Shown here piece by piece: positions 1 through 56,753 of a stretch of DNA of 56,753 bases. Under the pieces are notes generated by a model. That model was not told the DNA's origin and did no database searches. It saw only the letters and a program-made list of their open reading frames with translations. Numbering within the stretch: the first letter of the stretch is position 1; each line of letters begins with the position of its first letter. This stretch comes from Devosia sp. Root413D1 (lineage in GTDB: Bacteria; Pseudomonadota; Alphaproteobacteria; Rhizobiales; Devosiaceae). A program made the position numbers and the translations under genes. The stretch lies in NCBI RefSeq assembly GCF_001425235.1, contig NZ_LMEA01000014.1, positions 1 to 56,753 of the forward strand. Reading direction: 5' to 3'.

Positions 1-111
1 CGCGTGGCGGGGGAGGGGGACCAGCGAAGCTGGTGGAGGGGGGAGCCAAACTAACCGTCGACTCTTGCCGCCCCCTCACCGCCTTCGGCGGTCCCCCTCC
101 CCCGCCACGCG
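1..111. repeat. Inverted repeat of a dispersed GC-rich palindromic element
   Basis: Bases 1-20 and 92-111 are perfect inverted copies of a 20-base arm beginning CGCGTGGCGGG. A smaller hairpin (CCAGC GAA GCTGG) lies just inside the left arm. Bases 1-39 are identical, in the same orientation, to 56715-56753 at the other end of the window. The element follows the 3' end of the aldo/keto reductase gene, so it may form a transcript-end hairpin, but it has no U-tract. I infer a REP/MITE-like dispersed element. Confidence 0.75.
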
Positions 112-140
112 GGGGAGGATCACGGAGAGATCGCGGTCGC

Positions 141-1166
141 CTACCCCGGCACCGGCGCCCCGGCATCGATCAACCCCGCCGCCTTGAGCTCACCCCAGAA
201 CGCCGCCGGGATCGCTTCCTGCAAATACCCGATATTGCTTGTCACTTCCTCCGGCCTCGCCCCGCCGGGGATGACCGAGACCACTGCGGGGTGGGCCAGC
301 GGGAATTGCAGCGCTGCGGCCTGCAGCGACACGCCATGCGTCAAGCACACCGCCTGGATGCGCCGCACCTTGTCCTGCACTTCGTCGGACGCGATGCCGT
401 AGCCGTAGCGCGCATTGGGGCCGGGGCCGGTGGCGAGGATGCCAGAGGCATAGGGGGCGCCGATGATCACCGAGATGTTGTGCTCGAGACAGCGCTTCAG
501 GCCGGTGCCGAGCGCCGACTGGTCGAGCAGGGTGTAGGGCATGGCGACGATAGAGAAGTCGAGCGGCACCTGTGAGGCGAAAGTCAGCAGCGACGGGGCG
601 GCGTTGAGCCCCATGCCGATGGCCTTGATCTGGCCCGAGGCCTTCAGCTCCTCGAGCGCCTTGATGCCGCTGCGCACCATGTCTTCCATGCGCGGCCCAT
701 CGGGGTTGCTGCCGAGCGAGGCTTCAGGATCGTGGATCAACAGCGCATCGACGCTGTCGAGGCCGAGCCGCAACAGGCTCTGCTCATAGGAACGCATCAC
801 CCCGTCATAGGAATAGTCCCAGACGATCTCCATGTTCAGCCCGCCGCCCCACGGCGTGCGGTCGAAGGTCTTGGGGTCGGCGGGGCGCCGGAAGAAGCGA
901 CCGACCTTGGTGGTCAGGAGGAACTCAGCGCGCGGCTGGTCGATGAGGAAATCGCCGACCCGATGCTCGCTGAGGCCGCGGCCGTAGAACGGGGCGCTGT
1001 CGAAATAGCGCACGCCGCCATCCCAGGCGGCCTTCAGCGTCGCATGTGCGGTCTCGCCGGAAACGCGGTGGTACATGCCGCCCAGATGCGCGGCGCCGAA
1101 CCCCATGGGCGGCAGTTCGAGGGCGGTGGAGCCGACGCGATGCCGGTCGGTGAGTTTGATGGACAT
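141..1166 (-). CDS. Aldo/keto reductase, L-fucose / D-threo-aldose 1-dehydrogenase-like
   Basis: 341 residues, single-domain AKR TIM barrel. The expected catalytic tetrad is visible: Asp56 (YFDSAPFYG), Tyr61, Lys87 (TTKVGR) and His145 (LLIHDPE). The sequence resembles the L-fucose/D-threo-aldose 1-dehydrogenase group, which oxidises the C1 hydroxyl of an aldose to the aldonolactone with NAD(P)+. It is cytoplasmic, with no signal peptide. The ATG at 1166 is chosen because the family motif MGFGAAHLGG then begins about 20 residues in; the open frame extends 64 codons further upstream, but that part overlaps the ABC ATPase gene and looks non-coding. It is the last gene of operon A, 28 bp after an ATPase gene. 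With the lactonase and dehydratase upstream it would supply the first step of an oxidative aldose pathway. Substrate identity is inferred. Confidence 0.85.
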   Translation of the reverse strand: MSIKLTDRHRVGSTALELPPMGFGAAHLGGMYHRVSGETAHATLKAAWDGGVRYFDSAPFYGRGLSEHRVGDFLIDQPRAEFLLTTKVGRFFRRPADPKTFDRTPWGGGLNMEIVWDYSYDGVMRSYEQSLLRLGLDSVDALLIHDPEASLGSNPDGPRMEDMVRSGIKALEELKASGQIKAIGMGLNAAPSLLTFASQVPLDFSIVAMPYTLLDQSALGTGLKRCLEHNISVIIGAPYASGILATGPGPNARYGYGIASDEVQDKVRRIQAVCLTHGVSLQAAALQFPLAHPAVVSVIPGGARPEEVTSNIGYLQEAIPAAFWGELKAAGLIDAGAPVPG

Positions 1167-1194
1167 GGTCGTGGCAATCGGTTGGGGACGAAAA

Positions 1195-2217
1195 TCAGGG
1201 GGCAGTAGCGGTGATCGAATGGTTGGGCGGCCGGAACACCGAGGCGACGTCGTCGCTCGCCGAGACCGGCGCGTCGCGATAGAGGAAGCAGGTGGCGAGC
1301 CGTTCGCTGTCGGGCACGTATTTGGGCGGCAGGTTGTCCCAGCACATCTCCATGACATGCGGGCAGCGCGGCGCGAACTTGCAGCCGGGGTTGGCGCGCG
1401 CCGCCGAAGCTTCCGACACCGGGATCTCCTCGCCGCCCCAGGCCTTACTCAGGTCGGGCAGCGGGATCGAGGAGACCAAGAGCTGCGAGTAGGGGTGCTT
1501 GGGCGCCCCGATCACCCGCTCCACCGCGCCGGCCTCCGAGACGTTGCCGCGATAGAGGATCAGGATGTTGTCGCAGATCTGGAAGGCGGTGGTCAGGTCG
1601 TGCGTGATGTAGACGATGGAAATGCCGAGCTCGCGGTTCAGTGTCTTCAGCTCGTCGAGAATGGTGGCGCGCAGCGACGCATCGACCATCGAAACCGGCT
1701 CGTCGGCGACGATCAGCCGGGGCCTGAGCAGCACGGCGCGGGCCACCATGATGCGCTGGCGTTGCCCACCCGACAGCTCGTGCGGAAAGCGGCCGAGCGT
1801 ATCCTGTGGCCTGAGGCCGACGCGCTTCAGCGCGTCCTCGATCATCGCCCGGGCGGCGCTCTCGCTGTCGGCGAGCTTGTAGCGCTTGACCGGGGTCTCG
1901 AGCACATGGTCGATCCGGTAGAACGGGTTGAAGACGTCGAACGGATCCTGAAATACCGGCTGCACCTCGCGACGGAACTGCCGCTGCTCGGCGCCGGTCA
2001 TCCTGGCCACGTCCTTGCCCTGGTACAGCACCTGGCCATGCGATGGGTTGATGAAGCCCAGCATCATGCGCGCCAGGGTGGTCTTGCCGCTGCCGCTTTC
2101 GCCGGCCACGGCGGTCATCGACGGGCTGGTATCGGACAGCGACAGGGTGACGTCGTTGAGCGCGGTGAAGGCGCCATAGGTCTTGGTGACGCCACGCATT
2201 TCAATGAGTGCGGTCAC
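1195..2217 (-). CDS. Peptide/oligosaccharide ABC importer, ATPase 2 (OppF/DppF type)
   Basis: 340 residues. Walker A GESGSGKTT at about 39-47, signature LSGGQ at 148-152, and Walker B with LIVADEP at 168-174. The C-terminal oligopeptide-transporter extension carries the Cys-containing segment GCKFAPRCP, typical of the Opp/Dpp/Nik family and sometimes linked to an iron-sulfur site. The GTG start at 2217 overlaps the stop of the partner ATPase by 4 bases, so the two are translationally coupled. It energises uptake through the permease pair at 3248-5109, with the family-5 binding protein at 5481-7262. In this operon of sugar-oxidising enzymes the cargo is more likely an oligosaccharide or glycoside than a peptide; that is inference. 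Confidence 0.9.
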   Translation of the reverse strand: MTALIEMRGVTKTYGAFTALNDVTLSLSDTSPSMTAVAGESGSGKTTLARMMLGFINPSHGQVLYQGKDVARMTGAEQRQFRREVQPVFQDPFDVFNPFYRIDHVLETPVKRYKLADSESAARAMIEDALKRVGLRPQDTLGRFPHELSGGQRQRIMVARAVLLRPRLIVADEPVSMVDASLRATILDELKTLNRELGISIVYITHDLTTAFQICDNILILYRGNVSEAGAVERVIGAPKHPYSQLLVSSIPLPDLSKAWGGEEIPVSEASAARANPGCKFAPRCPHVMEMCWDNLPPKYVPDSERLATCFLYRDAPVSASDDVASVFRPPNHSITATAP

Positions 2218-3248
2218 GGGCGGAGCTCCTGGTGGGCACGTGTCATCGGCGGCAGTGGCGGCAGTGCCGCATGTTCCGGATAGAGGTGGCAGGCGGCGCT
2301 CTGGCCGGGCGCTACCTGCTGCAGCAGCGGCGTCTCGCGGACGCAGCGATCGAAGGCGAGCGGGCAGCGCGGGTTGAAGCTGCAGCCCGGCGGCAAATCC
2401 ACCAGCGGCGGCGGCAGGCCGGGGATACCGGTGAGCTCGCGCTTCACCTCGATGCCGGGGAGGCTATCGACCAGCAACCTTGTATATGGGTGCTTGGGGC
2501 TCTCGATCATCTGGCGGACCGGCCCGATCTCGACGAGCTTGCCGGCATACATCACGCCCACCGTATCGGCGAACTGGGCGATCAGTCCCATGTCATGGCC
2601 GATGAGGACGACGGCGGCGCCGAGCCCATCCTGCAGGCGGCCCAGCGTCTGCATCACCTGGCGCTGCACCACCACATCGAGGGCGCTGGTCGGCTCGTCC
2701 GCGACGATCACCTTGGGCGCGAGCGAGGTGGCGATGGCCATGGCGGCGCGCTGCTTCATGCCGCCCGAGAGTTCATGCGGATAGCGGCGCGCGACTTCGG
2801 GAGCGAGGCCGACATTCTTCAACAGTTCTTGCACCCGGGCGTCGAGCTCGGCCCGCCGCATCCCCGGCTTGTGGGCGACGATGGCGTCGATCATCTGCTC
2901 CTCGAGCCGCATCACCGGGTTGAGCGAACTCATCGCCCCCTGCGGGATCAGCGCGATGTCGCGCAGCCGGGTCTCGCGCAGCTCCCTGGTGCTCATCTTC
3001 AGGATGTCGCGGCCATCGAGCTTCACCGAGCCGCCGGCGATGCGGCCGGGCGCCCGGGTCAGGCGCATCAGCGCCGTCGCCATGGTGGTCTTGCCCGAAC
3101 CGCTCTCGCCGATCAGCCCCAGCCGTTCGCCGGGTCGGAGCGAGAACGACACATCGTTCACCGCCTTGGCCGGACCCTTGCCGGTGTCGTAGTGGACGTT
3201 CAGTTCCTCGACGACGAGGATGGGTTTGGCGTCTTGAGCGACAGACAT
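2214..3248 (-). CDS. Peptide/oligosaccharide ABC importer, ATPase 1 (OppD/DppD type)
   Basis: 344 residues. Walker A GESGSGKTT at about 47-55, then HELSGGMKQR as signature, VIVADEPTSALD as Walker B and a switch His in IGHDMG. It ends with the oligopeptide ABC C-terminal domain, including the GCSFNPRCP cysteine segment. The start is the ATG at 3248 (MSVAQDAKPI): its first bases overlap the stop of the upstream permease (ATGA), and the frame further upstream runs antisense to nothing recognisable. It forms a heterodimer with the following ATPase, as is usual in this transporter family. Transcribed as part of operon A. Confidence 0.9.
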   Translation of the reverse strand: MSVAQDAKPILVVEELNVHYDTGKGPAKAVNDVSFSLRPGERLGLIGESGSGKTTMATALMRLTRAPGRIAGGSVKLDGRDILKMSTRELRETRLRDIALIPQGAMSSLNPVMRLEEQMIDAIVAHKPGMRRAELDARVQELLKNVGLAPEVARRYPHELSGGMKQRAAMAIATSLAPKVIVADEPTSALDVVVQRQVMQTLGRLQDGLGAAVVLIGHDMGLIAQFADTVGVMYAGKLVEIGPVRQMIESPKHPYTRLLVDSLPGIEVKRELTGIPGLPPPLVDLPPGCSFNPRCPLAFDRCVRETPLLQQVAPGQSAACHLYPEHAALPPLPPMTRAHQELRP

Positions 3249-4108
3249 CAGCGCCTCGCCAGCTTGGGGTTGGCGAAGCGGTCGAAGCCGACCGAGGTCA
3301 GGAACAGACCAATGAAGATCGCGGCGATCACCACGATCGGCGGCCCCCACCACCACCAATAGCCGCGCAGCACCGCCGAGGATTGCTGGCTCCAGTAGAT
3401 GGTGTTGCCCAGCGTCATCTCGTCGAGCGCGCCAAGACCCAGCGCCTCGAGGCCGATGACGGCGAGGATCGAGCCCGAGACGGTGCCGACGAAGCTCGCG
3501 ACGATATAGGGCATCAGGTTGGGCATGATCTCGGTGAAGAGGATCTCCCACTGGCTCTCGCCGTTGACCCGCGCCACCTCGACATAGGATTTCTCGCGGA
3601 TGGTGAGCACCTGGGCGCGCACCGTGCGGGTGGTGAACATCCAACCGAGCGAGGCCACTACCAGCGCCATGACCAGCGTGGTCATGCGGTCGATATTGCC
3701 GGCGATGATGACGAGGATGGCGATGGCCGGCACGGTCAGCAGCGCATCGGAGATCACCCGGATCACCGCGTCGACGATGCCGCCGAAATGCCCGGCGATC
3801 AGGCCGAGCGCAGTGCCGAAGCCGACGCCGATAAAGCCGGCGATCAGCCCCATCTTCAGCGTGTTGGGGGTGGCGTAGATCAAAAGGGTCCACATGTCGC
3901 GGCCCTGCGAATCCGTGCCGAGGAAATACTCGGGGCCGGGGGGCTTGCGTGGCCGCACCGCGCCGACCTGGGCATTCACCGCATCGACGAAGAACGGACC
4001 GATGGCGCTGAACAACAAGATCGCGGCAAGAATGCCGAGGCCGAGCAGCAGCACGCCGCTGATCCGGCCCTGTTCGTAGTTACGGCGAAGGGAGCTGAGA
4101 ATGTTCAT
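3248..4108 (-). CDS. Peptide/oligosaccharide ABC importer, permease 2 (DppC/OppC type)
   Basis: 286 residues. An N-terminal hydrophobic segment at about 17-40 is followed by a periplasmic stretch with the family hallmark YFLGTDSQGRD, then further hydrophobic helices. The coupling-loop region reads YVEVARVNGESQWEILFTEI, containing the EAA-like G used to dock the ATPases. Inner-membrane protein, normally six transmembrane segments. The ATG at 4108 overlaps the preceding permease stop by 4 bases, and its own stop overlaps the next ATPase start. Length and order match the B-C-D-F arrangement of Dpp/Opp operons. Confidence 0.9.
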   Translation of the reverse strand: MNILSSLRRNYEQGRISGVLLLGLGILAAILLFSAIGPFFVDAVNAQVGAVRPRKPPGPEYFLGTDSQGRDMWTLLIYATPNTLKMGLIAGFIGVGFGTALGLIAGHFGGIVDAVIRVISDALLTVPAIAILVIIAGNIDRMTTLVMALVVASLGWMFTTRTVRAQVLTIREKSYVEVARVNGESQWEILFTEIMPNLMPYIVASFVGTVSGSILAVIGLEALGLGALDEMTLGNTIYWSQQSSAVLRGYWWWWGPPIVVIAAIFIGLFLTSVGFDRFANPKLARR

Positions 4109-5109
4109 CGCCGGATCCTCGGGTCAAGCAGGGGGTAGATCAGGTCGACGAGGAACAGCAGCACCGCCAACGAGACGATGAGCATCAGCACCACGCCCTG
4201 GATGACGAAATAGTCCTGTCCGCGGATCGCCACATAGAGGAGCGAGCCGAGCCCCGGATAGTTGAAGATCACCTCGACCAGCACGGCGCCGGAAACCACC
4301 GAACCGAGCGACAAAGCCAGCGCGGTGACCTGCGCCAGCAGCGCGTTGCGCATGCCGTACCAGACGAAAATCCGGTTCGGGTGGAGGCCCTTGGCCTCGG
4401 CGAAGGTGATGTAATCCTCGCCCAGGACCGAGACCATCTGGCTGCGCATGCCGAGGGCCCAGAAGCCGACATTGCCGAGGATAATGGCCAGACAGGGCAG
4501 GAACGCGTGCCTGAGGATATCCTCGGTGGTGGCCCAGTCGAGCCGCATGATGCGGGTGGTGTCGACGCCGCCCGCGGGCGGGAACCACTTCAGCACCACG
4601 GCGAAGAAATAGATCAGGATGATCGCCAGGAGGTAGAACGGGATCGAGGTGAGGATCATCATCAGCGGCACGATCGACTTGATGGTGCGCCCCGAGCCCG
4701 GCCAGGCGAGCCGCCCGCCGAGCAGCGAACCGACGCTGAAGGCGATCAGGGTGGCCACCGCCAGCAGCGTCACCGACCAGGGCAGCGCATTGCCGATCAT
4801 GGTCGAGACTTTTTCGGGGAAGTTGGCGAAGGACACGCCGAGATCGAGCCGGAACAGGTCGAGCCAGTAGTTGAGATATTGCTCGAGGATCGGCGCATCG
4901 AGCCCGTATTTGGCGCGATAGGCGGCCGAGACCGCCTGGATATCGACATTCTGCGCGCCGCCGGTGGCCTGCAGCCGGGCCAGAGCCGTCTGTACGGGGT
5001 CGCCGGGGAGCAGGCGCGGAATGATGAAATTGATGCTCACAGCGACGAAGACGATCAGCAGCAGCTGGCCGAAACGGGTGAGGAGGTAGCGGAGGAGTTC
5101 GCGGCTCAT
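4105..5109 (-). CDS. Peptide/oligosaccharide ABC importer, permease 1 (DppB/OppB type)
   Basis: 334 residues from the chosen ATG at 5109 (MSRELLRYLLTRFGQ); another in-frame ATG lies at 5130 and neither has a strong Shine-Dalgarno. The N-terminus matches the usual DppB opening: one helix, then IPRLLPGDPV. The central EAA-type loop reads YITFAEAKGLHPNRIF and the C-terminal helix is LVDLIYPLLDPRIR, the family ending. Inner-membrane component of the operon A importer. It follows the binding-protein gene after a gap of about 370 bp that carries a palindromic element, so binding protein and permeases may be expressed at different levels. Confidence 0.88.
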   Translation of the reverse strand: MSRELLRYLLTRFGQLLLIVFVAVSINFIIPRLLPGDPVQTALARLQATGGAQNVDIQAVSAAYRAKYGLDAPILEQYLNYWLDLFRLDLGVSFANFPEKVSTMIGNALPWSVTLLAVATLIAFSVGSLLGGRLAWPGSGRTIKSIVPLMMILTSIPFYLLAIILIYFFAVVLKWFPPAGGVDTTRIMRLDWATTEDILRHAFLPCLAIILGNVGFWALGMRSQMVSVLGEDYITFAEAKGLHPNRIFVWYGMRNALLAQVTALALSLGSVVSGAVLVEVIFNYPGLGSLLYVAIRGQDYFVIQGVVLMLIVSLAVLLFLVDLIYPLLDPRIRR

Positions 5110-5151
5110 CGAGACACCGATCGTAGCCAAGCCACGGGCCGTTGAGCGAGC

Positions 5152-5307
5152 GCCTTCTCCCCTTGTGGGAGAAGGTGGCCGAAGGCCGGATGAGGGGTTC
5201 TCTCCGCGTACCGGATCGCTCGTCGCTTACGCTCCGATCGCGCTACACTTCGTTGCGCGGACCCCTCATCCGCCCTTCGGGCACCTTCTCCCACAAGGGG
5301 AGAAGGC
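5152..5307. repeat. Large palindromic element in the gap between binding protein and permease genes
   Basis: The roughly 350 bp between 5131 and 5480 hold no convincing gene. The left arm 5152-5177 is the exact reverse complement of 5282-5307, and each arm contains its own small hairpin (CTTCTCCC / GGGAGAAG). ATGAGGGG near 5190 pairs with CCCCTCAT near 5262. At 5356-5390 there is a further short GC-rich repeat (CGGCCTTCGCCGGAATGACC) related to the one at 7359-7452. Because the element lies inside an operon, an mRNA hairpin here could protect the upstream binding-protein message from 3' decay. That role is inferred. Confidence 0.75.
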
Positions 5308-5480
5308 AAGAGGGTGCCTGGCGCAGACACGTGCCACAGTCCGCATCTCAGGATGGGTTCCGGCCTTCGCCGGAATGACCCGGTGGGTGGGGCAACGCTT
5401 GGTGTCACGGGCAGAGTCCTGGTGGAGAGTGGTTGCGGATGGCAGCCGAAGCCGCCATCCGCGCGATCAGTGCCCGGCGC

Positions 5481-7262
5481 TTACTGCGCGCCGGTCGGCT
5501 TCAGGTTGTGGATGACGACGTTGAACGCTTCCCACGGGGTGTACGGGGCAACGTACGGGTCGGCCGCGGACGGCCAGCCGGTCCAGTAGGTGTTGTTGAA
5601 GGTCACCACATGGTATTCCTCGAGCAGGTCGATCTGCGGCAGGTCGCGCAGGGCGATATCGAGGGCCGCGACGGCGTTCTTCATGTACTCGGAGTTTGGA
5701 TCGGTATCGGCCGGGACGGCGTCCATGGCGTCTATCAGCTTGTCGTATTCCGGGTTCATGTAACGCGAGGCGGCGACGGCGTTCGGGATGTTCTCGCCGA
5801 GCGGCCGGGCGAACTTCGAATGGTAGTGCTGCAGCGTCTCGAGTGGTTCCGACAGGCTGCCGCAATGGACGAAGATCATGGTGTCGAAGTTGCCCGACTG
5901 GATGTCCGGCAGCCAGGTATCGTCCACCGGAGCCTGCACCGCGTCGAACCCGGCGTTCTTGAACTGCTGGGTCAGCGGGGCCAGCGTCGGCTGGATGAAG
6001 GCCGGGGTGCGAACCGTCACGGTGAGCGGCTTGCCGTCCTTGGCCCACAGGCCATTGGCGTCCTTGGCGTAGCCGGCCTTCCCCATATACTCCTCGACCT
6101 TGGCCGGATCGGGATTGTCGAGATTGTACTTGTCGAGCACGGCCTTGAGCGGGCTGCCCTCGCCGAGCCAGGTGCCGGCCATGTAGTTGGAAAAGGCGAA
6201 GGTCACCGGCTTCTGGCCGCCTTCGTAGCCGATATCGTTGATGGCGGCGCGGTCGATGGCATAGTTCAGCGCGTAGCGCACGTTCACGTCGTTCCACGGC
6301 TCACGCATCTGGTTGAACACCAGCGAGTAGTCGCAGCCATCGGGAGCGCCCCAGTTCGGGCCTTCCGGATTCCACGAGCTGAGCTTGTCGTTCTGGGCGC
6401 GGGCGGCCTCGAACGTGCCGATCAAGAGCTGCCGGCCGCCATCGATCTGGTTGGCGATATGCAGCTGGCCCATCGCGTCGTCGCTCGATACCGGCACGAG
6501 GGTGATGCGCTTGGGTGCCGGCAGATCCTGGAAGCCGACCTTGGCGCCCCACCAGTCGTCGCGGCGATCGAAGATTTCCTGCTGGTTGGTGGTCGAGACC
6601 AGCTTGTAGGCGCCAGTGCCGACCGGCCAGCCCTTGGCCGGATCGTAGTTGGTGAAGGTCGCGATATCCTGGCCTTCCCAGATGTGCTTGGGCAGGATCG
6701 GGTAGTGGTTCTCGTGCCCGAGCGCCAGGAAATCGCGGACGAAGCGCGGCGCCGCCTTGTTGAAGTTGATGGTGACGTTCAGCGCATCGACGACGGTGAC
6801 ATCCTTGATCCACTCCTTGAACGCCGCGGAGCCACCGATTTCCGGCGGTGCGTCGCGCACCGCTTCGAGGGTGAACTTCACGTCGTCGGCGGTGAACTTG
6901 GTGCCATCCGACCACTCGACGCCGTCACGCAGCTTGATCGAGGCGCTCATGAAGTCGGGCGCGTATTCGAAGCTTTCGGCCTGCCACGGGATCAGCGTGC
7001 CGTCGTTGAGGTTGGTGTAGAACAGCGCCTCGTTGATAGTGATCTGCATCACGTCGCGCTGGTGGGTGATCGAGCTCAAATACGGGTGCCAGTTCTCGGT
7101 ATTGGCGAACTGCGCCGGCTGGTCGCCCCACGGCGTCAGCACCAGGGTTTCGTTGCGCGGCATGTCGGCCACCTGGGCAAAGGCAGTCGATGCCAGGAGC
7201 GGCGCTGCCAGCAGCGCGATAGCGCCGCCAAGCAGATGCTGCCTCAGGGATCTACGGTTCAT
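5481..7262 (-). CDS. ABC importer periplasmic binding protein, family 5 (peptide/oligosaccharide)
   Basis: 593 residues, the usual length for SBP_bac_5 proteins. A signal peptide is evident: MNRRSLRQHLLG, a hydrophobic run, then ASTAFAQ with likely cleavage near residue 30. Family features include the central DGVEWSDGTKFTADDVKFTLE and WNDVNVRYALNYAIDRAAI segments. The ATG at 7262 is set by a strong Shine-Dalgarno (GGAGGA about 6 bases upstream). It delivers ligand to the permeases encoded downstream. Family-5 proteins bind peptides, nickel or, in several alphaproteobacteria, plant-derived oligosaccharides. The rhamnose/fucose-type enzymes beside it make a sugar ligand plausible but unproven. 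Confidence 0.9.
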   Translation of the reverse strand: MNRRSLRQHLLGGAIALLAAPLLASTAFAQVADMPRNETLVLTPWGDQPAQFANTENWHPYLSSITHQRDVMQITINEALFYTNLNDGTLIPWQAESFEYAPDFMSASIKLRDGVEWSDGTKFTADDVKFTLEAVRDAPPEIGGSAAFKEWIKDVTVVDALNVTINFNKAAPRFVRDFLALGHENHYPILPKHIWEGQDIATFTNYDPAKGWPVGTGAYKLVSTTNQQEIFDRRDDWWGAKVGFQDLPAPKRITLVPVSSDDAMGQLHIANQIDGGRQLLIGTFEAARAQNDKLSSWNPEGPNWGAPDGCDYSLVFNQMREPWNDVNVRYALNYAIDRAAINDIGYEGGQKPVTFAFSNYMAGTWLGEGSPLKAVLDKYNLDNPDPAKVEEYMGKAGYAKDANGLWAKDGKPLTVTVRTPAFIQPTLAPLTQQFKNAGFDAVQAPVDDTWLPDIQSGNFDTMIFVHCGSLSEPLETLQHYHSKFARPLGENIPNAVAASRYMNPEYDKLIDAMDAVPADTDPNSEYMKNAVAALDIALRDLPQIDLLEEYHVVTFNNTYWTGWPSAADPYVAPYTPWEAFNVVIHNLKPTGAQ

Positions 7263-7358
7263 GATGGTCCTCCTCCGGCCGGTTCCGGCCACTCGTTGAT
7301 TTCTTCCGAGGCGGGGCAGGGCCTCGCCACGCATCGTCTTGGCCTCGTCTGGCCCCCT

Positions 7359-7452
7359 CACCGGGTCATCCCCGCGAAAGCGGGGATCTCCGTTTGCGAT
7401 GGTGCAAAGGCCAGGAAACAGAGGTCCCCGCTTTCGCGGGAATGACCCGGTG
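7359..7452. repeat. Inverted repeat between dehydratase and binding-protein genes
   Basis: CACCGGGTCAT at 7359-7369 pairs with ATGACCCGGTG at 7442-7452. Inside, CCCCGCGAAAGCGGGG and CCCCGCTTTCGCGGG form additional hairpins. It belongs to the same loose family as 5356-5390 and 21698-21803 (core GTCATCCC ... GGGATGAC). It lies inside operon A without an open frame of its own. A dispersed REP-like element is the simplest explanation. Confidence 0.7.
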
Positions 7453-7484
7453 GGTGGGGGCGACCCCGCCCACCGGGCTCGGGT

Positions 7485-8669
7485 TCAGAGCGCCATCTTC
7501 TCGATGGCGTCCTTGCTCAGTCCGTGGCCGAAGCCCGGTTCGTCGCTGACCACGACGTAACCGTCCTGGGGGACGGCCATGCCGGGGTAGTTGTTGGTGT
7601 GCTTGAGCGGGATGCCGGGGGCGCCGCCGACGAAATACTCGCCCCAGCGCGAGTTAGGCGCCGAGTAGTTGAAGTGCTGGCCATAGGGCGTGTTCATGCC
7701 GGCATGGCAGATCACTTCGAGGCCCGAGGCATCGGCGATGGCGGTGATCTTCTGCACCGCGGTGAAGCCGCCGACCCAGTTGATGTCGGGCTGGAAGATA
7801 TCGACGACGCGGTCCTTGGCCGCTTCGAAGAAGGTGTAGGGCGTGTACCAGTGCTCGCCGGTGGCCAGAGTCTGCCAAGGCAGGCGCTCGCGCAGCGCCT
7901 TGTGCGAGGTATGATCCTCGGGGATCAGGCAATCTTCCATCCATTTGAGGTTGAACGGTTTCAGCCGGTGCGCGAGGCGCACCGCGAACTCGACGTCGAA
8001 GGCCATCCAGCAATCGAGCATCAGTTCGACATGCGGGCCGATCAGCTCGCGCGCCTTGCCGACAAAGGCTTCGTTCTTGTCGAGCGCCTCGAGCCCATCG
8101 GCAGTGCCGTAGGGGCAGGCGAGCTTGGTGGCCTTAAAGCCCAGCTCCATGTGCCAGTCGGTGTCGTTGCCGGTGGCGTAGCAGAACTGCTTGTCGCGGG
8201 CGGCGCCGCCGGCCAGTTCATAGACCGGCAGCTTCAGCACCTTGCCCTTCAGATCCCACAGCGCCAGGTCGATGCCGCTGATGGCATAGGAGGCGAGGCC
8301 CGAAGAGGAGTAGGGCGAGGTGATGCGCATCATCATGTCCCACAGCTTCTCGGTGGCGAGAGCGTTCTCGTCGGTGAGCAGCGGGCCGATATGGTCGTTG
8401 ATCAGGCTGATGGTGGGCTGGCCGTAGCCGGTGACGCCAAAACCCCAGGAGCCGTCATCGGCGGTGACGATGACGCCGACTGCCGGGAAGGCGTTGTTCC
8501 AGCTCGAGCGCAGCGCCTTGTAGCGCGGGTAGCGCGACATCGGGTTCGCGACTTCGGCGTCCTTGGTCCAGGGCGGCCGGCGCGCCGTCACCTTGTCCTT
8601 GCCCTCGTCGTAAATGCCGCCGGCAATCGGGTTGGTGATGGCAAAGGCTTCGATACTCTTGATCTTCAC
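7485..8669 (-). CDS. Enolase-superfamily sugar-acid dehydratase, L-rhamnonate dehydratase-like
   Basis: 394 residues, the length of L-rhamnonate dehydratases. The barrel shows magnesium ligands Asp219 (MLDCWM), Glu245 (KWMED) and Glu272 (TGEHW), a probable catalytic His322 (CHAGM) with a barrel Asp at 295 (QPDINW), and Glu344 (GEYF), matching the rhamnonate dehydratase pattern. The N-terminal NPMSRYPRY resembles that subgroup. The expected reaction is dehydration of a 6-deoxyhexonate to a 2-keto-3-deoxy acid. The start is GTG at 8669 with AGGAGA 8 bases upstream. It sits between the lactonase and binding-protein genes. The exact substrate (L-rhamnonate, L-fuconate or similar) cannot be settled from sequence. 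Confidence 0.85.
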   Translation of the reverse strand: MKIKSIEAFAITNPIAGGIYDEGKDKVTARRPPWTKDAEVANPMSRYPRYKALRSSWNNAFPAVGVIVTADDGSWGFGVTGYGQPTISLINDHIGPLLTDENALATEKLWDMMMRITSPYSSSGLASYAISGIDLALWDLKGKVLKLPVYELAGGAARDKQFCYATGNDTDWHMELGFKATKLACPYGTADGLEALDKNEAFVGKARELIGPHVELMLDCWMAFDVEFAVRLAHRLKPFNLKWMEDCLIPEDHTSHKALRERLPWQTLATGEHWYTPYTFFEAAKDRVVDIFQPDINWVGGFTAVQKITAIADASGLEVICHAGMNTPYGQHFNYSAPNSRWGEYFVGGAPGIPLKHTNNYPGMAVPQDGYVVVSDEPGFGHGLSKDAIEKMAL

Positions 8670-8711
8670 TCAGAAATCTCCTGGTCGTCTCATGCGGTCG
8701 GTCGGGCGGCC

Positions 8712-9593
8712 TCAGCCCGGGATGCGGTAGAATTTTTGCGCGTTTTCACGGAACAACCCGGCGCGCTCGGCTTCGGAGGCGCCTTCGGTGATTTTGGCGA
8801 AGGCCTTCCACAAGGTCGGGAAATCGCTGGTCAGCTTGTCGACCGGGAAGTTCGAAGCGAACATCGCCCGCTCCGGACCGAAGATCTCGAGTGTCTCCAG
8901 CACCAGCGGGCGGAAGCTTTCGGTGGTCCATTGGCGATCGAGCATGCCGAGGCCGCTGATCTTGACCGCGATATTGGGGCGGGCGGCGAGTTCGCGCATC
9001 CCCGCCTTCCAGGCTTTCCAGCCGCTCAGGTCGCGGTCGGCCCACATGCCGGCGTGGTTGAGGATGATCTGGGTGTTCGAGGCAACGCCGGCGAGCTTTG
9101 CCGCCTGCGCCATCTGGTGCGGGTAGAGCTGCAGGTCGAAGCTCAGGCCGCGGCGGCCCAGTTCCTGCAACCCGCCGATCCAGCCCGGCTCATCCATCAG
9201 GTCGCGGGTTATGTAGTTGAGCTTGGGATCGGCGTGCCGGTTCACCACCTGGCGGATGCCGCGCATGATCGGGAAGCCGGAATGCCGGTCGAGCAGGGCG
9301 CCGAAATCCGGCGACGCGAGGTCGCCATGCGCCACCAGCACGATCGGCACCGGGCTGCGATCGGCCACCGCCTGCAGGGTTTCGCTCTCCTTCACCGGGT
9401 CGGTGGGGAAGGCCTCGACATGCACCGCGCCGGTGATCTCGACCTCGTCGGCGCCTTCCTCGAGATACTCCTCGAGCAGGTAGCTGCGTGAGATCGCGGC
9501 ATTGGCGCCGCCTTTGCCGGGCTTTTCGAAATGCGGGTAGATGCGGGTCCAGAGGTCCCACAGGTGGATATGCGGATCGACGACTTTCAGCAT
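8712..9593 (-). CDS. Amidohydrolase-2 family hydrolase, probable sugar lactonase
   Basis: 293 residues. The HxH metal motif at the end of strand 1 is His8/His10 (VDPHIHLWD). Later motifs include an internal His (IILNHAGMW) and the C-terminal Asp strand (MFASNFPVDKL). The family contains L-fuconolactone and L-rhamnono-lactone hydrolases as well as 2-pyrone-4,6-dicarboxylate lactonase. Placed between the mutarotase and the dehydratase, a lactonase role in operon A is the natural reading. The ATG at 9593 follows the mutarotase stop by only 7 bp; the upstream extension of the frame is inside the mutarotase gene and is rejected. Confidence 0.82.
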   Translation of the reverse strand: MLKVVDPHIHLWDLWTRIYPHFEKPGKGGANAAISRSYLLEEYLEEGADEVEITGAVHVEAFPTDPVKESETLQAVADRSPVPIVLVAHGDLASPDFGALLDRHSGFPIMRGIRQVVNRHADPKLNYITRDLMDEPGWIGGLQELGRRGLSFDLQLYPHQMAQAAKLAGVASNTQIILNHAGMWADRDLSGWKAWKAGMRELAARPNIAVKISGLGMLDRQWTTESFRPLVLETLEIFGPERAMFASNFPVDKLTSDFPTLWKAFAKITEGASEAERAGLFRENAQKFYRIPG

Positions 9594-9600
9594 CTTGCCC

Positions 9601-9906
9601 TCAATCCAGCCGGAACATTTCTTCGACCGGCCAGGCTTTCGGCCGCGCGTCCTCGTGGGTCTCCATGTGCGGCTCCATCCAGGTCCACCACTTGAGCACC
9701 ACCGGATCGACGCCCTCGGTCTGGCTCGGAGCGTTGTCCGGCTTTTCGAGGTAGGCAAAGAGCAGCAGGTCGTAACGGTAGATGGTGTAGTTGGAGACAC
9801 CCTGGCTTTTCAGCAGCGCCACCATCTCGGGCCAGATCTCGTCGTGCTTGCGCTTGTACTCGGCTTCCTGGCCGGGCTTCAGCTTCATCACCCATGCGGA
9901 TCGCAT
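9601..9906 (-). CDS. rhaM: L-rhamnose mutarotase family protein (RhaM)
   Basis: 101 residues, close to the usual length of about 104. The conserved N-terminal segment AEYKRKHDEIWPE contains the likely catalytic His21 and a Tyr at 17. NYTIYRY in the middle and KWWTWM near residue 75 also match RhaM/YiiL proteins. These small dimeric alpha+beta-barrel enzymes interconvert the alpha and beta anomers of L-rhamnose or related sugars. The presence of this gene is the best single clue that operon A handles L-rhamnose or another deoxyhexose. It sits 17 bp after the IclR gene and 7 bp before the lactonase. Confidence 0.88.
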   Translation of the reverse strand: MRSAWVMKLKPGQEAEYKRKHDEIWPEMVALLKSQGVSNYTIYRYDLLLFAYLEKPDNAPSQTEGVDPVVLKWWTWMEPHMETHEDARPKAWPVEEMFRLD

Positions 9907-9923
9907 CGTCGTAAAATCCTCAG

Positions 9924-10715
9924 TCAGGTTGTTGATGTGGCCAGCGCCCGTTCGCCGGCCTGCTGCGGCGGCCACTGGCCGCCATAGCCGAGCCGCTTGC
10001 TCACGGTGCTCGCTGCTTCGTTCAGGAGATCCACCTGCGGCTGGATCGCCGCGCCGGGTGCCTTGGGAGCGGGGCCGGAAATCGACATGGCGCCGACCGG
10101 ACGGCCGAGGCGATCGACGATCGGCACGCCGACGCAGAACACCCCGACCACCACTTCCTGGTTGTCGATCGAGTAGCCGCGCTTGCGGATGCGGGCGAGC
10201 TCGGCCCGCAGCTCGGTGGGGTCGGTGATGGTGTAGCGGGTGAAGGTGGTCATCGGCTGTTCCAGCACGCGCTGCTGGTCGGCCTCGCCGAGGAAGGCGA
10301 GGATCGCCTTGGCGCTGCCGCCGCAATAGAGCGGCCCGCGCGAGCCGATGCGCCAATCGAGCTGCATGCCCTCGTTGCCGCGCACCTTGTCGATGCAGAC
10401 GCACCCTTCGCCGCTCAGCACATTGACGTTCACCGTCTCGCGGGTCTTTTCGGCGATGGATTCACAGAACGGCCGGGCCAGCCGCGGAAAGGCGACGCCA
10501 TCGAGCTGCAGGTCGGTGATCGCCAGCAGCCGGTAGGAGAGCTGCCAGCCGCCCTCGGCATTGCGTTCGACCACGCCTTCGTCGGCGAGGTCGATCAGCA
10601 GCCGATGCACCGAGCCGACCGGCAGGGCCAGTTGCTGGGCCACGGCGCGCACCCCTAGCCCGCCCTTGCGGGCAAGCAGGTCGAGAACCTGGATGGCGCG
10701 CTTGATGCTCGACAT
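9924..10715 (-). CDS. IclR-family transcriptional regulator of operon A
   Basis: 263 residues. An N-terminal winged helix-turn-helix (about 4-65, AIQVLDLLARKGGLGVRAVAQQLALPVGSVHRLL) is followed by the IclR effector domain, with GSRGPLYCGGSAKAILAFL near the middle and the C-terminal SISGPAPK segment. It is the promoter-proximal gene of the minus-strand run down to the aldo/keto reductase, so it probably controls its own operon. Palindromes of IclR type lie about 185-220 bp upstream (10901-10936). The Shine-Dalgarno is weak at the ATG at 10715. The effector is likely a pathway sugar acid; this is inference. Confidence 0.88.
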   Translation of the reverse strand: MSSIKRAIQVLDLLARKGGLGVRAVAQQLALPVGSVHRLLIDLADEGVVERNAEGGWQLSYRLLAITDLQLDGVAFPRLARPFCESIAEKTRETVNVNVLSGEGCVCIDKVRGNEGMQLDWRIGSRGPLYCGGSAKAILAFLGEADQQRVLEQPMTTFTRYTITDPTELRAELARIRKRGYSIDNQEVVVGVFCVGVPIVDRLGRPVGAMSISGPAPKAPGAAIQPQVDLLNEAASTVSKRLGYGGQWPPQQAGERALATSTT

Positions 10716-10900
10716 CTAGCGCACCGTGCCGTCGCCGGTGTCGTCGATACATCGCTCGAGCAGCGTGTTCACAGTCGTGCCTACCGGACGTCAGGCAAAC
10801 CTCCGGCGTTCACGCCCCCGCTCCCGCAGGTGCGTGCTGAACCGCACGGCTTGCCGCTGACCGGCCTCCCTCTCCTCAGAGCCGCAGACCCCCGATTATT

Positions 10901-10936
10901 GTTCCATGGGTGGAATGCAGCGTTCCAATAGTGAAC
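10901..10936. promoter_or_regulatory. Pair of IclR-type operator candidates
   Basis: TTCCA at 10902-10906 and TGGAA at 10911-10915 form a 5-base-arm palindrome. Directly following, GTTC at 10922-10925 and GAAC at 10933-10936 frame a second imperfect palindrome. Both resemble the GTTC/TTCC...GGAA/GAAC dyads bound by many IclR proteins. The ATAGTGAACG half of the second site recurs at 45993-46002 upstream of operon H. The site lies 186-221 bp upstream of the IclR start, which implies a long leader or a promoter nearby. Confidence 0.5.
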
Positions 10937-11082
10937 GCCTTGAACGGGAGCGAGTCAACCGAGAACGGGCTACGACTTAGGTCGGGATGCGGGGTAAGGT
11001 CATGAAGTTATTGTATTATTCGAGCTGCGCGGCAGGGCTCGTTCGGCCATGTGGAACGGGTGTCTGATAAGCGTGGAACTGG

Positions 11083-11128
11083 CAGTCGGGATTCCCTCCC
11101 CCGCAGGCGGGAGAGGGAGTCCTGACTG
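11083..11128. terminator. Long hairpin after the CUT2 ATPase gene of operon B
   Basis: 11083-11104 and 11107-11128 form a 22-base stem with only three non-Watson-Crick positions and a very short loop. It starts 17 bp past the stop of the minus-strand ATPase gene at 11145. No U-tract follows on the minus strand, so this may be a 3'-stabilising hairpin or a Rho-assisted end rather than a classic intrinsic terminator. Confidence 0.5.
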
Positions 11129-11144
11129 CAAGCTTTGATGCACG

Positions 11145-11912
11145 TCAGCTCGCGACGGCAGGCTTGTGCAGCGACATCAGGAAATCGGTGAGTTCGGTGT
11201 AGGTCAGCGACGAGGTCGGGGCATCGAGGGCGATTTCGCCGCGGTCGAGCACCACCAGCCGGTCGCAGACTTCGTGCACGTGGTGGATGTTGTGCTCGAT
11301 ATAGATGCAGCTGCGGCCGCCCGCCTTGATCGAGCGGATGAAGTCCAGCACCTTGTTCACTTCCTTCAGCGCCAACGCCACCGTCGGCTCGTCGAGCACG
11401 ATCAGGTCGCTGTCGAAATGCATGGCGCGGCCGATGGCGACGCCTTGGCGCTCGCCGCCCGAGAGCCGGCTTACCGGGGTATCGACATCGATGCCGACGC
11501 CGCGAAAGCCGATAGTCGAGCGCATGATCTGGTTGGCGATCTTCTTTTCGGCCTTCACGTCGATGAAGCCGAAGCGGTTGGTGAGCGGCCGGCCGACGAA
11601 GAAGTTGCGCCATAGCGGCTGCTTCTCGCCCAGTGAAGAGTCCTGGTAGACGGTCTCGATCTTCAGCTTGTGGGCTTCCTTCACCGAGTAGCTCGCCGCA
11701 TCGATCTTCTGGCCGCGCACATAGATGGTGCCGCTCGAAGGCTGCTCCACGCCGGTCAGCACCTTGATCAGGGTCGATTTGCCGGCGCCGTTATCGCCGA
11801 TCAGCCCGACGATCTCGTTGGAGCCGATCTCGAGCGTGACGTTCTTCAGGCTGACGACCTTGCCATACTGCTTGCGAACGTTCTCGAGCCGGACGATCGG
11901 GGTGGATGTCAT
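11145..11912 (-). CDS. CUT2 sugar ABC importer ATPase, single-domain
   Basis: 255 residues with one nucleotide-binding domain: Walker A GDNGAGKST near 39-47, signature LSGGERQG and Walker B LIVLDEPT. RbsA/XylG-type CUT2 ATPases have two fused domains of about 500 residues, so this is the short FrcA-like form that must dimerise. The D-loop region reads DEPTVALALKEV, where ALALK replaces the usual SALD pattern, as in other short CUT2 ATPases. The ATG at 11912 is preferred; a GTG at 11930 gives six extra residues, and neither has a clear Shine-Dalgarno. Its partners are the binding protein at 11980 and the permease at 13028. Confidence 0.88.
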   Translation of the reverse strand: MTSTPIVRLENVRKQYGKVVSLKNVTLEIGSNEIVGLIGDNGAGKSTLIKVLTGVEQPSSGTIYVRGQKIDAASYSVKEAHKLKIETVYQDSSLGEKQPLWRNFFVGRPLTNRFGFIDVKAEKKIANQIMRSTIGFRGVGIDVDTPVSRLSGGERQGVAIGRAMHFDSDLIVLDEPTVALALKEVNKVLDFIRSIKAGGRSCIYIEHNIHHVHEVCDRLVVLDRGEIALDAPTSSLTYTELTDFLMSLHKPAVAS

Positions 11913-11979
11913 GTCGTGGGTCCAGTGCACAGGGGGTAGGGGAGTGGCGCCGCCGGGTCAGCAACGGCGCCACCGGGAG

Positions 11980-12960
11980 TTACCGGATGCCGGTTTTCAC
12001 CAGGGCTTCCAGCGCCTCGACATTGTCCTTGGTCACCGAACCGCCGCCGGTGTTGAGGGTTAGGCCGGCGAGGCCGTATTTCTTCTCGAGCACGGCGGCG
12101 ACCACCGGCATGAAGCCCTGCAGGTAAGGCTGCTGGTCGAGCACTACGGTGATGTAGCCGTCCTTCAAACCCTGGATGGCGCCGGCCGAGATGTCGAAGC
12201 CCGAGGCCACGACTTCGCCCGGTTGCTTGCCCGCATCGGCGAGCACCTTGCCCAGCACGGCGGTGATGCCGCTATGGCCGGGGACGATGATCGCCTTGGT
12301 CTCCGGGTTGGCTTCGAGATAGGCGACCAGCACCGGCACCGAGAGCGAGGGGTCGGCCACGGCCTCGTTCGACCACTGCAGGGCGTCGAAGGCGATCTTG
12401 TTTTCGGTCAGCACTTCCGAGGTGCCCTTGGCGACGTCACTGCCTGGAGCCCCTTCGATGAAGGCGCCATAGACCACGACCTTGTCGCCTTCCTTGAGGC
12501 CACCCTTCTCGATGGTAAGGCTCGCGAGGTTCCTGCCGGCGCCGTAATTGTCGAGGCCGAAATAGCTCATCGAGGTGCCGGGCAGGGCGTTGTTGTTCAC
12601 CACCACGACGATGCCGGCTTCTTTCGCCTTGTTGATGAACGAGGTCATCGCATCGGTGCCGGGGTGACCCATGACGATGATGGCGTCGGGCGCGGCGGCG
12701 AGCGCCTCGTTGGCCTGCACCAGCATCTTCTGCGGGTCCCAGCCGGCATGTTGTTCCTTCAGGTCGACCTTGAGGATGCGGGCGGCGTCGCGGGCGCCGA
12801 GCTCACGGGCGAGCGTCGCGCTGTCGCCGGGGTTGCCGCCGAGCTGGAAGTAGATGGTCATGCCGCTGTCGACCGCCTCCTGGGCGATGGCAGCGAGCGG
12901 GGCCGCGACCAGCGCAGCACCCATGGCGAGGCCGGCGAGGCCTTTGAAAATAGACTTCAT
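11980..12960 (-). CDS. CUT2 sugar ABC importer periplasmic binding protein
   Basis: 326 residues, Peripla_BP_4/ribose-binding type. The N-terminal signal is MKSIFKGLAGLAMG with a hydrophobic core and AIAQEA near the cleavage site (about residue 26). Typical features are IIVMGHPGTDAMTSFI and VVVVNNNALPG, in which the ligand pocket is closed around a pyranose, and VASGFDISAGAIQGL. A good Shine-Dalgarno (AAAGGAA) precedes the ATG at 12960. It lies between the permease and ATPase genes, co-transcribed with RraA. The sugar specificity is not evident. Confidence 0.88.
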   Translation of the reverse strand: MKSIFKGLAGLAMGAALVAAPLAAIAQEAVDSGMTIYFQLGGNPGDSATLARELGARDAARILKVDLKEQHAGWDPQKMLVQANEALAAAPDAIIVMGHPGTDAMTSFINKAKEAGIVVVVNNNALPGTSMSYFGLDNYGAGRNLASLTIEKGGLKEGDKVVVYGAFIEGAPGSDVAKGTSEVLTENKIAFDALQWSNEAVADPSLSVPVLVAYLEANPETKAIIVPGHSGITAVLGKVLADAGKQPGEVVASGFDISAGAIQGLKDGYITVVLDQQPYLQGFMPVVAAVLEKKYGLAGLTLNTGGGSVTKDNVEALEALVKTGIR

Positions 12961-13027
12961 GATTGTTCCTTTCCCTATTTTTGTGGTCCCGACCGGAGCC
13001 TTAACCCCCGCCCCGGCCGGGCTGCTT

Positions 13028-14059
13028 TCACTGCCGCAGGCGCGAGCGCACGGACTTGATCAGAGGCACCTTGTCGGGGTCCTCGATGGCGGTGTTCATC
13101 ACCACGGAGATGATGAAGACGAGACCGATGAAGAAGCGGGTCCAGAAGCCCTGCACGCCGCTGGCGACCAGACCGGCCTCGATGACGGCGACGATGAGCG
13201 AGGCGAACACCGTGCCCACCACCTTGCCGGAGCCGCCGAAGATCGAGGTGCCGCCGATGAACACGGCGGCGATCACGGTGAGCAGGTACCCCTGGCCCTG
13301 CTGGTTGAAGTAGGTGGTGGTCTCAACGGTGAGGAAGACGCCGGCGAGCGCCGACAGGAACCCCATCAGGGTGAACAGCTTGATCTTCTCACGGTCGATC
13401 TGGATGCCGACGACCTTGGCGACCTTCAGGCTGTCGCCGATGAACAGGATGTTCTCACCGAAGCGGTGACGGTTGAGCAGCTGCCAGACGAAGATCGAGA
13501 TGCCGATGGCCCAGATCATCTGCATCGGCACGATGCCGCCGACGCGCCCGACCATGATCGACTGGATCAGCGTGCCATCGATCGCGGGGATGGCAACCGT
13601 CAGGCCGTTCGACACCACGGTCAAGAGGCCGCCCCACAGGAACATCATGGCCAAGGTGGCGATCATCGAGGGGATGCCGAGCTTGGTGACCACGAGACCG
13701 TTGACGAAGCCCATGGCCGTGCCGGTCAGCAGTGCCGCGAGCAGCGCCAGCCAGGTCATGTCGTATTGCTGGAACAGGAAGGCGAAGACGTAGCTGGCGA
13801 ACGCCACCACCGAGGGGAAACTGAGATCCATCTCCCCGGCGGTGGCCACCAGCGTCAGGCCGAGCGCGATGATCAGTGGCGGCGGCACCGAGGCCATGAA
13901 GCTCATATAGACGCGGTAGCCGAGAAAGGCCCGCGGTGCGGTGAGCATGAACACCACGATCAGCACCACGAAAACCAGAGCGGTGGCGGTGCCTTCGATC
14001 TTGAAGAAGCTCGCCACCGGGTTGGAGCGTGTTGGCGTTACATGGGCTCCGGCAGACAT
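13028..14059 (-). CDS. CUT2 sugar ABC importer permease
   Basis: 343 residues, BPD_transp_2 (RbsC-like) membrane protein with many hydrophobic helices, for example ALVFVVLIVVFML at about 28-40. Hallmarks are the conserved ATAGEMDLSFPSVVAFASY segment (here TAGEMDLS) and the C-terminal VFIGGTSIFGGSGKVVGT. The ATG at 14059 overlaps the RraA stop (ATGA), showing translational coupling with the aldolase-like gene. The open frame extends 109 codons further upstream, but that part is antisense-like reading of RraA. The C-terminus ends in a charged cytoplasmic tail (IKSVRSRLRQ). Confidence 0.88.
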   Translation of the reverse strand: MSAGAHVTPTRSNPVASFFKIEGTATALVFVVLIVVFMLTAPRAFLGYRVYMSFMASVPPPLIIALGLTLVATAGEMDLSFPSVVAFASYVFAFLFQQYDMTWLALLAALLTGTAMGFVNGLVVTKLGIPSMIATLAMMFLWGGLLTVVSNGLTVAIPAIDGTLIQSIMVGRVGGIVPMQMIWAIGISIFVWQLLNRHRFGENILFIGDSLKVAKVVGIQIDREKIKLFTLMGFLSALAGVFLTVETTTYFNQQGQGYLLTVIAAVFIGGTSIFGGSGKVVGTVFASLIVAVIEAGLVASGVQGFWTRFFIGLVFIISVVMNTAIEDPDKVPLIKSVRSRLRQ

Positions 14060-14739
14060 CAGAGTACCCCGTATCTGGCGTAGACGTCGCGCAGGAAGCC
14101 GCCGGCGCGCAGCTCGTTCATCGAATGGTGCTCGCCATTGACCTTGTCGAAGGCGCGTTTGAGCACTTCGGCTTCGACTGCCTGTGGCACCACGACGACG
14201 CCATCGGCATCGCCGAACACCAGGTCGCCCGGCTCGATCCGGACGCCATCGACGATCACCGGCACATCGACCGCCTGGATCTGGCCGCGGCCCTTGGAAT
14301 CGAGCGGCGCGATGCCGGCATGGAACACCGGCAGCTGCAGCTCGCGGATGCCGAGGATGTCGCGCACGAAGCCATCGGTGATGCATCCGGCAGCGCCGCG
14401 GGCATGGGTGGCGGTGGAGAGCAGGCTCCCCCAGGGCGCAATGCGCGAGGAGCCGCCACAGGAGAACACCGCCACGTCGCCCGGCTTCAGGTCGTCGACG
14501 ATGGCGATCTCGAGCTCGTAGGGGTTCGACCCCTCGGCGACGAACGGCACTTCCATGTACTGGCCGGTGCGCGCCCGGCCGCAGAGCTTCAGGCTCTCGT
14601 CGAGCGGCCGGATGCGCGGCGACATCGCCTGGTTCCAGATGCCGATGGCATCGAGCGCATCGCTCAGCACGGCGGAGTAGAGCTGTTGCCAGCCCTCCGG
14701 CAGCGGCGGGTTGTGGCGCGGGGTAAACTCGGAAGTCAC
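14059..14739 (-). CDS. RraA-family protein, probable 2-keto acid (HMG/CHA-type) aldolase
   Basis: 226 residues. The family signature is WGSLLSTATHARGAAGCI with the Gly-rich loop, followed by DGFVRD (Asp122 to Asp127), where Arg126 and Asp127 correspond to the substrate and divalent-metal residues of 4-hydroxy-4-methyl-2-oxoglutarate aldolases. Some relatives instead act as RNase E inhibitors, but in a sugar operon an aldolase or decarboxylase role is likelier. It could cleave the 2-keto-3-deoxy acid made by dehydratases such as that in operon A; this is inference. The start is GTG at 14739 with AAAGGG about 10 bases upstream; no better ATG exists near the domain start. Confidence 0.78.
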   Translation of the reverse strand: MTSEFTPRHNPPLPEGWQQLYSAVLSDALDAIGIWNQAMSPRIRPLDESLKLCGRARTGQYMEVPFVAEGSNPYELEIAIVDDLKPGDVAVFSCGGSSRIAPWGSLLSTATHARGAAGCITDGFVRDILGIRELQLPVFHAGIAPLDSKGRGQIQAVDVPVIVDGVRIEPGDLVFGDADGVVVVPQAVEAEVLKRAFDKVNGEHHSMNELRAGGFLRDVYARYGVL

Positions 14740-14803
14740 GGGGATAACGCCCTTTCTAAGGAGGTTGATCGCGGCAGTCGGTGCAGCGGTACGTGTTGAT
14801 ACA

Positions 14804-14815
14804 TGTAACGTTAAA
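14804..14815. promoter_or_regulatory. LacI-type operator candidate upstream of RraA operon
   Basis: TGTAACGTTAAA contains the perfect 8-base palindrome TAACGTTA with the central CG typical of LacI/GalR operators. It lies 65 bp upstream of the RraA start codon. The half-site TGTAACG recurs at 14874-14882 and, inverted, at 16232-16240 in front of the linked LacI gene. No other gene-specific palindrome is visible in this leader. Confidence 0.6.
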
Positions 14816-14873
14816 TGTAGGAGGCGAGTCAAGCGGGGTTGTGAGGGGTGTGAACATGGGGGTGGGAGGGAGA

Positions 14874-14882
14874 TGTAACGAT
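14874..14882. promoter_or_regulatory. Second TGTAACGAT site
   Basis: TGTAACGAT on the plus strand, 135 bp upstream of RraA and 59 bp from the next copy of the half-site. It is identical to the site before the LacI gene (16232-16240, opposite strand). I take it as an auxiliary operator; the second half of the dyad is poor (GATGCT). Confidence 0.4.
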
Positions 14883-15153
14883 GCTGGGGTTCGTGCCCTC
14901 CAAGACCCCCTCTCTTGCAAAATCTAAGGCTTAGCCAAACGGCTAAACCTAAGATTTTGCTTTCTCCCCCGCCAAGGGGGAGATGATCCGTGCCTTCCAC
15001 TTGCGCCGGAGTTTCAGTCGGGACTCTCCCCCTTGGCGGGGGAGAAAGCGAAAACTTGGGCTTAGCGCAGCTAAGTCCTTAGTTTTCGCAAGAGGGGCGG
15101 GGAGCCACTTGAGCGAACAGTGGCAGACACCAGCTCTGCAAATGACCCAGCCC

Positions 15154-16191
15154 TCAGGTCGTAAACCCTGGGTCGAACACCACCGGCAACACGTGGTCGC
15201 GATGGGCGAAGCTGCCGGATTTGAGGCGGGCCAGCATGGCTTCGCCGGCGCGTTCGCCGACGGCATAGGCGGGGGAGAGCACCGTGGTCATGTGCGGCCG
15301 GGCATAGCGATGCGCCTCGAAGCCATTGAAGCCGACGACCCTCACATCTTCGGGTACGCGCACCCCGCGATCGGTCAGCAGCAGCATCGCCGCGGTCGCC
15401 ACCGGGTCGTTGGCGCCGACCACGGCGCCGGGCAGGGGGTGGCTGTCGAGATAGGCGGCAAACGCCGCCTGCACGTCGGCGAAGGACTCGCTGGCGGCCT
15501 CGAGCACCGTCACCTCGGCGGTGCTGCCGGCCGCGGCGATGCTGTCCTTGACGCCGGCGACGCGGTTTTCCACCGCGGGCCAGGGCTGGCGCGGGACCAC
15601 CGCCAGGATTTTGGTCACCCGGCGGGCGAGGAGATGATCGCCGATCAGCCGGCCGCCGCCCCGATCATCCTGGCGCACCGTGCAGATATCGGCGCCGGCA
15701 TCAGGCAGTTCCTGCTGGAACACCACCACCGGCTGGTTGAGATCGGCCAGCCGTTCGATCGCGGCGAGACGCTCAGGCTTCGGCCCGGAGATCATGGCGC
15801 AGAAGCCGGCGACCTCGAAATTGCGCATGATCATCGATTGCGCCAGCTCGGCCCCGGGCATGCCCTGGATGGTGAGGGTGTAATCGGCATGGTTCAGCAC
15901 GTTGGCCAGCCCCGCCACCACCTGGCAGGTGAAGAAATCGGCGAGGAAAGCGGGGGATTCGTCGACGATCACCATGCCGATCGAGCGCTGCTCGGAGACG
16001 CGCAGGCTGCGGGCATTGGAGGAGCGGCGATAGCCCAACCGCTCGATCTCGCGCTCCACCCGCTTCTTGGTGGCGGCGCTGACGAACTGCATGCGGCCAT
16101 TGATGACGTTGGATACCGTCATCGGTGAAACCTCGGCGGCTTTCGCCACATCCTTGATGGTTGCCCGCGGCCGCCGCTCGTCACCGCTCAT
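15154..16191 (-). CDS. LacI-family transcriptional regulator of operon B
   Basis: 345 residues from the ATG at 16191. An N-terminal LacI helix-turn-helix (TIKDVAKAAEVSPMTVSNVINGR) and hinge (RSSNARSLRV) are followed by a periplasmic-binding-like effector domain with VVGANDPVATAAM and VRVVGFNGFEAH. The ATG at 16191 is preferred over an in-frame GTG at 16203 because GAGGTG lies 9 bases before it. Upstream, the TGTAACGAT site at 16232-16240 suggests autoregulation. It sits between the amidohydrolase and RraA genes, all on one strand. Confidence 0.9.
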   Translation of the reverse strand: MSGDERRPRATIKDVAKAAEVSPMTVSNVINGRMQFVSAATKKRVEREIERLGYRRSSNARSLRVSEQRSIGMVIVDESPAFLADFFTCQVVAGLANVLNHADYTLTIQGMPGAELAQSMIMRNFEVAGFCAMISGPKPERLAAIERLADLNQPVVVFQQELPDAGADICTVRQDDRGGGRLIGDHLLARRVTKILAVVPRQPWPAVENRVAGVKDSIAAAGSTAEVTVLEAASESFADVQAAFAAYLDSHPLPGAVVGANDPVATAAMLLLTDRGVRVPEDVRVVGFNGFEAHRYARPHMTTVLSPAYAVGERAGEAMLARLKSGSFAHRDHVLPVVFDPGFTT

Positions 16192-16231
16192 CGCGGAAAT
16201 CACCTCATCGGAATACTGACGAGATACATAT

Positions 16232-16240
16232 ATCGTTACA
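16232..16240. promoter_or_regulatory. LacI-type operator candidate before the LacI gene
   Basis: ATCGTTACA here is the reverse complement of TGTAACGAT, the motif found before RraA. It is 41 bp upstream of the LacI start. It also contains the stop codon (TAA, read on the minus strand at 16238-16236) of the preceding amidohydrolase gene, so regulatory and coding functions overlap. The flanking ATACATATATCG is AT-rich and could carry an internal promoter. Confidence 0.5.
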
Positions 16241-17132
16241 TCCCAATGCGATAGAGCCGGTTGGCATTCTTCCAGAAAACCGCCTCCGACTCCTCATCGG
16301 AAAGCGCCTTGAGGATCAGCTTGAAGGCCCCGTAGGCCTGATCGAACGTTGCGGCCAGACCGAGTACCGGATGGTCGCTCGCCAGCATGGTGCGGTCGGC
16401 GCCGAAGGCTGCGAGGCAATCGAACACAACGGGGCGTAGACTGTCGAGGCTCCAGTTCGGGTCGTAGGACACGAGGTCCGAGACCTTAATCGCGACGTTC
16501 GGGGCGCTGGCGAGAGCGGTGAGCCCGGCCCGCCAATGCGCCATGCCCTCGTCGGTGCGATCGAAGGGCGAGCCGCAGTGGTTGATGATGAAACTGAGGT
16601 TTGGGAAGGCCCGCGCCAGCTGCAGCGCCTCGGCGGCCTGCCAGGGCGAGATCATCAGGTCGAAGGACAGCCCGAGCGTATCGAGGTGCCTGAGCCCCGC
16701 CTGCCAGGCCGGGCTGCTCATCCGGTGGCGGTCCCGGGAGAACGAGCGCGCCGGATCGGGGTGCCAGCTGAGGATGTCGCGGATGCCGACGACCTTGCCG
16801 TGCGCGGCGTAGCGCTCGAGGATATCAGGCGTCTCGGGCGCGTCGAGGACGGCGGTGCCGACATAGCGGCGCGCCATCCAGTCGGGTTTTTCGAGCGCAT
16901 CGAGCCAGCTGAGTTCGGCGAAGGGTTCGCCCGGCTCCCAGCCGGCTTCGACATGCACGGTGCCGACGATGTTGTAGCCGGAGGTATCGCGCAGATAGTC
17001 GGCCGGCAAGCAGCTCTGAGCCAGCACGCCCGTGGCGCCGCGCAGCCAGGGGTGCTTGTCGAGCGAGCGGTCGAACAGATGGTGGTGCGGGTCGATGATC
17101 GGCCCGGTGTAAAGTCCGTTGGCGTCGCGCAT
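16236..17132 (-). CDS. Amidohydrolase-2 family metal-dependent hydrolase (second copy in window)
   Basis: 298 residues. The HxH metal motif is His16/His18 in IIDPHHHLFD; IINHCGSPFD carries the barrel His, and MLASDHPVLGL near the C-terminus carries the catalytic Asp. Insertion segments and the C-terminal KNANRLYRIG resemble lactonase-like members of the family (compare the ending KFYRIPG of the copy at 8712). It could hydrolyse a sugar lactone or related ester. It begins 8 bp after the glycoside-hydrolase-like gene, so the two are probably co-translated and serve the same substrate. Confidence 0.82.
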   Translation of the reverse strand: MRDANGLYTGPIIDPHHHLFDRSLDKHPWLRGATGVLAQSCLPADYLRDTSGYNIVGTVHVEAGWEPGEPFAELSWLDALEKPDWMARRYVGTAVLDAPETPDILERYAAHGKVVGIRDILSWHPDPARSFSRDRHRMSSPAWQAGLRHLDTLGLSFDLMISPWQAAEALQLARAFPNLSFIINHCGSPFDRTDEGMAHWRAGLTALASAPNVAIKVSDLVSYDPNWSLDSLRPVVFDCLAAFGADRTMLASDHPVLGLAATFDQAYGAFKLILKALSDEESEAVFWKNANRLYRIGM

Positions 17133-17140
17133 CGGTTCGG

Positions 17141-18730
17141 TCAGCGTCCCATATAGCGGCGGCGGCTGATCTGCTCGCCCAGCGTCAGCCAGCGGCGGGC
17201 GGGCTCACCTTCCAGCAATGCCATGATCCGCAGTGCTTCGCCCTGCAATTCGGTGAGGCGCGCCACCGGCAGGGTCTGGTTGGCATCGACTTCCTCGGCA
17301 ATGGCGATGAAGTGCTCCGCCTGCTGCTGGCCGCCGAGCCGCGGCGCCAGTTCGCTGGCGACGAAGTCGTCCCAGCGCAGCGTCGGGTCCCAGCCGAAGC
17401 GTGAGAAGGCGAGATAGCTGAGTTCGACCGTGGCGGTGTAATCCGACGGCTCGCCCCAGACGGTCAGTCCCTCCATGCCGAGCTCGCGGCCGCGAACCGA
17501 CATATCGGCGAAGGTTTTCGCATTGAAGGCATAGCGCTCGGTGCGCTCGTCGCCGTTCCACTGGCAGGCGAACTGGCAGCGCAGCACGTTGGGCTGGGTG
17601 GGGAGGCTTTGCACATAGTCGGTCGCGAGCTCGGTGCGGAGCCGCTTCCAGAAGCTGCGATTGGCGGTGTGCTGGTAGATGGCGCCCTTCGGCAGCCGAT
17701 GCTGCGCCTCGGTCGCCACCGGATCGAGCAGGTTGTCCCACTGCATCTCGCAATAGATCCAGAGGTCGGGGCGTTTGGCCTTGGCGGCGCGATAGAGCCG
17801 CGGAAAGTTCTCGGCCATGTCGGTGTGGGACCAGGAATCGCCGTGGTCATCCTTGCGGCGCGCGGCCTCGGCATCGTTGGCGCGGCGGGCGACGCAGCGC
17901 TCGCAACCGCAGACACCATAATCGCCGCTCTCGATATTGATGCCGCCGATCTCAAAAGTCTCTGCCAGCCAGGCGACAGCTTCTTCCATCCACGCGATCA
18001 CCTCGGGGGCGCTGGGGCAGGCGCTGACCGTGTAATCGGAATGCGGGAAGTTGAGCGGGAAGGCGAGGTCGGCGATCTGGAAGCCGACATCCTTCTCCAT
18101 CTTGGCCGCATGCTGCGGGTTGGCCTTCAGCCAGGTGGAGAGGTTGTACTTGTGTTTGCCCTCCCAATAGACGCCGCCATAGGCGCCGATGGCGATGCCG
18201 GGGATGATGCGCACGCCGCGTTCATTGCCATAGCGGCAGAGTTCCCTGGCCGCTTCGATGCCGCCATGGCTGTCGCGCAGGAAGCCATAGACGGTGATGC
18301 CGCCGATACGGTTGATCGAGCAGAAATCCACCAGCCGCTTGTAATCGGCGAGGAAGCCGCCGGGCGGCTTCTGGAACGGGTTGAAGACGCCGATCTCCTG
18401 CTGGCCGATCTGCGACAGCTCCCAGTTGGTCGAGTGATCCCAGGTCCAGAAGGTGCGATAGGCGAGACCGGGCTTGCCGGTGACCGCGCTGGCCCAGGCG
18501 GCAAGATCGAGCCTGCCGGCCGAGCGTTGGATGATCTCCTCGACGCCATAGATGACGCCGGAGAACGGGCCACCCGATATTTCGAGGGTGCCGTCGCGCG
18601 TCGCGATCGCGAACTCTCCTTCAGCAAGGGCGGGATCAAGCACCAGCCGCACGTTCGGCAGCTCGGCGCCGAAGCTTTCGCGCAGGCGTCGCGCCGCGTG
18701 TGGGTGATGGTCCTCGCCGTCGATGGCCAT
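17141..18730 (-). CDS. Uncharacterised intracellular glycoside-hydrolase-like protein (GH20/GH67-type fold)
   Basis: 529 residues, no signal peptide or membrane segment, so cytoplasmic. Residues about 1-70 look like the small N-terminal domain of GH20/GH67 enzymes, ending in GPFSGVIYGVEEIIQR. From about 90 a barrel-like region follows (YRTFWTWDHSTNW, INRIGGITVYGF, VRIIPGIAIGAYGGVYWEGKH). Candidate acidic residues sit in GGINIESGDYG (265-272). Immediately after comes a CxCxxC motif (Cys274, Cys276, Cys279) that could bind metal. The ATG at 18730 has a GGGAGGA Shine-Dalgarno. As first gene of operon B it may cleave an imported glycoside or glycosyl acid. I cannot assign a family or substrate with confidence. 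Confidence 0.7.
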   Translation of the reverse strand: MAIDGEDHHPHAARRLRESFGAELPNVRLVLDPALAEGEFAIATRDGTLEISGGPFSGVIYGVEEIIQRSAGRLDLAAWASAVTGKPGLAYRTFWTWDHSTNWELSQIGQQEIGVFNPFQKPPGGFLADYKRLVDFCSINRIGGITVYGFLRDSHGGIEAARELCRYGNERGVRIIPGIAIGAYGGVYWEGKHKYNLSTWLKANPQHAAKMEKDVGFQIADLAFPLNFPHSDYTVSACPSAPEVIAWMEEAVAWLAETFEIGGINIESGDYGVCGCERCVARRANDAEAARRKDDHGDSWSHTDMAENFPRLYRAAKAKRPDLWIYCEMQWDNLLDPVATEAQHRLPKGAIYQHTANRSFWKRLRTELATDYVQSLPTQPNVLRCQFACQWNGDERTERYAFNAKTFADMSVRGRELGMEGLTVWGEPSDYTATVELSYLAFSRFGWDPTLRWDDFVASELAPRLGGQQQAEHFIAIAEEVDANQTLPVARLTELQGEALRIMALLEGEPARRWLTLGEQISRRRYMGR

Positions 18731-18905
18731 TGCGTGAAATCCTCCCGTTGGTGGTCATGCGGAGCTGCCGCAGCATGGCAGCGATCCTTGACAGAGTTAA
18801 GCAGCGCTTCTATCAAATATCAACATCAACTATCGCCAGTGATAATTGACGTGTTCGACCGATGCCTCTTCGGGGCGCTGCAAGCGAACGCGTGATGGAG
18901 ACCGC
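18731..18905. promoter_or_regulatory. Divergent promoter region between operons B and C
   Basis: On the plus strand TTGACA (18788-18793) and TATCAA (18811-18816) are separated by exactly 17 bases, a near-consensus sigma-70 promoter for the Gfo/Idh/MocA gene. Just downstream, TATC (18831-18834) and GATA (18841-18844) frame the dyad TATCGCCAGTGATA. Its halves TATCGC and GTGATA match, in inverted orientation, the TATCAC repeats before the IclR gene at 24240-25166. A site here would block promoter clearance. The minus-strand promoter of operon B probably lies in the same AT-rich patch. Confidence 0.6.
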
Positions 18906-19997
18906 ATGACCTCGAAGACGCTCCCCGCCGCCCTTGCCGACCTGCAGCAGGTCTGGCCGATGCCGAGCCGGCCGCGGCCGATCACCATTATCGGCGCCGG
19001 CGGCATCGTCCGCGACGGGCACCTGCCGGCCTATCGGAAAATGGGCCTGCCGGTGGCAGGGATTTTCGACGTGAACCCGGAGACGGCCAAGGCCCTGGCT
19101 GCGGATTTCGGCGTCGAGGTAGTGCACCCGACCCTCGAGGCGGCGATCGCCGCCTGCGGCACCGATGGGATTTTCGACCTGGCGTTGCCGCCAGCGGTGC
19201 TGCTCGGGACGGTCGAGCAACTGCCCGCCAACAGTGCGGCCCTGCTGCAGAAGCCTTTGGGACCGGATCTCGCGACGGCGCGCAAGATCGTTGCGGCGCT
19301 CGACCAGCGTTCGATCACCGCCGCCACCAATTTCCAGCTGCGCTTCACCCCGTCGATGCTGGCGATCCGCGATGCGGCACGCAAGGGCCTGTTGGGTGAG
19401 ATCGTCGAGGTCGAGGTGCGGCTCGCCGTCTATATGCCGTGGGAACTCTGGAGCTTCATTCCGCATCTCGATGCGGTGGAGATCCCGCTGCACTCGATCC
19501 ACTATATGGATTGGATCCGTTCGCTGCTCGGCGAGCCGGAGAGCGTCTATGCCAAGGCGGTGAAGCACCCGCGCTACCCGACGCTGGCCGATGCGCGCTC
19601 TTCGATCATCCTCGATTATGGCGACCGGGTGCGCTGCGCGCTGTCGCTCAACCACACCTACAATTACGGCCCCGAGCATATCGAAGCGACGATCCGGGTC
19701 GAGGGCACGGCGGGCTGCGCCCACCTCACCGTCGGCTACCTCGTCGACTACGTGAAGCCGGTGCCCGAGACGCTGGAAATGACCATTGCCGATGTGCCGT
19801 GGACGACGGTGCCGTTGATTGGCGGCGAGCGGGTGCCCGACGCCTTCGGCTTCGTCATGGCGAACCTCCAGCGCTTCGTCGCCGGTGAGGACCAGGTGCT
19901 CGACACCGATGTGCATGACTCGATCAGGACCATGGCGCTGGTCGATGCGGCGCTGAAGTCGAGCCGGCAGGGCGGGGTGGTGCCTGAGGCGGTGTGA
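18906..19997 (+). CDS. Gfo/Idh/MocA family NAD(P)-dependent oxidoreductase
   Basis: 363 residues. The N-terminal Rossmann fold has the dinucleotide motif ITIIGAGGIV (about 27-35). The usual EKP motif appears as LLQKPLG, and the C-terminal alpha/beta domain includes SIHYMDWIRSLLG with a candidate catalytic His. Members oxidise or reduce sugars, inositols or their acids at one hydroxyl. The ATG at 18906 with GGAG about 6 bases upstream is preferred; an earlier ATG at 18846 lies in the promoter region. It is the first gene of operon C, ahead of a CUT1 importer and a mutarotase, which points to a sugar substrate. Confidence 0.85.
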   Translation: MTSKTLPAALADLQQVWPMPSRPRPITIIGAGGIVRDGHLPAYRKMGLPVAGIFDVNPETAKALAADFGVEVVHPTLEAAIAACGTDGIFDLALPPAVLLGTVEQLPANSAALLQKPLGPDLATARKIVAALDQRSITAATNFQLRFTPSMLAIRDAARKGLLGEIVEVEVRLAVYMPWELWSFIPHLDAVEIPLHSIHYMDWIRSLLGEPESVYAKAVKHPRYPTLADARSSIILDYGDRVRCALSLNHTYNYGPEHIEATIRVEGTAGCAHLTVGYLVDYVKPVPETLEMTIADVPWTTVPLIGGERVPDAFGFVMANLQRFVAGEDQVLDTDVHDSIRTMALVDAALKSSRQGGVVPEAV

Positions 19998-20364
19998 CCG
20001 AGACGTGAGGCTGGCGCGGGCTGACCCCCACCCCTGTCCCCTCCCCGCAAGGGGGAGGGAGACCCTCACACTGATATCGAGGTCATCGTCTCCCTCCCCC
20101 TGTTTGAGGGGGAGGGGACAGGGGTGGGGGTCAGCCCGCACCGGCTCAACAGCTACCCACGTAACTTTTGTATAAGAAATTACACTTTCATATTGGAAAC
20201 CTATCGTGCTAGCGTCAGGGCACTGACACGGGACGTGAGGATGCGCGTCCGAGGGGTGTGTCGATGGGGTGATCGGGGCGGCGGGGCGCCGTCCCGGCGC
20301 CCACAGGGGATAGCGGCGTGACGGGCTTCAGCCGGCGCCGGGCATCAGAGGAAGGGATTTTCAG
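19998..20364. other. Gap with palindromic element and AT-rich promoter patch
   Basis: 20020-20046 and 20109-20135 are perfect 27-base inverted arms (GCTGACCCCCACCCCTG...). After this dispersed element comes an AT-rich patch, 20160-20215, containing TTTCATATTGGAAA (20186-20199), a weak dyad, and CTATCGTG near 20201. This patch probably holds a second promoter serving the binding-protein gene at 20365. No coding sequence is credible here. Confidence 0.65.
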
Positions 20365-21651
20365 ATGAGAGTTGTTTTGAAAGCGGGCTGGCGCATTGCG
20401 GCGGGCGCCGTGGCGCTGGCGGCAATGATGGGGCCGGCGCTGGCGCAGGATGTCACCACCATTCGGGTGCTCAACTGGCAGCCGGGCGGCCCGGACTACT
20501 GGACGCAGCTCGTCGCGGCGTTCGAGAAGGCCAACCCGGATGTGAAGGTCGAACTCGAGACCGTGCCGTTCGATCGCTATCCGAGCGTCCAGGGCCCCTA
20601 CATCGCGACCAAGAGCGGCCCCGATGTGATGGAGAACAATGCCGGCCTCGAGCTGTTCGATCGGCGCAGCGCCTATGTGCAGCTGCCCGAAGACGTGCTC
20701 GCCGCAGCGGGCGACCTGATCACCTATTCGGGCGGCTGCCTCAACTACGACACCACCCAGCCCTGCTACGGCCTGCCGTTCGGCTACCAGGGCAACGTGA
20801 TGTACTACAACAAGACGGTGCTCACCGAAGCCGGGCTCGATGCGGCCAACCCGCCCAAGACCTGGGACGAGATGGATGCCGCCTGCACGGCGGTGAAAGC
20901 CATCGGCAAGACCTGCCTCGCGCACGGCATGACCGGGGTGTTCCCTGCCTACTGGAACTTCCCGGAAGTGGCGCGCAACTTCCTCACCGAAGACGACATG
21001 CGCGCCATCATGGCGGGCAAGCTCCCCTGGACCGACCCCAAGATGGTGTCGATCCTCGAAGCCATGGCCTCGATCGGCACGACGCGCGGCTGGATCAACT
21101 CGAGCTCGCCGTCGATCTCGATGCTGCCCGATGGCGCCGATATCTTCCAGAGCGGCAACGCCGCCTTCGCCTCGACCATCATCGCCGACGCGGTGAACTG
21201 GGCGGCGTTCGGCGCAGCTTTGGGCGATGAGAATGTTGGCGCGATGAGCTGGCCGGTGCTGGTGGCCGATGCGCCGCTGGCGCACAGCTTCAGCGGTACC
21301 GAGAGCTCGGTGTTCGGCGTCACGCCGTGGAGCACCAAGCAGGAAGCGGCCTTCAAGTTCGTGAAGTTCGTTGCCGGGGTCGAGAACGCCAACCTCCTCG
21401 CCAGCGTCGCGGGCGGCATCTCGCTCAACAAGAATGTCGATCCGAACGCGCTGCCGAAATCGCAAGCGCTGGCGCAGATCCAGGAGATCATCAAGACGCC
21501 GACCCTGCATGTCGGCGTGCTGCTCTCCGGCCAGGAAGCCGACGCCCTGGCGCGCGGCTGGCAGGAAGTGACGCTGGGCACCATTACGGTGGCGGACTGG
21601 ACGGCGCAGATGCAGACCGCACTCGAGGAGAGCCCGAGCAAGGCGCAGTAA
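20365..21651 (+). CDS. CUT1 sugar ABC importer periplasmic binding protein
   Basis: 428 residues, SBP_bac_1 family. The signal peptide is MRVVLKAGWR plus a hydrophobic stretch, with GPALAQDV giving likely cleavage near residue 27. It continues with TTIRVLNWQPGGPDYW, then FEKANPDVKVELETVPF, a standard opening for this family, and YQGNVMYYNKTVLTEAGLD in the middle. The Shine-Dalgarno GGAAGG precedes the ATG at 20365. It binds an unidentified sugar in the periplasm and hands it to the permeases at 21897 and 22823. Confidence 0.9.
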   Translation: MRVVLKAGWRIAAGAVALAAMMGPALAQDVTTIRVLNWQPGGPDYWTQLVAAFEKANPDVKVELETVPFDRYPSVQGPYIATKSGPDVMENNAGLELFDRRSAYVQLPEDVLAAAGDLITYSGGCLNYDTTQPCYGLPFGYQGNVMYYNKTVLTEAGLDAANPPKTWDEMDAACTAVKAIGKTCLAHGMTGVFPAYWNFPEVARNFLTEDDMRAIMAGKLPWTDPKMVSILEAMASIGTTRGWINSSSPSISMLPDGADIFQSGNAAFASTIIADAVNWAAFGAALGDENVGAMSWPVLVADAPLAHSFSGTESSVFGVTPWSTKQEAAFKFVKFVAGVENANLLASVAGGISLNKNVDPNALPKSQALAQIQEIIKTPTLHVGVLLSGQEADALARGWQEVTLGTITVADWTAQMQTALEESPSKAQ

Positions 21652-21697
21652 GGGGCTGGTAAGTGGGCCGGGGCCGCTGTGTTGGCCCGGCCCTCAC

Positions 21698-21803
21698 CCC
21701 ACCCACCAGCTGTCATCCCAGCGAAAGCTGGGACCCAACTATCAGCTGGTGCGGGCTGTGAAATGGATCCCTGCTTTCGCAGGGATGACAGCCGGTGGGT
21801 GGG
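21698..21803. repeat. Inverted repeat between binding protein and permease genes
   Basis: Arms 21698-21719 and 21782-21803 (CCCACCCACC...GTCATCCC and its complement, with one mismatch) enclose hairpins CCCAGCGAAAGCTGGG and CCCTGCTTTCGCAGGG. It sits in the 245-bp gap after a binding-protein gene, a place where mRNA-stabilising hairpins are common. It is related to 7359-7452. Confidence 0.7.
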
Positions 21804-21896
21804 CTGGGGATGAGCCCACTACAGGCAGTTGCAGTCCAACCAACGACCTTCGGAGCCGGCTACCCGGCTCCGTCTTCCCAGGCCTTCGGACATTCC

Positions 21897-22826
21897 ATGA
21901 CCCAGATCCACCAGTCATCGAGCAGCGGCCTGACGCGGGCGAAAAAACGGCGGATGCGGCCGGAGCTGATCCTCGGCATCGCGCTGGTGGTGCCGGGCAT
22001 TGCGCTGGCGGTGGTCTTCAAGCTGGTGCCGCTGGTCCGGGCGTTCATCCTCAGCCTCTACCATACGCGCGGCTTCGAGGAGCCGAAGTTTGCCTTCCTC
22101 GCCAACTACGCCTCGATGTTCAAAGACCCGGTGTTCGTCACCTCGTTCAAGAACGCGGCCTTGGTGTTCGTGACGCTGCCGGTATGGATCTTCCTGCCGC
22201 TGGTGCTGGCGCTGTTAATCTTCCAGCGCTCGCCCGGCTGGAAGCTGTTTCGGGCGGTGTATTTCCTGCCTTACATGATCGCGCCGATCGTCGTCGGCAT
22301 CATGTTCCGGCAGATCCTCGCGCCCGATGGGCCGCTCAATGCCTTCCTGATTTTCATCGGCCTCGCGCCTCTCGCCATCGAGTGGCTCAATGGGGCGACG
22401 AGCGCGCTGTTCTCGCTGACCGCGGTGGCGCTGTGGAGCTTTTTCGGGCTCGGCGTCCTCACCTATCTCTCGGGCCTTTCGACCGTTCCGGACGAGGTGA
22501 TCGAGGCGGCGCGGCTCGATGGCGCCGGGTTCTGGCGGCTGCTGATCGAGATCGTCACGCCGCTGCTTAAGCCGGTGATCGGCTACTGGACGGTGCTCTG
22601 CACCTCATCGATGCTGATCTGGATGTTCCCGCTGATCTATGCGCTGACGCGCGGCGGGCCGGGCAGCGCCACCATGCTGCCCGAATACCTGGTGTTCACC
22701 ACCACCTTCGAGTTCCTCAATCGCGGCAAGGGCGCGGCGATCGGCATGGCGCTGTTCGTGTTCGCCGCCATCGTCTCGGCTTTCGTGGTCCGGCGCATGT
22801 ATGCCGAAGGAAAGGCCAGCAAATGA
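21897..22826 (+). CDS. CUT1 sugar ABC importer permease 1 (MalF/UgpA-like)
   Basis: 310 residues from the ATG at 21897 (MTQIHQSSSSG). A polar, basic N-terminus is followed by a first helix (ILGIALVVPGIALAVVF) and about five more. The coupling EAA loop is seen at VIEAARLDGAGFWRLLIEIVTPLL. Inner membrane. It overlaps the next permease by 4 bases. An upstream in-frame ATG at 21795 would add 34 residues from the palindromic gap and is unlikely. Confidence 0.87.
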   Translation: MTQIHQSSSSGLTRAKKRRMRPELILGIALVVPGIALAVVFKLVPLVRAFILSLYHTRGFEEPKFAFLANYASMFKDPVFVTSFKNAALVFVTLPVWIFLPLVLALLIFQRSPGWKLFRAVYFLPYMIAPIVVGIMFRQILAPDGPLNAFLIFIGLAPLAIEWLNGATSALFSLTAVALWSFFGLGVLTYLSGLSTVPDEVIEAARLDGAGFWRLLIEIVTPLLKPVIGYWTVLCTSSMLIWMFPLIYALTRGGPGSATMLPEYLVFTTTFEFLNRGKGAAIGMALFVFAAIVSAFVVRRMYAEGKASK

Positions 22827-23698
22827 GCCTGGTTTCCGACGCCGCCACCGATGAAGTCGCGCCGGGCAGCAACCCGTTGGTTCGCAGCATCGTCAAGTGG
22901 CTGGTGACCTTCATCCTCGTGGTGGTGGCGGTGGTGGCGCTTTACCCGCTGGTGTTCACCGTCCTCAACTCGCTGAAAACCCGCATCGGCTATGCGCAGA
23001 ACCCGCTCGGGCTGCCGCTCGACATCAGCTTCGAGAACTATGCCGAGACGTTCGTGCGCATGGATGTGCCGCGGCTGTTGTTCAACAGCATCATCACCAC
23101 CGGCGGCGGGTTGCTGCTCTCCACCGTGGCGGCCTTGTTCATCGCCTATGCGGTGACCAAGCTCCGCATCAAAGGCGGCAACCTGATCTTCCTGTTCATC
23201 ATCGCCATGCTGGTGATCCCCAGCCAGGTGGTAATCTATCCGCTCTACGAGACCATCCTCGATCTGGGGCTGGGCGGTACCTACCAGGGGCTGATCTTTT
23301 CCTATGCGGCGTTCGGGCTGCCGATCAGCACCTACATGCTGGCGGCGTTCTTCCGCGCCATTCCCGATGAGTTGATCGAGGCTGCCCGCATCGACGGGGC
23401 AGGGGAGTTGCGCATCCTGTTCCAGATGATGTTGCCGATCTCGACCCCGGCAATCGCCGCGCTCTCGATCCTCAACTTCGTCTGGATGTGGAACGACCTG
23501 CTGCTGCCGCTGGTGATCATGGGCGGCTCGGACAAGACCACGCTGATGGTCGGGGTGGCACTGCTCTCGGGCCAGTATGACGTGTCGATTCCGTTGATCA
23601 GCGCCGGTTTGATCGTTGCGCTGCTGCCGGTGATGATCGTCTACTTGCTGTTCCAGCGGCAGATCCTGTCGGGCGCGCTGGCGGGGGCGGTGAAATGA
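22823..23698 (+). CDS. CUT1 sugar ABC importer permease 2 (MalG/UgpE-like)
   Basis: 291 residues. It opens with MSLVSDAATDEV, then a helix (LVTFILVVVAVVALYPLVFTVLN) followed by the periplasmic NSLKTR segment typical of MalG-type permeases. The EAA loop is ELIEAARIDGAGELRILFQMMLP. Six predicted helices. Starts and stops overlap both neighbours by 4 bases. No ATPase gene follows; the pair must share a MsmK/UgpC-type ATPase encoded elsewhere. Confidence 0.88.
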   Translation: MSLVSDAATDEVAPGSNPLVRSIVKWLVTFILVVVAVVALYPLVFTVLNSLKTRIGYAQNPLGLPLDISFENYAETFVRMDVPRLLFNSIITTGGGLLLSTVAALFIAYAVTKLRIKGGNLIFLFIIAMLVIPSQVVIYPLYETILDLGLGGTYQGLIFSYAAFGLPISTYMLAAFFRAIPDELIEAARIDGAGELRILFQMMLPISTPAIAALSILNFVWMWNDLLLPLVIMGGSDKTTLMVGVALLSGQYDVSIPLISAGLIVALLPVMIVYLLFQRQILSGALAGAVK

Positions 23699-24051
23699 CG
23701 GCTCGCGATACGGCGCCGGGTGAGGCGTTCCTCTACATCTACCGGCTGAAGCCCGGCATGGGCCCGGCCTATGACGAAAAGCACCGCGCGGTGTGGCCGG
23801 AGATCCTGGAGCTGATCGATGCGGCCGGGATCTATGACTACCAGATCTGGCGGCACGCGGAGATCGTTGTCTGCCGCATGCGGGCACGCGACGGATTTCG
23901 TGCTGCGTCGGCGGCGACTGCTGTGTCGGACGTGCAGCGGGCCTGGACGGCTTCGATGGCGGAGATATTCCTCGAGATCGGCGATACCGCGGGCGAGCCG
24001 CTGTGGCTCGACGAGGTGTTCGCGCATCGGGTCGGGGAGACGACGCGATGA
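23695..24051 (+). CDS. L-rhamnose mutarotase-like protein (second RhaM-family copy)
   Basis: 118 residues with an N-terminal extension of about 10 residues compared with RhaM. The key motif AYDEKHRAVWPE has His30 at the catalytic position, and YDYQIWR follows. Near residue 84 there is RAWTASM where RhaM proteins usually have paired Trp (WW), so specificity may differ from L-rhamnose. It overlaps the permease stop by 4 bases, so it belongs to operon C and probably interconverts anomers of the sugar imported by this CUT1 system. Confidence 0.8.
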   Translation: MTARDTAPGEAFLYIYRLKPGMGPAYDEKHRAVWPEILELIDAAGIYDYQIWRHAEIVVCRMRARDGFRAASAATAVSDVQRAWTASMAEIFLEIGDTAGEPLWLDEVFAHRVGETTR

Positions 24052-24090
24052 GTTGTGTAATCGCGGCTGATAGGGCGGTGCGGGAAACGT

Positions 24091-24193
24091 ACCCCCACCC
24101 CTGTCCCCTCCCCGCAAGGGGGAGGGAGACCAAAACACTGGCGCCGGTGGGGGCGTCCCCTCCCCCCTTGCGGGGGAGGGACAGGGTGGGGGG
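24091..24193. repeat. Palindromic element between convergent genes
   Basis: ACCCCCACCCCTGTCCCCTC at 24091 and its inverted partner ending at 24193 (GGGACAGGGTGGGGGG) surround a CCGCAAGGGGGAGGGAG type core. It is of the same family as 20020-20135 and 27331-27434. It lies between the 3' ends of the mutarotase and IclR genes, so it may act as a two-way transcript end, though there is no U-tract. Confidence 0.7.
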
Positions 24194-24239
24194 CACTCTG
24201 TGCGAACAGAACTATCCCCACGCCATCATCGATAGCCTC

Positions 24240-25166
24240 TCAAGTCGGCCGCGCCGGCGGCCGTTTTTCGCGGATCGGAGCCAATGGAAAGTTCGGCTCG
24301 ATCAGCGTGCCGTCGAACAGCTGGGTGATGGCCTTGGCGGCCGCGAACTGGGCGCGGCTGGCCGTTTCCAGCGACACCCGCTCCTTGCTCGAGGGCAGAT
24401 ACGGCATGGTCAGCACGGCGAGCGCATGGCCGTTGGCGTCGAGGATCGGGAAGCTCACATCGGTGATGCCCTGCAGGCCTTCGCCGGCGATGATTTCGTA
24501 GCCGGTGCGGTGCAGCGTTTCGACCCGGCGCTTCAGCGCCACCATGTCGGTTTCGGGGGCGGTGCGCTCGATCTCGGCCATCACCCAATCGCGGATTGCC
24601 GGCGGCTGGAAGGCCAGCAGCAGGCGGCCCGAAGCGGTCGACGCGGCCGGGTTCTGGGTGCCGACGCGCAGGCGGAAGCCGAGAGGGGCGGGGCTATCGA
24701 CCTGCGCCACGACGCGGATGGCCAGCCGATCGAGAATGGCAATATGCAGCGCCTGATAGGCGGCGATCGAGGTCGAGTACATGATCGGCAGCGCCGCATC
24801 GAGCAGCCGGCGCATCGGCGGATACTGGTTGGCCAGCACATGCAGGTGGTTGGAGAGGAAGAACCCATCCTCGCCCGGCCGCCGCTGGATGTAGCCGCGC
24901 CGCTCGAGCGCCATCACCACGCGGTAGACTTCCTGCAGCGAGCGGCCGAGCAGCTGCGCGATCTCGCTCTGGGTGATGCCCTTCGACTGCGTCGCGAGGA
25001 GCTCGATCACGTCGAGCCCCTTTTCCAGCGCCGGCACGCCATAGGCGAGCTTGTCGCCGGCGTCGGCGGTCTTGTCGGCGGCTTTGGTCGCCGGCTTCGC
25101 GCGCGCTGCCTTCACGGGCTTTTCGGGCGTCGTCGCTGCCGCGGCAGGGCGTCCGGTTCTGGCCAT
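24240..25166 (-). CDS. IclR-family regulator with basic Ala/Lys-rich N-terminal tail
   Basis: 308 residues. The first ~41 residues are low-complexity Ala/Lys/Thr/Pro (PVKAARAKPATKAADK), recalling histone-H1-like DNA-binding tails. The winged helix follows (about 42-105, ALEKGLDVIELLATQSKGITQSEIAQLLGRSLQEVYRVV), then an IclR effector domain with a GTQNPAASTASGRLLLA segment and a C-terminal FPILDANGHALAVL. The ATG at 25166 has GGGAG upstream. It is divergent from the DoeB-like gene and convergent to operon C. The TATCAC repeats at 25248-25276 lie in its promoter region. Confidence 0.87.
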   Translation of the reverse strand: MARTGRPAAAATTPEKPVKAARAKPATKAADKTADAGDKLAYGVPALEKGLDVIELLATQSKGITQSEIAQLLGRSLQEVYRVVMALERRGYIQRRPGEDGFFLSNHLHVLANQYPPMRRLLDAALPIMYSTSIAAYQALHIAILDRLAIRVVAQVDSPAPLGFRLRVGTQNPAASTASGRLLLAFQPPAIRDWVMAEIERTAPETDMVALKRRVETLHRTGYEIIAGEGLQGITDVSFPILDANGHALAVLTMPYLPSSKERVSLETASRAQFAAAKAITQLFDGTLIEPNFPLAPIREKRPPARPT

Positions 25167-25247
25167 TCAATTGGTCTCCCTCGGCATTCTGGTGGCAGAG
25201 CCGATGCTGCAGCGCAAGAGCCGGGACGGCACGGCGCACGGCGCATC

Positions 25248-25276
25248 GACTATCACAAGAGAACGTAGACTATCAC
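25248..25276. promoter_or_regulatory. Direct repeats GACTATCAC in the IclR/DoeB-like divergent promoter
   Basis: GACTATCAC occurs at 25248-25256 and again at 25268-25276, exactly 20 bp apart, about two helical turns, so a dimer or tetramer could bind one face. The pair lies between the IclR start (25166) and the DoeB-like start (25341). TATCGC/GTGATA at 18831-18844 before operon C uses the same half-site in inverted orientation. I read these as binding sites for the divergent IclR protein. Confidence 0.5.
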
Positions 25277-25340
25277 CTGTAAAATTTGTCCAGGCTTTAG
25301 GGGCCGTGGGCAACCCCGACATCACGACCAAGAGCAGAAC

Positions 25341-26363
25341 ATGGACCGCAACATTTCACAGAAGCTGGCCACCGCGACGGTGGACTTCGACAAGCCGGGC
25401 AAGCAGGTCGGGTTTTTCCACATCCCGCTGTCGGTGCATGACGATGCCTGGGGCGTGGTGCCGGTGCCGGTGGCGGTGATCAAGAACGGGGTGGGCCCGA
25501 CAGTGATCCTCGAAGGCGGCAACCATGGCGACGAATATGAGGGCCCGATCACGCTGGGCGAACTGATCCGCGAGCTCGACCCGGCCGATGTCCAGGGCCG
25601 GCTGATCTTCATTCCGGCGATCAACCTGCCGGCCGTGAACGCGGCGCGGCGCACTTCGCCGATCGACGAAATCAACATGAACCGTACCTTCCCGGGCGAC
25701 CCGCTCGGCACCACGACGCGGCAGATCGCGGCCTATGTGAACGACGTGATCTTCCCGATGGGCGATGCGTTCATCGACCTCCATTCGGGCGGCTCTTCGC
25801 TCGATATCATCCCGAGCTCGGTGATCGAGCCGGGCGCGACGCCCGAGCAGCATGCGGCCAACGTCGCGGCGGCCAAGGCGTTCGGCACCGAAATCGCTGT
25901 GGTGATCGACAATCGTGGCGACCCGCGCACTGCCACCGCTTCGGCGGCGCTGCAGGGGATGACGGTGATCGGCACCGAGATGGCCGGCGGCGGCACGGTG
26001 TCGGTCGATGCCCTGGCGCTCTGCCGGCGCGGCGTGCGCAACGTCTTGGCGCATCTGGGCGTACTGCCGGCGAGGATGGCGAGCCCGGTGGCGGCCGAGC
26101 CGAAACTCTATGATCTCGGCCCCAGGGCGCATGTGATCGCCGAGGATGACGGGGTGTATGAGCCGCTGCATAAGCTCGGCACCGCGGTGGAGGCGGGGCA
26201 GTTGGCCGGCCGCATCCATTTCCTCGCCAATCCGGGGCGCACGCCGGTTGAACTGCACTACCGGGCCAGCGGCATCCTTTATGGCCGCCGCCAGCCGGGC
26301 CGGGTGCGGCCGGGCAATTGCTGCTTCGTCGTTGCTTCCCCGTACACGGCGCCAGCAGCATGA
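25341..26363 (+). CDS. Succinylglutamate desuccinylase/aspartoacylase family deacylase, DoeB-like
   Basis: 340 residues. Zinc-binding motif GGNHGDEYEG with His62 and Glu65, and the third ligand His148 in FIDLHSGG. NMNRTFPG (113-119) supplies the substrate Asn/Arg. The N-terminal GFFHIPLSVHDDAWGVVPVPVAVIKNG closely follows the pattern of N2-acetyl-diaminobutyrate deacetylases (DoeB/EutE) of ectoine breakdown. It would release an acyl group from an N-acylated amino acid in the cytoplasm. The next gene overlaps by 4 bases. No other ectoine genes are nearby, so the natural substrate may be another N-acyl compound. Confidence 0.78.
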   Translation: MDRNISQKLATATVDFDKPGKQVGFFHIPLSVHDDAWGVVPVPVAVIKNGVGPTVILEGGNHGDEYEGPITLGELIRELDPADVQGRLIFIPAINLPAVNAARRTSPIDEINMNRTFPGDPLGTTTRQIAAYVNDVIFPMGDAFIDLHSGGSSLDIIPSSVIEPGATPEQHAANVAAAKAFGTEIAVVIDNRGDPRTATASAALQGMTVIGTEMAGGGTVSVDALALCRRGVRNVLAHLGVLPARMASPVAAEPKLYDLGPRAHVIAEDDGVYEPLHKLGTAVEAGQLAGRIHFLANPGRTPVELHYRASGILYGRRQPGRVRPGNCCFVVASPYTAPAA

Positions 26364-27298
26364 TCACGCTCGCCGATATCAACGCCGCTGCCACCCGCAT
26401 CGCGCCGCATGTGCGGCGCACCCCGACCATCGAGGTGCGGGCTTTGTCCGCGCCGCTCACGCCGGCAAAGCTGTCGCTGAAGCTTGAGAACCTGCAGGCC
26501 ACCGGCTCGTTCAAGGCGCGCGGCGCCACCAACAAGCTGTTGTCGCTGCCGCCGGAAGCCTTAGCGCGTGGCATCGTCACCGCCTCGGGCGGCAACCACG
26601 GGCTGGCCGTAGCCCGGGCGGCGAAGCTGGCCGGGGTGACGGCGACGATTTATGTGCCCGAGAACATCACGGCGGCGAAGGTCGAAAAGCTGAAGCGCTG
26701 GGGTGCGACGGTCGAGATCACGGGCGCGGTGTGGAACGAGACCAACCTCCACGCGCTCGCCTTCGCCGAAACCCATGGCGCGGCGTATTTCCACCCCTTC
26801 GCCGATGCGGCGGTGATGGCCGGGCAGGGGACGGCGGCGCTGGAACTGCTCGCCGATGTGCCCGATCTCGACGTGGTGCTGGTCGCCATCGGCGGCGGCG
26901 GGCTGGTCTCGGGCATGGGTGTCGCGATCAGGGCGCTGAAGCCATCAGTGAAAATCATCGGCATCGAGCCCACGGGTTCGCCGACGCTCAAGGCCTCGCT
27001 CGATGCGGGGCACGTGGTGCGGCTCAAGGAAGTAACGAGCCGCATCGCCACGATGAGCTGCGCCGAAACTGACCCCGCGGTGTTCGACGTGGTGCGGTCA
27101 GTGGTCGATGACGTGGTGCTGCTCAGCGACGAAGACATGCTGGAAGCCAGCCGCTGGCTGTGGTTCGAACTTGGCATTGCCGCGGATCTGAGCGGGGCAG
27201 CGGCAGTGGCGGCGCTGATGACCGGACGGGTGGCGTATGGGGCCGGGACGTCGGTGGGGGCGCTGGTGTGCGGGGCTGGGCCGGAGGGGATTGCTTAG
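26360..27298 (+). CDS. PLP-dependent threonine/serine dehydratase family enzyme, EutB-like
   Basis: 312 residues, fold type II. The PLP lysine is Lys52 in GSFKARGATNK, the phosphate-loop partner SGGNHG spans 76-81, and AIGGGGLVSG carries the glycine loop. It lacks the C-terminal ACT regulatory domain of biosynthetic threonine deaminase, so it is of the short catabolic kind. A threonine-dehydratase-like gene (eutB) accompanies the DoeB homologue in rhizobial ectoine clusters, which fits the 4-base overlap with the DoeB-like gene here. It would beta-eliminate a 3-hydroxy amino acid, releasing ammonia. Confidence 0.78.
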   Translation: MITLADINAAATRIAPHVRRTPTIEVRALSAPLTPAKLSLKLENLQATGSFKARGATNKLLSLPPEALARGIVTASGGNHGLAVARAAKLAGVTATIYVPENITAAKVEKLKRWGATVEITGAVWNETNLHALAFAETHGAAYFHPFADAAVMAGQGTAALELLADVPDLDVVLVAIGGGGLVSGMGVAIRALKPSVKIIGIEPTGSPTLKASLDAGHVVRLKEVTSRIATMSCAETDPAVFDVVRSVVDDVVLLSDEDMLEASRWLWFELGIAADLSGAAAVAALMTGRVAYGAGTSVGALVCGAGPEGIA

Positions 27299-27330
27299 CG
27301 GCTCGTCGCTGCTGCCGCTGGTGGCTGTGG

Positions 27331-27434
27331 ACCCCCACCCCTGTCCCCTCCCCGCAAGGGGGAGGGAGACCCTCACACCGGCATATCAGTCTGCGTCTCC
27401 CTCCCCCTTGCGGGGAGGGATCAAGGGTGGGGGG
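27331..27434. repeat. Palindromic element between convergent genes
   Basis: ACCCCCACCCCTGTCCCCTC at 27331 pairs with the CTTGCGGGGAGGGATCAAGGGTGGGGGG segment ending near 27434, both around GAGGGAGAC/GTCTCCCTC. It is close kin of 24091-24193 and 20020-20135. It lies between the 3' ends of the PLP enzyme and KbaZ genes. Confidence 0.7.
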
Positions 27435-27461
27435 CAGCCCGCACCGGCGGAAGTGTTGGGC

Positions 27462-28754
27462 TTATGTCGCGACCCCGATACACGCGAAATACGGCACCAG
27501 CGCCGTCTGCACCTCTGCGTAGATCAGCGCCCTGGCCCAATCGGGCGGCCGGCTTTCCAGCCGCTCGGCTCGCGCGATCACCTCCGGCGCGAAGTACTGC
27601 TCGAGCACCGGAGCTGGTGGCTTGTCTCCACCCAGTGCCGCCAGCAACTGCCCGACTGCTGCCGTCGCCTGTGGCTGGGCCCAGTAATAGCGGATGCGGT
27701 CGGCGTAGCTGAAATGGCGGAGCAGCTTCAGCGTCGCGGCGTCGCCGGCATAGTGCTTGGCCCAGTTCCTGGGGTTGTCCAGCATCAGTGCTTCCATCAC
27801 CGGGGCGATCGGTTGGCGCGTGGCATCGGGGGCCAGCCAGCCTGCGATGCCATCCAGCGCGTAAACGGCCTGGCGGTAGGCGAAGGTGAGGGCGGGGCCG
27901 ACCTTCAGCACGGCGAAGTGGCGCTGCGCCAAAGCCGGGAAGACGTCCGGATACTGGTAGTCGGTGGAGTGCGCCTCAAAGCTCAGCCCGTCATGGCCCT
28001 CGAGCACCGGCGACAGCAGGTCGGGCGACGTGGTGTCGAAGCGGTGGATGTGGTCGGGGGCGAACTCTAAGCCCGGCTGCACCACGAGGCCGACGGCGCG
28101 CTGCCAGGCACTGTGCTCGAGCCCGAGCGCGGCGAAGGCGTCGCGATGCGCTGCGATGGTGGCGCGGGCATTAGCCGGCTCGGTGGGGGCGATACCGATG
28201 GGGCCCTCTTCGGCGCGGGCGCCGCCGGGGGGCGGCACTTCGGTGCCGAACATGTAGCTCAGCGACGAGGGGGCGGTGGTCGCGGCTTCGCAGACCGCGG
28301 CGAGGTCGGCGGCGCGTGCCGCGCTCAGCGCATCGCCGACCGCGGCGGGCTCGCCGGCGCAGCCCTCGGAGCAATCGAGATGGATCTTTGTGAAGCCGGC
28401 TTTCACATAGGCGGCGACGAGATCGCGGGCATTGGCCATGGCGATGTCGGCGGGCTGGTCGCGCCAGGCCTGCGGGCCCAGGTGATCGCCGCCGAACAGC
28501 ACGCGGCTGGCGTCGACGCCGCTGCGCGCGGCGATCCCGCGGACGAAGCTGATGAAGTCCGGCGGCGTCATGCCGGTATAGCCGCCGAACTGGTTCACCT
28601 GGTTGCTGGTGGCTTCGATCAGCAGCGGCACGTCCCATTCATCGGCCAGCAGCAGCGAGGCGGCGAGCACATCCGGATGGGCGGAGCAGACCGAGGGCAA
28701 GGCCTCGCCCGAGCCCCTGCGGTTGCGGGCGATGAGATCGCGGAGTTCCCTCAT
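27462..28754 (-). CDS. kbaZ: KbaZ/GatZ family protein (tagatose-bisphosphate aldolase subunit or 4-epimerase)
   Basis: 430 residues covering the whole KbaZ/GatZ family. The hallmark stretch is LLIEATSNQVNQFGGYTGMT near 44-63, followed by GGDHLGPQAW and HLDCSEGC. Classical KbaZ/GatZ assists KbaY/GatY, the catalytic tagatose-1,6-bisphosphate aldolase, but no KbaY/GatY gene exists in the window. Some stand-alone thermophile relatives have been described as fructose-6-phosphate/tagatose-6-phosphate 4-epimerases (from memory). In this operon with an AgaS-like domain, either role fits. The ATG at 28754 overlaps the fusion gene stop; the frame running further upstream is a shadow of that gene. Confidence 0.82.
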   Translation of the reverse strand: MRELRDLIARNRRGSGEALPSVCSAHPDVLAASLLLADEWDVPLLIEATSNQVNQFGGYTGMTPPDFISFVRGIAARSGVDASRVLFGGDHLGPQAWRDQPADIAMANARDLVAAYVKAGFTKIHLDCSEGCAGEPAAVGDALSAARAADLAAVCEAATTAPSSLSYMFGTEVPPPGGARAEEGPIGIAPTEPANARATIAAHRDAFAALGLEHSAWQRAVGLVVQPGLEFAPDHIHRFDTTSPDLLSPVLEGHDGLSFEAHSTDYQYPDVFPALAQRHFAVLKVGPALTFAYRQAVYALDGIAGWLAPDATRQPIAPVMEALMLDNPRNWAKHYAGDAATLKLLRHFSYADRIRYYWAQPQATAAVGQLLAALGGDKPPAPVLEQYFAPEVIARAERLESRPPDWARALIYAEVQTALVPYFACIGVAT

Positions 28755-30796
28755 TTGCGAGCTCCCGCCACCAGCATGGCGGCGCCGCGGACGCCACTGG
28801 CATCGCCGAAGCGGGCCGTGGCGAAGGCCGGCTGGCGTACCCCTGGCAGCATTTTGGGCGCGAAGACCCGCGACAGTTCGATGACGAGGCCATCGATATT
28901 GGAGAGGCCGCCGCCGATCACCACGCAATCGGCGTCGATGGTGAGCTGGATGGTGTGGATCAGTTCGCCGAGGATATCGAACCAGATGTCGAGCACTTGG
29001 CGCATCGCTGCGTCGCCGGCGGCAGCGCGGGCGACGATGGCGGCGGAGTCGACCGTCTCGCCGGTGAGGTGTTTGGCGATGCGGCCCATGCCGGGGCCGG
29101 AGAGCAGCGTCTCGTAGCAGCCGGTGCGGCCACAACCGCAGGCGACGATCGGCAGGTTGTGCCGCTGCACCAGTTCGGCGGGGAGGCCGAAATGGCCGAC
29201 CTCACCGGGCAGGCCATTGTGGCCGACGACGAGCTTGCCATCGACCGTGACGCCACCGCCGACGCCGGTGCCGAGGATCAGGCCGAACACCGTGCGATAA
29301 CCCGCCCCGGCGCCGCCATTGGCTTCGGAGAGGGCAAAGCACTTGCAGTCGTTTTCGACTGGAATGGCGCGGCCGATGCGGGCCGAGAGGTCGGCGCTGA
29401 GGGTGTGGCCTGTGGCCGGGACGTTCGAAGTCATCGAGATGCCGGTGGCCGGATCGATCAACCCGGGAAGGCCGACGCCGAGCTGCACCTTGGTGCCGGC
29501 AGTCTGGTCGAGCCAGCCGACCGCGCCTTCAAGCGCCTGCAGCAGTTCGTCATAACTGCCCTTGGCGGTGGGGAAGCGCTGGCGCTCGATGACGTCCAGT
29601 TTGTTATCGAACAGCCGCGCCTCGATCTTGGTGCCGCCGACATCGAGGGCGCCGAACAGCTGCGGGCCAGTCGCGGGCAGCAGGTAAAGCTTTACTCCGG
29701 CGACGACCCGGGTGAGGTTGCCCGAGGCGAAGGGGTTGTCGACGGTCAGCCCGAGCTTGTGCGACCAGATCACCGACAAGAGCTGCGCCACCATGACGTA
29801 GAGCACCGACGACCAGGCATCGTTGCCGACCGACGGCACCGGAATGTCGGCTCCATCAGCGGGGTCGCCGAGCCGCAGCACCACATCGGCGCCGAACTGC
29901 GCCGCGACCTCGGTGGCGAGGTCGGTGTCGTAGCGGCGGGTGTGCGGGTCGGAGGAGAGCAGCACGAAGACCCGCGTCCGGCCATTGGTGATGGCCTTGG
30001 GGCCATGGCGGAAGCCGAGGGTCGAATCCCATGAAGTGGGGATCTGGCCGGCCGCCAGTTCCAGTACCTTCAGCGCACTCTCGCGCGACGAGCCGGTGAG
30101 CGGGCCCGAGCCGAGGAACACGGCACGTTCCGGCATGGGCAATGCGATCAGCCGCTCCAGCTGTCCTGATAGCAGCGCCTCGGCGCCGTCGGCCAGCCGG
30201 GCCATGAGCTCGGCAACCGGTGCCGGCGGGGCGGGGTCGAATACGGCGAGCGCCGTCAGCAGCATGGTGGTGTAGCTCGACGTCATGGCGAAGCCGCTGT
30301 CGTCGGTTTCGGGCGGGAGCACGATGTTGCGCAGCTCTCCCGGCCCGGCATTGTCGGTGCGGGCCAGCGCGCTATTGGCGTTGCAGGTAATGTGCAGGCG
30401 ATCGGCTTCCGGCGCGTGCGCAGCGAGCAGGTCGAGCGTGCCGATGGTCTCGGAACTGTTGCCGCTGCGGCCGAACGACACCACGAGGAGCTTTATGCCG
30501 GGCCTGAGGTAGTTGCGTGGTGCGGCAATCAGGTCGGTCGAGGGGATGGCGCGGAAGCGGATCGGGCCGGGCGCGGTGTTGAGGTAGCTCGCCAGCGTCT
30601 CGCCGACAAAGGCCGAGGTACCGGCGCCGCAGAACCACACCTCATCCGGCCGGCGCTCGGCGATCCAGGCCGTTACCTCCGCGGCGATGGTCGCGAGACG
30701 CGGGCCGAAGCTGCGCCAGATCGCCGGCTGGCGCTTGATCTCCCGGGTGGTGGCCCAACGGTCGAGGTCGGTGGCGGGAAATGCGGCGTTGGTCAT
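28751..30796 (-). CDS. Fusion of AgaS-like SIS deaminase/isomerase with ROK-family sugar kinase
   Basis: 681 residues. Residues about 1-375 form a two-SIS-domain AgaS-like sugar-phosphate isomerase/deaminase (SFGRSGNSSET at 107-117, GFRHGPKAI at 261-269). Residues about 382-681 form a complete ROK kinase: nucleotide loop DVGGTK (385-390), catalytic Asp483 in ENDCKC, and zinc motif GEVGH...CGCGRTGC with His535, Cys553, Cys555 and Cys560. The two activities expected for amino-galactose use, phosphorylation and deamination/isomerisation to tagatose-6-phosphate, are thus in one chain. No deacetylase is nearby, so galactosamine or another 6-phosphate is possible. The Shine-Dalgarno GGAAGG precedes the ATG at 30796. 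The normal arrangement is separate genes. Confidence 0.87.
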   Translation of the reverse strand: MTNAAFPATDLDRWATTREIKRQPAIWRSFGPRLATIAAEVTAWIAERRPDEVWFCGAGTSAFVGETLASYLNTAPGPIRFRAIPSTDLIAAPRNYLRPGIKLLVVSFGRSGNSSETIGTLDLLAAHAPEADRLHITCNANSALARTDNAGPGELRNIVLPPETDDSGFAMTSSYTTMLLTALAVFDPAPPAPVAELMARLADGAEALLSGQLERLIALPMPERAVFLGSGPLTGSSRESALKVLELAAGQIPTSWDSTLGFRHGPKAITNGRTRVFVLLSSDPHTRRYDTDLATEVAAQFGADVVLRLGDPADGADIPVPSVGNDAWSSVLYVMVAQLLSVIWSHKLGLTVDNPFASGNLTRVVAGVKLYLLPATGPQLFGALDVGGTKIEARLFDNKLDVIERQRFPTAKGSYDELLQALEGAVGWLDQTAGTKVQLGVGLPGLIDPATGISMTSNVPATGHTLSADLSARIGRAIPVENDCKCFALSEANGGAGAGYRTVFGLILGTGVGGGVTVDGKLVVGHNGLPGEVGHFGLPAELVQRHNLPIVACGCGRTGCYETLLSGPGMGRIAKHLTGETVDSAAIVARAAAGDAAMRQVLDIWFDILGELIHTIQLTIDADCVVIGGGLSNIDGLVIELSRVFAPKMLPGVRQPAFATARFGDASGVRGAAMLVAGARK

Positions 30797-31656
30797 CAGG
30801 TGCTTCCTTCCGGCTCGACCCGGTGAACGGCGACGCCATGCTGCTCGAGCAGGGCGGCGGTGTCATCGGCAAGGCCAGTGTCAGTGATCACGGCGTGGAT
30901 ACGGTCGGGTTCGCAGATCCGGTGCAGGGCCGGAGCGCGGAATTTGGTGGAATCGGCAAGGACGATCACCCGCTGGCTTACCGCCACCATGGCGGCGTTC
31001 TGGTGCGCTTCGGCCTCGTTGAAGGTCGAAAGCCCCAGTACCGGGTCGATGGCGTCGGCGCCCAGATAGATGGTGTCGAAGCGCATGCCGCCGAGTGTGC
31101 TCTCGACCATGCGGCCGGACAGCGAGTTGGATTCGAAGCGCACCGTCCCACCCGGCAGCATGACGGTATGCTGGCTGGCGCCGCGGAACGCCTCGGCGAT
31201 GTTGAGGCCGGTGGTCATGATCACCAGCGGGTTGGCGGCCCTGAGGTTCTCGGCAAAGAGCTGGGTGGTCGAGCCGGAATCGATGATGATCGAGCGGTCG
31301 TCGCCGACCAGCGACAGGGCGAAGCGGGCAATGGCGCGCTTGGCGGCAAGGTTCACCACGGCCTTGTCACTGACGCCGGGGTCGATGAACGCCCCTTGCG
31401 CTTCGCGGGCCAGCGACATGGCCAGCGCGATGCGGAAATCCGGCAGACCCTTGAAGCCGAACTGGCGGCAGAAGCGCAGCACGGTGGGCTCGCTCACGGC
31501 GGCGGCGCGAGCGATCTCCTGCAGCGGCTCGCGGATGAAGGCCTCGGGCGACGCGAGCAGGTACCCGCCCACCAGCTGGAACGCCTTGTTGTAGCCGCCG
31601 AGCCCCAGCGAGATCGACTGGATCAACGTCGGGGCCGTGGGCTCCAGTGCCGCCAT
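30796..31656 (-). CDS. Hybrid regulator: RpiR-type HTH with DeoR-type sugar-phosphate sensor
   Basis: 286 residues. The N-terminal ~85 residues carry an RpiR helix-turn-helix (LQEIARAAAVSEPTVLRFCRQFGFKG, about 45-70). Residues ~95-275 are a DeoR C-terminal domain rather than the SIS domain expected in RpiR proteins: IIDSGSTT (124-131), GLSTFNEAEAHQNAAM and ADSTKF (235-239) are DeoR hallmarks. It would sense a phosphorylated sugar of the pathway. It overlaps both neighbours by one base (TAATG, TGATG). A palindrome of RpiR flavour lies before the operon at 33701-33735. Confidence 0.85.
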   Translation of the reverse strand: MAALEPTAPTLIQSISLGLGGYNKAFQLVGGYLLASPEAFIREPLQEIARAAAVSEPTVLRFCRQFGFKGLPDFRIALAMSLAREAQGAFIDPGVSDKAVVNLAAKRAIARFALSLVGDDRSIIIDSGSTTQLFAENLRAANPLVIMTTGLNIAEAFRGASQHTVMLPGGTVRFESNSLSGRMVESTLGGMRFDTIYLGADAIDPVLGLSTFNEAEAHQNAAMVAVSQRVIVLADSTKFRAPALHRICEPDRIHAVITDTGLADDTAALLEQHGVAVHRVEPEGST

Positions 31657-33656
31657 TACTTCACCTCGTCGACGGCCCGCATGCGGAAGTTGAGATGCGC
31701 CGGCACCGGATGCTGCTGCAGCCGTTCGGCCAGCTCGGCCGGAGAGGGCGCGCGCTTCAGCGCGTGCTGCAGGCGGCCGCGCTGCAGGGCAACCCAGAGC
31801 TCGTCGAGCAGGTTCTCGCCTTCGCGCACCGTGGCGAAGTGGCGGTCGAGCAGCCGTTCGAGCAGGTCGAGATCGCCCTCCGACGCCGCCACCATGGCGC
31901 GGCCCAGATGCACGCGCTCGTCGGTGAGCGCCGAGGCCGGCAGGCCCGAAGCAAAGGCGCGGAGCCGCTCCAGCCGGCCGTGCTTGACCAGGAGGCTGAC
32001 GATCTCGGCGGCCAATGCTGGCGGCGCGTCGCCACTGGCCCATGCAGCGAGATAATCGCGGTCGGCGGCATCGGGATCGCTGGTGACCAGGGCGCGCTGG
32101 CGGCGGCCGAGCCAGGTGGGTTTAAGCGCAATGGAGCGCTCGAACAGGGCGCGCGCCGCATCACGATCGCCATTGTCGAGCGTCGCGATGCCGAGCAGCA
32201 GGGCGTGGAGCCAGGTCTCGCCCTGCTTGTCGCGGCTCTTTTCGAGCGCCGCCACCCAGAGGGGCGAGACGGCGAAATCGGCCGGCACGCGCTTGAGGCT
32301 TGCCTCGGAGAAGCGGCCGCTGGTCGCGAGTTCGTCCCAGCAATCGGTCGGGTGAGGCACGGTGAAATCGAGGCCCTGGGCGAGCGGCCTGCCGGTGAGC
32401 TTTTCCTGGCGCGCGCCCCAGGGCGAACCGTCGCTCAGGCGCCGGGTCAGCGGCTGGCGCGACACTGCCGTGAGGAAGGCGTCGACATCGGCGAGCTCGG
32501 TCGCGGGAAAGCGGGTGTCGATCGCCCTGGCCGCAGCGCCGACGGCGCGCTGGTAATCGGCGGCATGCACGTCGGTGGGGTCGACGCTCAGCGCGCCATA
32601 GACCTCGGTCCAGTGCACTTCGCTGTTGGGCTGCAATTCGAAGCGCTGGTTCTGCGTCGGGGCGATGCCGCTCTGGATTTCGATATAATCGCCCTCACCG
32701 GGCTTGGCCAGGTAGTCCATCCATTGCTGGCCACCGGCGCCGGTGCCGAAATAGAAGAATTTTCTGCCCTGCAGCGCCGAGGTGGCGGTCTGGGCGAGGC
32801 CGACGCCATCGGCATCGAGCCCGGCAATGAACAGCCGCTCCGCATCGGGCTTGCGGAAGAATACCGAGGTCGAGTCGCGCCATTTGTCCGGATAGGAGCC
32901 GTCGAAACGATCGGGATCGGGGAAAGGGAAACGGGCCAGCTCGTTATTGGGCAGCACGTGCTCGATCGAGTAATCGGCGGGAGCGAGGACGCGCATCCCC
33001 TTCGACATCGGCGCCGCGACATTGGTCCACCAATAGGCGAGCTTGGTCGCATCGGTATTGTTGACGATGCGGCCATGCACATAGAGCCGGTCGTCGTCAT
33101 CGGGCAGGAACAGGTCGATCTGCCAGGTGGCTTCGACGATGCGGTCGAACTCGTAGATGCGCAGCACCGGGCCGCGGTCGGTTTCGATGCTGCCGGCAAA
33201 GACCTGGGCGGTGGTGAAGGGGGTGTGGCCGGGGATCAGGCCGTTCCACTCGATGCCGCCCGAGAACCAGGCGTTGAGTGCGGCGAGGTTGGCCGGCTGG
33301 AACACCGGATTGGTGAACACCAGGTCGCGGCCGAGCTTCAGGTCGTGCAGCTCCATCAGGCGGCCGCCATATTGCGGCGCCACCGAAACGCGCAGTCGCC
33401 CGTTCTCCAGCGTCACCAGCGGCATCTCGCCCGGCTCCTGCGAGCGATCGTAATCGTCGTAGACCCGGTAGGGCAGGATCGAATCCTTGCCCCAGTTGAA
33501 GCCGTGGGCGTTTTCCTCGTCGGTGAGGCCGCGATTGGGCGGGGTATTCTTGTCGAGGGTGGGCTGCTGCCAGCGGAAACGGGGCAGGGTGCTCGGCCCG
33601 CCCAGGTTCGACATCGGTAATGCGTGCGACGTTCTGGTGATCTTGGTCTTGGTCAT
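31656..33656 (-). CDS. DUF5107-like beta-sandwich protein with C-terminal TPR-like repeats
   Basis: 666 residues, no signal peptide. About 60-390 looks like the DUF5107/aldose-epimerase-like beta domain: TLENGRLRVSVAPQYGGRLMELHDLKLGRD at its start, then FSGGIEWNGLIPGHTPFTT and HWTEVYGALSV. About 400-666 is alpha-helical with repeat-like pairs (ALLLGIATLDNGDRDAARALFERSIALKP), consistent with tetratricopeptide repeats. I suspect a cytoplasmic sugar-binding or epimerase-like role. The ATG at 33656 has GGGAGG 5 bases upstream. It is the first gene of operon E; the strongest palindrome in the window lies 45-80 bp before it. No enzyme activity can be claimed. Confidence 0.78.
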   Translation of the reverse strand: MTKTKITRTSHALPMSNLGGPSTLPRFRWQQPTLDKNTPPNRGLTDEENAHGFNWGKDSILPYRVYDDYDRSQEPGEMPLVTLENGRLRVSVAPQYGGRLMELHDLKLGRDLVFTNPVFQPANLAALNAWFSGGIEWNGLIPGHTPFTTAQVFAGSIETDRGPVLRIYEFDRIVEATWQIDLFLPDDDDRLYVHGRIVNNTDATKLAYWWTNVAAPMSKGMRVLAPADYSIEHVLPNNELARFPFPDPDRFDGSYPDKWRDSTSVFFRKPDAERLFIAGLDADGVGLAQTATSALQGRKFFYFGTGAGGQQWMDYLAKPGEGDYIEIQSGIAPTQNQRFELQPNSEVHWTEVYGALSVDPTDVHAADYQRAVGAAARAIDTRFPATELADVDAFLTAVSRQPLTRRLSDGSPWGARQEKLTGRPLAQGLDFTVPHPTDCWDELATSGRFSEASLKRVPADFAVSPLWVAALEKSRDKQGETWLHALLLGIATLDNGDRDAARALFERSIALKPTWLGRRQRALVTSDPDAADRDYLAAWASGDAPPALAAEIVSLLVKHGRLERLRAFASGLPASALTDERVHLGRAMVAASEGDLDLLERLLDRHFATVREGENLLDELWVALQRGRLQHALKRAPSPAELAERLQQHPVPAHLNFRMRAVDEVK

Positions 33657-33700
33657 TGGCGCCTCCCGGTCGTGCAAGCGCGGCGAAAGTATACGGTGTT

Positions 33701-33735
33701 TGTAGTTTTGCAACATCGATGTTTGTGAAACTACA
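33701..33735. promoter_or_regulatory. Nested palindromic operator candidate of operon E
   Basis: TGTAGTTT at 33701-33708 and AAACTACA at 33728-33735 are perfect inverted 8-base arms. Centred between them, ACATCGATGT (33713-33722) is a perfect 10-base palindrome. Smaller GTTT...AAC dyads also repeat inside. TGTAGT...ACTACA is a common theme of RpiR-family operators, matching the RpiR-type DNA-binding domain of the linked regulator. It lies 45-79 bp before the first gene of the operon. Confidence 0.65.
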
Positions 33736-33750
33736 TCCGCCTGTGCCTGC

Positions 33751-33876
33751 GGCCCCACCCCCTCCCGGCCTCCCCCATCAAGGGGGAGGTGTGGGGCCGG
33801 TGAGTTGGGCTGGATCGTGCCATACACGCAGAGCGGCACCTCCCCCCTTGTGGGGGAGGTTGGGAGGGGGGAGGCC
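33751..33876. repeat. GC-rich inverted repeat
   Basis: The CCCCACCCCCTCCCGGCCTC segment starting near 33754 pairs with GGTTGGGAGGGGGGAGGCC near 33859-33876. Internal CCTCCCCC and GGGGGAGGTG stems (around 33770-33790 and 33838-33860) form further hairpins. It resembles the other intergenic palindromes of the window and is not coding. Confidence 0.65.
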
Positions 33877-33967
33877 GCAAACACCGTCCTCGCAATTCCT
33901 CCACGAGCACTGGCTTTTTCCCAAAACCGCTCTAGGCTCACCGGTGCTTTTCTTGAGGGGGGAATCC

Positions 33968-34492
33968 ATGACTGCCACGCCCCGGCTGCCGGTGACGCTG
34001 AGCGTCAACGGCGAAACCCGCACGCTCACGCTCGATCCACGGGTGACGCTGCTCGACGCGCTGCGCGAGCATTTGTTGCTCACCGGCACCAAAAAGGGCT
34101 GCGACCAGGGGCAGTGCGGCGCCTGCACGGTGCTGGTGAACGGGCGGCGGATCAACAGCTGCCTCAGCCTCGCAGTGATGCATGAAGGCGACGAGATCTC
34201 GACCATCGAAGGGCTGGGGACGCCCGAGGCGCTGCACCCGATGCAGGCGGCGTTTATCGAGCATGACGGCTTCCAGTGCGGCTATTGCACGCCGGGGCAG
34301 ATCCTCTCGTCGCTCTCCGTGATCGAAGAGATCCGGGCGGGGGTGCCGAGCCATGTCACCGGCGATCTCGAAGCGCCGATCCCGTTGAGCGACGCAGAAA
34401 TCCGCGAGCGGATGAGCGGCAATCTCTGCCGCTGCGCCGCCTATCCCAACATCATGGCGGCGATCCGCGATTATCTGGGAGAAGGCGCATGA
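33968..34492 (+). CDS. paoA: Molybdenum aldehyde oxidase/xanthine-dehydrogenase family, [2Fe-2S] subunit (PaoA-like)
   Basis: 174 residues with two [2Fe-2S] clusters: the plant-type set Cys45, Cys50, Cys53 and Cys65 ([10 protein letters not shown]...C) and the second set Cys104, Cys107, Cys154 and Cys156 (CGYC...CRC). It has no Tat signal, unlike periplasmic PaoA of E. coli, so this enzyme is probably cytoplasmic. The subunit passes electrons from the molybdenum site to FAD. A Shine-Dalgarno (AGGGGGG) precedes the ATG at 33968. It overlaps the FAD subunit by 4 bases. Confidence 0.9.
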
Positions 34493-35442
34493 AGCCGTTC
34501 AGCTATGAGCGGGTGGCGAGCCCGGGCGAGGCGGTGGAGGCCGCGGCGGCGCGGCCGGGGGCGCGGTTCATCGCCGGTGGCACGAACCTGCTCGACCTGA
34601 TGAAGCTCGGGATCGAAGCGCCACAGCACCTGATCGACGTCAACCGGCTGGGGCTCGATACCATCGAGCCGACGGCGGAGGGCGGCTTGCGCATCGGGGC
34701 GCTGGTGCGCAACGCCGACCTTGCGGCGGACCGGCGGGTGCGGCGCGATTATGCGGTGCTGGCGCGGGCGCTGGTGTCGGGCGCCTCGGGGCAGTTGCGC
34801 AACAAGGCGACGACGGCGGGCAACCTGATGCAGCGCACAAGGTGCCCGTATTTCTACAATACCGATATGCCCTGCAATAAGCGGCGCCCCGGCTCGGGCT
34901 GCGCTGCCATTGGTGGCCTGACTCACAACCTCGCGGTGCTCGGGGTGAGCGATGCCTGTATCGCCACCCACCCCTCGGACATGTGCGTGGCGCTTCGGGC
35001 GCTCGATGCGACGGTCGAGACGGTGGGAGCGGGCGGGCGGGCGCGGTCGATCCCGATCGCCGCGTTCCACCGGCTGCCGGGCGACCGGCCCGATATCGAG
35101 ACGGCGCTCGAGCCGGGCGAGCTGATCACCGCGGTGACGCTGCCAGCGCCGCTTGGCGGGGTGCAGCTTTACCGCAAGGTGCGGGAACGGGCCTCCTATG
35201 CCTTCGCCAACCTCACGGTGGCGCTGGTGGCTGAGGAGGGGCAGATCGTGCGGCTGGCCTTTGGTGGGCTGGCGGCAAAACCCTGGCGGGTCGAGGTGGC
35301 GGAGGGCGGAGACGACGCGGATCTCGCGGCGGACCTGGCGCTGGCAGGGGCGACGCCCACCGAAGACAACGCCTACAAGCTGCCACTGGCGCGACGGACC
35401 CTGAAGGCGACGCTGGCGCAGGCGACGGAGGTCCGGTCATGA
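34489..35442 (+). CDS. paoB: Molybdenum aldehyde oxidase, FAD-binding subunit (PaoB-like)
   Basis: 317 residues. The FAD pyrophosphate loop is [14 protein letters not shown] (26-39), and [15 protein letters not shown] (101-115) is typical of XdhB/CoxM-like proteins. The insertion [13 protein letters not shown]...GSGC (Cys119, Cys128, Cys138, plus a later Cys in DACIA) matches the extra [4Fe-4S] cluster of PaoB. The C-terminal CO_deh_flav_C region follows. It overlaps both neighbours by 4 bases, so the three subunits are made in concert. Confidence 0.9.
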
Positions 35443-37556
35443 TCGGGCAGGGGATCAGCCGCACCGATGGGCCGATCAAGGTCACCGGTCGGGCCGCCTA
35501 TTCGGCCGAGCGGCAGGATGCCGGACCGACGCTCCATGGCTACATCCTCGGCGCCGGCATCGGCCGGGGTCGGGTGGCGCGGATCGACATCGCGGCGGCC
35601 GAGGCGGCACCGGGCGTGCGGCTGGTCTGGACGCATGAGAATGCGCCCGAGCAGGGGCCGGCTGAGGGCATCGAAGGCGACATGATGGACCGGACGCGGC
35701 CCGAGCTCGCCAGCGACCGGATCAACTACTACGGCATGCCGATCGCTTTCGTGGTGGCCGAGAGCTTTGAGGAGGCGCGGGCGGCGGCCGGGCTGATCGC
35801 GGTGGAATACGAGCTCGAACCCGGAGCATTTACGCTCAGCGGGTTCGGGCCGGACCTCAACTGGCGGCGGCCGTCGCAGGCGGGCGATATCGACCAGGCG
35901 ATGCGCGAGGGGCCGGTGACCCTCGAGGAGACCTACAGCACGCCTTACCACTTCTCGCAGCCGATGGAGCTCCACGCGTGTATCGCCGACTGGCGCGACG
36001 GGCACCTCCATCTCTATCTCACCGCCCAGATGGTGAACCAGCTGACCACCGGGCTCGGCAAGACCTTGCGCCTCGACCCCGGCGCCATCAGCATCGACAG
36101 CGCTTATGTCGGCGGCGGTTTCGGCTCGAAGATCGTGCTGCATTGCGAGGCGGTGCTGGCCTCGCTCGCGACGATGGCCCTGGGCCAGCCGGTCAAGCTG
36201 ATGCTGACCCGGCGGCAAATCTTTACGCTGGTCGGGCACCGGCCGGCCTCGATCAGCCGGGTGCGGCTCGCGGCGACACCCGATGGGCGGCTGACCGCGC
36301 TCGGCCATGATGCACTGATCCAGGTGCGCACTGACGACGCCTGGGACGAAGGCGTCTCATCGGTGGGCAAAGCCCTCTATGCCTCGCCCAACCGGCTCAC
36401 CCGGCAGGCGCACCAGGCCCTCGATGTGCAGCCGGGCGAGCCGGTGCGCGGCCCCGGCGAGCTGCCGGGGCTGATGGTGCTGGAATCGGCGATGGACGAA
36501 CTGGCCGAAAAGCTCGGCATGGATCCGATCGAGCTGCGGCTCAGGAACGACACCCAGATCGACCCCGACAAGCGGCTGCCGCTGAGCGGGCGGCGGCTGG
36601 CCGATTGCCTCCGCGAAGGGGCCGAGCAGTTCGGCTGGCGCGACCGGCCGACCCGCCCGGCGAGCCGCCGCGATGGGCGCTGGCTGGTCGGTTACGGCGT
36701 CGCCTCGTCGATGCGCGGGCACTACCAGACGTCAGCCGAGGTGCTGGTGCGGATCGAGCCGGACGGTTTTGTGATCGTCCGCTCCGACATGACCGATATC
36801 GGCACCGGCACCTACACCATCGTGGCGCAGGTGGTGGCGGAGGCGCTGGGCGTGCCGATGTCGCAGATCAAGGTGGAGCTGGCGCACACCAAGCACCCCA
36901 AGGGCAATGGCGCCGGCGGCTCGTGGGGTGCAGCCAACACCACGGTCGCCGCCGACCGGGCCGCCGCCGAGCTGCGAGCGCGGATCGCAGTGGTGGCGGG
37001 GACTGGCTACAACGACATCTTTGCGGAGGTGCGCCGGCATTTCCCCGACGGCATCGAAGAGATCGGCAAGACGCTCGATAACAAGGACGACCCGAACTAC
37101 CGCACCCACGCGCAATATACCTATGGCGCGTCCTTCGCCGAGGTCGGGGTCGATATCGACACCGGCGAAGTGCGGCTGAGGCGGATGCTCGGAGTGTTTG
37201 CGGCCGGCCGCATCCTCAACGCCAAGACGGCGCGCTCGCAGCTGATCGGCGGCATGATCTGGGGGGTAAGCGCCGCCCTGCAGGAAGCCGGAGTGCTCGA
37301 CCCGCGCCACGGCCACTGGGTCAACGGCGATTTCGCCGAGTACCTGATCCCGACCCATGCCGATATCCCCGCGATCGACGCCATCATGCTCGAGGATTTC
37401 GACGACAAGGCCAACCACCTGGGGGTGAAAGGGATCGGCGAACTGGGGGCCGGCGGGACAGGGGGGTCGGTGGCCAACGCGGTGTACAACGCCACGGGCG
37501 TGCGGGTGCGGGATTTTCCGATCACGCTGGCGAAGCTGTTGCCGGGGTTGCCCTGA
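35439..37556 (+). CDS. paoC: Molybdenum aldehyde oxidase, molybdopterin catalytic subunit (PaoC-like)
   Basis: 705 residues, slightly shorter than E. coli PaoC (~732). The N-terminal a/b-hammerhead domain starts at [14 protein letters not shown]. Later segments include the YVGGGFGSK loop that contacts the cofactor and [13 protein letters not shown]. The C-terminal catalytic region carries [16 protein letters not shown], in which the Glu is the expected general base. It oxidises an aldehyde (or hydroxylates a heterocycle) with water as oxygen source. Given the sugar operons on either side, aromatic or sugar-derived aldehydes are plausible, but the substrate is unknown. Confidence 0.9.
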
Positions 37557-37584
37557 CGGTGCAGGCGCCATGAGGGGGCGGCGC

Positions 37585-37729
37585 GCTTGGCGCCCCTCAC
37601 CCCGCGGTGAGGCCTTCGGCCTCCCCGCCGCCCTCTCCCCAGAGGGGCGAGGGGGCGTTGGGGCACTGCCGGTGCAAAGTGCGTCCCCTCGCCCCTCTGG
37701 GGAGAGGGTTAGGGTGAGGGGCGCCAAGC
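37585..37729. repeat. Palindromic element between PaoC and MocA genes
   Basis: GCTTGGCGCCCCTCACC (37585-37601) and its exact inverse (37713-37729) bound the element. Inside, CCCTCTCCCCAGAGGGGCGAGGG forms hairpins. It is nearly the same sequence as 45701-45846, in the opposite orientation. It lies between two convergent gene ends. Confidence 0.78.
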
Positions 37730-37740
37730 ACACCAGTGCT

Positions 37741-38307
37741 TCACGTCGGATCGAAATCTCCGGGTACATCGAAGTCGCGGGCGAGGCCTGGAGGTGCGAC
37801 CACCAGGCCGGCGTTGGCCAGCAAATGCCTGGCGCCATGGTCGCCTGACAGCGCGACCAGATCGAGGAACAGCCGGCGCGGAAACAGCACGGGTGGGCCG
37901 CGTGAGCCATCGAAGCTTGTCGCCACCACATCAGTATCGCCAGCAGCCAGCAGCCTGCCGAGGTGCTCCGCGCTGACATGGGGCATATCGGCGAGGCAGA
38001 CCAGCAGTGCCTCGGCGCCGAGCTCGAGCGCGCGTTGGGCGCCGAGCGCCAGCGACGACCCCATGCCCTGCGACGGGTCGGGGTTCTCGACCAGCTCGAA
38101 GCTGCGGTCCTCGAACAGCTGCCGCCGTGCCGACGGCTCGGGTGGGACGATGGCGATGCGCCAGCTGAGGGGCATTCCCACCAGCGTATCGGCGATGTGG
38201 GCGGCCAGCGGCTTGCCGGCATAGGGATGGAGCAGCTTGTCGCCACCGAAGCGGGTCGAGAGGCCGGCCGCGAGGACGACCGCGGCGATGGGCTCAGGCA
38301 CGGTCAA
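37741..38307 (-). CDS. mocA: Molybdenum cofactor cytidylyltransferase (MocA-like)
   Basis: 188 residues, MobA-like NTP transferase. The nucleotide-binding opening is AAVVLAAGLSTRFGGDKLL with the conserved Lys, then GMGSSLALG and LVCLADMPHVS. It attaches CMP to molybdopterin to give the dinucleotide cofactor needed by enzymes of the PaoABC type, whose genes are directly adjacent. It overlaps the XdhC gene by 14 bases. It is convergent with the oxidase operon, so cofactor and enzyme genes have separate promoters. Confidence 0.87.
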   Translation of the reverse strand: MTVPEPIAAVVLAAGLSTRFGGDKLLHPYAGKPLAAHIADTLVGMPLSWRIAIVPPEPSARRQLFEDRSFELVENPDPSQGMGSSLALGAQRALELGAEALLVCLADMPHVSAEHLGRLLAAGDTDVVATSFDGSRGPPVLFPRRLFLDLVALSGDHGARHLLANAGLVVAPPGLARDFDVPGDFDPT

Positions 38308-39286
38308 GCTGGGCGCGAGTGGCTGAGATCTGGGCCAGCACCGAGAGCGCCAGCATGCCGGGGTCGCGAGCCCGGTCGATCAGCCCGATCGGGCCGTGGA
38401 TGCGGTCGATGGCGGCGGGCGAGAGGCCCATGGCGGCAAGCCGGGCACGGCGCAGGCCGTGGGTTTTGACGCTGCCCAGCGCCCCGACATAAAAGCCATC
38501 GGCTACGGCGGCGCGGGCGAGGATGGCGTTTTCCCATTCGTGCTCGTGGAACAGCAGCACCGTCGCCGTCCAGGGGTCGATCGGCAGCTCGAAGGCTTGC
38601 GCCGGGGTGGTGAGGATTTCGATCGGCACATTGAGCGCGGCGAGGGCGTGGGCCGAGCTTTCGTCCGGGGTGGCGAGCCGCAGGTCGAACTCGGCGGCAG
38701 CGCTGACGCGGGCCATCACCTCGAACTCGGGGCCACGGCCGACCAGCAGCAGCCTGGTGCGCGGCTGGTAGCAGCGGATGAATACCCCGTCGCGCCAACC
38801 GGTAGGGGCCGGGCTGTCGGTAATCGTGGCGGCCGAATGCGCGGGATCGAAGGCGATGGCGAAGGCCTCGCGTCGCTCGAAGCGGGCGATGGCTTCGGCG
38901 AGCAACGCGGCCTGCGGTTGCGCGTGCAGCATCAGGTCGACGCCGCCGCCACAGGGAAAGCGGATATCGATGAAGCGCGACCCGCGGCCGAAGCGGAAGG
39001 TCTGATCCTCGCCCGCTGCGATCAGCGCCGCGAACTCGGCGGCGATGGCGGGCTCGACGCAGCCACCCGAGACATGGCCGAGGTGCCGACCATCGGCCAG
39101 CACCGCCATATGGGTGCCGAGCGCCTTGGGGGCGCCGCCATCGATGGCCGAAAGCGTGACGAGGGCGCCGGGAATGCCGAGCGCCCCGGCGCGCGCCAGG
39201 AACACGAACGGCGCGAGTTCGCGATCCATCCCCGCAAAGGCTGCCGGCGCGAGATCGTCCTCGCCATGCTCGGCCCTGGCCAGCAT
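38294..39286 (-). CDS. XdhC/CoxI family molybdenum cofactor chaperone
   Basis: 330 residues. The N-terminal XdhC/CoxI domain has GALVTLSAIDGGAPKALGTHMAVL and the signature GHVSGGCVE; the C-terminal Rossmann-like domain contains RLLLVGRGPEFEVMARV. These proteins bind the cofactor, help insert its terminal sulfido ligand and load it into the apo-enzyme (PaoD in E. coli). It is co-transcribed with mocA. The ATG at 39286 is preceded by GGAGGAG. Confidence 0.87.
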   Translation of the reverse strand: MLARAEHGEDDLAPAAFAGMDRELAPFVFLARAGALGIPGALVTLSAIDGGAPKALGTHMAVLADGRHLGHVSGGCVEPAIAAEFAALIAAGEDQTFRFGRGSRFIDIRFPCGGGVDLMLHAQPQAALLAEAIARFERREAFAIAFDPAHSAATITDSPAPTGWRDGVFIRCYQPRTRLLLVGRGPEFEVMARVSAAAEFDLRLATPDESSAHALAALNVPIEILTTPAQAFELPIDPWTATVLLFHEHEWENAILARAAVADGFYVGALGSVKTHGLRRARLAAMGLSPAAIDRIHGPIGLIDRARDPGMLALSVLAQISATRAQLDRA

Positions 39287-39318
39287 GCACTCTCCTCCAA
39301 AGGCGTTTCGAGGGGAGA

Positions 39319-40059
39319 TTAGGCCGAGATCGTCTCGCGGACCAGCGCTCGGCGCAGCAGTTCTGCGGCGGCCTCGCCATTGCCGGCAGTGAGCAGGGGG
39401 GCGAGGCGGGCGAGGGCTGCGAGGTCGATCGTCGTGACGAGGCGATCGAGGAAGGCAGCATCGTCGGTCAACAGGCTGCCGACGCAGGCGGCGGTAAACG
39501 AGGTGAGGAAGCGGTTGCCGCTGGCATTGGCGACTTCGAGCAGCAGCGCGGCAAGCCCGGTGCGCTTGGCCTCCGGCGTGCCGGCGGCGGCGAGGCTGCG
39601 CACCACTTCGGCGACCCGGCCGGCATGGCGGCGGCTGGCGGCTTCGGCGGCCACGGCGGGCTGGGTGTTTGCGATCGCCACCCAGAGTTCCTCGCTGACG
39701 CGGGCCGAGCCGAGCTTGCGCGACCAGGCGATCACCTCGGGGTTCAGCATGTCCCAGCGGCTGCGCTCGAGCACCAGGGTGCCGCGCTTGCGGCGGGTTT
39801 CGACGAGGCCTTTGGAGGCGAGCCCCTTGATCGCTTCGCGGAGCGCCGTGCGGCTGACGCCGAGATCGGCGCTCAGCTGATGCTCATTGGGGAGGATGCT
39901 GCCGACGGGGAAGTGGCCCGACGCTATGGCCTGGAAGATCTCGCGCGCCACCAGGCGATTGAGATCGTCAGGCTCATGCTTGACGGTATTCAGCCCGCCG
40001 GGCGAGGCGACGGCCGAGTGGCGCAGGGGGATCGGGTCCGGGCGGCGATAGACGGTCAC
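39319..40059 (-). CDS. GntR-family (FadR-like) transcriptional regulator
   Basis: 246 residues from the GTG at 40059; another GTG at 40119 would add 20 residues, and both have weak ribosome sites. Winged helix near 30-95 (ARE-IFQAIASGHFPVGSILPNEHQLSADLGVSRTALREAIKGL). An FCD-like all-alpha domain follows. The RSRWDMLNPEVIAWS segment after the HTH resembles galactonate/gluconate regulators of the DgoR group. It is divergent from the SGNH hydrolase; the palindrome at 40138-40154 lies between them. Control of operon G is the natural inference. Confidence 0.8.
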   Translation of the reverse strand: MTVYRRPDPIPLRHSAVASPGGLNTVKHEPDDLNRLVAREIFQAIASGHFPVGSILPNEHQLSADLGVSRTALREAIKGLASKGLVETRRKRGTLVLERSRWDMLNPEVIAWSRKLGSARVSEELWVAIANTQPAVAAEAASRRHAGRVAEVVRSLAAAGTPEAKRTGLAALLLEVANASGNRFLTSFTAACVGSLLTDDAAFLDRLVTTIDLAALARLAPLLTAGNGEAAAELLRRALVRETISA

Positions 40060-40137
40060 GCGTGCGGTCTTTCCAACAGCATTATGCCGGGTCGGCTCGC
40101 CACAGGAAGGCGAATCCACCCGGTTGTCATTCTCATT

Positions 40138-40154
40138 AGGTAGGATTTATACCT
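40138..40154. promoter_or_regulatory. GntR-type operator candidate
   Basis: AGGTA at 40138-40142 and TACCT at 40150-40154 are perfect 5-base arms with a 7-base AT-rich spacer (GGATTTA). The site lies 79 bp upstream of the GntR start and 57 bp upstream of the SGNH hydrolase gene, so it could control both. Confidence 0.45.
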
Positions 40155-40210
40155 CAGGCTGCGTCGCCAAGGCAATGCCGGTGCGTCGCGACTCGAGGGA
40201 ACCGCTTCAC

Positions 40211-40861
40211 ATGCCTACCATCGTCTGCTTCGGCGACTCCAATACCTGGGGCTGCCCGCCCTTCGCCAATATCGCCCAGACGCCGGACCGGATCGTACCG
40301 GCGCGGCGCTGGGCCAATGTGCTGGGGCGCGAACTCGGGCCGGACAGCTGGATCGTCGAGGAGGGGCTCAGCGGCCGCACCACGGTGTTCGACGATCCGA
40401 TCGAGGGCGTGCACAAGAACGGCTCGCGCACGCTGATCCCGATCCTCGAATCGCATGCGCCGATGGACGTCTTGATCGTCATGCTGGGCACCAACGACTT
40501 CAAGGACCAGCTGTCGATCACCGCCTATAACTCGGCGCGCGGCACGCTGACGCTGATCCAGATGATCAAGGGGCACTTCGCCATGGTGGAGCATCCGCCC
40601 GAGGTGCTGGTGGTGACGCCGCCTGCCATCACCGAAGATGCCGAGCCGGCGATGTGGGGCGTCGGCCACCAGCGCTGCCGCGACCACGCGCATTATCTCG
40701 AGCAGGTGGCGCACCGCACCGGGTGCTTCCATTTCGACGCCAACAAGGTGGTGCGGGCCGGGATCGACGGCATCCACATGGATGAGGCGGCGCACGAAGT
40801 GCTCGGCAAAGCCCTGGCGGTGGAGGTGCGCGCCATCCTCTCGATGCGAAACCTGCGTTGA
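40211..40861 (+). CDS. SGNH/GDSL-family hydrolase (esterase-like)
   Basis: 216 residues. Block I is CFGDSNTWG with nucleophile Ser10; Block III is GTNDF with Asn95; the Asp186-His189 pair is in DGIHMDEAAHEVLG (Block V). No signal peptide is seen, so it acts inside the cell, perhaps as an acetyl-esterase on an imported acylated sugar. The ATG at 40211 has GAGGGA upstream; an earlier in-frame ATG at 40124 runs through the promoter. It heads operon G in front of the CUT2 binding protein. Confidence 0.82.
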   Translation: MPTIVCFGDSNTWGCPPFANIAQTPDRIVPARRWANVLGRELGPDSWIVEEGLSGRTTVFDDPIEGVHKNGSRTLIPILESHAPMDVLIVMLGTNDFKDQLSITAYNSARGTLTLIQMIKGHFAMVEHPPEVLVVTPPAITEDAEPAMWGVGHQRCRDHAHYLEQVAHRTGCFHFDANKVVRAGIDGIHMDEAAHEVLGKALAVEVRAILSMRNLR

Positions 40862-40972
40862 GTGCTTTACATCATACATATTATTTAATAGTCGTGGAGG
40901 GGAAGGCGCAGTGAGCGCCTCGCGGCAGGCGCGCGTCGGGAGGATGCGGGCCGTTGCCATTGGGAGGACATA
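40862..40972 (+). promoter_or_regulatory. AT-rich leader of the CUT2 binding-protein gene
   Basis: The patch 40866-40895 (TTTACATCATACATATTATT) is the most AT-rich stretch of this area and probably contains a promoter in addition to read-through from the esterase gene. A GGGAGGA ribosome site follows at about 40962. No clear palindrome is visible. Confidence 0.35.
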
Positions 40973-41965
40973 ATGAATTTGAGGAAACTGAGCGCGCTGG
41001 CGCTCGCCGCCATGGTTGGCGTAGGCTTGGCTGCCGCGACGCCGCTCGCTGCGCAGGCGCAGGAAGACGTGATCATCATGCTGGGCGGGCCGAGCTCGGA
41101 TCCGTTCTGGGGCGCGGTGCAGCAGGGTTTCGACCAGGCCACCAAGGATTACGGCGTCAAGACGCAGTGGACGGCGCCGGCTGATTTCAACGACATCGTG
41201 CCGGTGTATACCAAGATGTTCGAAGCGGCGATCGCCCGGAAGCCGGCCGCTATCGCGGTAGGCAACTTCTTTCCCGAGCCGACCGAGCCCTTGATCAAGC
41301 AGGCGGCGGCCGAGGGCATCCCGGTGATCATCATCAACTCGGGCGGGTTCAAGTACCAGGAGCTGGGCGCCATCGGCTTTATCGGTGAAGACAGCTACCA
41401 GATGGGCTACCAGGGCGGCAAAGTGGCGGTCGGGAAGGGCGTGAAGAACGGCCTCTGCATCAACCAGATCGCCGCCAACCCGGTGCTGGAGCAGCGCTGC
41501 CAGGGCTATATCGATGCTGTCACCGAGGCGGGCGGCAAGGCCAAGATGGTGATCCTCGCGTCGGAGGATATCGGCAACAGCCAGAAGGTGCAGGCCGCGG
41601 TCAGCGCCATGCTGATGCAGGACCAGACGATTGACGGCATCGTGACCTTGGGCGTGGCGGTGGGTGTCGATGCGCTGGAATCGGTCAAGCAGGTGCGCGC
41701 CACCGGCCGCGCTGTCGACTTGGGCACCATGGACCTCGGCAATGCCGTGCTCGAGGCGGTGGCCGCCGGCGAGATGAGCTTTGCCTCCGACCAGCAGCCG
41801 TTCCTGCAGGGCTATTACGGGGTGATGATCCCCTTGATGTACAACAAGTACAAGATGGCCCCCTCGGGCGTGATCAGCGTCGGCCCCTACATGGTGACGC
41901 AGGAAAACGCCGCCGCCGTGCTCGAGGTGAACAAGTCCATTCCGGGTTCGCGCGGCGCGAACTGA
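40973..41965 (+). CDS. CUT2 sugar ABC importer periplasmic binding protein (operon G)
   Basis: 330 residues. The signal peptide is MNLRKLSALALAAMVG with AAQAQED at the cleavage site (about 29). It then shows a Peripla_BP_4 fold: IIMLGGPSSDPFWGAVQQGF, IPVIIINSGG and SFASDQQPFLQGYYGV. It is a distant paralogue of the operon B binding protein (compare VLDQQPYLQGFMPV there), so the two may bind similar sugars. Strong Shine-Dalgarno. Confidence 0.9.
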   Translation: MNLRKLSALALAAMVGVGLAAATPLAAQAQEDVIIMLGGPSSDPFWGAVQQGFDQATKDYGVKTQWTAPADFNDIVPVYTKMFEAAIARKPAAIAVGNFFPEPTEPLIKQAAAEGIPVIIINSGGFKYQELGAIGFIGEDSYQMGYQGGKVAVGKGVKNGLCINQIAANPVLEQRCQGYIDAVTEAGGKAKMVILASEDIGNSQKVQAAVSAMLMQDQTIDGIVTLGVAVGVDALESVKQVRATGRAVDLGTMDLGNAVLEAVAAGEMSFASDQQPFLQGYYGVMIPLMYNKYKMAPSGVISVGPYMVTQENAAAVLEVNKSIPGSRGAN

Positions 41966-42008
41966 CCGGCAGGGCGGGGCGGGGGAGTTGGACGCAACCC
42001 CGCCCTTG

Positions 42009-42037
42009 GCTCCCCTCCCCCTTGAGGGGAGGGGAGC
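42009..42037 (+). terminator. Intercistronic hairpin after the binding-protein gene
   Basis: GCTCCCCTCCCC (42009-42020) and GGGGAGGGGAGC (42026-42037) form a 12-base perfect stem with a CTTGA loop, 44 bp past the binding-protein stop. Without a U-tract it likely acts as an mRNA stabiliser or partial attenuator, giving more binding protein than permease, as is common in ABC importer operons. Confidence 0.55.
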
Positions 42038-42097
42038 AGAGCCTCGCCTCATCTCCACGATCCGCGCTAGCCTTCGAACTCCGACGGACCTGATGAA

Positions 42098-43141
42098 ATG
42101 ACCACTGCCATGGAAACCACCATCGCCGATCCGCCTGCTCCTCCGACCCGTTTCGGGCTCCTGGAGCGCCTGCTCAGGATCGTGTGGATCGGGCCGCTGA
42201 TCGCGGCTCTAGTGATCTACATCTTCTTCGTCATCGTCGGCGGCGCCTCGGGGTTCTTTTCGATCCCCGGCACCGCCGGCTGGCTCAACACCGCGGCGGA
42301 GTTGGGGATCATCGCGCTGCCGGTGGGGCTGTTGATGATCTCGGGCGAGTTCGACCTTTCGACCGGCTCGGTGGTCGGCGCCGCTTCGATCATCGTGGCG
42401 CTGGGCACCGGGTTCTATGGGTTGCCGATCGAACTCACCATCGTCATGGCGCTGAGCCTCGGCGTCGGGGTCGGTTGCTTCAACGCGCTGCTGGTCAATG
42501 CCACCAAGCTCCCGAGCTTCATCGTGACGCTGGCCTCGAACTTCATCCTCGCCGGTACGGCGCTGGGGCTGAGCCGGCTGATCTCGGGCTCGTCCAACGT
42601 CTCGCTGAAAGATGCCGGCTGGGCCGAGGCGGTGCTGGGCTCAAAATGGATGTTCTTCAACGTTTCGGTGCTCTGGTACCTCGTCGCCGCCATCCTCGCC
42701 GCCTGGGTGCTGAAGCAGACCCGCTTCGGCAACTGGATCTTTGCCACCGGCGGCAACCCCGATGCGGCACGCCGGGCCGGTGTGCCGGTGGCGCGGGTCA
42801 AGCTCATCCTCTTCATCTGGACGGCCGTGTCGGCGGCATTCGTCGGCATCATGTCGGCGGTGATGTACAACCAGGGCAACGCCGCCTCGGGGCAGGGCTA
42901 TGTGTTCCAGACCGCCATCGCCGCGGTCATCGGCGGGGTGCTGCTGCAGGGCGGCTTCGGCTCGGTGATCGGCATCGTGCTCGGCACCTTCATCTACGGC
43001 ATCGTCAGCCTCGGGCTGTTCTACACCGGCTGGCCCACCGACTGGCTGGCCACCTTTATCGGCGGGTTGCTGGTCATTGCGGTGCTCACCAACAACCTGA
43101 TCCGCGAGCTGGCGCTGAACCGGGGAAAGAAGAAACTCTGA
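42098..43141 (+). CDS. CUT2 sugar ABC importer permease (operon G)
   Basis: 347 residues, RbsC-like. The N-terminus is METTIADPPAPPTRFG, then helix WIGPLIAALVIYIFFVIVGG. The conserved ISGEFDLSTGSVVGAASI segment and C-terminal IAAVIGGVLLQGGFGSVIG are family hallmarks. Its stop overlaps the ATPase start by one base (TGATG). The start ATG at 42098 is followed by a second in-frame ATG at 42110. Confidence 0.88.
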   Translation: MTTAMETTIADPPAPPTRFGLLERLLRIVWIGPLIAALVIYIFFVIVGGASGFFSIPGTAGWLNTAAELGIIALPVGLLMISGEFDLSTGSVVGAASIIVALGTGFYGLPIELTIVMALSLGVGVGCFNALLVNATKLPSFIVTLASNFILAGTALGLSRLISGSSNVSLKDAGWAEAVLGSKWMFFNVSVLWYLVAAILAAWVLKQTRFGNWIFATGGNPDAARRAGVPVARVKLILFIWTAVSAAFVGIMSAVMYNQGNAASGQGYVFQTAIAAVIGGVLLQGGFGSVIGIVLGTFIYGIVSLGLFYTGWPTDWLATFIGGLLVIAVLTNNLIRELALNRGKKKL

Positions 43142-43908
43142 TGACCGCGCTCATGACGCTCGAAGGCGTCACCCGCACCTTCGGCAACAATATCGCCCTC
43201 AACGACGTCAGCCTTGAAGCGCATCCAGGCGAGGTGCATTGCCTGCTCGGCGACAATGGCGCCGGTAAGTCGACGCTGATCAAGATCATGTCGGGGGTGA
43301 CGCCGCCGACCATCGGGACGCTGACCTTCGACGGCAAGCCGGTGAGCTTCCGCTCGCCACGCGACGCGCAGGCCCATGGCATCGGCACCGTGCACCAGGA
43401 TGTGGGCTCGATCCCGCTGATCTCGGTGGCGCGCAACTTCTTTCTCGGGAACGAGCCGACCAAGGGTTTTGGGCCGTTCCGGCGGCTCGACCATCAGACG
43501 GCGAACCGCATCGCGCTCGAGCAGATTCGGCAGATGGGAATCCGCCGCATCGGTGATGCCGAGCAACTGGTCGGCACCATGTCGGGCGGCGAGCGGCAGG
43601 CGCTTGCCATCGCCCGGGCGCTCTACTTCGGGGCGAAGCTCCTGATCCTCGACGAGCCCACGGCGGCCTTGGGGGTGAAGGAAAGCAAGATCGTCATCGA
43701 CCTGATCAAGCAGGCGCGCGAGCAGGGCATTGCGCTGGTGTTCATCACCCACAATGCGACGCATGCGCTGAGCGTCGGCGACCGCTTCACCGTGCTGATC
43801 CAGGGCCGGGTCGCCAGCCAGTTCAGGAGCGGCGAGAAGAGCCGCGAAGAGGTGCTCAACCTGATGGCTGGTGGCGAAGCGTTCGATGCCGTGGGGCATG
43901 GGGATTGA
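43141..43908 (+). CDS. CUT2 sugar ABC importer ATPase, single-domain (operon G)
   Basis: 255 residues, the same length as the operon B ATPase. Walker A GDNGAGKST, signature MSGGERQ and Walker B LLILDEPTAALGVKES. Like its paralogue it has one domain instead of the usual tandem pair. Together with the binding protein and permease it completes a transporter. The C-terminus is short and lacks a regulatory domain. Confidence 0.88.
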   Translation: MTALMTLEGVTRTFGNNIALNDVSLEAHPGEVHCLLGDNGAGKSTLIKIMSGVTPPTIGTLTFDGKPVSFRSPRDAQAHGIGTVHQDVGSIPLISVARNFFLGNEPTKGFGPFRRLDHQTANRIALEQIRQMGIRRIGDAEQLVGTMSGGERQALAIARALYFGAKLLILDEPTAALGVKESKIVIDLIKQAREQGIALVFITHNATHALSVGDRFTVLIQGRVASQFRSGEKSREEVLNLMAGGEAFDAVGHGD

Positions 43909-43981
43909 TGACGACTAGGGCCGAGCGTGGGGCCACCCCCCCCCCAGCGACGCTAGTTCGCTTCGCTCACAAGCTTTGCTG

Positions 43982-44057
43982 CCCTCCCCACAAGGGGGAG
44001 GGAGAGGCGAGAACCGAGTACGTGCAGCTAGCGTCTCCCTCCCCCTTGTGGGGAGGG
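43982..44057. repeat. Perfect 24-base inverted repeat
   Basis: 43982-44005 (CCCTCCCCACAAGGGGGAGG...) and 44034-44057 are perfect inverted arms, each with an internal CCCC-ACAAG-GGGG hairpin. It lies in the 202-bp gap between ATPase and serine hydrolase genes. The poly-C run at 43935-43946 adjoins it. Confidence 0.75.
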
Positions 44058-44110
44058 ATCAAGGGTGGGGGTGGGGAGCCACCAGAGGAACGGGTTAGGC
44101 GGGGGAGCCA

Positions 44111-45274
44111 ATGAACTATCAATCGCAGTCGGCGCCGGTCATGGGGTATGTGGCGCCGGGCTTTGAGGCGGTGGCGGAGGAGTTTGCGCGCAACTTCACG
44201 GTGCGCGGCGATGTCGGGGCGGCGTTCGCGGCGGTGCATAGGGGGACGCTCGTCGTCGACCTCTGGGGCGGCATGGCGGCGCCGGGGCGGCCGTGGCAGG
44301 CCGATACGCTGCAGGTGATCTATTCGGGCACCAAGGGGCTGTTCGCCGGGTGCGTGCTGAAGCTGGTAGAACGCGAGCAGCTCGATTTGAACGCACCGGT
44401 GGCAAAGTACTGGCCGGAATTCGCGCAGAACGGCAAGGCCCGGGTGCTGGTGCGGCATGTCACCTCGCACTCGGCCGGCCTGCCGGGGATCGCGACGTCG
44501 CTGCGCGCCGCCGACTACACCGACTACGCCCGCATGGAAGCGCTGCTGGCGGCGCAACCGCTGGCCGCCGACCCGAACGCCTTCCACTGCTACCATGCGG
44601 TGACCATCGGCTGGCTGGTGGGCGCTTTGGTGCGGCGTGTCGACGGGCGGACGCTGGGCCGGTTCTTCGCCGAGGAGATCGCGACGCCGCTGGGGCTCGA
44701 TGCCTATATCGGGCTGCCCGAGGCGCTGGAGCCGCGGGTGGGGCGGATCGAGGTGGGGCCGGGCATGCTGCCCTACGATGAGGCGTTCGGGCCGGAGCAG
44801 CGGGCCGACCCGGTGTTTCATTCGATCTGGGGTAACCCGCCGCTGTTCCCCGAGGATCTCCCCTGGAACACTCGCGCCTACCACGCGGCCGAGATCGGCG
44901 GCGCCGGCGGCATCGCCACGGCGCGGGCCATGGCGCGCTATTATGGCTGCATGGCGCAGGGCGGCAGCATCGATGGGGTCGAGATCCTGAAGCCCGAGAC
45001 AGTCGCGCTGGGGCGGGCCGAACAGAGCCGGTTCATGGACCCCTATATCGCCGAAGCCATGGCGTTCGGCGTCGGCTGGGCGCTGCAGACGCCGCAAGGC
45101 CGCTTCGGTCCGGCCCCCGACGCGTTCGGCCATTCCGGCGCAGGTGGCTCGATCCATGCGGGGTGGCCGACCGAGCAGATGGGGTTCAGCTACACCATGA
45201 ACCAGATGCGCGGGGACCCGGAGGATCTCAGGTCACGGCATGTGCTGAAGCGGTTGTATGAGATTGTGAGGTAG
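44111..45274 (+). CDS. Serine hydrolase, class C beta-lactamase/EstB family
   Basis: 387 residues with no signal peptide. The nucleophile motif SxxK is Ser72-Gly-Thr-Lys75 (YSGTKGLF). The second catalytic element is Tyr161 in HCYHAVTIG (YxN-like, Ala instead of Asn). The third box is HSGAGGS near residue 340, in place of KTG. This pattern fits EstB-like carboxylesterases rather than true beta-lactamases. It acts in the cytoplasm, possibly removing an ester from an imported substrate. The GGGGGAG ribosome site precedes the ATG at 44111. It is separated from the CUT2 genes by a repeat, so co-transcription is uncertain. Confidence 0.85.
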   Translation: MNYQSQSAPVMGYVAPGFEAVAEEFARNFTVRGDVGAAFAAVHRGTLVVDLWGGMAAPGRPWQADTLQVIYSGTKGLFAGCVLKLVEREQLDLNAPVAKYWPEFAQNGKARVLVRHVTSHSAGLPGIATSLRAADYTDYARMEALLAAQPLAADPNAFHCYHAVTIGWLVGALVRRVDGRTLGRFFAEEIATPLGLDAYIGLPEALEPRVGRIEVGPGMLPYDEAFGPEQRADPVFHSIWGNPPLFPEDLPWNTRAYHAAEIGGAGGIATARAMARYYGCMAQGGSIDGVEILKPETVALGRAEQSRFMDPYIAEAMAFGVGWALQTPQGRFGPAPDAFGHSGAGGSIHAGWPTEQMGFSYTMNQMRGDPEDLRSRHVLKRLYEIVR

Positions 45275-45285
45275 GGAGAGGCGGA

Positions 45286-45606
45286 CTAACTTATCACCAA
45301 CCGCGAAATCCGCCCACCCGTAAGCGTGAACGCCATGGTCCCTTCGCCGTTGTAGCCGTTGCCGCTGACCGCCAGCCGCACCCGGTACGCATCGGCCCCA
45401 CTGGGCTCGACCTCGAGCAGCCGGAACTTCGACTGCACGCCGATATTGTCCGTCTCGTTCCAGCTGGCGATGCCGTCGCGACCGGTGAAGTCGCGGCCCC
45501 AGTCGCTGAGGAAGGCATCCGGAGTGAAGGCTTCCAGGAAGGCGGCGGTGTCGCCGGCATTGGTGGCGGCGATGAAGCGCTGGATGACGGGCGGGGTGGT
45601 GCTCAT
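45286..45606 (-). CDS. SnoaL/NTF2-like small protein
   Basis: 106 residues. It shows the cone-shaped NTF2/SnoaL pattern: IQRFIAATNAGDTAAFLEAFTPDAFLSDWGRDFTGRDGI, then beta strands ending in TLTGGRISRLVIS. Such proteins can be isomerases, dehydratases or non-catalytic binding domains; the central Asp (DWGRDF) is compatible with catalysis, but no function can be named. It is convergent with the serine hydrolase (11 bp apart). The ATG at 45606 fits the domain start. Confidence 0.72.
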   Translation of the reverse strand: MSTTPPVIQRFIAATNAGDTAAFLEAFTPDAFLSDWGRDFTGRDGIASWNETDNIGVQSKFRLLEVEPSGADAYRVRLAVSGNGYNGEGTMAFTLTGGRISRLVIS

Positions 45607-45700
45607 GCGAGGGCTCCGGGCGGGTATGCTGGATTTGTAGCGCCCGGCGTTGGTGAGCGACAGGCCAGTCGTGCGACGGGCTGGCCGTCTGCGTCGGCGT

Positions 45701-45846
45701 GCTTGGCGCCCCTCACCCTGACCCTCTCCCCAGAGGGGCGAGGGGACGCACTTTGTACCGCCGGTGCCACAACGCGCCCTCGCCCCTCTGGGGAGAGGGC
45801 AGCGGATGAGGCCAAAGGCCTCACCGCGGGGTGAGGGGCGCCAAGC
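45701..45846. repeat. Palindromic element, inverted copy of 37585-37729
   Basis: GCTTGGCGCCCCTCACC (45701-45717) and its exact inverse (45830-45846) bound the element. The same outer arms and CTCTCCCCAGAGGGGCGAGGG core occur at 37585-37729 with the inner halves reversed. These two are the clearest pair of full-length copies of one element family in the window. Confidence 0.8.
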
Positions 45847-45876
45847 GCACCGGCCTCGCACCACACCCCCATAACC

Positions 45877-45891
45877 GACCGACCGTCGGTC
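45877..45891. promoter_or_regulatory. TetR-type palindrome without a TetR gene nearby
   Basis: GACCGAC (45877-45883), C, GTCGGTC (45885-45891): perfect 7-base arms. ACCGACCG/CGGTCGGT is a frequent core of TetR/AcrR operators, which usually sit beside the regulator gene. Here no TetR gene lies within the window. The site is 222 bp before the operon H start. Confidence 0.4.
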
Positions 45892-45971
45892 CCAAATCCC
45901 TACGACTTTTTGCGCAACGGCGAGTCCCAGCGTGCCGCTTGACCGGGTGTCGCTACCCGTGTCATCGTTCA

Positions 45972-46001
45972 GCCTATGGATAGGCGTTCAACATAGTGAA
46001 C
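45972..46001. promoter_or_regulatory. IclR-type operator candidates before operon H
   Basis: GCCTATGGATAGGC (45972-45985) is a perfect 6-base-arm dyad. It is immediately followed by GTTCAACATAGTGAAC (45986-46001), a 5-base-arm dyad of IclR type. The right half ATAGTGAACG is identical to that of the site at 10922-10936 upstream of the IclR-led operon A. It lies 112-141 bp before the GTG start at 46113. Confidence 0.5.
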
Positions 46002-46112
46002 GACGGCGCACAAGACGCCGGCCACGAAGTCTCGCCTGTCCCCGACCGATCATCACGCCTCCCGATGCCCGGGAAGCGATGACCCGCTCGTGTTCCTTGG
46101 GAGGAAAACAAC

Positions 46113-47462
46113 GTGTCCAAGACCACCCTAACGCAGTTCACGCCCAGCCGGCGTGCTGTTCTTGCCGGTCTCGCCGCCTCGCCGTTCGCGCTTGCCGCCG
46201 GCAGCCATTTCGCTATGGCGCAGCCGACCAGCGGCACGCTGTCGATCGGCATTCTCGATTGGGCCGAAACCGGCATCAAGCCGGTGTTTGCCGCCTATGA
46301 GGCCGCCCGTCCGGGCGTCAAGATCGACTACTCGATCCTGCCCGGCGATGGCCCGGGCCTGCGCCAGGCGCTGCTGTCGCGCCGCCTCGCCAACAAGCTG
46401 CCCGATATCACCTACCTGGCCGATATCTTCGCCACGCAGTTCGCCAATGCGCAGGTCACCGCCGACATGCGGCCGTTCCTGACCTCGGGCGGCCCGATCA
46501 CCATGACCTCGCTCGCGAAGCCCTTCCTCGACCAGTACCTGGTCACCTCGGGCCCGAACAAGGACGGCATTTTCGGCCTGCCGATCGGCGCCGATACCGT
46601 GGTGCTCTACTACAACAAGAAGCACTTCGACGACGCCGGCATCCCGTACCCGAACGACGACTGGACGTTTGAAAAGCAGATCGAGGTCGCGACCCAGCTG
46701 ACCCAGAAGAACGGCAACGTCACCACCCGTTACGGCCTCGCCGCCTCGGTGCCGTGGCACGCCACCTACGTGCCGGGCATCGAAGCCTTCGGCGATACGC
46801 TGCTCGACGAAAACAACATGTACAAGCTGCAGACCGAAGCGGCGATCAAGGTCTTCACCATGTACTGGGACCAGGTGAAGGCCGGCATCATCGCCTCCTC
46901 GCCGCAGCAGACCCAGCTCGGCGGCGGCTACCAGGCCTTCGGCGCCGGCACGGTGTCGATGCTGCAGTCGGTGCGGGCGCTGACCCCGCTGATCCGCTCG
47001 GTCACCACCGACGATTGGGATGTGGCGCTCGAGCCCAAGATCAACGGCGTGCGCAAGACCGGCATGGGCTCGATCGCCCAGGCAATCACCCCGCAGGGCA
47101 TGGCGAACAACCAGGAGCTCGCCTACGACTACCTCAACTGGTTCTATTCCGAAGACGGCGGCATGAAGATCCTTGCCGCGGGCTACGGCACGGTGCCGCC
47201 GGTCGAGGCGCTCTACAACAGCCCGATCTGGACCGAACTGCCGGGCCCACCCTACGACAACCGCGTGTTCGCCGAGTCCATCCAATATGGCGCGATGAAC
47301 CCGACTTCGATCCCGGCCGACGTGCAGGTGGTGGTCGATACCGAACTGGCGAAAGCCGAAGAGTCGGTCGTCCTTAACAACGTCCCGGTGGCCGACGCGC
47401 TGAAGGCCGCCGAGGCGGTGATCAACGAGGCGATGGCCCGCGTTCTGGCCGCTGGCGGCTGA
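46113..47462 (+). CDS. CUT1 sugar ABC importer periplasmic binding protein (operon H), Tat-like signal
   Basis: 449 residues, SBP_bac_1. The N-terminus has PSRRAVLAGLAASPFALAAG and then SHFAMAQP, a twin-arginine-like signal with cleavage near residue 36, unlike the Sec signal of the operon C protein. The mature part begins GTLSIGILDWAETGIKP. TVVLYYNKKHFDDAGIPYPNDDWTFE is a typical central motif. The start is GTG at 46113 with GGGAGGA 7 bases upstream. It is the first gene of operon H and binds its unknown sugar. Confidence 0.88.
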   Translation: MSKTTLTQFTPSRRAVLAGLAASPFALAAGSHFAMAQPTSGTLSIGILDWAETGIKPVFAAYEAARPGVKIDYSILPGDGPGLRQALLSRRLANKLPDITYLADIFATQFANAQVTADMRPFLTSGGPITMTSLAKPFLDQYLVTSGPNKDGIFGLPIGADTVVLYYNKKHFDDAGIPYPNDDWTFEKQIEVATQLTQKNGNVTTRYGLAASVPWHATYVPGIEAFGDTLLDENNMYKLQTEAAIKVFTMYWDQVKAGIIASSPQQTQLGGGYQAFGAGTVSMLQSVRALTPLIRSVTTDDWDVALEPKINGVRKTGMGSIAQAITPQGMANNQELAYDYLNWFYSEDGGMKILAAGYGTVPPVEALYNSPIWTELPGPPYDNRVFAESIQYGAMNPTSIPADVQVVVDTELAKAEESVVLNNVPVADALKAAEAVINEAMARVLAAGG

Positions 47463-47477
47463 TCACCGACAAGACAT

Positions 47478-47538
47478 GCCGCCGCACTCCTTCAGCGGCG
47501 GCAATCAGGAACCGGCTGTGTCCTCCCGCAGCCGGTTC
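47478..47538 (+). terminator. Two consecutive hairpins between binding protein and permease genes
   Basis: GCCGCCGC (47478-47485) pairs with GCGGCGGC (47495-47502). GAACCGGCTG (47509-47518) pairs with CAGCCGGTTC (47529-47538), both perfect. There is no U-tract. Such hairpins after a binding-protein gene typically hold back decay or attenuate transcription into the permease genes. A third-party terminator role is less likely because the operon clearly continues. Confidence 0.6.
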
Positions 47539-47564
47539 TCCTTTCCACAACGGGATCGACCCTT

Positions 47565-48515
47565 TTGAGCAAGACCGACACCGCCGACGAGGCCGGCATG
47601 TCTGCGATGGCGCGGCCCGCGCCGCGCCGCAGGACGAGCCGCACCGACTCCCCGTTCTGGGCCGCCCTGTTCGTCGGGCCCAACGTGGTCCTGTTCACCG
47701 CCTTCATGGTCATCCCCATCGTCTGGGGGCTGGCGCTCAGCCTGTTCGACTGGAACCTGATCTACGAGCCGCGCTTCGTCGGGCTCGACAATTACGTTGC
47801 GCTGCTGAACGACGCCCGCGCTGTGAACTCGGTGTGGAAGACCGCCTATCTGCTGGTCCTCGGCGTGGTGCCGACGGTGTTCCTGTCGTTCATCCTCGCG
47901 GCGCTGATCAACACCAATTTCCCCGGCTACAGCGTGTTCCGCACGATGTACCTGCTGCCGATCGTCATTTCGCTCGTCGCCTCGGCGGTGCTCTGGCGTT
48001 TCATGTACGATCCGCGTGTCGGCCCGATCGCGCAATTGCTCAGCTTCTTTGGGGTTTCCGGGCCCAACTGGCTGCAGGATACCACCTGGGCGATGCCCGC
48101 TTTGTCACTGGTGATCGTCTGGCTGCGGCTGCCGCTCGGCATCATCCTTTATCTCGCGGCGCTGCAGCAGATTAACCCGCAATTGCTGGAAGCCGCCGAG
48201 ATCGACGGGGCCGGCCCGTGGCAGAAGCTCCGCCACATCATCTGGCCCAACGTCATGCCGGTGACACTGCTGATCCTGGTACTGACGCTGCGCGGCATCA
48301 TCTTCGACAGTTTCGACATTGCCTTCGTGATGACCAAGGGCGGGCCGCTCAACTCGACCGATATTCTCGCGGTCTACATCTACGACCTGGCCTTTGCCCA
48401 GCTGCGGCTCGGCTATGCCTCGGCGCTCTCGACCGTGCTGTTCGTCATCGTCACCATCCTCGCGCTGATCTTCAACCCGCCGCGCCGGCGCCCGACCAAC
48501 GGAGACCCGCTATGA
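47565..48515 (+). CDS. CUT1 sugar ABC importer permease 1 (operon H)
   Basis: 316 residues if the TTG at 47565 is used (frame begins SKTDTADEAG); 305 if the ATG at 47598 (MSAMARPAPRRR) is the start. Both have weak ribosome sites and I cannot decide. The basic N-terminus is followed by WAALFVGPNVVLFTAFMVIPIVWGLALSLFDW as first helix. The EAA loop is LLEAAEIDGAGPWQKLRHIIWP. Inner membrane, six helices. It overlaps permease 2 by 4 bases. Confidence 0.85.
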   Translation: MSKTDTADEAGMSAMARPAPRRRTSRTDSPFWAALFVGPNVVLFTAFMVIPIVWGLALSLFDWNLIYEPRFVGLDNYVALLNDARAVNSVWKTAYLLVLGVVPTVFLSFILAALINTNFPGYSVFRTMYLLPIVISLVASAVLWRFMYDPRVGPIAQLLSFFGVSGPNWLQDTTWAMPALSLVIVWLRLPLGIILYLAALQQINPQLLEAAEIDGAGPWQKLRHIIWPNVMPVTLLILVLTLRGIIFDSFDIAFVMTKGGPLNSTDILAVYIYDLAFAQLRLGYASALSTVLFVIVTILALIFNPPRRRPTNGDPL

Positions 48516-49339
48516 GTGCAGGACACCACTGGCGCCGCCGCTTCCATGTTTCCACGGTGGTCTTTTTCGGCCTGCTGATGGCCGCGCCGTTCTACTGGAT
48601 GGTGATCAACTCGTTCAAATCGAGCCGCGAGGTGGTCGCCTATCCGCCAACCTGGTGGCCGACCGAGTGGCACTTCGAGAACGTCTTCGCGGCGCTCACC
48701 TTCCTTGATAGCACCGCCATCGTGAACTCGGTGATCTTCACCGCTGTCATCACCATCACCCAGCTGACCCTGGTGGTGATGACCGGCTTCGCGCTCGCCA
48801 AGATGCAGTTCTTCGGCCGCGGCGCGCTGCTGGGCCTGTTCATCATGACGCTGTTCGTGCCGGGGCAGGTAGCGACGATCCCGACCTTCATCCTGGTGCG
48901 CAACCTCAACTGGATCGACACCTTCATGGGGCTCTGCGTCCCCATCATCGCGCAGACCAGCTTCGGGGTGTTCATCTTCCGGCAGTTCTACATCTCGATG
49001 CCCAACGAGATTCTCGATGCGGCCAAGATCGACGGCGCCAACTGGGGGCAGATCTTCGTCAGGATCGTGCTGCCGCTCTCCGGCCCGCCGATCGCCGCCT
49101 ATACCGCGGTGACGGTGCTCACCGCCTGGAACATGTATGCCTGGCCGCTGATCTCGACGACCGAGCGGGACATGCGGGTTCTGCCATTGGCGCTGGCCGG
49201 GCTCGGCCAATCCTTCTCGCAGACGCCGCCCAACATCGCCATGATGGCGGTGCTGCTCTCGACGCTGCCGATCATCATCTTCTTTATTCTCTGCCAACGC
49301 TATTTCATCAACGGCCTCGGCGGCTCGTTGAAGGAATAG
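48512..49339 (+). CDS. CUT1 sugar ABC importer permease 2 (operon H)
   Basis: 275 residues. The first helix (VVFFGLLMAAPFYWMVINSF) is followed by the MalG-type segment SREVVAYPPTWWP. The EAA loop is EILDAAKIDGANWGQIFVRIVLP. The start ATG at 48512 overlaps the previous stop by 4 bases. As in operon C, no ATPase gene accompanies the permeases. Confidence 0.88.
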   Translation: MSAGHHWRRRFHVSTVVFFGLLMAAPFYWMVINSFKSSREVVAYPPTWWPTEWHFENVFAALTFLDSTAIVNSVIFTAVITITQLTLVVMTGFALAKMQFFGRGALLGLFIMTLFVPGQVATIPTFILVRNLNWIDTFMGLCVPIIAQTSFGVFIFRQFYISMPNEILDAAKIDGANWGQIFVRIVLPLSGPPIAAYTAVTVLTAWNMYAWPLISTTERDMRVLPLALAGLGQSFSQTPPNIAMMAVLLSTLPIIIFFILCQRYFINGLGGSLKE

Positions 49340-49365
49340 CCGTCCATCTCGCTGGAGAGCTAAAC

Positions 49366-50622
49366 GTGACTACAGTACCAGTCTGCCTCGTCGGGTGCGG
49401 GGGCATGGGGAGCCGGCATGTGCAGGGCTTTGCCCGGCTGCAGCGCTCGGGCCTCAGCAATGTCCGGCTCGTCGCGGTGTGCGACGTGCGGCAGGACAAT
49501 GCCGAGCGGGTGGCCGGCGAAGCCGAAAAGCTGCTCGGCTACCGGCCGAAGATCCACCTCGCCATCGACGACGCGGTGGCTGATCCGGAGATCGCGGCGT
49601 TCGACGTGGTGACCGAGGCGTTCAGTCACCTCTCGGTGGTGCTGCCGGCGCTGCGGGCCGGCAAGCATGTGCTCTGCGAGAAGCCGCTGGCGCTGACGGT
49701 GCGCTCCTGCCAGGCGCTGATCGATGCGGCGAAGGCGGGTGGGGCGGTGCTGGCGACGGCCGAGAACTATCGGCGCGATCCGACCAACCGGCTGGCCAAG
49801 GCGGTGATCGACTCCGGCGTGCTGGGGCCTGTTCATCTGATGGTGCAGACGATGATCGGCGGCAATGACCGGATCATCATCACGCCGTGGCGGCACTTCA
49901 AGGACAAGGGCGCCATCGGGCTCGACATGGGCGCGCACCTCACCGACATCGTGCAGTATTATTTCGGGCCGTTCCACTCGGCGTTCGGCAAGGGCTTCAT
50001 CGCCGAGCCGATCCGCCGCCGGCAGGAAAAGCCGGAGATGCAGACCGAGGCCTACCTGAAGCGCTTCCTCGAAATCCCGGAGCAGATTACCGCGACGGGC
50101 GAGGACTCGTTCGCCGCGACCTTCACCATGCAGTCGGGCCTGATGGTGCAGATGTCGTACGTCGCCTCGGGCCCGGGCAAGGGCTACAACCAGCGCACCG
50201 TGCACGGACAGCGCGGCTCGCTCGAAATCTTCAACGATCGCACCGGCAAGGCGCCGATCCTCCACACGGCGGAGGGCGACCTCACCGGACAGGCGCTGGC
50301 CGACAAGGTCGGTTTTGCCCTCGATGAGCTGACCCAAACGCTCTATGGCGGGGTGTCCTACGAACTCGACTGGGCCGAGACGGACTCGGGCCTTCTCGCC
50401 ATCGAGATCCACGATTTCGCCGCCGCCATCATGGAAGGCCGGCCGCCGGAAGTTGATGGAGAGGGCGGCCTCACCGCCGTCGCCTCGGTGCTCGCCGCCT
50501 ATGAGAGCGGCATTGCCGGTCGCGCGGTGAGCATGGACGAGGTGCTGACCAGCGCCGTCTCGACCTACCAGGATGAGATTGACGCCGATCTCGGGCTGTT
50601 GCCCAAGTCGAACGCGGCCTGA
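49366..50622 (+). CDS. Gfo/Idh/MocA family NAD(P)-dependent oxidoreductase (operon H)
   Basis: 418 residues. Rossmann motif VCLVGCGGMGSRHVQGF near residue 6-22, the canonical CEKPLALT motif (about 104-111) and a C-terminal alpha/beta domain with IGLDMGAHLTDIVQYYFG that supplies a candidate catalytic Asp/His pair. It differs from the operon C copy and is longer by about 55 residues. The start is GTG at 49366 with GGAGAG 10 bases upstream. It probably oxidises the imported sugar or an intermediate. Confidence 0.87.
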   Translation: MTTVPVCLVGCGGMGSRHVQGFARLQRSGLSNVRLVAVCDVRQDNAERVAGEAEKLLGYRPKIHLAIDDAVADPEIAAFDVVTEAFSHLSVVLPALRAGKHVLCEKPLALTVRSCQALIDAAKAGGAVLATAENYRRDPTNRLAKAVIDSGVLGPVHLMVQTMIGGNDRIIITPWRHFKDKGAIGLDMGAHLTDIVQYYFGPFHSAFGKGFIAEPIRRRQEKPEMQTEAYLKRFLEIPEQITATGEDSFAATFTMQSGLMVQMSYVASGPGKGYNQRTVHGQRGSLEIFNDRTGKAPILHTAEGDLTGQALADKVGFALDELTQTLYGGVSYELDWAETDSGLLAIEIHDFAAAIMEGRPPEVDGEGGLTAVASVLAAYESGIAGRAVSMDEVLTSAVSTYQDEIDADLGLLPKSNAA

Positions 50623-50633
50623 AGGGGAACGCC

Positions 50634-51167
50634 ATGACCGACGCAGCTTTTGCCGCTATCCCGCTGATCGTCCAGAAGCTCGGCCCCAAGCAGATCGCCT
50701 TCGTGGTGCGCGACCTCGAGGCCGCGACGAGGCAATGGTGGGACCTGTTGCGCATCGGACCTTGGACGGCGTGGGAATACACGCCGGAGATCCTGAAGGA
50801 TATGACCTACAAGGGTGCTCCGGCCCAGTTCGGGCTGAAGCACGCGCTCGCCTGGAAGGATGGCGTGCAGTTCGAACTGGTCGAACCCACCACCGGCCCA
50901 TCGTTCTTTGCCGATCAGCTGGCGAGCTCCGGCGAAGGCCTCAACCACATCGGCATCCACGTGATGGAGAACCATGCCGAGGCGGTTGCCGAGCTCGAAG
51001 CTGCCGGCTTCACCCGCCTGCAGTCCGCCCGGGGCTTTGGCGGCGATGGCAGCGGCGCCTTCGTCTATTTCACCTCCGAGAAGCTCAACGGCCTCGTGCT
51101 CGAGCTGATCAGCCCGCCGGCGACCCGCCGCACACCGCTATTCGTCTACCCTGAGGAAGCAAAGTGA
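50634..51167 (+). CDS. VOC-family protein (glyoxalase/epimerase/dioxygenase fold)
   Basis: 177 residues with two beta-alpha-beta-beta-beta modules. The first metal position, often His in H-I-A-F/G-I-V, is Gln here (KQIAFVVRD). LNHIGIHV supplies a His and LVLELISPP the Glu. A Gln ligand is known in some glyoxalase-fold families, so the protein could still bind metal. It might be an epimerase or isomerase in operon H. The ATG at 50634 follows GAAGGGG. Its stop overlaps the dehydratase start by 4 bases. Confidence 0.78.
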   Translation: MTDAAFAAIPLIVQKLGPKQIAFVVRDLEAATRQWWDLLRIGPWTAWEYTPEILKDMTYKGAPAQFGLKHALAWKDGVQFELVEPTTGPSFFADQLASSGEGLNHIGIHVMENHAEAVAELEAAGFTRLQSARGFGGDGSGAFVYFTSEKLNGLVLELISPPATRRTPLFVYPEEAK

Positions 51168-52288
51168 AGATCGAGCGTATCGATACCTACGTCGCGCATA
51201 ACTGGATGTTCGTCGAAGTGACGACGGATAGCGGGCTGAAAGGCGTGGGCGAATCCACCTTCTTCGGCTTTCCCGAGGCGACGGCATCGGTGGCCAAGGG
51301 CTTTGGCGAGCGGCTGATCGGCGAAGATCCGTTGCGCATCGAGTACCACAATCTCAGCCTCTATCGGGCCTATTCGATGCGCGGCATGGCCATTGGCGGC
51401 GCCATCTCGGCGATCGACCAGGCGCTGTGGGACATCAAGGGCAAGCACTACCAGGCGCCGGTCTGGGACCTGCTGGGTGGCCGGGTGCGCGACAAGGTGC
51501 GCGCCATGCTGGTGATCCCCTATGGCACGGCCGAAGAAGTCGCGGCGAGCTGCAAGGCCGCCGCTGAGGACGGCTATACCGCGCTCAAGGTGATGGTCTA
51601 CCAGCCCGAGCACCACCTGATGGCGTTCGGCGCCAAGGTGAAGGACATGGTCGAGCGCCTGGCGCTGATCCGCGACGTGGTGGGCTGGGATGTCGAGATC
51701 GGCATCGAGCTGCACCGCAACATGGCGCTGGGCGAATCCATTGCGGCGATCCGCGAGTTCGAGCAGTTCCGGCCGCTGTTCGTCGAAGACCCGATTCCGC
51801 CCGACAGCGTGCTGAGCTTCGGCGAGGTGTCGCAGAAGTCGCGCGTGCCGATGGCGGCGGGCGAGCGCAACACCTCGATCTGGGAATTCCGCGAGTATGT
51901 CGAGCATGGCGGGGTGCACCATATCCGCCCCGATGTCGGCATTGCCGGCGGCATCACCCAAACCCGCAAGATCTGCGCGCTGGCCGAGGCGCATCACCAG
52001 GGCATCATCCCGCACGCCGTGCCCTCCGGCCCGGTGGCGACCGCGGCGCAGGTGCAGCTCGGCTTTGCCGTGCCGAACTGGGAAGTGACCGAGCATATGC
52101 TGCAGGACCGTGCGCCCTGGACCAAGGCAGTGAAGGCGATCGTCCCGGTCATCAACGGCCATTGGCTGCCCAACGAGACTCCCGGCCTCGGCGTCGAACT
52201 CGACCACGAGGGGCTGAAGACCATCCCTGTCATCAACAAGGTGCCGCCGACCTCGCTGAAGACCGATGGCTCGGTGGCATTCCGGTAG
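51164..52288 (+). CDS. Enolase-superfamily sugar-acid dehydratase, galactonate-dehydratase (DgoD/ManD)-like
   Basis: 374 residues. Ligands visible are Glu182 (GIELHRN), Glu208 (FVEDP) and Glu234 (AGERN). His184 and His284 (IPHAVPSG) with Asp257 (RPDVGIAGG) resemble the acid/base residues of galactonate and mannonate dehydratases. The first ligand is Glu where DgoD has Asp (DFHGR). AGGITQTRKICALAEA is very like DgoD. It should dehydrate a hexonate to a 2-keto-3-deoxy acid. The GTG start at 51164 overlaps the VOC gene. It is only distantly related to the rhamnonate-dehydratase-like protein at 7485. Confidence 0.85.
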   Translation: MKIERIDTYVAHNWMFVEVTTDSGLKGVGESTFFGFPEATASVAKGFGERLIGEDPLRIEYHNLSLYRAYSMRGMAIGGAISAIDQALWDIKGKHYQAPVWDLLGGRVRDKVRAMLVIPYGTAEEVAASCKAAAEDGYTALKVMVYQPEHHLMAFGAKVKDMVERLALIRDVVGWDVEIGIELHRNMALGESIAAIREFEQFRPLFVEDPIPPDSVLSFGEVSQKSRVPMAAGERNTSIWEFREYVEHGGVHHIRPDVGIAGGITQTRKICALAEAHHQGIIPHAVPSGPVATAAQVQLGFAVPNWEVTEHMLQDRAPWTKAVKAIVPVINGHWLPNETPGLGVELDHEGLKTIPVINKVPPTSLKTDGSVAFR

Positions 52289-52294
52289 GCGCCC

Positions 52295-53149
52295 GTGATC
52301 GTCGACAGCCACACTCACGCCTGGGCGCGCTGGCCCTACGAGCCCCCAGTGCCCGACGAGGCCACCAGGGGCGCCGTCGAGCACCTGATCCACGAGATGG
52401 ATCAGAACGGCGTCGCCGAGGCGGTGATCGTCTCGGCGCGGATCGAAAAGAACCCCGACAATAACGCCTATGGGGCGGCGGCGGTGCGCCGTTACCCCAG
52501 GCGCCTCTACCAGTTTGCCGATGTCGATTGTGTGTGGTCGCCCGAGTATCACACGGCGGGTGCAGTCGAGCGCTTGCGCACGGCGGCGGAGACGCTGCCA
52601 ATAACGGGCTTTACCCACTATGTGGGCGATAATGACGGCTGGTTCCGCTCCGACGAGGGCCGGGCGTTCTTCAAGTTCGCCGCCGAGCGGAAGCTGATCG
52701 CCTCGATCGCCATGGGCCCGGCCTGGGCGGCAGACCTCGGGGCCGTGTGTGCCGAGAACCCCGATCTCGTGGTGCTGCTGCACCATATGGGCGGCATTGG
52801 CTCGGGTGCGCCGCGCTCCGACCTCGAAGCGATTGCGACGCTCAGCAAGCACCCCAATGTCCACATCAAGCTCTCCGGCTTTCACTATGCGGTGGGGCTC
52901 GAGAATGGCTGGGACTATCCGCACCCGAGCGCCATGTGGATCGCCGAGGGGCTCTATGCCGCGTTCGGCGCCAACCGGCTGTGCTGGGGCTCGGACTTCC
53001 CGGCGCTGAGCCGTGCCATGACCTACAAGCAGGCGCTCGAAATCGTGCGCCTCCATTGCCGTTTCCTGCAACCGGGGGATCTCGAGCCGATCCTCGGCGG
53101 CACGCTCAAGCGGCTGCTCGATAGTGCCGCGCCAACGAGGACTTTCTGA
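52295..53149 (+). CDS. Amidohydrolase-2 family hydrolase (third copy in window)
   Basis: 284 residues. His6/His8 (IVDSHTHAW) form the HxH metal site. VVLLHHMGG carries the barrel His, and LCWGSDFPALSR the catalytic Asp. Closest in plan to lactonase-like members. The GTG start at 52295 lies 6 bp after the dehydratase; its stop overlaps the next start by one base. In operon H it may open a lactone produced by the Gfo/Idh/MocA enzyme. Confidence 0.82.
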   Translation: MIVDSHTHAWARWPYEPPVPDEATRGAVEHLIHEMDQNGVAEAVIVSARIEKNPDNNAYGAAAVRRYPRRLYQFADVDCVWSPEYHTAGAVERLRTAAETLPITGFTHYVGDNDGWFRSDEGRAFFKFAAERKLIASIAMGPAWAADLGAVCAENPDLVVLLHHMGGIGSGAPRSDLEAIATLSKHPNVHIKLSGFHYAVGLENGWDYPHPSAMWIAEGLYAAFGANRLCWGSDFPALSRAMTYKQALEIVRLHCRFLQPGDLEPILGGTLKRLLDSAAPTRTF

Positions 53150-54537
53150 TGAACGCGCCCGCGCGCCCCGAGACCATGTTCCGTTCGCTCAACCCGGCCA
53201 CCGGCGAGCAGTTCGGCAGCTATCGCCTGCATAACGGCTCGGAAGTCGAAGCGGCGCTCGAGCGCAGCTTCGTCGCCTGGGGCAGGGTTCGCGACGCAGG
53301 GGTCGAAAAACGTGCCCAGCTGCTGCTCGCCTTGGCCGAGCGGCTCGACGCCAATCTCGAAGCCTTCGCGCGGCTGATGACGCTGGAGATGGGCAAGCCC
53401 ATCAACGAGGCGCGCGGCGAGATCAGGAAGTGCGCCGCAACCTGCCGCACCACGGCCGAGCTCGGGCCGGGCTGGCTTGAGCCGCTCGAGGTCCAGAGCC
53501 CGGCGCGCGGCAGCCGGGTGCGCTATGAGGGGCTGGGGCCGATCCTCGCGATCATGCCGTGGAACTTCCCGTTCTGGCAGGTGATCCGCTTCTTCGCCCC
53601 GGCCTTCCTCGCGGGCAACACCACCATCGTCAAGCACGCCGAGAACGTGCCCGCTTCGGCCGAGGCGCTGGAAAAGGTGTTCGCCGAAGCCGGCATGCCC
53701 GATGGCGTGCTGGTTAACCTGCGCGTCGATCACCCGACGGTGGGAAAGCTCATCGCCGACAGCCGCATCCGCAGCGTCACTGTGACCGGCAGCGTCAGGG
53801 CAGGGCGGACCATTGCCGGGCTCGCCGGCGCGGCGGGAAAGAAAGCGGTGCTGGAGCTCGGCGGCTCCGATCCGTTCATCGTCTTTGCCGATGCCGATTT
53901 CAACGCCGCGGTGAAGCTGGCGGTGGCGGCGCGGCACAATAATTCGGGGCAGAGCTGCGTCTGCGCCAAGCGCTTCCTGGTCGAGCAATCGATCGCCGCC
54001 GATTTCACCGAGGCCTTCGTCGAGGGCACCCGCAAGCTGAGCTATGGCGATCCGCTGGACGAAAAGCATGGGCTCGGTCCCCTGGCGCGCGCCGACCTCA
54101 GGGCCGGGCTGCAGGATCAGCTCGATCGCAGCGTCGCCGGTGGGGCGCGGGTGGCGCTGGCGGGCGGCACCGTCGATGGGCCGGGCTTCTTCTTCGCGCC
54201 GACCGTGCTCACCAATGTCGCGGACGACAATGTCGCGGCGCGTGAAGAACTGTTCGGGCCGGTGGCGCCGATCTTCCCGTTCGCCGACGAGGCCGAAGCC
54301 CTGCGCATCGCCAACGGCACCGAGTTCGGGCTGGCCGCGGCGGTGTGGACGCGCGACGAGGATCGGGCGCGCCGCATGGAGCAGGCGGTCGAAGCGGGCG
54401 CGGTGTTCATCAACGACATGGTGCGCTCGGACGCGCATATCTCGTTCGGCGGCATCAAGTCCTCCGGCTATGGCCGAGAGCTGGGGCAGGTCGGCATCAC
54501 CGAATTCACCAACGCCAAGACCGTGTGGATTGGCTGA
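53149..54537 (+). CDS. NAD(P)-dependent aldehyde dehydrogenase (succinate-semialdehyde type)
   Basis: 462 residues. The catalytic Cys270 is in NNSGQSCVCAK and the general base Glu236 in LELGGSDPF. Asn139 is in PWNFPFW. The whole chain follows the succinate-semialdehyde/GabD-like branch, for example VTVTGSVRAGR for the NAD site. It oxidises an aldehyde intermediate such as a 2-keto-acid semialdehyde or the product of an aldolase step. Start overlap TGATG with the amidohydrolase. Confidence 0.9.
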   Translation: MNAPARPETMFRSLNPATGEQFGSYRLHNGSEVEAALERSFVAWGRVRDAGVEKRAQLLLALAERLDANLEAFARLMTLEMGKPINEARGEIRKCAATCRTTAELGPGWLEPLEVQSPARGSRVRYEGLGPILAIMPWNFPFWQVIRFFAPAFLAGNTTIVKHAENVPASAEALEKVFAEAGMPDGVLVNLRVDHPTVGKLIADSRIRSVTVTGSVRAGRTIAGLAGAAGKKAVLELGGSDPFIVFADADFNAAVKLAVAARHNNSGQSCVCAKRFLVEQSIAADFTEAFVEGTRKLSYGDPLDEKHGLGPLARADLRAGLQDQLDRSVAGGARVALAGGTVDGPGFFFAPTVLTNVADDNVAAREELFGPVAPIFPFADEAEALRIANGTEFGLAAAVWTRDEDRARRMEQAVEAGAVFINDMVRSDAHISFGGIKSSGYGRELGQVGITEFTNAKTVWIG

Positions 54538-54549
54538 CGAGGCAATACT

Positions 54550-55623
54550 ATGACGATCTACAACCTGCCGAGACCCTTGCGCGTCGGCTTTGCCTGCAAC
54601 GCCGATACTTTTGCGCGGATGGCCGATGCCGAGGCGATCGAAGCGCTGTCGAGCCTCGGCAGTTTCGAGCATCATTTGTGCGACGAGCCCTCGAGCTGGG
54701 ACGAGGCGCCGCCGGAGAATTCCGCGGCGATCGACAAGCTGGTGGCCTTTGCCAGCAACCTCGATGCGCTCCTGGTCTGCCACGGCTCGCCCCGGCTCAC
54801 CGGCGCCATTCTCGATCGGCTACCGAACCTGAAGTTCATTGCCGAAGTCGAAGGCGATCGTTTCAGCCAGCGTATCGACGTCAACGCCGCCTCCGAGCGC
54901 GGCGTCACCGTGGTCGATACCACCAATGGCTCGTCCTATCCGGTAGCCGAATGGGCGCTGGCCATGGCGATGATCGGGCTCCGCAATGCCGGGGCGCTGT
55001 TCCGCCGGATGATCGATGGCGAAGTGCTGTTCCAGAAATGGGCAGAGCGCGTCGCCGACCCCGGCTTCAACGGTGAGCTCACCGGCCGCAGCGTCGGGCT
55101 GATCGGCGCCGGCTATATCGGCCGCCGGCTGATCGAGCTGCTGCAGCCGTTCCAGGCCGATATCTATGCGTTCGACCCCTATGCGCCGCGCGTCCTCGCC
55201 GACATCTACGACATCACGCTGACCTCGCTGGAGCAGGTGATGGCATGCGACGTGGTGATCTCTCTGGTGCCGCTGACGCCGGAGACGAAGCAAATGATCG
55301 GCGAGAAGGAATTGAACCTCCTCCGGCCGCGCTCGGTGTTCGTCAACGTGTCGCGCGGGGCGGTGGTCGACCAGGCAGCGCTGATCCGCCGGCTGGTGCG
55401 GGGCGACGTGGTTGCCTCGCTCGACGTGTTCGACCCCGAGCCGCTCGAGGCGGATTCGCCGCTCCGGACCATGCACAATGTGTTCCTCACCCCGCATATC
55501 GCTGGGGTCACGGCGCCCTGCGGTCCGCGCTTCCTGACGCTTGCCGCCGATGAGATCGCCCGCAAATTCGCCGGGCATCGCACCCGGCATGACCTGGTGC
55601 CGCGCGCCGGAGTGAAACCATGA
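54550..55623 (+). CDS. D-isomer-specific 2-hydroxyacid dehydrogenase family enzyme
   Basis: 357 residues. The NAD-binding core has GLIGAGYIGRRLIELLQPF (about 180-198). Catalytic residues fit the family: Arg in VNVSRGAVVD, Glu in DVFDPEPL and His in TPHIAGVTAPCG. The N-terminal domain is somewhat longer than in D-lactate-type enzymes. It interconverts a 2-hydroxy acid and a 2-keto acid with NAD(P)H. The ATG at 54550 is 12 bp after the aldehyde dehydrogenase. Its stop overlaps the next start by 4 bases. Confidence 0.87.
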   Translation: MTIYNLPRPLRVGFACNADTFARMADAEAIEALSSLGSFEHHLCDEPSSWDEAPPENSAAIDKLVAFASNLDALLVCHGSPRLTGAILDRLPNLKFIAEVEGDRFSQRIDVNAASERGVTVVDTTNGSSYPVAEWALAMAMIGLRNAGALFRRMIDGEVLFQKWAERVADPGFNGELTGRSVGLIGAGYIGRRLIELLQPFQADIYAFDPYAPRVLADIYDITLTSLEQVMACDVVISLVPLTPETKQMIGEKELNLLRPRSVFVNVSRGAVVDQAALIRRLVRGDVVASLDVFDPEPLEADSPLRTMHNVFLTPHIAGVTAPCGPRFLTLAADEIARKFAGHRTRHDLVPRAGVKP

Positions 55624-56684
55624 TTTCGGCCGAGCTTGCCGCCCGCCGCAAGGCGGGGACGCTCAAGATGGGCTACTGCGTGCCGGCCTTCGCCATGCCG
55701 AGCCCGGGGCTGTTCCGGGTGCCCAATGTGGCGCGGATCGAGGATGTCGACGTGCTCGGCAATGCCCGCGAAGCAGAGCGGCTGGGCTTTGACTCGCTGT
55801 GGGTGTGCGACCACCTGATGCTGGGGCGCGAGCAGGCGGTGCTCGAGGGCTGGACCACGCTGGCAATGATTGCCGGCGCCACCAGCAGGGCGCAGCTCGG
55901 GCTGATCCACCAGGCCAACCTGTTCCGCCCCCCGCAGATCGCCGCCAAGATGATGTCGACGCTCGACCTCCTCTCGGGCGGGCGCTTCATCCATTTCTTC
56001 GAAGCCGGCATGGGCCGCCCCGAGCAGGTGGCCTATGGCCTCGACTGGGACGACAACCACGATGCGCGGGTCGAGCGGCTCGAAGAGGCAATAACCCTGA
56101 TCAAGGCGCTCTACGCCGCGGATAAACCGATCGATTTCGACGGCAAGTTCTACCAGCTGAAGGGGGCGCAACTGGCGCCGAAGCCGGTACAGGCGCAGAT
56201 CCCGGTCTGGCTGGGCGAAGCGTTCGATCCGGTAATCGAACTCAGCGGCCGCATCGCCGATGGCTGGAACTCGACGCCGGTGACGCTGACCGAGCTGGCC
56301 CGCCGCCTGGCGTTGCTGGACGCGTCGCTGGCGAAGGCCGGCCGCTCGCGCGCCGAGGTGGAAATCAGCTTCGAGACGCAGATCCTCGTCGCACCCGATC
56401 TCACAACGCTGCGCCGCAAGGTGGCGGGGCTGGTCGAGCGGATGGTCGAGACCAGGTCGGGCGAGCCGCAGCCGGAGGTGGTGGACTTCGTCGCCGGCCG
56501 GGTCGACCGGCTGCCCGAGGCGATGACCGGGCCGTGGATCATCGGCACCGCCGAAGAGGCGAAGGCACGGATCACCGAATTGCGCGGGCAGGGGGTCGAT
56601 CACCTGATGCTGTGGTTCATGGATGCCCCGGAGACGGATGGGATGGCGTATTTCATGGAGGAGGTCGCGCCGGGGTTTCGGTGA
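55620..56684 (+). CDS. LLM-class (luciferase-like) flavin-dependent oxidoreductase
   Basis: 354 residues, bacterial luciferase/F420-FMN family TIM barrel. It opens with KMGYCVPAFAMPSPG and then AREAERLGFDSLWVCDHLML, followed by FEAGMGRPEQVAYGLDWDDN (flavin phosphate region) and IPVWLGEAFDPVIELSGRIADGWNS. Members are monooxygenases (SsuD-like) or F420/FMN-dependent sugar or alcohol dehydrogenases. In an operon of sugar-acid enzymes either role is possible. It is the last gene of operon H in the window, with a 4-base overlap to the dehydrogenase. Confidence 0.82.
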   Translation: MISAELAARRKAGTLKMGYCVPAFAMPSPGLFRVPNVARIEDVDVLGNAREAERLGFDSLWVCDHLMLGREQAVLEGWTTLAMIAGATSRAQLGLIHQANLFRPPQIAAKMMSTLDLLSGGRFIHFFEAGMGRPEQVAYGLDWDDNHDARVERLEEAITLIKALYAADKPIDFDGKFYQLKGAQLAPKPVQAQIPVWLGEAFDPVIELSGRIADGWNSTPVTLTELARRLALLDASLAKAGRSRAEVEISFETQILVAPDLTTLRRKVAGLVERMVETRSGEPQPEVVDFVAGRVDRLPEAMTGPWIIGTAEEAKARITELRGQGVDHLMLWFMDAPETDGMAYFMEEVAPGFR

Positions 56685-56753
56685 CTGTGCACGGGCGGTG
56701 CGGCAATCCTCCCCCGCGTGGCGGGGGAGGGGGACCAGCGAAGCTGGTGGAGG
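56685..56753. repeat. Partial copy of the element found at the start of the window
   Basis: 56708-56753 contains a palindromic GC-rich core (CCTCCCCCGCGTGGCGGGGG) followed by CCAGCGAAGCTGG. 56715-56753 is identical to bases 1-39, same orientation. The element is cut by the window end. Confidence 0.75.

Follow-up and report, generated by a model that had tools for sequence, protein, structure and literature searches.

A Devosia operon probably for galactosamine-type sugars that would bypass tagatose-bisphosphate aldolase through a KbaZ epimerase shortcut

In the textbook route for galactosamine, an extra kinase and an aldolase act after tagatose-6-phosphate, and current annotations describe KbaZ/GatZ proteins either as kinases or as helpers of an aldolase. 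A four-gene operon of Devosia sp. Root413D1, within the 56,753-nucleotide stretch of DNA analysed here (the window), raises the question of what a KbaZ protein does when it is encoded next to AgaS and an amino-sugar kinase in a genome without any KbaY-family protein. As this genome is rated 100% complete, the combination offers a clean natural test of the epimerase role. From the observed gene content, gene fusion, missing partner genes, co-occurrence and residue conservation, we infer that the operon likely encodes a galactosamine-type catabolic branch that operates without tagatose-6-phosphate kinase or tagatose-bisphosphate aldolase, and that galactosamine breakdown through a KbaZ epimerase shortcut is probably a variant of the known pathway.

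Results

The four genes (Table 1) overlap by 1, 1 and 4 bp, the 4-bp overlap being that of agaS-ROK with kbaZ. KbaZ (28754..27462) and the single-chain AgaS-ROK (30796..28751) lie where the initial annotation had put them; its span to 33656 holds KbaZ and the fusion as it described them, together with the regulator and the DUF5107 gene, which it left undescribed. As it had also reported, no KbaY/GatY, LacC, deacetylase or transporter is encoded inside 27462-33656. Transport systems of other kinds are present in the window, outside the operon, and an Rfam scan of the window gave zero matches above the gathering thresholds.

Table 1. Features of the operon, with positions in the window
Feature	Position	Strand	Basis
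Four-gene operon (order: DUF5107 protein, regulator, AgaS-ROK fusion, kbaZ)	27462-33656	minus	
DUF5107 protein, 666 aa, galactose-mutarotase-like domain, helical repeat tail; first operon gene	31656..33656	minus	PF17128
Transcription regulator, 286 aa, RpiR-type HTH_6 and DeoR/AgaR-type sugar-phosphate sensor (DeoRC)	30796..31656	minus	PF01418, PF00455
AgaS-ROK fusion of 681 aa, proposed to be both an amino-sugar kinase and a galactosamine-6-phosphate deaminase/isomerase	28751..30796	minus	TIGR02815, PF00480
AgaS-type SIS domain, residues 1-371	29684..30796	minus	TIGR02815; solved homologues 3c3j, 3i0z, 3odp
ROK kinase domain, about residues 380-681, ENDC and CGCGRTGC segments	28751..29659	minus	PF00480
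KbaZ/GatZ-family protein, 430 aa, proposed tagatose-6-phosphate/fructose-6-phosphate 4-epimerase	27462..28754	minus	PF08013, homologue structures, residues, tree

The KbaZ protein is a member of PF08013 (501 bits; Pfam cut-off 26.7), has the solved homologues 3txv and 2fiq and is about 43% identical to an E. coli KbaZ-family protein. Its score against the GatZ/KbaZ equivalog TIGR02810 is 478.3 bits, below the NCBIfam cut-off of 568.8; indeed, KbaZ, AgaS and ROK all fall under the curated NCBIfam cut-offs for named functions. For GatZ, the accessible text of PMC11907403 discusses the predicted Zn ligands H88, E171 and H257, the base D87, and C20, E44 and K279, and these seven active-site positions correspond to C23, E47, D90, H91, E172, H262 and K284 in the window protein. 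All seven are kept in 81 of 81 aligned KbaZ rows, a count made after the exclusion of four short rows, and, being family-wide, they cannot tell an epimerase from an aldolase helper. The phylogeny proposed by the initial annotation places the window protein in a group of 59 KbaZ rows (SH-aLRT 100), opposite in the tree to the proteins linked to tagatose kinases and to GatZ and KbaZ of E. coli. We know of no member of this group that is a characterised enzyme.

In the fusion protein, the AgaS part matches TIGR02815 nearly full length (residues 16-371; 295 bits, below the cut-off of 529.2), and the ROK part matches PF00480 over residues 382-677 (211 bits; cut-off 22.9). The latter also matches NagK (PRK13310) at 263.4 bits, under the NCBIfam cut-off of 380, and its solved homologues include the N-acetylglucosamine kinases 7p7i and 4db3. 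In the predicted structure, a stretch of low confidence at residues 359-377 connects two domains that are modelled with mostly high confidence. AgaS loci were collected with an AgaS profile built from seven members, all KbaZ-linked, and the analysis covered the best 80 of 541 relatives. Of these 80 other loci (best 80 of 541), 11 carry the fusion as an uninterrupted, full-length reading frame (51-97% AgaS identity), and it also occurs in Sinorhizobium sp. RAC02, which rules out a one-off assembly error. Conserved AgaS and ROK residues are retained across 10 aligned fusions. A further candidate, in genome G176, has a stop between AgaS and ROK and was rejected as split genes. The tree, with three changes and an AU p of 0.41, neither demonstrates nor excludes that the fusion arose once.

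The genome encodes no evident partner for KbaZ. A PF01116 search gave 0 matches, the same search being positive in 11 of 14 control genomes, and KbaZ is therefore without a KbaY/GatY-type partner. Nor is any of the PfkB proteins LacC-like: all ten of ten score below the TIGR03168 cut-off of 216.4 for LacC/1-PFK-type kinases, the best at 97.2 bits. Both genome-wide checks put forward in the initial annotation, for kbaY/gatY and for tagatose-6-phosphate kinase, thus came out as its proposal expected. Among the PfkB proteins, one ribokinase, one IolC-aldolase fusion and one tagatose kinase exceed their cut-offs and the others fall below. The tagatose kinase (541.8 bits; cut-off 420) lies away from the operon, and KbaZ, the one PF08013 protein of the genome, may also serve this second, unlinked source of tagatose-6-phosphate. 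Two PF01791 aldolases are present; one, at a locus apart from the operon, is nearest to DhnA-type aldolases (NCBIfam, below cut-offs), and the other adjoins cytidine deaminase- and aldehyde dehydrogenase-like genes and reads as DeoC. The genome also holds a separate pair of NagA and NagB-II-like proteins.

A similar picture emerges from the relatives. Across the best 80 of 541 AgaS loci, ROK was found in 75, KbaZ in 64, a NagA-like protein in 62, a NagB-II-like SIS gene beside AgaS in 42 and GH20 hexosaminidase homologues in 41, the last of which point to N-acetylhexosamines; KbaZ is missing from the fetched stretch in the remaining 16 of 80. In these 80 loci (best 80 of 541), class II aldolases were sought by similarity to E. 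coli KbaY/GatY and PfkB by similarity to two Devosia kinases, so that a distant LacC could be missed; one class II aldolase and one PfkB were detected, both in locus L123. The L123 pair was rejected as pathway partners, since it lies on the opposite strand among iol-like genes, in what the gene starts indicate to be a myo-inositol-type operon. Furthermore, the cut-off of the KbaY model TIGR01858 is exceeded in 0 of 39 searched AgaS-cluster genomes, 9 of which have no match at all.

Where the cluster lacks KbaZ, 11 of 12 tested genomes encode exactly one KbaZ elsewhere, against 5 KbaZ-positive genomes among 385 drawn from the class (Fisher p about 2e-17, the window's own genome excluded); the background genomes are unmatched by family, and the positive G558 has the same KbaZ in the same place as the tested G306. 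In the genome of L140, a locus with AgaS and ROK, no KbaZ was found anywhere. In Shinella and Sinorhizobium sp. RAC02 the same genes are accompanied by an ABC transporter and a deacetylase of the NagA type; the NagA-type gene of the RAC02 operon passes TIGR00221, and in Shinella the NagA-type homologue follows kbaZ. For the binding protein of Shinella, no close orthologue was found in Devosia, where the best match has 28% identity.

Of the two other operon genes, the regulator has a sensor part whose top NCBIfam match is AgaR (174.5 bits, under the cut-off of 260). The DUF5107 protein has a PDB relative, 5cd6, and a Foldseek search with its low-confidence model (pLDDT 59.7) gave matches to mutarotases; it is probably a sugar mutarotase or binder. 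DUF5107 homologues occur in 8 of the 80 AgaS loci (best 80 of 541). Hexosaminidase and DUF5107 homologues never co-occur in the same 80 loci (best 80 of 541), a mutual absence that may hint at alternative roles.

Discussion

In the pathway we propose, the ROK domain would phosphorylate N-acetylgalactosamine (or galactosamine) at C6, a NagA encoded elsewhere would remove the acetyl group of an acetylated substrate, the AgaS domain would turn galactosamine-6-phosphate into tagatose-6-phosphate by deamination and isomerisation, and KbaZ alone would convert this to fructose-6-phosphate by C4 epimerisation, with the regulator sensing a sugar phosphate of the pathway. The initial annotation had described a two-gene route into glycolysis with no deacetylase. 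Its core, KbaZ acting alone, survived our tests. The absence of a deacetylase holds for the operon and not for the genome, in which two NagA matches over the curated cut-off lie outside the operon; if the sugar taken up is acetylated and not free galactosamine, one of these two unlinked proteins probably serves the pathway, and the route would probably extend beyond two genes. Entry into glycolysis is doubtful: given zero PF00365 phosphofructokinase matches and no class II aldolase in the genome, fructose-6-phosphate would more readily pass into Entner-Doudoroff/pentose-phosphate metabolism, which is probably where the pathway product goes.

Other roles for KbaZ have to be weighed against this one. 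Going by the annotation of its family (PF08013, TIGR02810) and by the E. coli aga cluster, in which kbaZ, agaS and kbaY stand together, it could be a non-catalytic component of tagatose-bisphosphate aldolase, with the catalytic KbaY/GatY and a tagatose-6-phosphate kinase encoded elsewhere. With neither a PF01116 protein nor a LacC-like kinase in the genome, and KbaY over cut-off in none of the searched cluster genomes, we consider this exceedingly improbable, although the idea would return if a PF01116 gene had been missed in an assembly gap. It is also highly unlikely that KbaZ is itself the tagatose-6-phosphate kinase, as in older annotation, with a class I aldolase cleaving the bisphosphate. 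The names given by the depositors of 3txv and 2fiq, the two PF01791 aldolases and the proposal of AgaZ as tagatose-6-phosphate kinase in the Shewanella route, repeated in the accessible text of a review (PMC12118421), are in line with such a kinase; yet the histidines and glutamate that bind the metal in GatZ, and its catalytic aspartate, are all present in KbaZ, the E. coli proteins act as epimerases (PMC11907403, accessible text), and the PF01791 proteins look DhnA-type and, by neighbours, DeoC.

The substrate could also differ: AgaS-ROK might handle glucosamine, with AgaS yielding fructose-6-phosphate directly and KbaZ belonging to another route, such as that of the unlinked tagatose kinase. 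Three observations fit this reading: the named proteins that best match the ROK part are N-acetylglucosamine kinases, the genome has a tagatose kinase over its cut-off and a sole KbaZ, and some AgaS loci (16 among the best 80 of 541) have no KbaZ in the fetched stretch. However, the NagA and NagB-II-like pair, and the NagB-II-like SIS gene in so many of the 80 loci (best 80 of 541), would render AgaS redundant; kbaZ overlaps agaS-ROK; KbaZ is retained in nearly all tested genomes with an unlinked AgaS; and E. coli agaS is needed for galactosamine use, with nagB no substitute (PMC3668189, accessible text). We therefore regard a glucosamine role as unlikely and retain the galactosamine-type branch.

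The cluster is present in many alphaproteobacterial genera. There is an even chance, in our judgement, that the alphaproteobacterial norm for galactosamine-type sugars is a shunt that needs neither tagatose-6-phosphate kinase nor aldolase and runs via a dedicated KbaZ group of tagatose-6-phosphate 4-epimerases. On this reading KbaZ would be a common hub that takes in tagatose-6-phosphate of any origin: clusters lacking the gene would draw on a KbaZ from the tagatose-operon side of the family, the Devosia KbaZ would also serve an orphan tagatose kinase, and the family would mainly epimerise sugars and not assist aldolases. Should the proposed route prove correct, the way in which amino-sugar use is automatically reconstructed for these bacteria would need revision, and the AgaS-ROK fusion and KbaZ would provide a compact set of enzymes for work on tagatose-6-phosphate and rare sugars.

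We recognised no description of a KbaZ shunt for galactosamine in the accessible parts of the literature; an earlier one is possible, for example in the supplements of PMC5507952, whose accessible text reconstructs N-acetylgalactosamine use in mat bacteria. The E. coli aga/kba system has AgaS, KbaZ and an AgaR-type sensor in common with Devosia, and probably the tagatose-6-phosphate intermediate. It relies on PTS uptake and the KbaY aldolase, whereas in Devosia both KbaY and LacC-like kinases are absent, the ROK kinase forms one protein with AgaS, and the DNA-binding domain of the regulator is of the RpiR type. The Shewanella route (AgaP, AgaK, AgaA-II, AgaS), in the accessible texts of PMC2996990 and PMC12118421, runs from non-PTS uptake through a cytoplasmic kinase and a deacetylase to AgaS, a succession that the proposed Devosia route would resemble; Devosia differs in having no aldolase partner and a sugar kinase fused to AgaS.

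In Shinella, P. denitrificans, Martelella and S. meliloti, KbaZ has a homologue of tagatose kinase as its neighbour, and the stretches fetched carry no annotated KbaY. These rhizobial and Paracoccus tagatose-galactitol operons resemble Devosia in having KbaZ without an annotated KbaY, but their tagatose-6-phosphate would come from tagatose, not an amino sugar, and their KbaZ belongs to the opposite part of the tree. The accessible text of PMC11907403 cites reports of an epimerase for A. tumefaciens and S. meliloti; according to the same text, E. coli GatZ and KbaZ also yielded tagatose from glucose in vivo, read as epimerisation of fructose-6-phosphate to tagatose-6-phosphate. Whereas these E. 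coli epimerases coexist with KbaY/GatY and the Devosia KbaZ does not, they belong to the same family and share its seven active-site residues.

Operon structure and family assignment

The operon comprises four minus-strand genes running from position 33656 of the window down to 27462, with successive overlaps of 1, 1 and 4 bases. Scores against curated NCBIfam models fell below the cut-off for KbaZ (TIGR02810, 478.3 against 568.8), for the AgaS part of the fusion (TIGR02815, 295 against 529.2) and for the sensor part of the regulator, whose best named relative is AgaR (174.5 against 260), and we therefore treat these proteins as relatives of the named ones and not as certified orthologues.

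Genes of the operon, with domains assigned by Pfam and NCBIfam
Product	Position	Strand	Length	Assignment
DUF5107 protein	31656-33656	minus	666 aa	
Hybrid regulator	30796-31656	minus	286 aa	RpiR-type HTH_6 DNA-binding domain and DeoR/AgaR-type sensor
AgaS-ROK fusion		minus	681 aa	AgaS family and ROK
KbaZ		minus	430 aa	PF08013

The nearest relatives found are from Devosia, with 97% identity between the AgaS parts of the window and Devosia insulae (among the best 80 of 541 relatives). Across ten aligned fusions, nine are 52-95% identical to the one in the window, and conserved residues are retained in both halves. The structure model (mean pLDDT 82) has two mostly confident domains and a floppy stretch at residues 359-377. 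A single origin of the fusion was not rejected by a tree test. An order-wide search of 297 genomes with the fusion protein recovered it in the genome of the window and in one other (G282), and recovered separate AgaS and ROK genes in three more (G051, G176 and G181).

By eye, G-rich, palindromic-looking intergenic stretches lie on both sides of the operon (33656-33966 and 27299-27461). At 25341-27298, the gene for an AstE/AspA-type deacylase (DoeB-like) overlaps one for a threonine-dehydratase-like PLP enzyme; this pair is transcribed convergently with the operon, and Devosia sp. 66-14 has kept it in the same neighbouring position.

Partner enzymes in the genome

The initial annotation proposed that ROK, AgaS and KbaZ form a route into glycolysis that bypasses tagatose-6-phosphate kinase and aldolase. 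The gene arrangement behind this proposal was confirmed, with four overlapping genes, among them KbaZ and AgaS-ROK, in a genome (5.85 Mb in 14 contigs; completeness rated at 100%, contamination at 2.29%) that contains one KbaZ-family gene and in which no protein of PF01116, the usual catalytic partner family, was found by a search that matches in 11 of 14 control genomes. None of its 10 PfkB proteins passed the hexose-kinase (1-PFK) NCBIfam cut-off, and the genome search returned no PF00365 phosphofructokinase. Two PF01791 proteins are present: the nearest NCBIfam models of the first are DhnA-type aldolases, with scores below the cut-offs, and its neighbours, read by eye, are kinase-like and oxidoreductase-like; the second, adjoining cytidine deaminase- and aldehyde dehydrogenase-like genes, reads as DeoC.

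Because PF00365 phosphofructokinase and class II aldolase are both missing from this gene complement, a tagatose-bisphosphate route would fit poorly into the metabolism of this organism, and conversion to glucose-6-phosphate for the Entner-Doudoroff route would be the more natural fate of fructose-6-phosphate. Judged from sequence, the proposal appears sound at its centre; its entry point into glycolysis is doubtful, and it was incomplete on the deacetylase, as two NagA proteins above the cut-off are encoded elsewhere, one adjoining a NagB-II-like gene.

The genome also encodes a tagatose kinase (541.8 bits against a curated cut-off of 420). Its gene (G000:C9:45009-45884, in fetched loci L019 and L176) has no linked KbaZ, and transport genes and one GH2-like gene lie nearby (by eye). 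As the genome holds just one KbaZ, this kinase is without its own, and the operon KbaZ may serve it too.

Gene content of related loci

A search with a seven-sequence AgaS profile gave 541 relatives; the 80 best were retained as loci and underlie all counts in this section. All seven profile members come from KbaZ-bearing clusters, so the linkage counts lean toward KbaZ, which is present in 64 loci. ROK occurs in 75 (fused to AgaS in 11), a UgpC-like ATPase in 71, a NagA-like gene in 62, a hexosaminidase homologue in 41, homologues of both parts of the hybrid regulator in 28 and DUF5107 in 8; the hexosaminidase is GH20 in both cases that were scanned, one in L134 and one in the plasmid locus L062, which falls outside the 80. 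Class II aldolase and PfkB were found in a single locus (L123), both in a myo-inositol-type operon. A NagB-II-like SIS gene in 42 of the 80 suggests that N-acetylglucosamine and N-acetylgalactosamine are handled in parallel, with kinase and deacetylase in common and with AgaS and KbaZ reserved for galactosamine.

An apparent full operon, with binding protein, two permeases, DUF5107, ATPase, regulator, fusion, KbaZ and NagA, is found in Shinella sp. SUS2 and Sinorhizobium sp. RAC02. Compared with these, the Devosia operon looks like a reduced version, with no transporter or deacetylase beside it in the three Devosia loci fetched. In Paracoccus seriniphilus the gene row is regulator, SIS, ROK, KbaZ, amidohydrolase and beta-N-acetylhexosaminidase.

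DUF5107 and hexosaminidase homologues occur together in none of the 80 loci and may be two different means by which the sugar is presented. CutC-family ('copper homeostasis') genes are present in 23 (for example, L134:13288-14031), suggesting that CutC may be a sugar-related enzyme and not a copper protein, and M81/MlrC-type metallopeptidase genes in 6 (for example, L098:7551-8987). In two related loci (L052 in genome G151 and L053 in G122), ROK and transport genes are kept, an asparaginase-like gene stands in place of AgaS/KbaZ and a NagA-like gene adjoins it (by eye), possibly for glycosyl-asparagine use.

Distribution and phylogeny of KbaZ

In 16 of the best 80 of 541 AgaS loci, KbaZ is missing from the fetched stretch; 12 were tested genome-wide, the other four being loci of 6-11 kb. 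Exactly one KbaZ lies elsewhere in 11 of the 12 genomes. The L140 genome, with AgaS and ROK but no KbaZ by genome-wide search, is a real exception. By comparison, an even draw from the class contains the family in 5 of 385 genomes, one a partial match and one the genome of the window. This contrast (Fisher's exact p ~2e-17, own genome excluded from the background) is a guide only, as the background is without family matching and one of its positives (G558) shares both the KbaZ and its location with G306, one of the 12 tested genomes. The KbaY model cut-off was passed in none of 39 searched cluster-bearing genomes, 9 of which gave no match whatever.

A quick phylogeny built from 85 KbaZ sequences places the KbaZ of the window in a group of 59 (SH-aLRT 100), every member of which comes from an AgaS cluster. 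The other side holds 26, including E. coli GatZ and KbaZ, the tagatose-kinase-linked KbaZ of Shinella, P. denitrificans, Martelella and S. meliloti, a SIS-linked KbaZ of R. leguminosarum, five from inside AgaS loci (L101, L102, L103, L105 and L126) and all 14 from genome searches (11 from genomes with KbaZ-less clusters and 3 drawn from the class, of which one is identical to one of the 11). Most amino-sugar clusters thus draw on one KbaZ group, though with exceptions, and genomes that lack it carry a KbaZ from the other side. This is what one would predict if tagatose-6-phosphate can be removed by any KbaZ.

All 81 aligned sequences keep seven GatZ positions (C20, E44, D87, H88, E171, H257 and K279; C23, E47, D90, H91, E172, H262 and K284 in the window), four sequences of 350 aa or less having been dropped. 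Since these positions derive from modelling in PMC11907403 and are shared across the family, they favour a catalytically competent enzyme without indicating which reaction it carries out.

Relation to known pathways

Epimerase chemistry itself is not new: according to PMC11907403, making tagatose from glucose in an engineered E. coli requires gatZ, and production is regained when gatZ or kbaZ is supplied together with a phosphatase; the paper also refers to previous accounts of such epimerases from A. tumefaciens and S. meliloti. In the literature searched, we found no galactosamine pathway described as ending in this epimerase step. PMC3668189 shows that galactosamine use requires agaS in E. 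coli, and that nagA is able to substitute for agaA. A reading of the Devosia operon as a variant of a known pathway is well supported at the level of sequence.
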